Below, piece by piece: positions 1 to 35,640 of a stretch of 35,640 bases of DNA; position 1 is the first letter of the stretch; each line of letters begins with the position of its first letter. The DNA is from an uncultured Clostridia bacterium (lineage in GTDB: Bacteria; Bacillota; Clostridia; Lachnospirales; Lachnospiraceae). The DNA lies in assembly GCA_946184675.1 (NCBI GenBank), contig CAMHFW010000004.1:1-35640 (forward strand), in the 5' to 3' direction. Under the pieces are notes generated by a model that was not told the origin of the DNA, made no database searches, and was given only the letters and a program-made list of their open reading frames with translations. A program made the position numbers and the translations under genes.

Positions 1-2039
1 TCCTGCGCCTGTCCCTGCATGGCAGTCTTAATCACTTCAAAAGCACTCTGGGCTGCTTCAGCCGCCATGAGCAGCTGGGGCAGGAAAAGGGTTCCCTTTT
101 CAAAGTCTTTTCCAACCTTATCCAGAGCCGGGATCAGGTCTGTATTGACGATTTCCATGGCTTCCCGGGTCTTAAGCGCTTCCTGCGCTGCCTTTGCAGC
201 CTTGCCGGCTACGCCGCGCACCACCGCTTCCTGCAAATCCGAGCCGTCTGCTGAGGCTTCGGATCCAGTTCCAGCGGCCCCTGCTCCGTCCGTTTTCTTT
301 ACGGTCTGTATCCCCTTATAATCCGCATATGCCCCGATGAAGCCTGCGAAATTCTCATCTCTGTCCGTCAGGGCCAGAAATGCACGGTAAGCCTGCATCA
401 TGGAATCATTATTGGGATTGATGATGGCGCAGGAAAGTCCTTCCTGCATGGCCATGGCAAAAAAGTAGGAATTGATGATTTCCCGGGCAGGCAGTCCGAA
501 ACTGATATTGGATACGCCCAGAATACTGCATCCGCCCAGTTCCTCCCGAATCCGGCGGATGGTCTCCAGGGTGGTGACAGCGGATTTGGAATCAGAAGAA
601 ACCGTCATGGCCAGACCGTCGATCACGATTTCCTCCGGACCGATCCCGTATTTGGCTGCCTCTGCAATGATCCTTTTGGCAATTGCGATCCTTCCCTGGG
701 CATCAGCCGGGATGCCGCTTTCATCCAGCGGCAGTGCCACGATCACGCCCCCGTATTTGGCGGCCAGCGGAAATACCATATCCATGCTTTCCTGCTTGCC
801 GCTGACAGAATTGATCATGGCCTTGCCGTTGCAGAGACGAAGTCCCTGCTCCATGGCGGCTGCGTTTGTCGTGTCAATCTGCAGGGGCAGGGCCGTCACA
901 CTCTGCAGCCTTTTCACAACAGAAGCGATCATCTCCGGCTCATCAATCTCCGGAAGTCCCACATTAACATCCAGCACATCCGCACCGGCATCTTCCTGCT
1001 GCAATCCCTGACTGATGATATAGTCAAAATCTTTGCTGCGCAGGGCTTCTTTGAACTTTTTCTTTCCCGTCGGATTGATCCGCTCTCCGATGATGACCGG
1101 TTTGTCCCCGATTTCCACAGTCTTTGAAAATGAAGAAATCACGCACCGGTGCTTCTTTGTGATGGGAATCAGAGGCATGTTTTCTGTGAGTTCGATGGTT
1201 TTCCGGATATATTCGGGCGTCGTCCCGCAGCATCCGCCAAGGCCCCTGGCGCCCAGTGCCGCAATTTTCTGCATATAGCCTGCAAACTCTTCCGGCCCGA
1301 CATCATAGAGAGTCTGGCCGTTTTCTACTCTGGGCAGCCCTGCATTGGGATTGACGATGACCGGAAGACTGCTGCAGCGGATCAGCCTTTCCACGATGGG
1401 AATCATCTGCCGGGGACCCAGGCTGCAGTTGATGCCGATCGCATCCACCCGCAGGCCCTCCAGCATGGCTGTCATAGACTCCGGCGTGCCGCCGGTCAGC
1501 ATCTTGCCGTTTTCATCAAAGACCATGGTGACAAAGACCGGCAGATCACAGTTTTCCTTCGCTGCCAGGACTGCCGCCTTGGTCTCATAGGAGTCATTCA
1601 TGGTCTCGATCAGAACCAGGTCTGCACCGGCTGCCGCCCCGATTCGAACCACTTCCCCAAAAAGAGAGACTGCATCCTCAAAATCCAGATCTCCCATAGG
1701 TGCCAGAAGCTTGCCGCTGGGGCCGATATCCAGCGCAACATAGGCGTCTTCTGTGCGGCTGCACTCCTCCCGGGCCCGGATGGCCAGCCTGACGCCGCTC
1801 TCTACAATCTTTTCCAGATTCTCCGGGTATTTGAGCCGGTTGGCTCCGAAGGTATTGGCATTAAAAACATGAGATCCTGCTTCCAGATATCCTTTATACA
1901 AGGTGCGGATCTCATCCGGATGACTGAGGTTCCAGGTCTCCGGCAATTCCCCGGGCTGCAGGCCCAGTGACTGCAGGATGGTCCCCGTGCCTCCGTCAAA
2001 AAAAACACGCCGGCTGCGTATTCTCTCTAAAATGGTCAT
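1..2039 (-). CDS. metH: Cobalamin-dependent methionine synthase, N-terminal part (cut by window edge)
   Basis: Transfers a methyl group from methyl-tetrahydrofolate through cobalamin to homocysteine to make methionine, in the cytoplasm. An open frame of about 679 codons starts at an ATG at 2039 and runs off base 1, which explains its absence from the ORF track. The first ~300 residues form the homocysteine-binding barrel, with the zinc-ligand motifs GINCSLGP and GGCCGTTPEY. The pterin-binding domain follows (IIGERINPTGKKKF, then DVNVGLPEIDE). The last visible residues (GTLFLPQLLMAAEAAQ) belong to the helical cap of the cobalamin module. The ribosome site GGAGG lies inside the last codons of the upstream reactivation gene, five bases away, so the two are translationally close. 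Because the reactivation domain is encoded separately, this MetH probably ends after its B12 domain, but the 3' end is not visible. Confidence 0.95.
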   Translation of the reverse strand, partial: MTILERIRSRRVFFDGGTGTILQSLGLQPGELPETWNLSHPDEIRTLYKGYLEAGSHVFNANTFGANRLKYPENLEKIVESGVRLAIRAREECSRTEDAYVALDIGPSGKLLAPMGDLDFEDAVSLFGEVVRIGAAAGADLVLIETMNDSYETKAAVLAAKENCDLPVFVTMVFDENGKMLTGGTPESMTAMLEGLRVDAIGINCSLGPRQMIPIVERLIRCSSLPVIVNPNAGLPRVENGQTLYDVGPEEFAGYMQKIAALGARGLGGCCGTTPEYIRKTIELTENMPLIPITKKHRCVISSFSKTVEIGDKPVIIGERINPTGKKKFKEALRSKDFDYIISQGLQQEDAGADVLDVNVGLPEIDEPEMIASVVKRLQSVTALPLQIDTTNAAAMEQGLRLCNGKAMINSVSGKQESMDMVFPLAAKYGGVIVALPLDESGIPADAQGRIAIAKRIIAEAAKYGIGPEEIVIDGLAMTVSSDSKSAVTTLETIRRIREELGGCSILGVSNISFGLPAREIINSYFFAMAMQEGLSCAIINPNNDSMMQAYRAFLALTDRDENFAGFIGAYADYKGIQTVKKTDGAGAAGTGSEASADGSDLQEAVVRGVAGKAAKAAQEALKTREAMEIVNTDLIPALDKVGKDFEKGTLFLPQLLMAAEAAQSAFEVIKTAMQGQAQ

Positions 2040-2044
2040 ACTTT

Positions 2045-2701
2045 TTATATCCTCCGAAAGGCACAGTCTGTCTTCGGGCAGACTGCGCATTCTTTTTCAT
2101 GGTCAGGCTGCATCTCTTTCGTCAGTCCGATCAGGGCTGTCACTGATTTGGACGGCATCATAAGCAGGCTGTCCGTCAGGGTCAGGCCGATCTTTTTCGG
2201 TGCGTCCAGAATCCGAAGCAGATCTTTTTGCAGGTCCAGGGGCAGGTCACCGTAGCCTGGTGAAAAGCGCGGTTTCAGATAGAGTCCTTCCTCTGCTGCC
2301 TGCCTGCGCAGCCGCGCGCAGATCTGATCACAGCAGGACTCGATCATCTCCGCGCAGAGTGCCTGATAGATCACAGCATCCGACATCCGCTGCGCGCTGG
2401 CCCGCCGGATCAGCAGATCCGGGCCCGGGCCAAGTGTTGCCGCTAACAGATATACTTCCCCGCAGCCCTGCAGATTCTTTCGCAGGTCTTTGCTGGCAAT
2501 CTGCATATCTGCTATCAAAAGGCAGGGAAAATGATTCTCCCCCTGTCTGACTGGCAACCGCATAAGCAGATGTCTTGGATCCGCCGCCTCCCGCAGTTTC
2601 TCCTCACAGGCTGCAATCTTCTCCTGCACCTGCGCATCCGGCCGTGCGCCGCCTTTGTATCCCAGATAGCGCCAGACCTGATCCTGCCTGATCGGGATCA
2701 T
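2045..2701 (-). CDS. Stand-alone methionine synthase reactivation (AdoMet-binding) protein
   Basis: A 218-residue protein matching the vitamin B12-dependent methionine synthase activation domain, which binds AdoMet and re-methylates oxidised cobalamin in MetH. In E. coli this module is the C-terminus of MetH; here it is a separate gene. Seen in the sequence: the AdoMet-binding signature RFSPGYGDLPL (about residues 144-154), the downstream SLLMMPSKSVTALIG segment, and a C-terminal cysteine cluster CAVCPKTDC that is common in the stand-alone forms. Its ATG overlaps the metF stop as ATGA, and it ends five bases before metH, so the three genes form one transcript. Separate activation proteins next to metH are known from Clostridia and Thermotoga. 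Function is assigned from family motifs and context. Confidence 0.88.
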   Translation of the reverse strand: MIPIRQDQVWRYLGYKGGARPDAQVQEKIAACEEKLREAADPRHLLMRLPVRQGENHFPCLLIADMQIASKDLRKNLQGCGEVYLLAATLGPGPDLLIRRASAQRMSDAVIYQALCAEMIESCCDQICARLRRQAAEEGLYLKPRFSPGYGDLPLDLQKDLLRILDAPKKIGLTLTDSLLMMPSKSVTALIGLTKEMQPDHEKECAVCPKTDCAFRRI

Positions 2702-3561
2702 CGCACGATCTCCGAAAGGGCATTCAGGATTCCCTCTGCCACGTCTGGTTTATTCATGGTGTAGACATGAATATATTTGCAGTCATTGGCGATCAGATCG
2801 ATGATCTGTTCTGCCGCATAGATGATGCCGGCCTGCTTCATAGAAGCCGGATCATCCCCGAACCTGTCCACAATGGCACGGAAGCGGTTAGGAACCGTCG
2901 TCCCGGAAAGAGCGACCGATCTCGATACCTGTTTGGGATTGGTGATCGGCATGATGCCGGCCAGAACCGGAACCGTCACGCCTCTTTCTCTTAAGCGGTA
3001 AAGATAGTTGTAATATACGGAATTGTCAAAAAACATCTGTGTCGTCAGGAACTGGCATCCTGCCTCGACCTTCTCTTTTACATGCAAGATATCTTCGTCT
3101 TTGTGAGCACACTCCACATGGCCGTCCGGATAGCAGGCGCCGCCGATGCAGATCTCCGGGTCCGCCTCGCGGATCTCGCGGATCAGCTCCGCCGCATACT
3201 GGTAATCATGGACCGGTGATCCTCCCTCGGGGATATCCCCGCGCAGGGCCATGATGTTGTCAAAGCCCATTTCCCGGTATTTCCCGATCATTGTGTGTAC
3301 ATGCTCTCTGGTGCTGGAAATACAGGTCAGATGCGGCAGCACGGTCGTCCCGTACTTGTCATGAATGTTTTTGGCGATATTCAGCGTATACTCAGATGTC
3401 CCACCGCCTGCTCCATAGGTGACAGACATAAATGCGGGGTGAAGCGCGGCGATCTTCTCTGTTGCCTCTGCAACAGAATCATAATTGCTGCTTTTCTTCG
3501 GCGGGAATACCTCAAAGGAAAGTGTCGGCTTCCCCTGGCTTAGTATCTCCGTAATCTTCAT
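2698..3561 (-). CDS. metF: 5,10-methylenetetrahydrofolate reductase
   Basis: Reduces 5,10-methylene-THF to 5-methyl-THF, the methyl donor used by the adjacent MetH. At 287 residues it is close to the usual bacterial MetF length. Family motifs are SFEVFPPKK near the N-terminus, SVTYGAGGG, HLTCIS, NIMALRGDIP, and PVLAGIMPITNPKQV in the FAD-binding barrel. The ATG at 3561 is preceded by CAGGAGGAG at good spacing. It is the first gene of the metF-reactivase-metH operon and overlaps the next gene by four bases. I saw no S-box or other riboswitch in its leader. The Clostridial form may use ferredoxin through a partner such as MetV, but no such partner gene is adjacent here. Confidence 0.95.
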   Translation of the reverse strand: MKITEILSQGKPTLSFEVFPPKKSSNYDSVAEATEKIAALHPAFMSVTYGAGGGTSEYTLNIAKNIHDKYGTTVLPHLTCISSTREHVHTMIGKYREMGFDNIMALRGDIPEGGSPVHDYQYAAELIREIREADPEICIGGACYPDGHVECAHKDEDILHVKEKVEAGCQFLTTQMFFDNSVYYNYLYRLRERGVTVPVLAGIMPITNPKQVSRSVALSGTTVPNRFRAIVDRFGDDPASMKQAGIIYAAEQIIDLIANDCKYIHVYTMNKPDVAEGILNALSEIVR

Positions 3562-3641
3562 TTTTATGCTCCTCCTGTTATATACCTTCTTAAATCAGAA
3601 TTCCCCGTCCCCGGAGATTCCATTTTGTCCGAATTATGTAT

Positions 3642-3670
3642 ATCATATTCTTTATGCGTCAGATATTCAA
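3642..3670 (-). promoter_or_regulatory. Promoter of the metF operon
   Basis: On the minus strand, TTGAAT (3665-3670) and TATGAT (3642-3647) are separated by exactly 17 bases, giving a good sigma-A-type promoter about 80 bases upstream of the metF start. It was found by eye, and no start-site data are available. Confidence 0.6.
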
Positions 3671-3764
3671 GAAAATTACGTCGTTTTTTTTTAATTGAGT
3701 TTAAATTCTGTTCAGATTATCTTGCATGTAAGTTTGCTGGATTACTTGCCGGCTGCGATGGAAT

Positions 3765-4111
3765 GACATGAAAATCCAGAAAAGTGGGAAGTGTATAATT
3801 TCCCGGTCATTATGCTGCTTTTATATACATTATTACAGTCGTCTCCCCGAAATGCAGATTATAACCAGAAATCCCCAAAACCGTTGTCTGGATTAATATT
3901 CATCTTGCAGAGTCTGTCTGAAATAGCATTCAGAAGATGCACAATATAAGAATAAATTAGCAAAATATACATCGGCCTTTTCAAGATATGTATAATTAGC
4001 CTGAAAGAATGAAGTCTTTGTTGATAAAGGCTGATAAAGAAATAAAGAACCACCTGTCCGGTGCAGTACCTAACAGGTGGTTCTTCTAGTTGTAGAATTT
4101 TTTTACACTTC
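3765..4111 (+). repeat. Decayed relative of the inverted-repeat (MITE-like) element at 23719-23917
   Basis: This gene-free stretch resembles the minus strand of the element at 23.7 kb. Shared pieces occur in the same order: GACATGA, GGGAAGTGTATAATT, a second GTATAATTA, TTTGTTGATAAAG, AGAACCACC with a hairpin, GGTGGTTCTT, and a terminal GAATTTTTTTACAC like the other element's GAACTTTTTTACAG end. The left terminal repeat is not recognisable, and about 190 extra bases separate the two GTATAATT pieces. It is therefore either a diverged or rearranged copy or the remnant of a longer parent insertion element. The rest of 3562-4137 holds the metF promoter and no convincing gene. Confidence 0.5.
4045..4085 (-). 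terminator. Hairpin terminator downstream of the TPM gene
   Basis: A perfect 13-bp inverted repeat (arms 4045-4057 and 4073-4085, 15-base loop) follows the TPM gene. On the minus strand it is followed by a T-rich tail, and on the plus strand a run of seven T lies about ten bases further on. It is also the hairpin of the repeat remnant, so an insertion-element terminator has probably been reused by the host gene. Confidence 0.65.
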
Positions 4112-4137
4112 CTGTTTATTTGTCTGTCCCGGCAAAT

Positions 4138-5577
4138 TCAGAACTTGCCGCTGCCGCCGGAGAAGCCGTGTGAGTTGACGCTCGTTCCGCCGCCTCCGCC
4201 GCCATGGCCGCCGGTCTTGTTCTGGCTGCTGCTCACCCGCACGCGGTTGACCGTTGTGTTCACATAGTGATCCTGCTTGGATCTCATATACATGCCGCTC
4301 TCGTGGCTGATATAGTTCACAGCAGTCCGTTTGATGCCGGTATTTTTCATGGTTCTGCGCAGGCTGCCAACGCGGCCTTTGCCAGTTATAAAACCAATAA
4401 GCAGAGACAGCAGCGAGCTTCCGCCTATCATGCCTGCCCAGTTGACTGTGCGCTCCATGGGCGTTCCGTCTGCCGCTTCTTTGAGAATCTTCTCGCCAAA
4501 ATTCAGGTAAGCGGAGAATCCGCCGTACCAGTCATTGTTTCTGAAAGACGACACGAAACGGTCTGTCAGCTGTCCCTGTGCATAATCTGTGTATGCAAAG
4601 AGGGCATCGGATCCGTAAATCTTGAGGCAGTAGTCGCGCTCTGCCATGCTAAGGGCCAGAATCACGCCGTTTTGCTCACTGCCAAGCCCCAGCTGATTGT
4701 CCAGGTACAGTTTCTCTGTCCAGAGCTCGATACTGGAGCTGCCTCCGTAGCTGCGGTAATCATCCACAGTCAGCACATAGACTCCTGTGCCGTACCGGTC
4801 TGCAAGTTCGCCAGCCTTGGACTCCAGCGTCTGCCTCTCCGCGTCGCTCATCAGACCTGCCCCGTCCTTGACATAGGTTCCGTCCATCTGATCCCAGACC
4901 AGATCACTGGATGCAACCTGATCCAGAGGAGGAAGCCCGTCCTCCGCCAATGACAGGACACTCTCTGCTGCAGTCTCCGTCTCAGCAGCCGTCTCCGCAG
5001 CTGCTTCTGTTTCTGAAAGACTTCCTGCCGTCCCTGCCGCGGCAGAGCTTTCTCCATTTACAGAAGCTACTACACATTCTATAGCATGGAAGAAAGCATC
5101 ATTGTCCGACTGCAGGTCTCCGCTGAAAGCCTCCTCATTCAGATACCGGCCGACTCCCGTGTACATATCGCTTACGATCGTCCGCAGGCTGTCCTTATTC
5201 TTCCCGCCGAATACGATATCATAGTCCTGATACTGCAGACCGTCTCCGTCTTCCGTTACATAGATCATCAGAAGAATGCCGTCTCCGGTTGACTTATATC
5301 CATAACCATACTGGGTATAGAAAATCTTTGCGTAATCGTCTATCCCCTTCCCTTCCAGATCATTCACCACATCAACATGAATATCGATCTGCTTTTCCTC
5401 TGAAAGGTCGCTCAGCTGCCGGCCCATGGTCTCACAACGGCTTTTATCAAGCTGGTCTGTGGAATCATAGAGCTGTCCGTATACGGAATAAGCCATAGCC
5501 GGCACGGCCGGAAGCAGGGTAAGGAGAAGGACAAGCATGAGCGCTGCTGCTGCAAATACTTTATTATTTCTGCGCAT
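4138..5577 (-). CDS. Exported tandem TPM-domain membrane protein with Gly-rich tail
   Basis: A 479-residue protein with an N-terminal signal sequence (hydrophobic run then AVPAMA). Two TPM-like domains follow, at roughly residues 35-165 (DVVNDLEGKGIDDYAKIFY) and 235-370 (YVKDGAGLMSDAERQTLESKAGELADRYGTGVYVLTVDD). They are joined by an Ala/Glu/Thr-rich low-complexity linker. A transmembrane helix lies near residues 380-400, followed by a basic cytoplasmic stretch and the Gly/Ser tail GGHGGGGGG...GFSGGSGKF seen in YgcG-type proteins. TPM domains are linked to membrane-protein quality control and photosystem repair in other organisms; the role here is unknown. It is the last gene of a three-gene operon with a zinc-ribbon membrane protein and a Sel1 protein. 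The start at 5577 has GGAGGAG upstream. Confidence 0.8.
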   Translation of the reverse strand: MRRNNKVFAAAALMLVLLLTLLPAVPAMAYSVYGQLYDSTDQLDKSRCETMGRQLSDLSEEKQIDIHVDVVNDLEGKGIDDYAKIFYTQYGYGYKSTGDGILLMIYVTEDGDGLQYQDYDIVFGGKNKDSLRTIVSDMYTGVGRYLNEEAFSGDLQSDNDAFFHAIECVVASVNGESSAAAGTAGSLSETEAAAETAAETETAAESVLSLAEDGLPPLDQVASSDLVWDQMDGTYVKDGAGLMSDAERQTLESKAGELADRYGTGVYVLTVDDYRSYGGSSSIELWTEKLYLDNQLGLGSEQNGVILALSMAERDYCLKIYGSDALFAYTDYAQGQLTDRFVSSFRNNDWYGGFSAYLNFGEKILKEAADGTPMERTVNWAGMIGGSSLLSLLIGFITGKGRVGSLRRTMKNTGIKRTAVNYISHESGMYMRSKQDHYVNTTVNRVRVSSSQNKTGGHGGGGGGTSVNSHGFSGGSGKF

Positions 5578-5592
5578 CTTTCACTCCTCCTC

Positions 5593-6762
5593 TTACAACG
5601 CGTACATGACCAGATACATGAGGATGGAAAGTACCGGAATTCCAACAATCACTGCAGTCAGGAAGGTCTTGAGAAATTCTTTGCGCTCTTTTTCCTGTGA
5701 GCTGGGAAGCTCTCCCACTACCTTGCCAGTCTGGCCGTTGACTGCAAACAGATACTGTCCTTCATTCCATCGGATGGTCAGCAGATAGGTGGGAATCAGA
5801 GCATAATGCACCTTTCCCCGTTTGAGGGTGACCTTTTTATTGCGGACCACGGCTGTTTCATAGCTGACCGTATTGCGCACAACATCTTCGGCCGTATTGA
5901 CTGCCCGCTCGTCCGCCCTTTTTGCGCTCTGCTCCACGCTGACATCAAACTTGTCAGCCAGATAGCCTGCCAGATAAGCCATGGAAAATGGCTCCAGCTT
6001 GTTGTAGTCATAAGGCTCCAGAGAGTCCATGTACTCATCCGGCATCTTGGAGGCCGCATCTACGGGAATCTTTTCAAAAACCACATCCCCGTCTCTGTGC
6101 ACTTCGTAATGCTTGGTTTCGGTCACCTCATAATCGCCCTGCATAAAAGCAGTACTCTCAGAGGCGTCAATATCCAGCACGACCCTTGCCGTGCCGTCAA
6201 ACAGCCAGAAGGGCACGTATACGCCCTGGATCTCCTGGATGTTCTTTTCATCTCTGAAGGTTTCCGGGAGCAGTGCCTTTCCCTGGTAATGCCTGAGAAG
6301 CGCTTTCTGGGCGTCTTCCTTATTCAGCTTGAAGGGAAGGACATAGTCCGGTTTCAGTGTTCCTGACAGCTGTCCCGGCACTACAGTAGGATTGCCGCAG
6401 TAGGGACAGCGGGTGGCCGCCGTGTTTTCATCGCAAATCAGCTCCGCGCCGCAGCTTGGACAGCTGTAGATACGGAGTCCCTGTCCTGCGCTGTTCCAGT
6501 TCTCCAGAGAAGACGTGTCCCAGCCGCCGGAAGATGTCTGTGAAGAGGCTCCGCCGGTCTCCGCCGCTGCCGGAGCTTCTGCCTGACTCTCTTCCGCTGC
6601 AGCCTCGGCCGCGCTTTCCACCTTTTCTTTATAAATGCTCTCAATCTCGGCAATCGTATACTTGCTGCCGCAATAGTCGCACTCCAGCTTTCCGCTGTCG
6701 CCGACATAATGCAGCGGGCCTGTACAGGCCGGGCACTTATAATTGATGATTTTTTCTGGCAT
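5593..6762 (-). CDS. Double zinc-ribbon membrane-anchored protein
   Basis: A 389-residue protein of unknown function. An N-terminal zinc ribbon (C10, C13, C28, C31; CPAC then CDYC) is followed by an Ala/Glu-rich linker and a second ribbon (C101, C104, C119, C122; CPSC then CPYC). After about 230 residues of mixed alpha/beta sequence, a single C-terminal hydrophobic helix follows (VIVGIPVLSILMYLVMYAL), so most of the protein is cytosolic and tail-anchored. The ORF-track start at 6807 adds 15 residues without a ribosome site; the ATG at 6762 has GGGAGGGA at good spacing and begins the conserved MPEKI-zinc-ribbon part. Relatives are often mislabelled as TFIIB-type or primosomal zinc-ribbon proteins. 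Its position next to a TPM protein suggests a joint membrane function, which is an inference. Confidence 0.75.
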   Translation of the reverse strand: MPEKIINYKCPACTGPLHYVGDSGKLECDYCGSKYTIAEIESIYKEKVESAAEAAAEESQAEAPAAAETGGASSQTSSGGWDTSSLENWNSAGQGLRIYSCPSCGAELICDENTAATRCPYCGNPTVVPGQLSGTLKPDYVLPFKLNKEDAQKALLRHYQGKALLPETFRDEKNIQEIQGVYVPFWLFDGTARVVLDIDASESTAFMQGDYEVTETKHYEVHRDGDVVFEKIPVDAASKMPDEYMDSLEPYDYNKLEPFSMAYLAGYLADKFDVSVEQSAKRADERAVNTAEDVVRNTVSYETAVVRNKKVTLKRGKVHYALIPTYLLTIRWNEGQYLFAVNGQTGKVVGELPSSQEKERKEFLKTFLTAVIVGIPVLSILMYLVMYAL

Positions 6763-6816
6763 ACCATCCCTCCCTTTCCGTAAATCTCTATCTGACTCCT
6801 CTGACAATCTGTATGA

Positions 6817-7683
6817 TCAGACCTCTTCGTCCTTAGGCCCGTATCCCATCTCCTGCAGGTTCTGCAGATTGATCATGGCAATCTCGTGCCCCTGGTCTGC
6901 TGCCGTTTCAAACAGTCTGTAGGCCAGTTCGCGGTCCTGATCCACACCGCTGCCAAACATATAGCGAACACCCAGTGTATTGGCCGCATCCGGATCTCCG
7001 CCCTTGAGCGCCTCTACATACCAGTGCATCGCCTGCTCCTCGTCCTTGTCGACACCCTTTCCGTCGTCATACATACAGCCCAACTCATAAGCTGCCGCGG
7101 GAATGCCCGACTCTGCCGCCTGCTTATAGCAGCGCAGAGCATTGCGGTAATCGTCCTGGCCGTAGTAATGCCTGGCCAGATGATACTTGGCGCTGATACT
7201 GCCATTCTCTGCCGCGGTCATAAAGAGCTTCACAGCTGCGTCATGGTCCTGGTCAACCACATTTCCAAACTCATAGAAAAGTCCCAGGCTCGACTGCGCC
7301 TCTGCATTTCCGGCTTCCGCCGCCTTGCTGTACCAGTAAAATGCCATCTCATAGTCCTGGCTGATTCCTTCCCCGTTCTCATAGCAGTCTGCTACATTGA
7401 GAGCTGCGGAACTGCTGCCCTTCTCAGCGGCCTCTTTGAAATAAGAAAAGGCCTTTTCCATATCTTTTTCAACCGTTACGCCGTTGTAGTAGAACATACC
7501 CATATAGTTCTTTGCCTCCGCATGTCCGCCGGAAGCTGCCATCTCAAACCAGCGAATCGCGCGGGCAATGTCAGCCGTACGCTCCTCACCCTCCATATAG
7601 TAGCGGCCCATGTAGAACTGGGCCTCTGTATCACCTTTTTCTGCCTTATGCAGGATGTCAACCAGACTTAATTGTTCTGCCAT
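6817..7683 (-). CDS. Sel1-repeat (TPR-like) protein
   Basis: A 288-residue, signal-less protein made almost entirely of about seven Sel1-like repeats (for example YMEGEERTADIARAIRWFEMAASGGHAEAKNYMGMFYYNG). Each repeat is 36 residues or slightly longer with the usual A..WY..AA..G..A pattern. Such solenoids are scaffolds for protein-protein contacts and have no catalytic activity. It is the first gene of the operon with the zinc-ribbon and TPM genes; the gap to the next gene is 54 bases. The start at 7683 has GAGGTG upstream. The partner is unknown; the operon suggests that it helps assemble or recruit the membrane proteins encoded downstream. Confidence 0.88.
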   Translation of the reverse strand: MAEQLSLVDILHKAEKGDTEAQFYMGRYYMEGEERTADIARAIRWFEMAASGGHAEAKNYMGMFYYNGVTVEKDMEKAFSYFKEAAEKGSSSAALNVADCYENGEGISQDYEMAFYWYSKAAEAGNAEAQSSLGLFYEFGNVVDQDHDAAVKLFMTAAENGSISAKYHLARHYYGQDDYRNALRCYKQAAESGIPAAAYELGCMYDDGKGVDKDEEQAMHWYVEALKGGDPDAANTLGVRYMFGSGVDQDRELAYRLFETAADQGHEIAMINLQNLQEMGYGPKDEEV

Positions 7684-7754
7684 TTGAAAGCACCTCGAAT
7701 CTTTATAAGGTTATATCCGATGAGAGAGCAGACTCCCATCTTGCTATATATAAC

Positions 7755-7783
7755 AGTATACCGCATCCGGGCCGGATTGTCTC
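7755..7783 (-). promoter_or_regulatory. Promoter of the Sel1/zinc-ribbon/TPM operon
   Basis: On the minus strand, GAGACA (7778-7783) and TATACT (7755-7760) are spaced by 17 bases, about 75 bases upstream of the Sel1 start codon. The -10 is good and the -35 matches four of six positions. It is divergent from the GntR promoter. Confidence 0.5.
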
Positions 7784-7807
7784 ATGGAAAAAGACAAAAA
7801 AAGGCAC

Positions 7808-7862
7808 TTGACAAAAAAGGGCACGGGAGTGTACTGTCTGATTAGTACACTCCCGTGCCCTT
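7808..7862 (+). promoter_or_regulatory. YtrA-type regulator promoter covered by a perfect 19-bp inverted repeat
   Basis: TTGACA at 7808-7813 is followed 16 bases later by TGTACT (7830-7835). A perfect inverted repeat with 19-bp arms (7817-7835 and 7844-7862) and an eight-base spacer begins just after the -35 and includes the -10 and predicted start site. Its inner part reads GTACT-N8-AGTAC, the kind of spaced palindrome expected for a dimeric GntR/YtrA regulator, so autoregulation is likely. In RNA it would form a strong stem directly before the ribosome site AAGGAG and could also control translation. Confidence 0.65.
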
Positions 7863-7877
7863 GTAAGGAGACGATTT

Positions 7878-8282
7878 ATGAAACTGGATGCCAACACCCA
7901 CATCTACCGTCAGATTATCGATGATATCCGCAAAAAGGCTGTATGCGGCGATCTGATCCCCGGCCAGAAGCTTCCCTCTGTCCGCGCCCTTGCAGACCTC
8001 TATCAGATCAACCCTAACACAGCTGCCCGTATTTACAAAGAGCTGGAAGCCGAGGGACTGGCCATTACCAGAAAAGGTCTGGGCACCTACCTTTGCAGTG
8101 ATGCCCGGACCCTGTCAGATCTCAGAGAGCTGCTGCTCTCTGACTGTATTTCCCGCTTTGCCGGGGAGATGAAAGCCCTCGGCCTGCAGCCCGAAGACGT
8201 TTTTCAGTCTGCTTTCTGGGACCAGTACAGATCCCGCTGTCTTCCCCCGGAAGACGGCTCACATTTTACTGATATACGATGA
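7878..8282 (+). CDS. GntR family regulator, YtrA subfamily
   Basis: A 134-residue transcription regulator. Residues 1-75 are a GntR winged helix: IYRQIIDDIRKKAVCGDLIPGQKLPSVRALADLYQINPNTAARIYKELEAEGL, then the wing ITRKGLGTYL. The short C-terminal part (about 55 residues, two helices) is typical of YtrA-type proteins, which lack a large ligand domain. YtrA genes normally head operons encoding ABC transporters; here the next gene is convergent and overlaps its 3' end by 17 bases, so no transporter follows. RBS AAGGAG lies eight bases upstream of the ATG. Its likely target is the palindrome over its own promoter; the divergent Sel1 operon might also be affected. The inducing signal is unknown. 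Confidence 0.88.
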   Translation: MKLDANTHIYRQIIDDIRKKAVCGDLIPGQKLPSVRALADLYQINPNTAARIYKELEAEGLAITRKGLGTYLCSDARTLSDLRELLLSDCISRFAGEMKALGLQPEDVFQSAFWDQYRSRCLPPEDGSHFTDIR

Positions 8283-9777
8283 CTGCGATACCCGGCACTA
8301 TATTGTCAAAAATAGTTCCTGCCACATCTGTCGGAAGATTGACACATCCGTGGGAGCCGTCTCCCTTATAGATATCTCCGCCGAACTGGCTCCTCCATGG
8401 CGCATCATGCATTCCCTGCCCCTGATTGAAGGCCATCCAGTATTCGACCTCGCTGCTCCAGTAGTCAACCGAATTCTCACCGGTCAGGACAGCCGGGCTG
8501 TCTTTGTAAGCCATCGGATAACAGCCAATCATAGTCTCTGTCTCACTGCTCCCAAGATTACCGGTCACGACATCGCTCTCCACGATCAGAGCTCCGTCTT
8601 TGTAAAACCAGAGGTGCTGCTTGGTAATCGATACTTCCACATAGGTCCCGTTCAGATCATCATCGCCTTCTCTGCCGTAATAAAGAGGGCAGCCAAAACT
8701 GTCGGTCTCATAGTACACAGGTTCCCTGCTGACAGACTCTCTGCCTAAAATATCATCTTTCAGAGCTGCGCATTCCGCGTCCGTATTGATGGTATAGCCA
8801 TACAGATTTACGTCAGCCGCAATATGGACGATCCTGCCGTCGTCTGCCACAAAAGCTCTGTCACGGAATCGGGTATCATATTTCTCAGCGAGTCCTGCTA
8901 CATACTCAGAGATCTTGTCGTCGTCAATCGCGACTTCCATATCCTCATCGACCGTAATCCAGTCTGTAATCTCAGAACCTTCCAGGACCTCCGTCTGACT
9001 GCCGAACCGATAAGTGATGGAGATTTCCTTAAAAGCATCCATCAGCAGCTGCTTGTTTTTCTCCAGGGCCTCTTTCTTCAGCGCTGTCGTATCTGTCGAG
9101 ACAGTCTCGGAAGTATAGACATCCTTTGGAACACTGATTTTCAGGACAGGATCTTCCAGGAAGGTGCCGTTCTCGATTGCGCCGTCCAGAACCTTTTCCA
9201 CATATTCCTGCAGCTTCTCGTCATCGATCTCATTGCCCTGCACCGGATCGACCACCTCGTAAAGCTCTGTTTCCTTATTAAGTTCCACATAGGCTTCGGC
9301 CGATACAACACGCGGTACGGAAAAGTCCTTGGAAAGGACAAACTTCTTCAGCTGCTCACTGTCATCCGCGTAATAATCCGTCAATTCAAAGCTGGCGCTT
9401 TCAACAAGCCGCTTTAAGGTGGTACTCAGATCATGTTTCTGCTGTTCTTCCTCTTCAATCATATCATTCAGGAAGGCCTGTTCATCAAAATCATGTCCGA
9501 AATCGGCAAGAGAACCCGAAAGAACGGTCTGTTCTCCTTCGGTCAGTTCCACCCTGGCGCCGACCAGCTTATCATTAATATTTTTGGCAACTTCTTCTAC
9601 CGGTTTCCCGGAAATATCCTCGCCATTGAGTTTGGTCCCCTCTAAGAACCCGTCAACGCTGCGCACTCTGTGGATCCCGCCTGCCACGGAGGCAAGTACC
9701 AGAAGACAAAGCACCGCAATCAGAAGAACTCCTTTTGTCTTCTGATTTAATCTATGTAAATATCTGAAAAACTTCAA
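8266..9777 (-). CDS. L,D-transpeptidase (YkuD) with peptidoglycan-binding-like N-terminal region
   Basis: A 503-residue cell-wall enzyme. A cytoplasmic basic start and one transmembrane helix (residues about 15-34) are followed by an extracellular region with the PG_binding_4-like motif LNGEDISGKPVEEVAKNIND. The YkuD catalytic domain occupies residues ~375-503, with the active-site motif GDGSHGCVNLPTD (His476, Cys478). It forms 3-3 peptidoglycan cross-links or attaches wall proteins outside the membrane. The start codon is TTG (9777), supported by AGAGGAAAG upstream and the correct membrane anchor directly after it; no ATG lies nearby. It sits 22 bases after the PPK2 gene and is probably co-transcribed with it. 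Its 3' end overlaps the convergent regulator gene. Confidence 0.9.
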   Translation of the reverse strand: MKFFRYLHRLNQKTKGVLLIAVLCLLVLASVAGGIHRVRSVDGFLEGTKLNGEDISGKPVEEVAKNINDKLVGARVELTEGEQTVLSGSLADFGHDFDEQAFLNDMIEEEEQQKHDLSTTLKRLVESASFELTDYYADDSEQLKKFVLSKDFSVPRVVSAEAYVELNKETELYEVVDPVQGNEIDDEKLQEYVEKVLDGAIENGTFLEDPVLKISVPKDVYTSETVSTDTTALKKEALEKNKQLLMDAFKEISITYRFGSQTEVLEGSEITDWITVDEDMEVAIDDDKISEYVAGLAEKYDTRFRDRAFVADDGRIVHIAADVNLYGYTINTDAECAALKDDILGRESVSREPVYYETDSFGCPLYYGREGDDDLNGTYVEVSITKQHLWFYKDGALIVESDVVTGNLGSSETETMIGCYPMAYKDSPAVLTGENSVDYWSSEVEYWMAFNQGQGMHDAPWRSQFGGDIYKGDGSHGCVNLPTDVAGTIFDNIVPGIAVIVYQ

Positions 9778-9799
9778 AACAATCTTTCCTCTAAAATAA

Positions 9800-11281
9800 T
9801 CAACGATCCTTGCAGCACGCTTCTTCCAGCCTGCTGATCACAATCTCAAGCGCCTTGATCCGCGCATACTTTTTATCGTTGGACTCCAGAATGTGCCAGG
9901 GAGCAAAACTAGTATTGGTCTTTTCCAGCATCTCATCCACGGCTTTCTCATAGAGATCCCACTTTTCACGGTTTCTCCAGTCCTCTTCTGTTATCTTCCA
10001 CTGTTTTTCCGGCGTATTCTGACGGGCTGTAAAACGGGCCAGCTGCGTATCCTTGTCAATCTGCACCCAGAACTTAATAATCACAGCGCCCCAGTCATCC
10101 AGTTCCTTTTCAAACTCATTGATTTCATTGTAAGCTCTCTGCCAGTCATTTTCCGAGCAGAACCCCTCCAGGCGTTCAACCATGACACGGCCGTACCAGC
10201 TTCGGTCAAAGATACTGATATGCCCGTCTTTGGGCAATCTGTTCCAGAATCTCCACAGATAAAATCTGGCCTTTTCATGTGGTTCGGGAGCCGGAATAGG
10301 CTCTACCTCATAACCGCGGGGATCCAGGGCTGCCGTGATCCGCTTGATGTTGCCGCCCTTGCCTGCGGCATCCCAGCCTTCATAGACAATGACCACCGGA
10401 ATCTTGCACCGGTAGATCTCATTATGCAGCCGGCTCAGACGGTTCTGCAGCTTGTCCAGCTTCTTCTTGTATACTTTCTCATCCAGAATCTTGTCATCCA
10501 GGGAGACCGAAGAAAGCTTTTCCACAGGCTCCAGAGGAAAAACATTCTGCCGGACAGGCACTGCCAGAGAAGAATTTTTCAGCGCCGTGCCGATCCCCTG
10601 ATTGAGAAAGCGCAGCACCTGTAAAAGTCCCCATTTACTGTCATTGGAATCAATGATATACCAGGGCGCTCCTGTGCCTGATGTGTCAGAAATATAACTG
10701 TCATAAATCTTCTGATACTCATCATAATGAGAATTCTCAAACCAGTCGGCATCTGTCACCCGCCAGCTGGTATTGTCATCCTTTTCCAGCTCTTTCAGCC
10801 GGCTCTTCTGTTCTTTTCTGCTGATATCGCAGAAAAACTTCATAATCAGGTATCCGTTATCAACCAGAGCCCGCTCAGCGCGGATGATGCTCACCACACG
10901 CTTTTTATACTGATCCGGGCTCAGCGATCCGTCCATCAGACTGTCTGTGATCTCCTCCATCCAGTAACGGTCATAAAAGGTAAACTTTCCTGCTTCCGGG
11001 ATTTCCTGCATATAGCGGTGGAGAAAAGGATACCTCTTCTCCTCTTTTGTCGGGTGAGCCATAGATGCGACATGGAAAAACCGGGGATCCAGTTCTTTGA
11101 TTACCTTGCCCAGGATCGTTCCCTTGCCGGCAGCTCCCCAGCCTTCAAAAATGACCATAACCGGGAGCTTCATTTCTTTCATCTGCATCTGGTAAGCAGC
11201 CAGCTGCTCCTGCTGCAGCTTCACCTCTTTTTTGAGTTCATTCTCATCCGGCCTGGCAGCCTTTACAAAATCCCTGAGCAT
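9800..11281 (-). CDS. Tandem PPK2-domain polyphosphate:AMP phosphotransferase-like protein
   Basis: A 493-residue protein with two PPK2 domains, as in PAP (class II PPK2), which phosphorylates AMP to ADP using polyphosphate. Domain 1 has Walker A GWGAAGKGT (residues 47-55) and FYDRYWMEE; domain 2 has VYEGWDAAGKGGNIKRITAALDPRGYEV (near residue 295) and FDRSWYGRVMVERLEGF. Both lysine-containing P-loops are kept, although in known tandem proteins the C-terminal domain is the main catalytic one. The ORF-track start (11290, GTG) lies within the probable ribosome site AAGGGGTGG; the ATG three codons later (11281) fits better. It has its own promoter and the transpeptidase gene follows closely. Substrate (AMP or another nucleotide) cannot be fixed from sequence. 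Confidence 0.9.
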   Translation of the reverse strand: MLRDFVKAARPDENELKKEVKLQQEQLAAYQMQMKEMKLPVMVIFEGWGAAGKGTILGKVIKELDPRFFHVASMAHPTKEEKRYPFLHRYMQEIPEAGKFTFYDRYWMEEITDSLMDGSLSPDQYKKRVVSIIRAERALVDNGYLIMKFFCDISRKEQKSRLKELEKDDNTSWRVTDADWFENSHYDEYQKIYDSYISDTSGTGAPWYIIDSNDSKWGLLQVLRFLNQGIGTALKNSSLAVPVRQNVFPLEPVEKLSSVSLDDKILDEKVYKKKLDKLQNRLSRLHNEIYRCKIPVVIVYEGWDAAGKGGNIKRITAALDPRGYEVEPIPAPEPHEKARFYLWRFWNRLPKDGHISIFDRSWYGRVMVERLEGFCSENDWQRAYNEINEFEKELDDWGAVIIKFWVQIDKDTQLARFTARQNTPEKQWKITEEDWRNREKWDLYEKAVDEMLEKTNTSFAPWHILESNDKKYARIKALEIVISRLEEACCKDR

Positions 11282-11329
11282 ATTATCCACCCCTTCTGTA
11301 TGGGTCCGGGATCCAAAGTATTATCTTTT

Positions 11330-11358
11330 ATTATAACAAACTCCATCCGCCCCCGCAA
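11330..11358 (-). promoter_or_regulatory. Promoter of the PPK2/L,D-transpeptidase operon
   Basis: Minus-strand TTGCGG (11353-11358) and a perfect TATAAT (11330-11335) are 17 bases apart, about 50 bases upstream of the PPK2 start. This separates the two-gene operon from the dlt-like operon above it, although no strong terminator is visible in the 100-base gap. Confidence 0.65.
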
Positions 11359-11385
11359 GCACAGGCTTCTGCAAATATCTACATG

Positions 11386-12519
11386 CTAAAGGTATTTCTC
11401 GATCTCCTTTATATCCTTCTCCCTCTCATAGATAACATATTCGTCATCTTCTGTCGGGTTCTTCCTGTAGTCTTCATAATAAGCGAAGCAGGCGTCCATA
11501 TAACGGCAGCACTCTTTCCACTCTTTTTCCTGCTTTTCCGAAAGTCTGGTCGGCTCCAGATCAAAACGGTCTGTCAGATACTTTGCCAGAAAATCCGTAA
11601 ACTTCTTCTGGCCGGTCATCATAAGATGATCTGAATTGTGGAAATCCTCCGGCTTCTGAATACCGGCATCTTTGCAGAAAGCATCCAGATCCACATAGTC
11701 AAATCCGTACTCTCTGATTATCTCTGCCGCCCGGTTGCAGCGTTCAAACGCCCGCACACTCTTTTCCCCTGTTATCTGATGAGGGAATCGTACAAAGAGA
11801 ATGTGCTCGATTCCGGAATTCTGACAGTCTGCCAAAAACTCCCGCAGGTACTTCTCTGCATCCGGATCCAGTTCTCTCTTTTTCTCCGGATCATAATCCA
11901 GATGCTTGGCCTCCGCCTTTTTATGGGCTGTATGGGAAAAACTGCCCTTGAGAAGGGAATAACCCCGCAGGTCCATCTTCGCCAATGTCAAAGCATTGCT
12001 CATTCTGTCTCTGGCCTGCCATTCACCATGAAACTTGATGATTGGAAAGTAATAGGAAAGCTTATCCTCTGTACCGTACTCACTGACTAGCTCCATTTTT
12101 TCCGGCATGCATTCCATATTGTCTGCCAGATAGCGGACGGAAGCCTCTTTATAGAGCATATCCTCCCCGTAAACCACGCCGTTTGTCTCTACCAGCAGGA
12201 CTTTCGGTTTCTGGTTTTTCAGGATCTCCCGCAGCTCATATTTCCAGAAAGTAACCGGGTTCGCTGCATAGGCATATGGATAGCTGGTAACTCCAGTCTG
12301 TTTGTAAAACTCCACTGCGCTGAAATCAGAGTAGACTTCACTGGCTCCTAATACAACAACATCCAGAGAATGCGGGTCTTCCAGTTCAAATCCCCGCAAG
12401 CGGATGGAATTATTGGTGGTGTCCCTCATGTAATAACGCTGGGCCAGGCCCAAAATGACTGCCAGCACCAGCACCAGGGAAACAATTTTGATCAGTCTTA
12501 TTATGTATGTCCTTTTCAT
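11386..12519 (-). CDS. DltD/AlgJ-like membrane-anchored SGNH-type protein
   Basis: A 377-residue protein with one N-terminal transmembrane helix (residues 8-26) and an extracellular SGNH-hydrolase-like domain. Seen: VVVLGASEVYSDFSAVEF with the nucleophile-type Ser60 (GxSE as in DltD), VLLVETNGV, and a late NSDHLMMTGQKKFTDFL giving the Asp297/His298 pair expected of a DxxH-type triad. In dlt operons DltD works outside the membrane with the MBOAT protein DltB to pass the acyl group to teichoic acid. Here it follows an MBOAT gene by 30 bases and is the last gene of the operon, so the same kind of partnership is inferred. Sequence similarity to DltD is motif-level; AlgJ/PatB-like alternatives are possible. 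RBS GAGGAG is present. Confidence 0.72.
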   Translation of the reverse strand: MKRTYIIRLIKIVSLVLVLAVILGLAQRYYMRDTTNNSIRLRGFELEDPHSLDVVVLGASEVYSDFSAVEFYKQTGVTSYPYAYAANPVTFWKYELREILKNQKPKVLLVETNGVVYGEDMLYKEASVRYLADNMECMPEKMELVSEYGTEDKLSYYFPIIKFHGEWQARDRMSNALTLAKMDLRGYSLLKGSFSHTAHKKAEAKHLDYDPEKKRELDPDAEKYLREFLADCQNSGIEHILFVRFPHQITGEKSVRAFERCNRAAEIIREYGFDYVDLDAFCKDAGIQKPEDFHNSDHLMMTGQKKFTDFLAKYLTDRFDLEPTRLSEKQEKEWKECCRYMDACFAYYEDYRKNPTEDDEYVIYEREKDIKEIEKYL

Positions 12520-12549
12520 CCGTATTATCTCCTCAGCTGCCGATGCCTG

Positions 12550-14172
12550 TTAAAACTGCATGTATACAAAATCCGCCGGATCGTAACCCGGACCGTATAT
12601 TCCCCAGAATGCGATCATCAGTACAGTAATCGCGATCACCGCAAAACGAACCGCAAAGCTTCTGCGTTCCAGAAGTTCTCCCGGAGTATCGATCTGATTC
12701 TTTTCTTCCATAATACTGATAACAAACATGATCAGCATTCCGATTGCCAGAATCAGGAAATCGGCCTTCCCCAGCCCCAGGCCGGCGATCTCTGTTTTTC
12801 CCAGAGACAGCCGCTGATCGACCAGAGTTCTTCTCATCATATCCATGGCTCCGTAAAAACCCGGCGCGATATCAAAATAGTATCCCACCAGAACCAGGAT
12901 AAAGGTCCGGATAATCCGAAAGACCCTCCATCCGAAAGATTCCGTCCTGATCCGCAGAGCCGTGCACATCTTGTCAAATACCGGCTTTAACAGGATTGAA
13001 AACATGATAATGCCGCCATTCCAGAGACCAAAAGCTATATATTTACTGTTAGCCCCGTGCCAGAGTCCAACTACCAGGAAAACAATCACGGAAGAAATAC
13101 TGGTCGGCAATACCCTGGCGATATGAGCGCCGGCTGCTGTTTTCCCGAACCCAGACTGCTTCATCTTCTTGCTCCATCCCAGGAAAAGTTTGGAAATTGC
13201 GATCGGATTAAAGATATAATTCTTCATCCAGGCGCCCAGGGTGATATGCCATCTGCGCCAGTAATCATTGATCGACGTGGCAAAATAAGGTCTTCGGAAG
13301 TTCTGTACCATATCTATGCCCAGAATCTGGGCAATGCCGCGGCTGATGTCGATGCCGGCCGAAAAATCGGCATAAAGCTGCAGGGCGTAAAGCAGACCGG
13401 CAGCCAGGATCGTGGTTCCTGTATACTGGGTATAGTCTGCTGTTACCGTATTGATTGCGATCACCGCTCTGTCCGCGATAACAAGTTTCTTAAAATAACC
13501 CCAGAGAATCAGCTCCAGGCCCAGCTTAAAGCGGATAAATTCCGGCTTGTGCTCAGCTGTCAGCTGTGCTGCCAGCTGGCCGAAACTGCTGATCGGTCCC
13601 TGCACGATCTGTGGGAAGAATGATATAAAAAGAGCAAACTTCAGGAGATTTCTCTCCGCCTTTACTGCGCCGCGGGACACATCAATCAGATACCCCGCCG
13701 CCTGGAAAGTATAAAAGGAAATTCCAAGGGGCAGGAAAAGCTTCAGCATGGGAAGAGGACCGCCGTCAGCCGTGTGGCCCAGGATCTGGTTGATCCCTCC
13801 TGCCAGAAAATTGCTGTACTTAAGAAAGACCAGAATGCCGAAATTGGCGATCAGAGCAAGAGCCAGTATGGTCTTCTCTTTCTTTTTCACGCCGGCCTTA
13901 TAAGCCTTCTTCTCCTCCCTGCTCCAGCTTTTGCCTTCTGCTTTGATCTTCTCCTTTGACCGGAGCTTAAGGGATTCAATCCTTATAGCTGCCAGATAGA
14001 TGGTCACGGTGGTAAACAGGATGAAAACTGCAAACTTATAGCCTGCATACAGGTAAAAAACGTAGTCAGCAGCCAGCAGAATGAGCCACTGGTATTTTTT
14101 TACCGGAAACAGGTAATAGACCGCAATCACGACCGCCGTAAACAAGAAGAATGTCAAAGTAGTAAATGCCAT
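12550..14172 (-). CDS. MBOAT family membrane O-acyltransferase (DltB/AlgI-like)
   Basis: A 540-residue polytopic protein with about ten or more membrane segments. It carries MBOAT hallmarks: PLGISFYTFQAAGYLIDVSRG (149-168), FFPQIVQGPI (185-194), the re-entrant-loop sequence FATSINDYWRRWHITLGAWMKNYIFNPI (297-324), and the catalytic-histidine segment VVGLWHGANSKYIAFGLWNG with His372. A charged insertion (about 65-100) between early helices is notable. The family moves acyl groups from cytosolic carriers to extracellular acceptors. With a carrier protein and an AMP ligase upstream and a DltD-like protein downstream, it most likely plays the DltB role of passing the carrier-bound group across the membrane. 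It starts 11 bases after the decarboxylase stop. Acceptor (teichoic acid, glycan or lipid) is unknown. Confidence 0.9.
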   Translation of the reverse strand: MAFTTLTFFLFTAVVIAVYYLFPVKKYQWLILLAADYVFYLYAGYKFAVFILFTTVTIYLAAIRIESLKLRSKEKIKAEGKSWSREEKKAYKAGVKKKEKTILALALIANFGILVFLKYSNFLAGGINQILGHTADGGPLPMLKLFLPLGISFYTFQAAGYLIDVSRGAVKAERNLLKFALFISFFPQIVQGPISSFGQLAAQLTAEHKPEFIRFKLGLELILWGYFKKLVIADRAVIAINTVTADYTQYTGTTILAAGLLYALQLYADFSAGIDISRGIAQILGIDMVQNFRRPYFATSINDYWRRWHITLGAWMKNYIFNPIAISKLFLGWSKKMKQSGFGKTAAGAHIARVLPTSISSVIVFLVVGLWHGANSKYIAFGLWNGGIIMFSILLKPVFDKMCTALRIRTESFGWRVFRIIRTFILVLVGYYFDIAPGFYGAMDMMRRTLVDQRLSLGKTEIAGLGLGKADFLILAIGMLIMFVISIMEEKNQIDTPGELLERRSFAVRFAVIAITVLMIAFWGIYGPGYDPADFVYMQF

Positions 14173-14183
14173 CGCCCGTAACC

Positions 14184-15428
14184 TCAGTTCTTACAATTCC
14201 AAAGATAAGTTTCTGTTCTCTCCCGCACCTTCACAAGTCTGCCGTCGGCGTACAAAAGCCAGACAGAAGGCAGGTCTCTGCTCAAGAAAGCTGCCATACC
14301 TTCGCTGACTGAATAGGCGCCGGTCTCATGGAAAATGAGAATATCATCCTCCTGCAGTCCGGGAAGGTAAGCCCCGCGCGCCAGCACATCCATTGTGGTG
14401 CAGAGGCTGCCGCAGAGGGTATACTGACCGGCTGCCTTTTCCTCTCCCTCCGCAGCAGGAGCGGAAAGGACTTCCAGAGCACCTTTCTCATCCCTGCGCA
14501 GGTGTGTCAGTCCGGGAATCTGCATCCCGGCCAGCTGCCCGTCATATTTCATCTGGTGCAGGCCGCCGTCCACAACCGCATAACCTACGCCCATATTATG
14601 TTTCACATCCACAACCCGGGTCAGATAAAATCCGCAGGGAGCCGCAAAAAAGCGTCCCATCTCTACTGTCAGATGTCTTTCGGCAGCAGCTCCGAACGTG
14701 CGGATTCTGTCTGCCAGCTGCAGCAGACGTGTGCGCTCCGCCTTCTCCGGATCTTCATCGAAATAATCCACAGCCAGTCCGGTACCGTATTCAATCTGAG
14801 CCGGCTCATAGCCGCATTCTTCTTTTAGGCGGGCCAGAGCCTCTTCAAAAGCATCCAGCTCCGCGGCAATCTTGGCCGCCTTGCGCTTCTGGGTCCCGGT
14901 GAAATAATGAATTCCGACCATATTGACGTGCGGATACTCTCCCCGCCTTTTCAAAATGTCCTTGAGCACGCTCTCATCCATGCCGAACTGACTGCCGCCG
15001 GTCAGGCGCAGCAGAACATCCACCGTTTTCCCATGGCTGCCGGCACAAGCTTCAATGCCTTCCAGATGACGGATGCTCTCTGCTGTCAGCACGCCGCACC
15101 CGTAATCAATCGCATCCTCAATATCCTCCGGCTGCTTATTGACTCCCGAAAAAATAATCTTTTCCGGAGCCACGCCAAGCTTTCTGCAGATCCTGAGCTC
15201 ACCGGGGCTGCAGACCTCTACCCTGCTGAATACATCCGGCAGGAAAGAGAGCAGAAAAGGGTTGGCCTTAATAGAAAAACAGATATCCACATCCGGACCG
15301 AACGCTTCCTTCACAAGAGCCGCGCGTTCCGCAAACAGTCTCTCTGAAAACAGATAGGCAGGCGTCCCGGTCTGCTCTGCCAGGGCCGCCAGTTTCTTTT
15401 CATCTGCAAACATGCCGGAATCTCCCAT
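14184..15428 (-). CDS. Fold-type III PLP-dependent amino-acid decarboxylase (LysA/BtrK-like)
   Basis: A 414-residue enzyme of the alanine-racemase-like barrel plus C-terminal beta domain. Seen: PLP lysine in CFSIKANP (Lys54), CSPGELRIC (73-81), GIHYFTGTQ (172-180), EYGTGLAVD (213-221), the phosphate-binding EMGRFF (256-261), and C-terminal LCGSLCTTMDVLARGAY with the catalytic cysteine type Cys343 and Asp347; GAYSVSEG (370-377) is the other conserved end motif. LysA decarboxylates diaminopimelate; BtrK of butirosin biosynthesis decarboxylates a carrier-bound glutamyl group. This gene overlaps the carrier-protein stop by one base (TAATG), so translation is coupled. A BtrK-like action on a carrier-tethered substrate is therefore attractive, but the substrate is inferred. 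A lone lysA for lysine synthesis would not explain the surrounding genes. Confidence 0.85.
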   Translation of the reverse strand: MGDSGMFADEKKLAALAEQTGTPAYLFSERLFAERAALVKEAFGPDVDICFSIKANPFLLSFLPDVFSRVEVCSPGELRICRKLGVAPEKIIFSGVNKQPEDIEDAIDYGCGVLTAESIRHLEGIEACAGSHGKTVDVLLRLTGGSQFGMDESVLKDILKRRGEYPHVNMVGIHYFTGTQKRKAAKIAAELDAFEEALARLKEECGYEPAQIEYGTGLAVDYFDEDPEKAERTRLLQLADRIRTFGAAAERHLTVEMGRFFAAPCGFYLTRVVDVKHNMGVGYAVVDGGLHQMKYDGQLAGMQIPGLTHLRRDEKGALEVLSAPAAEGEEKAAGQYTLCGSLCTTMDVLARGAYLPGLQEDDILIFHETGAYSVSEGMAAFLSRDLPSVWLLYADGRLVKVRERTETYLWNCKN

Positions 15429-15655
15429 TATTCATCCTGCAGTCTGGTAACAAGAGCCAGAATTGCCTCGGCGCTGTTAAAGTTCTCCGGCACCAGGTCA
15501 ACCGGCTGGATCTCAATATCATACTCTTCATTGAGTGCGCCAACCAGTGAAATAATATCAAAAGAATCCAGAATACCGTCCTTTACCAGGAACTTTTCTG
15601 TCTCAAAATCCACATCCGGTCTGATCTCTTCCAGGATTGCCATTAATTCTTCCAT
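15428..15655 (-). CDS. Acyl/peptidyl carrier protein (DltC-like)
   Basis: A 75-residue acidic four-helix carrier protein with the phosphopantetheine site DGILDSFDIISL; Ser31 is the attachment residue. Size and the LDSFD motif match DltC and related PP-binding proteins. It carries the amino acid activated by the upstream ligase as a thioester. The order ligase, carrier, decarboxylase puts it between the two enzymes expected to act on its cargo, and the one-base overlap with the decarboxylase start fits a shared pathway. RBS AGGAGG lies seven bases upstream of the ATG. No dedicated phosphopantetheinyl transferase is visible in the window. Confidence 0.92.
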   Translation of the reverse strand: MEELMAILEEIRPDVDFETEKFLVKDGILDSFDIISLVGALNEEYDIEIQPVDLVPENFNSAEAILALVTRLQDE

Positions 15656-15705
15656 GATGTAACCTCCTAAAATAAAAACAATATTGTTAATGACTGACTT
15701 TTAAA

Positions 15706-17214
15706 CTATGAAAACATCTCACGCAGGCTGCGCATGTCTGTCTTGCCATTGGGCAGCTTTGGCAGCACATCCAGCTTTTTGATCTTGCGGGGTACCATAA
15801 ATGCAGGCATCTGTGCCCGGAACTGCAGGGCGATTTCCTTTGCCGTCGCCTGTCCGCTGTAGAAAAGATAGAGAAGGGACTTTTCGGCGTCATAGAGTGC
15901 GCAGCACTCCTCCACGTCTTTTACCTGCAGGGCCGCAATCTCAATCTCATCCAGCTCAATCCTGTGCCCCAGGTGCTTGATCTGCCGGTCCATCCTGCCC
16001 AGGAACTCCAGAAGTCCATCCTCACGGTACTTTCCCAGATCTCCTGTCCGGTAGATCAGATCACGATAAGCCGTATTGAGCGGATTCTGCACGAAGGAAG
16101 CCGCGCTTCGCTCCGGATCCTTATAATATCCCAGCGCCAGTACCGGCCCGCCCACACAGATCTCGCCCGGCTGTCCCGGTGCAGGTTCTTTGCCCTGTTC
16201 ATCCAGCAAAATAATCTTGTAATGGGGATACGGCCGGCCGATCGGAAGTCTGGTATCTTCCTCTGCCTTTTCTTTCACCTCATACCAAGTGCAGGAAGCC
16301 GTCGCCTCCGTAGGTCCGTACTGATTGATAAAGCGGGTCTCCGGCAGATGGTCCTGCCAGGTCCTGAGAGCTTTATTGGAAATAACCGCACCGGAAAAGA
16401 TCACGCGCCGCAGCTTCTGAGGCACCTCGCAGGCGAAAGCTCCGAGTCTGGCCGCAATCTCCAGCCCCGCTGTGCTCCAGCAGAGGGTTGTCACGCCTTT
16501 TTCATTAATCGTGCGGAAAAGGCGGTCGGGCATGGCAAATTCATTTTTCGGGATGATCACCGAGGAGGCGCCTGTGTAAAGAGGCACATAAATATCACGG
16601 ACTGCCGCAATATAGTCCAGCGGCGCCTGATTGCCCAGCACATCGGTCTCATCCAGTCCCAGCACGCTCTGCACAGCATCGATATAACACATCAGGGAAT
16701 AGTGAGATGTGATCACGCCCTTGGGTTTTCCGGTAGAACCGGAAGTAAAGATTACATACAAAGGAGCATTATCTGTCATTCTCTCTGCAGGCCCGGGATC
16801 ATAACTCTCCGGATCACCCTGCTCCAGAATCTCCTCCAGAACAAACATCTTTCCGGCAAATCCAAGTTCCTGCGCTTTCTCCAGGAACATACGGCTGACG
16901 ATCATATACGGCGCGTCAATCACCTCCAGAATCTGACGCAGCCTTCCAGCCGGCATCTCCGCATCCGCAGGCGCATAAAAACAACCTGCTCTGACTACAC
17001 CCAGAAAACAGGCTGGTGTATACACCGATCTGGCTCCCATAACCACAACAGGACTGCCCGGCACTGCTCCCTGCCCCTGCAGGAAAGCGCCAACGATCCT
17101 GGAAATCCGGTCCGCTTCTTCAAAGGTCAGCGACCGTTCTGTATCCATATAAGCTGTCTTATCTTTATACTGCTGCACCGCCCGGTCCAGCCAGTTCAAA
17201 ACGATTCGATCCAT
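15706..17214 (-). CDS. DltA-like AMP-forming amino-acid:carrier-protein ligase
   Basis: A 502-residue adenylate-forming enzyme. Core motifs: FTSGSTGKPKG (156-166), NQYGPTEAT (297-305), YRTGDLGKY (388-396), GRMDRQIKHLGHRIELDEIE (406-425) and PNGKTD with catalytic Lys491. Length and organisation match DltA, the D-alanine:DltC ligase. The pocket differs: the segment APLDYIAAVRDIY aligns without gaps to the DltA APFSFDLSVMDLY region, placing Ile202 where DltA has the Asp that binds the substrate amino group. IFSGAV puts Ser274 where DltA has the Cys that selects D-alanine. The substrate is therefore probably not D-alanine bound in the usual way. First gene of the dlt-like operon; GGGAG precedes the ATG. 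The comparison with DltA is from memory, without an alignment program. Confidence 0.88.
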   Translation of the reverse strand: MDRIVLNWLDRAVQQYKDKTAYMDTERSLTFEEADRISRIVGAFLQGQGAVPGSPVVVMGARSVYTPACFLGVVRAGCFYAPADAEMPAGRLRQILEVIDAPYMIVSRMFLEKAQELGFAGKMFVLEEILEQGDPESYDPGPAERMTDNAPLYVIFTSGSTGKPKGVITSHYSLMCYIDAVQSVLGLDETDVLGNQAPLDYIAAVRDIYVPLYTGASSVIIPKNEFAMPDRLFRTINEKGVTTLCWSTAGLEIAARLGAFACEVPQKLRRVIFSGAVISNKALRTWQDHLPETRFINQYGPTEATASCTWYEVKEKAEEDTRLPIGRPYPHYKIILLDEQGKEPAPGQPGEICVGGPVLALGYYKDPERSAASFVQNPLNTAYRDLIYRTGDLGKYREDGLLEFLGRMDRQIKHLGHRIELDEIEIAALQVKDVEECCALYDAEKSLLYLFYSGQATAKEIALQFRAQMPAFMVPRKIKKLDVLPKLPNGKTDMRSLREMFS

Positions 17215-17263
17215 TCTTTTCTCCCGGTAAATCTTACAAGCGTCAAATTACATAGTCTTTTAC

Positions 17264-17269
17264 ATTATA
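17264..17269 (-). promoter_or_regulatory. -10 element of the dlt-like operon
   Basis: A perfect minus-strand TATAAT lies about 50 bases upstream of the ligase start, in very A/T-rich DNA. The -35 region is poor (ATTTTT at 17 bases), so an activator or a weak promoter is possible. Confidence 0.45.
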
Positions 17270-17347
17270 CTACTTTTTTTCTCTAAAAAAATACACTTAT
17301 CATCAATGTTATGTTTATTTTGGTACTTTTTTAAGAACAAACAAAAA

Positions 17348-17389
17348 GAGGCCTGTGATAACGCTTATATATACGTTATCGCAGGTCTC
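17348..17389 (-). terminator. Rho-independent terminator of the DUF1292 gene
   Basis: A 16-bp near-perfect stem (arms 17348-17363 and 17374-17389, two mismatches) with a TATATATAAG loop is followed on the minus strand by TTTTTGTTTG. It separates the DUF1292 gene from the dlt-like operon. Confidence 0.85.
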
Positions 17390-17419
17390 TGATCTGTCTG
17401 ATTCATTATGGAACCGCTT

Positions 17420-17680
17420 TTATTCTGCTTCGTTTAAAATAGCCTCCAGCTCTGCTGCTACTTTTTCAAAAAGCGCATCATCCTCGATGTCGAGCAGTTC
17501 AAAGCTGTCCTCGCCTTCCTTATATCCGTAGATATACACATCTTCACTGTCATCAAGCGGCAGCAGAGCGATATACTCGGCACCCTCATAATCAAAAATA
17601 CCAAGGATTTCGCAGTCGATCTTGCTATCATCGTCAAATTCCAGTGTGATGATATCCAGTTCAGCGTTTTCGTTTGCCAT
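17420..17680 (-). CDS. DUF1292 family small acidic protein
   Basis: An 86-residue, strongly acidic protein with the DUF1292 pattern: DIITLEFDDDSKIDCEILGIFDYEGAEYIALLPLD then EDVYIYGYKEGEDSFELLDIEDDALFEKVAAEL. Function is unknown; the family is widespread in Firmicutes, often near the yrrK/ureB-like Holliday resolvase genes, which are not present here. The ORF-track start (17725) is rejected: the ATG at 17680 has CAGGAGG upstream and the predicted -10 box overlaps the longer start. It is a single-gene transcript with its own promoter and terminator. Confidence 0.88.
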   Translation of the reverse strand: MANENAELDIITLEFDDDSKIDCEILGIFDYEGAEYIALLPLDDSEDVYIYGYKEGEDSFELLDIEDDALFEKVAAELEAILNEAE

Positions 17681-17723
17681 ATCTGTATCCTCCTGTAAAT
17701 CAGTGCTTTTTAAGTTCCTGTAC

Positions 17724-17752
17724 ACTATATCAGAAAAAACGTGGAATCACAA
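17724..17752 (-). promoter_or_regulatory. Promoter of the DUF1292 gene
   Basis: Minus-strand TTGTGA (17747-17752) and TATAGT (17724-17729) with a 17-base spacer. The -10 overlaps the longer annotated start codon, which decides the start at 17680. Confidence 0.6.
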
Positions 17753-17761
17753 TGCAAAATA

Positions 17762-18640
17762 TTACAGCATCTCAGGTTCCATATCCTCCAGGAAACGGAC
17801 GAGCCCCGGCGGATATTCCATCCCCTCCTCCAGGTTGGTGTCTCCCAGCACAACCAGTTTGTTCCGGCCGTGATAGTCGCTTCCCGCCGTAACATAGAGA
17901 TTATATTTTTCCGCAAAGCCGAGCACTTCATCCTGCAGTTTTCTGTTAAAGCCGGAATAAAATGCTTCCACGCCCTTCAGTCCGTACCCCATCAGCTTTC
18001 TCAGCCTCCGGTCCATCTCTTCCCCGATGATCAGCTGGTCTCCGCTCCCGTAAGAAGGATGCGCCAGCACAGGAATACCGCCGCCTCCCAGGATGCCTTC
18101 AATCGCCTGGTCCGGGGTAAAATACTGCCCTTTCACATGAAGCTTATTGATCATTTTATTGATCGCCTCATTCCGGCTTGGCGCATAGCCGTACTGAACC
18201 ATCAGATTCCCAATATGGGGCTTTCCGGGATTGTCCATCTGATAGAGGCTATCCACTTCCTCCTTGGGAAAAACAACGCCGAACTCGCTCTTTAAATGGT
18301 CCAGCCTCATCTCCAGTTTCTCCATGCGGTAACGATGGCCCGTTTCCACAAGCTTCCGCATAGACTCGGATTCCGGATCATACCCGTACCCGAGAATATG
18401 ATACTTCTTCTTCGTATCTTCCCGATCCTTACAGGAAAACTCTACGCCGGTCAGGAACTTCGGGTCTCCCTCCCGCAGATATTCCGGGATCTGCAGACTC
18501 CCTTTGACAGCATCGTGATCTGTCACCGAAAAGAGCTGAAGTCCCTTCTCTCTGACATATTCCAGAAGCTGTCCGGGCGTATCCGTTCCGTCAGAAATCG
18601 TTGTGTGCATATGCAAGTCAATTTTTATGAAATCATTCAT
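17762..18640 (-). CDS. PHP-domain phosphoesterase (YciV/RNase AM-like)
   Basis: A 292-residue metal-dependent phosphoesterase of the PHP superfamily. N-terminal metal motif DLHMHTTISDGTD (His10, His12), then VTDHDAVKG (Asp41-His42-Asp43), a central insertion, and late metal motifs VLAHPSYG and VTAGSDYHG. Characterised relatives remove phosphates from 3',5'-nucleoside bisphosphates or act as a 5'-3' exoribonuclease; which applies here is not decidable from sequence. Its ATG overlaps the upstream stop (ATGA), so it is translationally coupled to the tocopherol-cyclase-like gene. It is the last gene of a three-gene minus-strand operon. Confidence 0.87.
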   Translation of the reverse strand: MNDFIKIDLHMHTTISDGTDTPGQLLEYVREKGLQLFSVTDHDAVKGSLQIPEYLREGDPKFLTGVEFSCKDREDTKKKYHILGYGYDPESESMRKLVETGHRYRMEKLEMRLDHLKSEFGVVFPKEEVDSLYQMDNPGKPHIGNLMVQYGYAPSRNEAINKMINKLHVKGQYFTPDQAIEGILGGGGIPVLAHPSYGSGDQLIIGEEMDRRLRKLMGYGLKGVEAFYSGFNRKLQDEVLGFAEKYNLYVTAGSDYHGRNKLVVLGDTNLEEGMEYPPGLVRFLEDMEPEML

Positions 18641-19770
18641 TCGTCATACTCACCATACTCACAGCCGATGTGGGTCGCTTTGATCACATCGACAAGTTCC
18701 AGTTTTCCTTTTTTCTTGTCATATAATTTCACAGTTCCCCAGCCGTTTCCGCCGTTCCAGAGGCGGTTGTGCCGCTTACTGCCGTCAGGAGCCTCATAAT
18801 TGATCAGGAGCATGTCCTTTTTCCGGCAGAAGATCTCTGTCTTCATGACCGCGTACTTATTCTCCTGGATCACTCTCCAGCGCACCAGATCATCCATTTC
18901 TTTGAAAGCAAACTTTGTTTTCACGCCCAGATGCAGCTTGGAGAAATTGAAATCATATTCCCTGCCTTCATAGTAGAATACCCCCAGCAGCCTGCGGTCC
19001 AGCGACAGGAAGTAAATCTGGGGACGGCCGCCGCCGATGTCAAATGCGCTGTTCATCAGCTGTTTGCCCATTTTCCGGCTGTACAGACAGTTGGAAGACA
19101 GCCACAGCCAGGGTGTGGTAAAATCTCTCCCCCAGTTTTTGTCGGCGTAGCCATAGCATTTTTCCGGAGATACCTTGTATTTTCTGCCATTGAGCTCCAC
19201 CCAGCCGCAGTAAGAAGTCTTCATCCCCTCCGCATGCCAGTACATGGCAAAGGCTTCCGCTTCGCGAAGGGGCTTGCTGGCTCCGTAGCCCACATTAAAA
19301 GCAATCTGCTTGTCAATGGTCAGGTCCCAGGACATCTCTCCCGCATCGCACATCCACTCCGGATGCGCCGCCGCATCCTCCGGGCTGATGGAAACGCTCC
19401 CCTTCAGCTCAATCTCAGAAGCCACGCAGTCCGCAGCCGTGATAAAGTAAGGCGCCCTTGCCCGAAGATCTACATCCTTCCAGGCAAAGAACCGGTGAAG
19501 CTGCAAGTGGTCTTCTCCCCAGGCGCCGCACTTAACCATCAGGTAGGAAGGCTTTTTCCCTGCCTTCTTATTTGCAGGAAGCTGGCCCAGTACCGGCTCA
19601 TCCTCAGCCAGTGCCGGATTGCAGACAAAAAACTCGATAAAAAACGGTTTGTCCTCTCCGGTCTCGGCATCCTGTCCTGTAAAGGAATGCCACCACCAGT
19701 CGTATCCGCAGCTGGCAAGCGGTCCGTGCAGCATGCATTCATCTCTTGTTTTATCATGACGATTAAACAT
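18637..19770 (-). CDS. Tocopherol-cyclase-like / CrtC-type lipocalin-fold protein
   Basis: A 377-residue protein resembling the tocopherol cyclase family and related carotenoid 1,2-hydratase-type beta-barrel proteins. Evidence is the general architecture (two lipocalin-like halves) and the characteristic KCYGYADKNWGRDF...PWLWLSSN segment (about 208-231). An N-terminal aromatic-rich GYDWWWHSFTGQDAETGEDKPFFIEFFV and a late WRVIQENKYAVMKTEIFCRKKDML are also seen. No signal peptide is present. Anaerobic Firmicutes make no tocopherol, so the enzymatic role is unknown; binding or modifying a hydrophobic small molecule is an inference from the fold. It lies between a D-2-hydroxyacid dehydrogenase gene and the PHP gene, overlapping the latter by four bases. 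GGAGGACC precedes the ATG. Confidence 0.65.
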   Translation of the reverse strand: MFNRHDKTRDECMLHGPLASCGYDWWWHSFTGQDAETGEDKPFFIEFFVCNPALAEDEPVLGQLPANKKAGKKPSYLMVKCGAWGEDHLQLHRFFAWKDVDLRARAPYFITAADCVASEIELKGSVSISPEDAAAHPEWMCDAGEMSWDLTIDKQIAFNVGYGASKPLREAEAFAMYWHAEGMKTSYCGWVELNGRKYKVSPEKCYGYADKNWGRDFTTPWLWLSSNCLYSRKMGKQLMNSAFDIGGGRPQIYFLSLDRRLLGVFYYEGREYDFNFSKLHLGVKTKFAFKEMDDLVRWRVIQENKYAVMKTEIFCRKKDMLLINYEAPDGSKRHNRLWNGGNGWGTVKLYDKKKGKLELVDVIKATHIGCEYGEYDE

Positions 19771-19838
19771 TCCCTGGTCCTCCTCTTCCGATTATTTCTT
19801 CTTCTGTTTCTTCTGTTGTACCTGCATGCTGCCTGCAG

Positions 19839-20789
19839 TCAGCTGACCACATTGACCGGTTCTCCCGTAAAAAATCCGCGGATATCCTTTGCCACGACAT
19901 CCACCAGACGCTGGCGGGTCTCCTGCCCTTTCCAGCCCATATGCGGGGTCAGGATCACATTTCCCATGGTATAGAGCGGATTGTCCTGTACGGGCGGCTC
20001 TGTCTCCTGCACATCCAGACCGGCTCCGGCAATCTTCCCTTCCTGCAGAACCTTAATCAGGGCAGGTTCATCGATCAGCGCACCTCTGGAAGTATTGATC
20101 AGGAAGGCTGACGGCTTCATCAGAGCCAGCGTCTGCTCATTGATCATATGCCTGGTCTGCTCATTCAGAGGGCAGTGCAGGCTGACATAATCGCTTTCCT
20201 TCAGCAATGTCTCAAGTGAAACAAAGCTTACCCCCTGCAGATCCTCTTTCTTCGTGCGGCTGTAAACCAGAACATTCATCTCCATGGCCTGTGCAATGCG
20301 GATCACCTGGCGGCCGATATTGCCGGCGCCAACCACACCCAGAGTCTTGCCGTTGAGCTCCACATGAGGCACCTTCAGATGCTCTGTAAAATTGGACCGG
20401 TCTCCCCTGGCCAGCATGCTGATCTGTGTCTGCATTGCCGAAGACAGATTGAGCATGAGCATAACTGCTGTATGAGCCACTCTCTGAGAACTGTAGGCCG
20501 GTACATTGCACACGGTAATTCCACGGGCACGCGCCGCATCCAGATCAATATTGTTATATCCGGTTCCCGCCTCGCAGATCAGTTTCACGCTCTCCGGGAA
20601 CTGCCCGATCATCTCCGCCGGCACCGGCATCTCCTTGGTCACCGCCACACAGGCGCCATCCAGTCTCCGGAGCACCTCTGCAGGCGTGCTGTCATCATAA
20701 ACCACTACATCAGGCGAAAGAGCAGAAAAGTCAAGTCTTCCATCATAGTTCATCTTCCCTGCATTCAGTACAACTACTTTCTGATTCAT
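19839..20789 (-). CDS. D-isomer-specific 2-hydroxyacid dehydrogenase
   Basis: A 316-residue NAD(P)-dependent dehydrogenase of the glyoxylate/hydroxypyruvate/phosphoglycerate type. The Rossmann motif GVVGAGNIGR is at 151-160. Catalytic residues are Arg235 (NTSRGALID), Glu264 (ETEPP) and His283 (TPHMGW). The residues after the second strand read VYSRTK and lack the acidic residue typical of NAD-specific enzymes, hinting at NADPH use. The start at 20789 has GGAAAGGAGAG upstream. It is the first gene of an operon with the cyclase-like and PHP genes (68-base gap to the next gene). The physiological 2-oxoacid cannot be told from sequence. Confidence 0.9.
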   Translation of the reverse strand: MNQKVVVLNAGKMNYDGRLDFSALSPDVVVYDDSTPAEVLRRLDGACVAVTKEMPVPAEMIGQFPESVKLICEAGTGYNNIDLDAARARGITVCNVPAYSSQRVAHTAVMLMLNLSSAMQTQISMLARGDRSNFTEHLKVPHVELNGKTLGVVGAGNIGRQVIRIAQAMEMNVLVYSRTKKEDLQGVSFVSLETLLKESDYVSLHCPLNEQTRHMINEQTLALMKPSAFLINTSRGALIDEPALIKVLQEGKIAGAGLDVQETEPPVQDNPLYTMGNVILTPHMGWKGQETRQRLVDVVAKDIRGFFTGEPVNVVS

Positions 20790-20852
20790 ATTCTATGCTC
20801 TCCTTTCCCCAAAACCCATGCCTGTTATTTACAAGAAGTCATTGCTGTTTTG

Positions 20853-20875
20853 TACTGTTTCATCTGAAAACAGTA
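20853..20875. promoter_or_regulatory. Inverted repeat between divergent genes (possible operator)
   Basis: TACTGTTT and AAACAGTA form a perfect 8-bp inverted repeat with a seven-base spacer, about 65 bases upstream of the hydroxyacid dehydrogenase. The right arm overlaps a minus-strand TATACT that could be its -10. It is a candidate repressor site; no cognate regulator is adjacent. Confidence 0.4.
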
Positions 20876-20955
20876 TATCATATCGGGACAGTTCTGCCTA
20901 GGCTCGAGCTGGCATCCGCCGGCCCCGTCTTTTGTCAGCCGATTCCAATCTTTTA

Positions 20956-20985
20956 ATGACATTTCCCCCGGGTCCATGCTATACT
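20956..20985 (+). promoter_or_regulatory. Promoter of the molybdopterin oxidoreductase gene
   Basis: ATGACA (20956-20961) and TATACT (20980-20985) are 18 bases apart. Transcription would begin near 20992, downstream of the ORF-track ATG at 20976, which supports the start at 21018. Confidence 0.6.
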
Positions 20986-21017
20986 TTTTCCAGAATTATC
21001 TGCAAGGAGGGCTTCCC

Positions 21018-23036
21018 ATGTCTGAAATCAAAAAGTCGATTTGTCCCTACGACTGCCCCAATACCTGCGGGCTTCTCATGGAAGTGGAAGACGGCAGGAT
21101 CATCAGCGTCCGAAATGACCCGGATCACCCGGTCTCCAGAAACGGGATCTGCCGGAAAACGGCCCGCTATCAGGACAGTATCTATTCCAAAGACCGTATC
21201 CTGACGCCTCTGATCAGGGCCGGCAAAAAAGGGAGCGGCGAATTTGCGCCTGTCTCCTGGGAGGAAGCCATCCGCCGCATCACAGACACCTGGAAGCAGA
21301 TCATCGCAGAAAGCGGACCGGAAGCTATTCTCCCCAGCTGCTATTCCGGCGTGATGAGCGATATACAAAGAGGCTGCGGAGATGCCTTTTTCAACCGCAT
21401 GGGCGCCTCCCGCCAGGTCCGCACCCTCTGCAGCCCGGCCAAGGGAGCCGCTTATAGCTCCGTAGCCGGGAAAACAGGCTGCCAGGACCCCCGCGAGATC
21501 GCGGACAGCGACCTTTATATCATCTGGGGAAGCAATCTGGAAGCCACCCGTCCCCAGCTCATGTCTCTGCTCAATCGGCCGGAAAACAGAGCAAAACGCA
21601 GAATCCAGATCGACACCTATGCAAACTCGGATGGTGCCCATTTTGACCGGACCATCTGCATCAAAGCCGGCATGGACGGTGCCCTGGCTCTGGCCATGAT
21701 GCATGTCCTGGACCGGGAAGGCCTGTCTGATGAAGCCTTTTTGAAGGAATACGCGGAAGGCTATGAAGAATTCCGGAAAACGCTGGGCTCCTATACTCCT
21801 GAATGGGCAGAAACGGAAACCGGTATTCCGGCAGAGACCATCCGGACTCTCGCCCGCGAATATGCTTCTGTCAAAGCCCCCGTCATCATTCTGGGAAGCG
21901 GGGCTTCCCGCTACGCCAATGGCGGCATGACCGTCCGTCTGATCGTCATCCTGTCACTTTTTACCGGAGCCTGGAAATATCCCGGCGGCGGCTTGTGCGG
22001 ATGCACGCCGATCGACACAAGCTACGTGGATCAGGCTCCCATCAAGAGACCGGATTTTCTCAGGACTCCTGTCCGCAGCCTCAATATCAACCAGATGGCT
22101 TCCGCCCTGGCTCTGGCAGGTGAGGAAGCAGTCCGTTCTCTGTATGTGTACGGCAACAATCCCGCAGGCACGGTCTCCAACCAGGAAGGCGTGATCCGCG
22201 GCCTGATGCGGGAAGACCTTTTTACCGTAGTGCATGAACGCTTTATGACCGACACCGCCCTCTATGCGGACATCATACTTCCGGCCACTTTTTCCGTGGA
22301 GCAGACGGATATCTACCGCTGCTACGGACACTGCACTCTGGGTACAGCCCGCCCCGCCATCGCTCCGCTCGGAGAGTCCAAGAGCAACTGGAATACCTTT
22401 GCCCTCCTGGCTGAGGCTATGGGGTATGAAGATGACTATTTTAAGCAGACTGAAGATCAGATGCTCCAGTACCTGCTTGACCATCCGACCCCTGCCGTCG
22501 CTGCTCTCTCTGAAGCAGACCGGCAGATTCTGCAGGAAGGAGGAAGCATTTCCATGCCCTTCTCCGACCATATGAAAATCGGAACCCCTTCCGGGAAATT
22601 CCGCATTGTGGATGAATCTATGCCTATCCCGCTCCCCCGCTATACCAAAGCCCGCGGAGGCAGCTACCCGCTTCGCCTGGTCGCATCACCAAGCGCCTGG
22701 TCTCTCAACTGTGAGTATCTGGACCGGAAAGACCTGATGGAGCACCGCGGCGCGCAAAAACTCATCCTTCACACACAAGACGCAGCAGAAAGAGGCATCT
22801 CAGACGGTCAGCTGATCGAAGCTTACAATGATCTGTCTTCTGTATTCTTTGAAGCCGTCGTCACCGACCGGATCGCTCGCGAAAATGCTGTATGCGAAGG
22901 CGTCTACAACCGGGCAGACTGCGTGGGAGGCCGCGCCTTCAACGCGCTGACCTCCGAAAACCTGTCCGATCTGGGCGAGGGAACCACCATGAACGACAAC
23001 CGGGTGGAAGTGCGGCCTGCCGCAATCAGATATTAA
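21018..23036 (+). CDS. Cytoplasmic molybdopterin-dependent oxidoreductase (DMSO reductase family)
   Basis: A 672-residue catalytic subunit. The N-terminal 4Fe-4S motif is CPYDCPNTCGLL...GICRK (Cys9, 13, 17, 45). The candidate metal-ligand region is RTLCSPAKG (Cys138). Molybdopterin-binding segments such as SDLYIIWGSN and SLYVYGNNPAG follow, and a C-terminal dinucleotide-binding domain is visible around residues 555-670. There is no twin-arginine signal, so it acts in the cytoplasm. AAGGAGGG sits at ideal spacing before the ATG at 21018; the longer track start precedes the promoter -10. No ferredoxin-like or membrane subunit and no cofactor gene is adjacent, only a nucleotidase 18 bases downstream. 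The substrate is unknown. Confidence 0.9.
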   Translation: MSEIKKSICPYDCPNTCGLLMEVEDGRIISVRNDPDHPVSRNGICRKTARYQDSIYSKDRILTPLIRAGKKGSGEFAPVSWEEAIRRITDTWKQIIAESGPEAILPSCYSGVMSDIQRGCGDAFFNRMGASRQVRTLCSPAKGAAYSSVAGKTGCQDPREIADSDLYIIWGSNLEATRPQLMSLLNRPENRAKRRIQIDTYANSDGAHFDRTICIKAGMDGALALAMMHVLDREGLSDEAFLKEYAEGYEEFRKTLGSYTPEWAETETGIPAETIRTLAREYASVKAPVIILGSGASRYANGGMTVRLIVILSLFTGAWKYPGGGLCGCTPIDTSYVDQAPIKRPDFLRTPVRSLNINQMASALALAGEEAVRSLYVYGNNPAGTVSNQEGVIRGLMREDLFTVVHERFMTDTALYADIILPATFSVEQTDIYRCYGHCTLGTARPAIAPLGESKSNWNTFALLAEAMGYEDDYFKQTEDQMLQYLLDHPTPAVAALSEADRQILQEGGSISMPFSDHMKIGTPSGKFRIVDESMPIPLPRYTKARGGSYPLRLVASPSAWSLNCEYLDRKDLMEHRGAQKLILHTQDAAERGISDGQLIEAYNDLSSVFFEAVVTDRIARENAVCEGVYNRADCVGGRAFNALTSENLSDLGEGTTMNDNRVEVRPAAIRY

Positions 23037-23054
23037 AAAACAGGTGAATTCATT

Positions 23055-23663
23055 ATGAAGTTTTATGTAGATTTTGATGACTGCCTGTGTGAAACAGCCC
23101 GGGCATTCACAATGCTTGCATCAAAGTTTTTCGGAAAAGACGTCCCTTATGAAAACATCCGTACCTTTAATCTTCAGAAAGCATTTGATCTTAACGATGA
23201 TGAGTACGAGCATTTGATGATTGAAGGACATCAGCCGGAGATTCTTCTTTCCTATGAGGAAACGCCAGGTGCTTCACAAGTCCTGAACGAATTGATCGAC
23301 CAGGGACATGAAGTCTTTATCATCACAGGCCGTCCTCTCAGTACCCGTGAAGCATCCTTCAAGTGGCTTGACGAGCATGGCCTTTCACGTGTGAAAATGT
23401 TTTTCCTTGACAAGTACGGCAGAGACTATTTTATCAAAAACAGCGCTTTCAATCTGGGACTAGATGACTATTACCAGATGCATTTTGATGTTGCCATAGA
23501 AGATTCTCCCAGAGCTTTTAAATTCTTTGATCATTTACCGGAGCTTAAGGTTATGGTATTTGACCGACCTTGGAATCAGGAATCCGAGCTGCCCGGCAGC
23601 AATTATACCCGGTGTGCAGATTGGAAACGAATCCGGGAGCAGGTCAGCTGCCTGCTAAGGTGA
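23055..23663 (+). CDS. HAD-type 5'(3')-deoxyribonucleotidase (NT5C-like)
   Basis: A 202-residue HAD-superfamily phosphatase resembling the NT5C family that dephosphorylates pyrimidine (deoxy)nucleotides. Motif I DFDDCLCETARAF (nucleophile Asp7 and acid Asp9 by position), motif II ITGRP (about 95-99), motif IV AIEDSPRAF near residue 153. No signal sequence. It lies 18 bases after the molybdo-enzyme gene in the same direction and is probably co-transcribed, with a weak ribosome site CAGGTGAA. Base composition is more A/T-rich than its neighbour. The metabolic link between the two genes is not apparent. Confidence 0.82.
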   Translation: MKFYVDFDDCLCETARAFTMLASKFFGKDVPYENIRTFNLQKAFDLNDDEYEHLMIEGHQPEILLSYEETPGASQVLNELIDQGHEVFIITGRPLSTREASFKWLDEHGLSRVKMFFLDKYGRDYFIKNSAFNLGLDDYYQMHFDVAIEDSPRAFKFFDHLPELKVMVFDRPWNQESELPGSNYTRCADWKRIREQVSCLLR

Positions 23664-23718
23664 AGTTCCTCTCTCCTTTCAGGAGTATTTACAGGCGTAG
23701 TTTCGCCGAATGCTTAAC

Positions 23719-23917
23719 GAGGCTGTAAAAAAGTTCCTGAATAGCAAGACCACCAGATCGGCTAAACGCCGATCTGGTGGTTCTTTGTACCTCTTCTTGC
23801 TTTATCAACAAAAACTATATTTTTCCACGTTAATTATACACTTCCCGCGTATCATGACAGTCAAGTCCTTTTGTGTGTGTAAATTCATGACATGAAAAGG
23901 GACTTTTTTACAGCCTC
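23719..23917. mobile_element. MITE-like element with terminal inverted repeats
   Basis: The 19-base ends GAGGCTGTAAAAAAGTTCC (23719-23737) and its inverted counterpart (23899-23917) match at 18 of 19 positions and bound 199 bases without a credible gene. Inside are a 14-bp hairpin near the left end and, near the right end, minus-strand TTGACT and GTATAATTA promoter-like pieces. This looks like an insertion element reduced to its two ends; the GAGGCTGTAAAAAAGT-type terminus suggests a DDE-transposase IS parent such as the IS1182 group (inference). No clear target duplication was seen. Confidence 0.75.
23749..23781. terminator. Hairpin inside the MITE, probable bidirectional terminator
   Basis: A perfect 14-bp stem (23749-23762 with 23768-23781) and five-base loop TAAAC, followed by TTCTTTG on the plus strand. 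It lies between the converging nucleotidase and ABC ATPase genes and probably ends transcription from both sides. Confidence 0.65.
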
Positions 23918-23932
23918 TTTGGGAGTATGGCT

Positions 23933-25105
23933 CTATAATTCCAGGTTTCTCTCGTCTTCTTTAGAGAAGACATGGGCGACTTTTCCGCTGAATGTGAAGT
24001 TGATCTGATCTCCCATTGCGGGCATTTCGTCGGCTTCCTGTGTAGGTACGATGATGATGACATCGCGTCCTGCGGCACTTACGTGGAGGTGTACGGATGC
24101 TCCCATCATTTCGGATACCTCAATTTTTGCGCTGATGCCGGTTCCCGGTTCTGCCAGTTCTGTGTGATCAGGGCGGACACCGAGGGTAACGGGCTGGGAT
24201 TGTACGTCATTTGCTTTCAGCCGTGCTTCTTTCCTGGCGGACAGCTCTACACGCATGCCCTCGAGCTCCACAAAATATTTGTCCCCCTCACGAATCAGCT
24301 CTGCGTCGAAGAAGTTCATGACGGGCATGCCGATGAATCCGGCAACAAACAGGTTGGCAGGATGATTGAATACCTCCTGCGGGGTACCGATCTGCTGGAT
24401 ATATCCATCTTTCATGACAACGATACGGTCACCGAGGGTCATGGCTTCGGTCTGGTCATGGGTTACATAGATAAATGTGGTATCAATACGTTCCCGCAGT
24501 TTGATGATCTCCGCGCGCATCTCATTGCGGAGCTTTGCATCCAGGTTGCTGAGAGGCTCGTCCATCAGCATGACCTTGGGGGCGCGGACAATGGCGCGCC
24601 CGATGGCCACACGCTGCCGCTGGCCGCCCGACAGGGCTGCCGGTCTGCGGTCCATGTACTGCATGATATCAAGGATTCCGCCAGCCTGTGTCACCTTCTC
24701 CTCAATCTCGTTTTTCGGTTTCTTGCGAAGCCTGAGTGAGAATGACATATTGTCAAATACAGACATATGAGGGTACAGTGCGTAGTTCTGGAAAACCATG
24801 GCGATATCGCGGTCTTTTGGCGCTACATTGTTCATCAGCTCACCGTCAATATAGAGCTCTCCGCCGGAGATCTCCTCCAGTCCGGCCACCATACGAAGTG
24901 TGGTGGATTTGCCGCACCCGGAAGGGCCGACCAGAACGATAAATTCCTTGTCCGCGATATCCAGGCTGAATTCCTGTACCGCTACTACGCCTTCATCCGT
25001 AATCTGCAGATTATTCTTCTTTTCTGGCGCATCTTTCTTCTTTTTCCTTGTACCGCCGGCATGGGGATAGACTTTTTTGATATTCACCAAACGGACCTCT
25101 GCCAT
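23933..25105 (-). CDS. Sugar ABC transporter ATPase (MsmK/UgpC family)
   Basis: A 390-residue ATPase energising carbohydrate importers. Walker A GPSGCGKST (60-68), Q-loop FQNYALYPH, signature LSGGQRQRVAIGR (158-170), Walker B VMLMDEPLSNLDA (178-190), H-loop YVTHDQTEAM and a C-terminal TOBE/regulatory domain. A lysine-rich insertion (about residues 17-38) interrupts the first strands compared with classical MsmX. The ORF-track start at 25330 adds 75 unrelated residues; the ATG at 25105 has AAGGAGG and begins MAEVRLVNIKKVYP. It is last in the beta-glucan operon, so a dedicated ATPase is plausible, though such ATPases often serve several importers. Confidence 0.93.
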   Translation of the reverse strand: MAEVRLVNIKKVYPHAGGTRKKKKDAPEKKNNLQITDEGVVAVQEFSLDIADKEFIVLVGPSGCGKSTTLRMVAGLEEISGGELYIDGELMNNVAPKDRDIAMVFQNYALYPHMSVFDNMSFSLRLRKKPKNEIEEKVTQAGGILDIMQYMDRRPAALSGGQRQRVAIGRAIVRAPKVMLMDEPLSNLDAKLRNEMRAEIIKLRERIDTTFIYVTHDQTEAMTLGDRIVVMKDGYIQQIGTPQEVFNHPANLFVAGFIGMPVMNFFDAELIREGDKYFVELEGMRVELSARKEARLKANDVQSQPVTLGVRPDHTELAEPGTGISAKIEVSEMMGASVHLHVSAAGRDVIIIVPTQEADEMPAMGDQINFTFSGKVAHVFSKEDERNLEL

Positions 25106-25128
25106 CGCTATTTCCTCCTTATTTTCTC

Positions 25129-25145
25129 GCGCCGCCACGCGGCGC
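25129..25145 (-). promoter_or_regulatory. GC-rich stem-loop before the ABC ATPase ribosome site
   Basis: A perfect 7-bp palindrome GCGCCGC/GCGGCGC with a three-base loop lies just upstream of AAGGAGG in the 115-base gap after the GH5 gene. Without a T-run it is unlikely to be a terminator; an RNA-stabilising or processing element is more likely. Confidence 0.4.
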
Positions 25146-25220
25146 TGCATCCTATATTTCACCGCACCCGTGTCCGGCGCCTTTTCTTTGCAACTGACTA
25201 TTCCGCTTTCTGAGCAAAGC

Positions 25221-26249
25221 TCATAGCACTTCCAGCAGCCTTTCCCGGACCGGATCCATCCGTTTATCAGAAAGACCGAAATCCATTTCCCGGTAGGACC
25301 AGGCCGCGCGGCCGATCCCGTACTTGTCAAATGCCTGGTGGATCATGCGGTACCATACATAAGCATCTTCCGGATCTGCCAGGTCGATCACTCCGTATTC
25401 CCCGCAGTAGAGCAGAGCACCGCGCTCTGCGGCGGCGGAGGCCGCATCTGCCATATATGCCTCAAAATACGCAGCGGACAGAGTCTCTTCCGGCGGATAT
25501 TTGTCAAGGCCTGCAACATTGCCCGGCACCATCTTCTGCGATGCTGCTTCCATCTGCCCGTAAGTGGCCGTGACCGGAATCCGGAAACTCTGATCCATGG
25601 TCGGCATCCAGTAGGCTCCCTGATGGGTAAAAATGTGAGGCTCATAGCAGTGGAAATTGTAGATAATCCTCTCATCTGCCGGAGGATCCAGATCCCGCAC
25701 TGCTGCCGCACTGTTATACCAGTAACCGCCTACCAGGATATAGGCATCCGGAGCAATCAGGCGGATCCGCCGGATGCACTCGCCGGCAATCCGGTTCCAG
25801 GCTGCGGCATAGGACTTTTCCGTCACTTCATTGAGCAGTTCAAAAGCCAGCATGTCGGCATTCTGCCCGAACCGTCCGGCGATCCTCTCCCAGAGCCGAT
25901 AAAAGCGTTCCTGATAGAACTCACTGTCAAAAAATCCCGCTTCACCTTCATCCGCATCAAAGGAATACCCCGCCGTCTTGTGCAGGTCCAGAATCATATT
26001 TAGACCATTGTCCCTGCACCATCCGATCGTCTTTTCCAGGCGGAGATAGCCTTCTTCCAAAGGCGCTCCATCCACATCTTCAAGCAGCTCATAATCAATC
26101 GGGACACGGACATGATCCGCCCCCCAGGATCTGATCACAGCAAAATCCTCTTCTGTAATAAACTTGTCATAGCGCTCCCGTGAATGGTCGCACTGGGAAT
26201 ACCAGCCTCCCAGATTGACGCCCTTCTGATGCCCGGACCAGATCTTCAT
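25221..26249 (-). CDS. Cytoplasmic glycoside hydrolase family 5 (cellulase-type)
   Basis: A 342-residue GH5 (beta/alpha)8 glycosidase. Seen: GVNLGGWYSQ at the start, HVRVPIDYEL (46-55), LDLHKTAG (88-95), acid/base Glu141 in FELLNEV, HCYEP (200-204) and nucleophile Glu284 in YCGEYGV. No signal peptide or carbohydrate-binding module, so it works inside the cell, trimming imported beta-glucan oligosaccharides for the phosphorylase. It lies between the permease genes and the ATPase gene, 23 bases after malG, with AAAGGAG before the ATG. GH5 covers endoglucanases, exo-beta-1,3-glucanases and beta-mannanases; beta-1,4-glucan is favoured by the neighbouring cellobiose phosphorylase. Confidence 0.88.
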   Translation of the reverse strand: MKIWSGHQKGVNLGGWYSQCDHSRERYDKFITEEDFAVIRSWGADHVRVPIDYELLEDVDGAPLEEGYLRLEKTIGWCRDNGLNMILDLHKTAGYSFDADEGEAGFFDSEFYQERFYRLWERIAGRFGQNADMLAFELLNEVTEKSYAAAWNRIAGECIRRIRLIAPDAYILVGGYWYNSAAAVRDLDPPADERIIYNFHCYEPHIFTHQGAYWMPTMDQSFRIPVTATYGQMEAASQKMVPGNVAGLDKYPPEETLSAAYFEAYMADAASAAAERGALLYCGEYGVIDLADPEDAYVWYRMIHQAFDKYGIGRAAWSYREMDFGLSDKRMDPVRERLLEVL

Positions 26250-26272
26250 ATCCTAACTCCTTTTCCGGGCTC

Positions 26273-27130
26273 TTAACCCTTGACACTTCCGGCAGTAACG
26301 CCTCTGATGATGGACTTGGAAAGAATGATATATACAATCATAACCGGCAGGATGGCCAGCAGGATAAACATATATACCTTACCCATATCAAACTTGGAAT
26401 AGTCCGCGCTTCGCAGCTGGGCGATCATAATCGGGACTGTTTTCATCTCCGCCTTGTCCAGCAAGAGAGCCGGAATAAAGTAATTGTTCCAGGAGCTAAC
26501 AAAAGAGAAAATCATCTGTACAGCAATCGCCGGCTTCATGATTGGAAGAACAATCTTATTAAAGGTGTAAAACTCTCCTGACCCGTCTACTCGCGCTGCG
26601 TCAATGATCTCCAGCGGCAGCACGCTCTCCATATACTGCTTCATATAGAAGAAGACAACCGGAGCCGCGATACTGGGAACGATCAGCGGAAGAAAGTTAT
26701 TATTCAGATGCATCTTATTCATCATCTGTACGAATCCCAGTGCGGAAACCTGCGCCGGGATCATCATAACCGCCATGATAAAAGTGAAAACGGCTGTTTT
26801 TCCCTTAAAATCATAGACATGGATACCATAAGCCGTCAGTGCTGAAAAATAAGTGGTCAGCACAGCAGAAACCAGAGCGATGATCAGGCTGTTGAGCATG
26901 CCGCGGGGAATATTAATCGAAGCATCTGTCCATGCGTTGACCAGGTTGTCTATAAAATGCCCTTTGGGAATCAGCGTAAATCCGCTTGAAAGCTGCGCGT
27001 TGGACCTGGAAGCATTTATGACCATCAGATAAAAGAAGAAGAGGCACAAAACACACAGGAAGATCAGGATGATATACACGATCACGCGAAGGATCATGAG
27101 TTTGAGACGCCCTTTTTCGCTTTTATTCAT
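26273..27130 (-). CDS. Sugar ABC transporter permease (MalG family)
   Basis: A 285-residue inner-membrane permease with six predicted helices. It has the EAA-loop motif IDAARVDGSGEFYTFNKIVLPIMKPAIA (about 185-212) that contacts the ATPase. The C-terminus IIRGVTAGSVKG is typical of CUT1 permeases. It follows the MalF-type permease by 16 bases with GGAGG upstream of its start. Imports the oligosaccharide delivered by the adjacent binding lipoprotein. Confidence 0.93.
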   Translation of the reverse strand: MNKSEKGRLKLMILRVIVYIILIFLCVLCLFFFYLMVINASRSNAQLSSGFTLIPKGHFIDNLVNAWTDASINIPRGMLNSLIIALVSAVLTTYFSALTAYGIHVYDFKGKTAVFTFIMAVMMIPAQVSALGFVQMMNKMHLNNNFLPLIVPSIAAPVVFFYMKQYMESVLPLEIIDAARVDGSGEFYTFNKIVLPIMKPAIAVQMIFSFVSSWNNYFIPALLLDKAEMKTVPIMIAQLRSADYSKFDMGKVYMFILLAILPVMIVYIILSKSIIRGVTAGSVKG

Positions 27131-27146
27131 CTCATTCTTCCTCCTT

Positions 27147-28112
27147 TTAGTACTTGCGCTTCTGCTTCGGAGCCTTATACTGAGCAGAAAGCATCCTGTA
27201 TACGATACCTCCCAGGATACCGGTGATGATCAGAATGATGACCGAAATAGCGCCGGCCATGCCGAAGTTCTTATTGATCAGATAACCGTTGAGGTACATG
27301 ATCAGGGTTCTGGAAAGCTCATCCGGCACTCCTTTGCCGTTGGTCAGTACCTGCGGTACGTCAAACATCTGGATGCCGCCGATCATAGCCGTAATCAGGC
27401 AATATACAAAGATCGGCATCAGAAGCGGAAGAGTCACCTTAAAAAAGACCTGTGTGGAATTGGCGCCGTCAATCGTAGCTGACTCAAACAGGCTCTGGTC
27501 GATTCCCATGATGCCGGCCATCAGCACAATGGTCGTATTGCCGAACCACATCAGAAAATTCATCAGCGCGATCATACCGCGTACCGTGATCTTATAGGCA
27601 AAAAAGTCAAAGGACTGATCTATCATTCCGTTCTGAACCAGGATGGCCTGAATCGGGCCGGCCCTGTTAAAAAGTGTAAAGAACAGCATGGAAAATGCCG
27701 CAGCCATGATCAGGTTTGGCATATAGATGACAGTTTTAAAGAAGCCCTGCCCTTTGATATTGAGCCGGTAGCTTGTAAAAAAGATTGCCAGCAGCATTGC
27801 GATGACAAACTGGGGAACTGCGCCTGCTACCCACATAATCAGGGTATTGGCAAAATATTTGAGAATGCGGATGGTTCCGCTGGAATCAGGCGTAAAAACC
27901 GCCCTGTAATTGTCAAGTCCTACAAAATTAGGACCGATCTGGGTCAGACCGTCACGATAGGTCTCAAAAAAGCTGTTGTAAATCGTCAGAAACTGGGGCA
28001 CCAGCGTGAAGATGATATAAACCACAAAGAAAGGAATAATGAATATATATCCCCATTTTGCGTAATTCACTGCCTTCTGCTTTCCCGTTTTTTTCTGGTT
28101 CTGGCCGTCCAT
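27147..28112 (-). CDS. Sugar ABC transporter permease (MalF family)
   Basis: A 321-residue CUT1 permease with six predicted helices and the EAA motif ESATIDGANSTQVFFKVTLPLLMPIF. The track start (28118) leaves only two bases after the ribosome site GGAGGT; the second ATG at 28112 has eight and is preferred, which removes two residues. It forms the heterodimeric channel with the next gene product. A 110-base gap with a strong stem-loop separates it from the binding-protein gene. Confidence 0.92.
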   Translation of the reverse strand: MDGQNQKKTGKQKAVNYAKWGYIFIIPFFVVYIIFTLVPQFLTIYNSFFETYRDGLTQIGPNFVGLDNYRAVFTPDSSGTIRILKYFANTLIMWVAGAVPQFVIAMLLAIFFTSYRLNIKGQGFFKTVIYMPNLIMAAAFSMLFFTLFNRAGPIQAILVQNGMIDQSFDFFAYKITVRGMIALMNFLMWFGNTTIVLMAGIMGIDQSLFESATIDGANSTQVFFKVTLPLLMPIFVYCLITAMIGGIQMFDVPQVLTNGKGVPDELSRTLIMYLNGYLINKNFGMAGAISVIILIITGILGGIVYRMLSAQYKAPKQKRKY

Positions 28113-28142
28113 AGTCATTTACCTCCGTACCCCGGAAACGGG

Positions 28143-28198
28143 GGAGGCAGAGGACAGCTTACGTGTCTCTGGGAGACACGAAACCGCCCCCTGCCTCC
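28143..28198 (-). promoter_or_regulatory. Two-tier stem-loop between binding-protein and permease genes
   Basis: An inner 8-bp stem CGTGTCTC/GAGACACG with a three-base loop (28162-28180) sits within an outer 8-bp stem GGAGGCAG/CTGCCTCC (28143-28150 with 28191-28198). No T-run follows. Such hairpins after binding-protein genes commonly stabilise the 5' mRNA or attenuate readthrough, giving more binding protein than permease. Confidence 0.6.
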
Positions 28199-28228
28199 TG
28201 TCAGTCAACCGTTCCTGTTCAAGGAATA

Positions 28229-29596
28229 TTATTCCGGAACGTTGATGTTAGCGTAGGTCTCTTTTACGTAGTTGTAGAAGTTCTTCAGCGCTGTCTCTTT
28301 GTCAACAGAGCCATTGTAGTACTCCTGCAGTTTGTTCTGCAGACCTTCATTCAGGAGCTGATCATAGTTGGTATGATTCTCCCACTTGATATCCTTTGCA
28401 AGCTCTGCAAAGATCGCGATATCGTTCTGGCCGTCCAGAATAGCGGTGTTGCCATATTCCGGATCGTTTGCATACTTCTCAACAACAGCGGTGTTGTTCG
28501 GGAACTGGTTGTCCTGCTCTACCAGGTTGGAGCATACTTCCTCATTGGAAGTGAATGTCTCGAAGATGTCTTTGAGCATCTCAGTGTTGTCAGAACCGGT
28601 TGCTGCCAGGAGCCATGTGCCGCCCCAGAAGTAAGCCTGCGGTCCCTTTACGATGCACCAGTCACCGGGGCATCCTTCCTCGGGATCCTGTGCATTGGTC
28701 ATGCAGAAGTTGTAATACCATGCAGGTCCGAAGAAGCACATGGTCTTGCCTTTCGCATACATCTGGTCGGTCTTCTCCTGATCCCATACGCCGGCTGTCA
28801 GGGTGTAACCATTCTGAATGTAATTATCTGTCTGATCCATCCAGGCTGTGATCTGGTCATCAAACTGAAGATTGCCGTCTGCATCAACCCAGGGAGTGGT
28901 GCAGTTATTGGAGAATGCACGGAAAGTTTCAGCGAAAGAAGCTGTCATGTAGTAGCCTTTTTCCTTGGCCTGAGCTGCAACAGCATCAAACTTCTCCCAT
29001 GTATCGATCTGAGCCTGAACTTCCTCAGGAACGTCGGTGCCAAGCACATCCTTGGCAATGCTCTTACGGTAAATCACCGCTGCCGGACAGCACTGGAAGG
29101 AAACGCCCTTGCAGACACCGCTCTGATCGGATGCTGCCTTGATGGTGTACTCATACTCTGTGTCGGCGTTGGTAAATCCGAACGAGGAAACATCCATCGT
29201 ATACGGGGAATCTACATACTTGCCGATGTAGTCTGCCTCAGCCAGGAACATATCAATCTTCTCATCTGCCGGGGCATTCTCCTGATTCAAAAGAGCCTCG
29301 TCAAGCTTCTGCTGGTATACGCCGCCGTCGCTGGGATTGATGATCCAGTTTACGGTAACGCCTTCCGGTACCGTATAATACTTCTCGAAAAATCCCTTGA
29401 ACTCCTCATTCCAGGCATAGATATTAAATACCTTGCCCTGATCGGAAGCCTCACCGCCGGCAGCCTCTGTATCGGCAGCTTCTGATCCTGCAGCTTCTGT
29501 TGCCGGAGCACTGGTCTCCTGTTTCTGTCCGCCTCCGCATGCAGCCATGCTGAATACCATCATGCCTGCCAGGAGGAGTGTGATCATTTTCTTCAT
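28229..29596 (-). CDS. Carbohydrate ABC transporter substrate-binding lipoprotein
   Basis: A 455-residue extracellular solute-binding protein of the MalE/CUT1 type. The lipoprotein signal MKKMITLLLAGMMVFSMAAC gives lipid-modified Cys20, followed by an Ala/Glu/Thr-rich tether to about residue 52. The mature domain starts KVFNIYAWNEEFKGFFEKYY and contains the typical CFFGPAWYYNF region. It binds the oligosaccharide outside the membrane and delivers it to the two permeases encoded downstream. First structural gene of the transport operon; GGGAGAAAAGAG precedes the start. Ligand specificity is inferred from the GH5 and GH94 neighbours as a cello-oligosaccharide. Confidence 0.93.
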   Translation of the reverse strand: MKKMITLLLAGMMVFSMAACGGGQKQETSAPATEAAGSEAADTEAAGGEASDQGKVFNIYAWNEEFKGFFEKYYTVPEGVTVNWIINPSDGGVYQQKLDEALLNQENAPADEKIDMFLAEADYIGKYVDSPYTMDVSSFGFTNADTEYEYTIKAASDQSGVCKGVSFQCCPAAVIYRKSIAKDVLGTDVPEEVQAQIDTWEKFDAVAAQAKEKGYYMTASFAETFRAFSNNCTTPWVDADGNLQFDDQITAWMDQTDNYIQNGYTLTAGVWDQEKTDQMYAKGKTMCFFGPAWYYNFCMTNAQDPEEGCPGDWCIVKGPQAYFWGGTWLLAATGSDNTEMLKDIFETFTSNEEVCSNLVEQDNQFPNNTAVVEKYANDPEYGNTAILDGQNDIAIFAELAKDIKWENHTNYDQLLNEGLQNKLQEYYNGSVDKETALKNFYNYVKETYANINVPE

Positions 29597-29659
29597 AACT
29601 CTTTTCTCCCTTCGGTTGAATATTTGGAAGCCATCCGGCTTCAGTTCACATTTTCTTAT

Positions 29660-29684
29660 ATTAAAACGCCCCTCGCGTTTTAAT
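29660..29684. terminator. Palindromic hairpin at the 3' end of the lacI-type gene
   Basis: A perfect 10-bp inverted repeat ATTAAAACGC/GCGTTTTAAT with a five-base loop overlaps the regulator stop codon. It could be a weak terminator. Its AAAACG/CGTTTT half-sites also resemble the regulator's own operator half-sites but with a seven-base spacing, so an operator role for the transport operon is possible. Confidence 0.45.
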
Positions 29685-30690
29685 CGATTTCTCTGACGGT
29701 GCTGCCCTCCAGCAGCTCGCCCTCCACCAGGATCTGCTGCGGCAGCCAGGTGTCTCTGTGCTCGATCTCCTCGATCAGGCTTCTCGACGCCTCCCGGCCC
29801 ATGGCCTCTGCTCCCTGACGGTAGGTCGTCAGTCTGGGGCGCAGTACCTGGGAAAGAAGAATGCCGTCGTATCCGACCACGCTCATCCCGTCCGGAACAG
29901 ATATCCCGTGCTTCTCCAGTTCTGTCATGCCGCCCAGGAAGGACAGGTCATCCGGATAAAAGATGCAGGTTGGCCGCTCCGAAAGTGCCAGAAGCTCTCT
30001 GGTCGCCAATCCGCTGGATCTGGGATCATGGTAATAGGCAGGCCGGATATAGTCTGCCGGAACTGATATTCCGAGCAGCGCGCAGGTCTTTTTAAAACTG
30101 GCCAGACGCTTCTGTGTAACCGTCGTCATCTCACCATGTATAAAAGCGATCCTGCGATGTCCCTTTTCATATACGAACCGGACCAGTGCCTCCATACCCC
30201 TTACATTATCTGAGAGGATGGATGTGCGGCTGTCAAAGCTGTAATCCAGCGTCACCGTCGGGATCTCGCTGGTCGCCAGCCGGATGATGGCCGGATCCTG
30301 GAAGTCCGCAGAGGCAATCACTACGCCGTCACAGCTGCGGTACTTGGCATGTTCATAATAATCCATGTGCATGGCGCCGAGGTTCTGTGAAATAAAGGTA
30401 ATGTCATATCCTCTTCTCTCTGCCTCGGCCTTGACACTCTCCAGGATCTGGGAAAAGTACTCATGAGAGATGCCCCCGCCTGTACGGTCCGAAAAAAGAA
30501 CTCCTATATTGTAGCTTCGTCCGACTTTCAGTGCTCTTGCGGCAGCATTTGGATGATATCCCATTTTTCTGGCAGTCTCCCGGATCCTCTTTGCTGTCTC
30601 TGCTGATACATCCGGCGCCCCATTGAGAGCCTTGCTTACGGTAGCTCTCGATACCCCGCATGCTGCAGCTATATCTGTGATCTTAATCAT
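29680..30690 (-). CDS. LacI family transcription regulator of the beta-glucan locus
   Basis: A 336-residue LacI-type repressor. N-terminal helix-turn-helix ITDIAAACGVSRATVSKALNGAPDVS and hinge MGYHPNAAARALK, followed by a periplasmic-binding-protein-like sensor domain (YNIGVLFSD, GVVIASADF, IFYPDDLSFLGGMTELEKHG). The track start (30699) is GTG; the ATG at 30690 is preferred, with GGTGA upstream. It lies immediately upstream of the binding-lipoprotein operon in the same direction and divergent from the GH94 gene. CG-containing inverted repeats overlap both promoters, which points to autoregulation and control of GH94, probably released by a cello-oligosaccharide or its product. Confidence 0.92.
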   Translation of the reverse strand: MIKITDIAAACGVSRATVSKALNGAPDVSAETAKRIRETARKMGYHPNAAARALKVGRSYNIGVLFSDRTGGGISHEYFSQILESVKAEAERRGYDITFISQNLGAMHMDYYEHAKYRSCDGVVIASADFQDPAIIRLATSEIPTVTLDYSFDSRTSILSDNVRGMEALVRFVYEKGHRRIAFIHGEMTTVTQKRLASFKKTCALLGISVPADYIRPAYYHDPRSSGLATRELLALSERPTCIFYPDDLSFLGGMTELEKHGISVPDGMSVVGYDGILLSQVLRPRLTTYRQGAEAMGREASRSLIEEIEHRDTWLPQQILVEGELLEGSTVREID

Positions 30691-30724
30691 CGGATTCACC
30701 GTTTATCTTTCGTAAATTCTGCCT

Positions 30725-30750
30725 TTACGTTTTCGTAATCGTTTTCGTTA
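30725..30750. promoter_or_regulatory. Two tandem LacI-type operators downstream of the lacI promoter
   Basis: TTACG-TTTT-CGTAA (30725-30738) is a perfect spaced palindrome. It overlaps a second, less perfect TAATCG-TTTT-CGTTA (30736-30750) with a 12-base periodicity. They lie between the regulator's -10 box and its start codon, where a bound repressor would block transcription. Confidence 0.6.
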
Positions 30751-30755
30751 TCTGC

Positions 30756-30784
30756 ATTATAGCATCGTCCATTTTTGCCGTCAA
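30756..30784 (-). promoter_or_regulatory. Promoter of the LacI-type regulator gene
   Basis: Minus-strand TTGACG (30779-30784) and a perfect TATAAT (30756-30761) spaced by 17 bases form a near-consensus sigma-A promoter, directly followed by the two operator-like repeats. Confidence 0.75.
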
Positions 30785-30878
30785 GTAGCATTTTCGCAGT
30801 TTTGTTTGTGTATTATGCATAATATTTATCATGATAACTTTTGCATTATGTACATATTTTTGCATTTTCGAAAAACGC

Positions 30879-30926
30879 TTGCATTTCCGAAGCCTGTTTA
30901 GTATAATCTACTTAAACGATTTCGTT
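30879..30926 (+). promoter_or_regulatory. Promoter and operator of the cellobiose phosphorylase gene
   Basis: TTGCAT (30879-30884) and TATAAT (30902-30907) are 17 bases apart. Directly downstream, AACG-ATTT-CGTT (30915-30926) is a perfect 4-bp inverted repeat with the same four-base spacing as the operators near the regulator gene. A further palindrome TTTTCGAAAA lies upstream at 30865-30874. Confidence 0.65.
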
Positions 30927-31004
30927 GATTTTGGAAAAATTATTATTAATTCTTATTTCAGACTACTATTTACATGCCGGGATACCGGCGCAGGAGAAAA
31001 AGAC

Positions 31005-33416
31005 ATGAAATACGGATATTTTGATGATGCAGCCAGGGAATATGTGATTACACGGCCGGATACTCCGCTCCCCTGGATCAACTACCTGGGCAATGACGGA
31101 TTTTTTTCACTGATCAGCAATACCTGCGGCGGTTACAGTTTTTATAAGGATGCCAAGCTTCGCAGGATTACCCGCTTCCGTTATAATAATGTACCTGCAG
31201 ACGACGGAGGCCGCTGCTTTTATATCTGCGATGATAAAAATGTCTGGAGCCCCGCTTTCCTTCCGGCGAGGGCTCCTCTGGACAGCTACCGGTGTCGCCA
31301 CGGCATGGGCTATTCTGTTTTTGAGAGCAGCAAGGATGATGTGCAGGCTTCCCTGACTGTTATGGTTCCCCTGCATACCGATATGGAAGTACAGAAACTA
31401 GTCCTGACCAACCAGTCTGCTTCCCCCAAAGAGCTTTGTGTTTATGCCGCTGCCGAGTGGTGCCTGTGGAATGCGGTGGACGATTCTATGAATTACCAGC
31501 GTAACTGGAACATCGGCGAGGTTGAGGTTGAAGGAAGCACCATCTACCATAAGACAGAGTACCGGGAGCGCCGCGACCACTATGCCTTCTATTCGGTCAA
31601 TGCGCCGGTTTCCGGTTTTGATACCGACAGAGATTCTTTCCTGGGCCGCTTCCGCGGCTGGGATGATCCGCAGGCGGTCGAAAGCCGTACTTCTTACGGA
31701 AGCATCGCCGCAGGCTGGGCACCCATTGCCTCCCTGCAGGTCAAAGTCACCCTGGCTCCCGGCGAGAGCAAGGTCCTGCTTTACTGTCTGGGATATGCGG
31801 AAAACACCGCAGATCAGAAGTTTACTGCCCCGGATGTGATCAATAAAGAAAAAGCGCATCTTCTTCTAAGCGCTTTTCAGACAGAGGCTCAGTTCGATGA
31901 AGCGCTCCTGGCCCTTAAGGAGTACTGGTCGCAGCTTTTGTCCCGCTTTTCCGTAAAAAGCAGCGAGGAGAAGCTGGACCGCATGGTCAATATCTGGAAT
32001 CAGTACCAGTGCATGGTCACCTTCAACATGAGCCGCAGCGCTTCCTATTACGAGAGCGGCACCGGACGCGGCATGGGATTCCGCGACAGCTGCCAGGATC
32101 TGCTGGGCTTTGTCCACCTGATTCCGGAGCGCGCCAGAGAGCGTATTCTGGATATCGCCGCCATCCAGTTTGATGACGGCAGTACTTATCACCAGTACCA
32201 GCCCCTTACCAAAAGGGGCAATGCCGATATCGGCAGCGGTTTCAATGACGACCCCCTCTGGCTGGTGGCCTGTACATGTGCTTATATTCGCGAGACTGGC
32301 GATTTTTCCATACTCCATGAACCGGTCCCCTTTAACAATGAGCCAGGAACGGAAGTTCCTCTGATGGAACACCTCCGCAGAAGCCTGGGCTATATCATTA
32401 GCCACCGGGGTCCGCACGAGCTTCCCTTGATCGGCCGGGCTGACTGGAATGACTGTCTTAATCTCAACTGCTTCAGCAATACGCCGGGCGAGAGCTTCCA
32501 GACGGCTTCCAATTTTGAGAGCGGCAAGGCGGAAAGTGTCTTTATCGCCGGCATGTTCGTCAAATACGGCAATGAGTACGCAGACCTCTGTGACCGGATC
32601 GATCTGAAAGAAGAAGGCAGTCAGATTCGTCAGGCTGTTTCTGAAATAGAAAAAGCCGTGCTGGAGCACGGCTGGGATGGTGAGTGGTTCAAGAGAGCTT
32701 ACGATGCTTTTGAGCGGCCCATCGGAAGCAAAGAGAATGAAGAAGGGCAGATTTTCATCGAGCCCCAGGGATTCTGCGTCATGGCCGGCATCGGCGGTGA
32801 AGACTACGGACGGCGGGCTCTGGCCTCCACCCTGGATCTTCTGGGCAATGAGTTCGGCATCGAAGTCCTCTACCCCTGCTACAGCAGATATTATGATTAT
32901 CTGGGCGAGATTTCTTCCTATCCTCCGGGATATAAGGAAAATGGTTCTGTCTTCTGCCACAATAACCCCTGGATCACACTTGCCTGCTGCACCCTGCATG
33001 ACGGAAACAGCGCATTTGATCTGTATACAAGAAACGCTCCTGCCTATATCGAAGACAAGAGCGAGATCCACCGCACGGAACCCTACTGTTACAGCCAGAC
33101 CATCGCCGGCCGGTCTGCAAAGACCTTCGGCGAGGCTAAAAACTCCTGGCTGACAGGCACCGCAGCCTGGTCCTTTGTCGCAGTCAGCCAGGGAATCCTC
33201 GGAATCCGGCCTGATTATGACGGTCTGATCATAGATCCCTGCCTGCCTGACAAGATGAAAGGATTCCATGTCAGCCGCGTATTCCGCGGCAGCCGCTATG
33301 ATATTACCGTACGCCGCGGTGATGAAAAAGGACTTATCGTGAACGGAGAAGCAGTCGCGGGACGGACGATCCCCCTGTCCGGCTCGCCGGTCTGCACTGC
33401 CATACTTACCATCTGA
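31005..33416 (+). CDS. Cellobiose phosphorylase (GH94)
   Basis: An 803-residue cytosolic enzyme that cleaves cellobiose with phosphate to alpha-glucose-1-phosphate and glucose, saving ATP. Hallmarks: KYGYFDDAAREYVITRPDTPLPWINYLG at the N-terminus, RITRFRYNNVPADDGGR (54-70), GMGFRDSCQDLLGFV (356-370), the catalytic-acid segment GRADWNDCLNLN (477-488) and C-terminal NNPW and GSRYDITVRR. The track start (30831) lies upstream of the predicted promoter; the ATG at 31005 has CAGGAG and gives the length usual for the family (about 800-810). Divergent from the LacI-type regulator and probably repressed by it. No signal peptide. Cellodextrin phosphorylases are longer, so cellobiose is the likely substrate. 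Confidence 0.93.
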   Translation: MKYGYFDDAAREYVITRPDTPLPWINYLGNDGFFSLISNTCGGYSFYKDAKLRRITRFRYNNVPADDGGRCFYICDDKNVWSPAFLPARAPLDSYRCRHGMGYSVFESSKDDVQASLTVMVPLHTDMEVQKLVLTNQSASPKELCVYAAAEWCLWNAVDDSMNYQRNWNIGEVEVEGSTIYHKTEYRERRDHYAFYSVNAPVSGFDTDRDSFLGRFRGWDDPQAVESRTSYGSIAAGWAPIASLQVKVTLAPGESKVLLYCLGYAENTADQKFTAPDVINKEKAHLLLSAFQTEAQFDEALLALKEYWSQLLSRFSVKSSEEKLDRMVNIWNQYQCMVTFNMSRSASYYESGTGRGMGFRDSCQDLLGFVHLIPERARERILDIAAIQFDDGSTYHQYQPLTKRGNADIGSGFNDDPLWLVACTCAYIRETGDFSILHEPVPFNNEPGTEVPLMEHLRRSLGYIISHRGPHELPLIGRADWNDCLNLNCFSNTPGESFQTASNFESGKAESVFIAGMFVKYGNEYADLCDRIDLKEEGSQIRQAVSEIEKAVLEHGWDGEWFKRAYDAFERPIGSKENEEGQIFIEPQGFCVMAGIGGEDYGRRALASTLDLLGNEFGIEVLYPCYSRYYDYLGEISSYPPGYKENGSVFCHNNPWITLACCTLHDGNSAFDLYTRNAPAYIEDKSEIHRTEPYCYSQTIAGRSAKTFGEAKNSWLTGTAAWSFVAVSQGILGIRPDYDGLIIDPCLPDKMKGFHVSRVFRGSRYDITVRRGDEKGLIVNGEAVAGRTIPLSGSPVCTAILTI

Positions 33417-33451
33417 CAGGAGCAGCTTTTCCCATCATCACTTTAAGCATA

Positions 33452-33506
33452 AAAAGCGCTTATCAGCCAGTCCATTCCCCTTCCTTCTGGCCCGATAAGC
33501 GCTTTT
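33452..33506. terminator. Bidirectional terminator between GH94 and GDPD genes
   Basis: Perfect 13-bp arms AAAAGCGCTTATC (33452-33464) and their complement (33494-33506), with an inner GCCAG/CTGGC pairing. T-tracts follow on both strands. It lies between two converging genes; the right arm ends one base before the GDPD stop codon. Confidence 0.88.
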
Positions 33507-33507
33507 A

Positions 33508-35382
33508 TTATTTCCATCTGAGCTCCGGTAATGTCAGCTCCGGCCTCTGCTGCCCCAGCAGTTTGATAAAGTCTGACAGCAGATCGCTGTAGCGGCTGTC
33601 CTCTACGCATTGCCTGGCCAGAGGAATATTATCTGTGATAATATTGTCCACGCGATTCTCGATCATACTGTTGATGCTTTTTTCGGAATTCACCGTCCAT
33701 GCATATATCTGTTTGCCGGCATTGTGCACACGGGACACCATCCTGACAGTCGCGCTGGAGGCTTCCACACTGAAATGATCCGCTGCCTCCATGCGGGTGA
33801 TATCGCCGTAAGCCAGGCTCATGACGTAGACCGTTTCCATTTCCGGGTCATACTCTTTGACCCGCTCAAGCACCCCGTAGACCTGCGAAGTGATCACACA
33901 GTCATTTTCCAGGCCGTATTCCCGTATAATATCAACGACAGCCTTTTCAAAATCCTTTTCATGTCCGGTCGGCTTGAGCTCCACATTGAGTCTGAGACCG
34001 CTTTCCTTGGAAAAAGCAGCAACCTCCCGCAGAAGGGGGACCTTTTCTCCGGCAAATTCCGGGCTGAAAAAGCTGCCTGCGTCAAGCTGGGCGATTTCAT
34101 CATAGGTCAGTTCCCAGACATTGGCATTTTTCCCTGTGGTCCGTTTTGTGTTGGAATCATGCATGACAATGATCTGCCCGTCTTTGGTCTGCTGGACATC
34201 CAGTTCCGTCCAGTCTGCCCCCTGCTCCCAGGCCCCGCGGAAAGCCGCCATGGTATTTTCCGGGTAGAAGGCGGAGGCTCCGCGGTGGGCTGTGATCTCC
34301 ATCACGCGGACATGTTCGATCTGCGGATTCAGCCTTCCGGAAGTAAATAAAAATCCAACACCGAATGCCGCCACAAGCAGCAGTCCGGCGGCGCTAAGCA
34401 GAATACGGTGCTGCAGGCGGAGCCTGGCCGGATCCTTCTCCATGCCGGGCGGCGGAATGTGGATCTCCTCCTCCCCTTTTTCCTCTTTGTGCAGATAAAA
34501 CAGAGCACTGACCACTGCGTAGGCCACCGGCGTGGAGAGGGCCATCGAAGCCAGAATAACAAGAACAACCACGATCCATACTCCTGTGGTCGTCAGCCAG
34601 CGCAGGACAAACATGTTCTCAAAAAAACCGGACAGAGCCATTGCAGCCGAAACCAGGCCGACAGTCAGTCCCAGCTGCACAAGCCAGAAAACGGTCTGCG
34701 ATGCGATCAGGGTCAAGAAATCACCCAGTCTGTGCTTGTCCGACAGGGCAGTGCTTCTCTGATGTGCCTGCCGGAAGGAGCAGCCCTCCAGTGTATAGTA
34801 GTGAATGGCATACAGCCACCGCATCAGGAGCAGGCCGGCAATCACAACCAGAGCAGCCGCGAGAATCGTATAAAGCTTTTTTGATAAAATGACTTCGATC
34901 ACGAATCCCGGCAGAGATAAGGTACTCATTACGCCGGTTGCCATACCGATGCTGGCAAAGGGCATCAGCATCAAAAGCACCAAGACCAGAAGATAATTTT
35001 GCGGAAGCCAGATCCGCAGGGCATTGCGGACCGAAAAGCGTATGATTGCCACGAGACCGGCTTGCTCTTTCTGCCTGGACTGATCCAATGTGTAAATAAC
35101 AGCACTGATATCAATCATATTCACGGTAGCTGCCAGAAGAACAAAAGCCAGGATCATCAGGATGGTAAGGGGATGTTTCAGAAATAACCAGATATTTTCC
35201 CTGGTCAGATAAGGGTAGCCGGAGAGTCTCATAATGCCGGTAAAGCACAGTCCAAGCAGAGGGAAGCCTGCCACTGTAATCAGCAGCTTGTAAAGGAGTT
35301 CAAACATGATAAAAGCTTTCCAGTTGCGCATGACCAGTCCAGCTGTGACAGGTCCTCTGGATTTGCGTATCCTCTGTCTCAT
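33508..35382 (-). CDS. Membrane-embedded glycerophosphodiester phosphodiesterase
   Basis: A 624-residue protein. Residues 20-345 form a polytopic membrane region with about eight hydrophobic segments. A C-terminal GDPD domain (about 360-600) has the catalytic signature ITAHRGASAFYPENT (His366, Arg367, Glu375), TELDVQQTKDG (Glu394, Asp396) and IVMHD (His408). It hydrolyses glycerophosphodiesters to glycerol-3-phosphate and an alcohol; membrane-linked versions are known in Firmicutes, where lipids or lipoteichoic acid may be the source of substrate. The catalytic domain follows the last helix, so its side depends on the helix count. The start at 35382 has AAGGAGGGGAG upstream. Single-gene transcript. 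Confidence 0.9.
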   Translation of the reverse strand: MRQRIRKSRGPVTAGLVMRNWKAFIMFELLYKLLITVAGFPLLGLCFTGIMRLSGYPYLTRENIWLFLKHPLTILMILAFVLLAATVNMIDISAVIYTLDQSRQKEQAGLVAIIRFSVRNALRIWLPQNYLLVLVLLMLMPFASIGMATGVMSTLSLPGFVIEVILSKKLYTILAAALVVIAGLLLMRWLYAIHYYTLEGCSFRQAHQRSTALSDKHRLGDFLTLIASQTVFWLVQLGLTVGLVSAAMALSGFFENMFVLRWLTTTGVWIVVVLVILASMALSTPVAYAVVSALFYLHKEEKGEEEIHIPPPGMEKDPARLRLQHRILLSAAGLLLVAAFGVGFLFTSGRLNPQIEHVRVMEITAHRGASAFYPENTMAAFRGAWEQGADWTELDVQQTKDGQIIVMHDSNTKRTTGKNANVWELTYDEIAQLDAGSFFSPEFAGEKVPLLREVAAFSKESGLRLNVELKPTGHEKDFEKAVVDIIREYGLENDCVITSQVYGVLERVKEYDPEMETVYVMSLAYGDITRMEAADHFSVEASSATVRMVSRVHNAGKQIYAWTVNSEKSINSMIENRVDNIITDNIPLARQCVEDSRYSDLLSDFIKLLGQQRPELTLPELRWK

Positions 35383-35480
35383 AACTCCCCTCCTTCCCCT
35401 GATGTCCGGCAGATCTTTCTCTATTATATTATATATATCATATCTCTCATATCATATCTCTGTATCTCTGTATCTATTCT

Positions 35481-35509
35481 ATTATACGCAAAAAACCGCC
35501 AAGCTACAA
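35481..35509 (-). promoter_or_regulatory. Promoter of the GDPD gene
   Basis: Minus-strand TTGTAG (35504-35509) and perfect TATAAT (35481-35486) with a 17-base spacer. The ~95-base leader down to the start codon is made of degenerate ATATC/TATCTCTG repeats of no obvious function. Confidence 0.6.
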
Positions 35510-35547
35510 GGAGACAGAGGGAGACAGGGGACGGTTCTCTGTCTCCC
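35510..35547. repeat. REP-like hairpin (GGGACGGTTCTCTGTCTCC type)
   Basis: GGAGACAGAG (35510-35519) is perfectly inverted at 35537-35546, and a second GGGAGACAG (35519-35527) pairs with the same right arm (35539-35547), giving two alternative stems around GGGGACGGTT. This GACAGGGGACGGTTCTCTGTC core is, from memory, a widespread intergenic repeat in Firmicutes associated with REP-type (IS200-like, Y1) transposases. It directly abuts the GDPD -35 box. Confidence 0.6.
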
Positions 35548-35585
35548 TCCTTTCGCATACAAAAACAGCCGGAAAATCAGTTTTT

Positions 35586-35640
35586 TGATATGCTACCCCC
35601 AAGTAGGACACTGAAATATAAAAAACTACTTGGGGGTGTT
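35586..35640. mobile_element. Possible terminus of an IS3-type insertion sequence (runs off window)
   Basis: TGATATGCTACCCCC begins a segment with a perfect 12-bp inverted repeat ACCCCCAAGTAG/CTACTTGGGGGT (35595-35606 with 35626-35637). A TGATATGCT-type end with a CAAGTAG-GACA continuation resembles IS3/IS150-group termini. The rest of the element would lie beyond base 35640, so this is tentative; a plain hairpin is the alternative. Confidence 0.35.

Follow-up and report, generated by a model that had tools for sequence, protein, structure and literature searches.

Between two minus-strand genes of the window (the whole stretch of 35,640 nucleotides that was analysed), one for a TPM-domain protein and the other metF, lies a degenerate repeat element whose recognisable parts are listed in Table 1, together with its sibling near 23.7 kb. 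It ends 25 bp from the stop codon of the TPM-domain gene (4138), and on its other side faces the metF start (3561). The sibling is located between two convergent genes. The original prediction, that the hairpins of both copies lie just past the 3′ ends of host genes, thus stands for the TPM-domain gene and for the convergent 3′ ends at 23.7 kb, with the qualification that the other neighbour of the 3.7-kb copy is a gene start. Elsewhere in the window, on the minus strand at 12550-17214, translations of an MBOAT acyltransferase-like and an AMP-ligase-like protein flank that of a PLP-dependent decarboxylase-like protein, a cluster resembling a D-alanylation (dlt-like) operon.

Table 1. Coordinates, in the window, of the element near 3.7 kb, its parts, its neighbours and its sibling
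Feature	Position	Strand	Basis
Degenerate element copy, probably a MITE	3786..4113	+	BLASTN E 5.4e-56 over 328 bp; shuffled control
Left terminal region, decayed, in which the AGGCTGTAAAAAAG repeat seen in other copies can no longer be recognised	3760..3785	+	alignments
Left block GGGAAGTGTATAATT, containing the first TGTATAATT repeat (3792-3800)	3786..3800	+	sequence, alignment
Second TGTATAATT, repeating 3792-3800 in direct orientation; the deletion in the 23.7-kb copy has one of its ends here	3989..3997	+	alignments
Block TTTGTTGATAAAG, 5′ of the hairpin, the same in 4/4 clear copies	4017..4029	+	alignment
Right-end hairpin; outer stem of 13 perfect pairs, then a 2x2 internal mismatch and a short inner stem	4045..4085	+	
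Decayed right terminal repeat AATTTTTTTACACTTCC with T-run end; GGAACTTTTTTACAGCC in less decayed copies	4097..4113	+	alignment with other copies
TPM-domain gene (PF04536), 3′ end facing the hairpin side of the element	4138..5577	-	
metF, for methylenetetrahydrofolate reductase (PF02219); 225 bp separate its start from the left end of the element	2698..3561	-	
Sibling copy; its terminal inverted repeats (23716-23738/23898-23920) are 23 bp long and 91% complementary	23716..23920	-	

With the intact copy on another contig (G000:C2:45689-46061) as BLASTN query, the 3.7-kb element is matched over 328 bp at 76% identity. The blocks earlier reported as shared in the same order by the two window copies are all present where they had been placed, and it is the accompanying description, little overall identity, that needs amendment. 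The identity seen at first was low because the partner used, the 23.7-kb copy, is without ~198 bp between the two TGTATAATT repeats, as is apparent both from alignments of the copies and from pairwise alignment. Its single TGTATAATT fuses the left repeat of the fuller copy with the right one, its block GGGAAGTGTATAATT being the product of that fusion, and it has ~33 bp additional near its left end. Even so, the two window copies align with a local score of 92 (shuffles 23.6 +/- 3.5, maximum 37), and when the comparison is confined to sequence 5′ of the hairpin, the score is still 54 against 22.4 +/- 3.7 for shuffled sequence (maximum 41, n=500). Similarity outside the hairpin is accordingly well above that of shuffled sequence, and the proposal of a common origin is strongly supported by these scores and by the BLASTN match.

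BLAST and covariance searches, on which the copy count is based, give four clear dispersed copies in the genome (G000): the two in the window and one on each of contigs C1 and C2. As a whole-genome query, the 23.7-kb element retrieves the C1 and C2 copies plus that at 3.7 kb; with the C2 copy as query, the C1 copy is 86% identical and the 23.7-kb copy is matched piecewise. Copy lengths are ~205-373 bp, no transposase ORF is present inside any copy, and inverted AGAGGCTGTAAAAAAGTCCC-type repeats are found at both ends of the less decayed copies, including those on C1 and C2. In the 3.7-kb copy the recognisable left terminal repeat has been lost. A search with the C2 copy found the element absent from five congeners. 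There is probably, though not certainly, a fifth and strongly decayed copy at G000:C125:3766-3882 (L124:3766-3882), to judge from its sequence. This candidate scores 38 bits with the covariance model described below (R1), its left part reaches a score of 46 in alignment with the 3.7-kb copy, where the shuffle value is 20.7 (maximum 39 of 300), and though it is without either terminal repeat it retains the hairpin GGACCGCC...GGCGGTCC. At two pairs of the basal stem of this hairpin both partners have changed, from A-U to G-C, and a trypsin/PDZ protease gene has its 3′ end close by.

The inverted end repeats, GAGGCTGTAAAAAAGTCCC, match the terminal repeats of IS1182-family elements from the same bacterial family, in which GGGGCTGT(G/A)AAAAAA repeats bound elements of that family ~1.8 kb apart. 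A 70-bp match in G365, a genome from this same bacterial family, is the right end of a repeated element with a transposase of IS1182 kind (DDE_Tnp_1_6, E 3.7e-30, over the cut-off; NF033551, E 2.7e-70, under that model's curated cut-off, the protein being partial). The covariance-model search that had been suggested for the two window copies was run with R1, a model of the right ends of the four G000 copies only, on 397 genomes of the bacterial family. Its own copies score 129-140 bits (the 3.7-kb copy 129), and the best foreign hits, at 58 bits for two loci in G341 and at 49 and 48 bits for loci in G365, all correspond to IS1182 right ends, with an internal deletion in one of these top-scoring elements. 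Among the 57 hits compared outside G000, 13 follow a same-strand DDE_Tnp_1_6 domain at a distance of exactly 66-69 bp, further ones adjoin transposase remnants, and some of the weaker hits resemble ordinary hairpins. Pairwise, the right end of the C2 copy scores 53-61 against four IS1182 loci (G341, G365, G285), where shuffle means are ~22 and the maximum 34, while the interior of that copy is at shuffle level against the same loci. This points to ends and hairpin from the IS clade and an interior of other origin. With the IS1182 loci L088, L091 and L093, right-end resemblance is no better than that of shuffles, which limits the link to one clade of the family; there too a hairpin directly precedes the right repeat, its arms being of unrelated sequence. 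Searches with PF13751 and with proteins found no IS1182 transposase in G000, the assembly of which is 87% complete in 209 contigs, with repeats being often lost.

We consequently take the 3.7-kb feature, with a probability of roughly 0.87, to be an old, decaying MITE of IS1182 type and its hairpin to be the right-end hairpin of that IS clade. The elements are short, carry no transposase gene, have terminal inverted repeats and are dispersed in copies absent in relatives, and their terminal sequence is common to IS1182 elements. With the IS1182-family insertion sequences (NF033551, DDE_Tnp_1_6; G341:C1, G365:C1) they share the terminal repeat GGGGCTGTAAAAAA(A)... and, immediately preceding the right terminal repeat, the hairpin AAGAAYCRCCAG...CTGGYGRTTCTT; they differ in being without transposase, in a length of ~365 bp versus ~1.8 kb and in an interior absent from the IS compared. 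Short size, lack of transposase, terminal inverted repeats and several intergenic copies are as in bacterial MITEs generally, from which they differ by retention of the IS right-end hairpin and by low copy number (4-5). A puzzling repeat would so be explained by a known mobile-element family, and a covariance model for the right end of one IS1182 clade is a gain from the work. In the mechanism we envisage, an IS1182-family transposase would have moved the MITE by acting on its terminal inverted repeats, and an IS1182-type right end, with a strong hairpin and after it the T-rich terminal repeat, would have become joined to an interior of ~230 bp that has no relation to the IS elements examined. 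The hairpin of the parental IS, located directly after the transposase stop codon, most likely ends the transposase transcript. Once inserted just past the TPM-domain gene, it could, as a plausible side effect, stop transcription of that gene on the minus strand ahead of the metF promoter region.

Several observations touch on related elements. Short elements composed in the same order, of a terminal repeat, a hairpin and a second terminal repeat, are present in genomes G350, G263 and G098, and at L053:1499-1586, L097 ~1525-1620 and L104 ~1535-1625, in three other genera, there are only these three parts; the last-named elements, which are very short, have the look of minimal MITEs from this IS1182 clade. 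At L029:513-1570 (G365:C1) an IS1182 copy has an internally deleted transposase and intact-looking ends, and is a possible IS-to-MITE intermediate. A 33-bp, 91% match to the interior, with no recognised ends or hairpin, is present in another genus (L028, G249:C25:44009-44041), its score versus the C2 copy being 65 (shuffled 27, maximum 50).

The hairpin itself is predicted to fold at -25 kcal/mol on the plus strand and at -27.8 on the minus. Its arms, which differ in sequence between copies, were at first described as perfectly paired; this is so for the outer 13 bp, above which the internal mismatch intervenes, with 16 of 18 model pairs forming in the 3.7-kb copy. That structure rather than sequence has been kept finds weak support among the genome's own copies, where 92.9% of cells pair in the four and double-sided change at three pairs is reached by 46 of 500 shuffles. 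Support is strong across right ends of the IS1182 clade: in 22 rows, 93.2% of cells pair and double changes are present at 17 of the 18 pairs, a level that none of 500 shuffles reaches, in an alignment that is fitted to the model, includes three reverse-strand readings and leans towards structure. Controls in which that alignment was slid have 24-48% paired. In the 3.7-kb copy, stem drift is nearly equal to that elsewhere, with identity of 75-77% for the stem versus 64-72% for the rest.

Use of the 3.7-kb hairpin as a host-gene terminator is plausible from its position and predicted folding. It lies 53 bp past the stop codon of the TPM-domain gene, and has its lower folding energy, and a U-rich though interrupted tail (UAUUUCUUUAU), on the strand of that gene. 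It is a further step, compatible with the MITE origin and in our estimate possible but rather doubtful, that host selection keeps the relic for ending TPM-domain gene transcription and separating it from metF. Loss of one or two pairs where neutral drift at 24% divergence would be expected to cost 5-6 (P 0.02-0.04), in a stem that has drifted almost like the rest, argues for such recruitment, as does retention of the hairpin in the probable fifth copy. At 15% divergence, however, the excess of retained pairs is not significant (P 0.10-0.23), the pairing could date from the element's active period, the copies may come from different parental variants, and a terminator consensus scan that called the 23.7-kb hairpin missed the one at 3.7 kb. 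Nor does position show recruitment, since a hairpin preference like that reported for IS1272 would be enough to bring copies to the ends of genes. Two further ways of accounting for the hairpin fare much worse. A dispersed structured non-coding RNA gene, with TGTATAATT as its own promoter and the hairpin as its terminator, would fit the strong 3′ hairpin and a promoter-like CTGTCA-16-TATAAT at 23860-23833 on the minus strand (10 of 12 matches), and is nevertheless very improbable: the window has no Rfam match at gathering score, the hairpin of the intact C2 copy gives only a sub-threshold Rfam hit, the 23.7-kb copy is without most of the interior, and the ends are accounted for by the terminal inverted repeats together with the similarity to IS1182 right ends. 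Unrelated terminators might come to be alike by chance, GC-rich stem-loops being frequent past genes; the BLASTN match (E 5e-56, 328 bp) and alignment scores that, outside the hairpin, greatly exceed those of shuffles refute this.

Returning to the IS1182-type MITE, its location past gene ends has a precedent within the same IS family. In S. aureus, the IS1272-based TnSha1 reportedly inserts into hairpins, deleting part of them, and RNA-seq is said to confirm five of seven sequenced insertion sites as terminators (PMC4923244). Insertion into hairpins or terminators fits the location of the MITE, which may likewise have inserted at a terminator, with the differences that IS1272/TnSha1 is staphylococcal and encodes its own transposase. 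An insertion preference of IS1272 type would explain more simply why the copies sit past gene ends. The copy on C2 and the stop codon of a tetrapyrrole-methylase gene overlap; that on C1 starts ~25 bp past a stop. Flanks of autonomous relatives (n=14, 10 nt) are A-rich on the left (61% A) and T-rich on the right (60% T), as would be expected beside a terminator stem, and matching of the flanks of the 14 IS copies as inverted repeats was not significant (p 0.09). Neither empty site nor target duplication was found, the former having been sought via metF in congeners, in which the neighbourhood is not conserved. It is rather doubtful, and put forward here tentatively, that members of the IS1182 clade, MITEs included, arrive at the 3′ ends of genes with a ready-made hairpin in their right end, which the host keeps as a terminator when the mobile parts have decayed, pairing being preserved through drift. 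If true, the clade would be a recurrent source of host terminators. Should decayed copies end host transcripts, the conversion of transposon ends into gene terminators could be tested on them, with the reported IS1272 insertion preference as the route.

Exact patterns were also sought more widely. That of TTTGTTGATAAAG...GAACCACC had 13 matches in ~85,000 species genomes and four in viral contigs, and the two inspected (L039 and L044) looked like chance. Interior patterns had one and zero matches in viral contigs, and the element had no match in plasmid and phage collections. The exact terminal-repeat pattern is present in three of 299 genomes, G000 included, with no visible element in the other two. 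Separately, at L055 ~1850-2050 (G022:C30), by a contig end and near a lone GGGACTTTTTTACAGCCCC repeat, a unit TTATAGTCACGTAATTTGTTCAGGTACTAAAAT recurs with differing spacers and looks, from its arrangement, like a CRISPR array.
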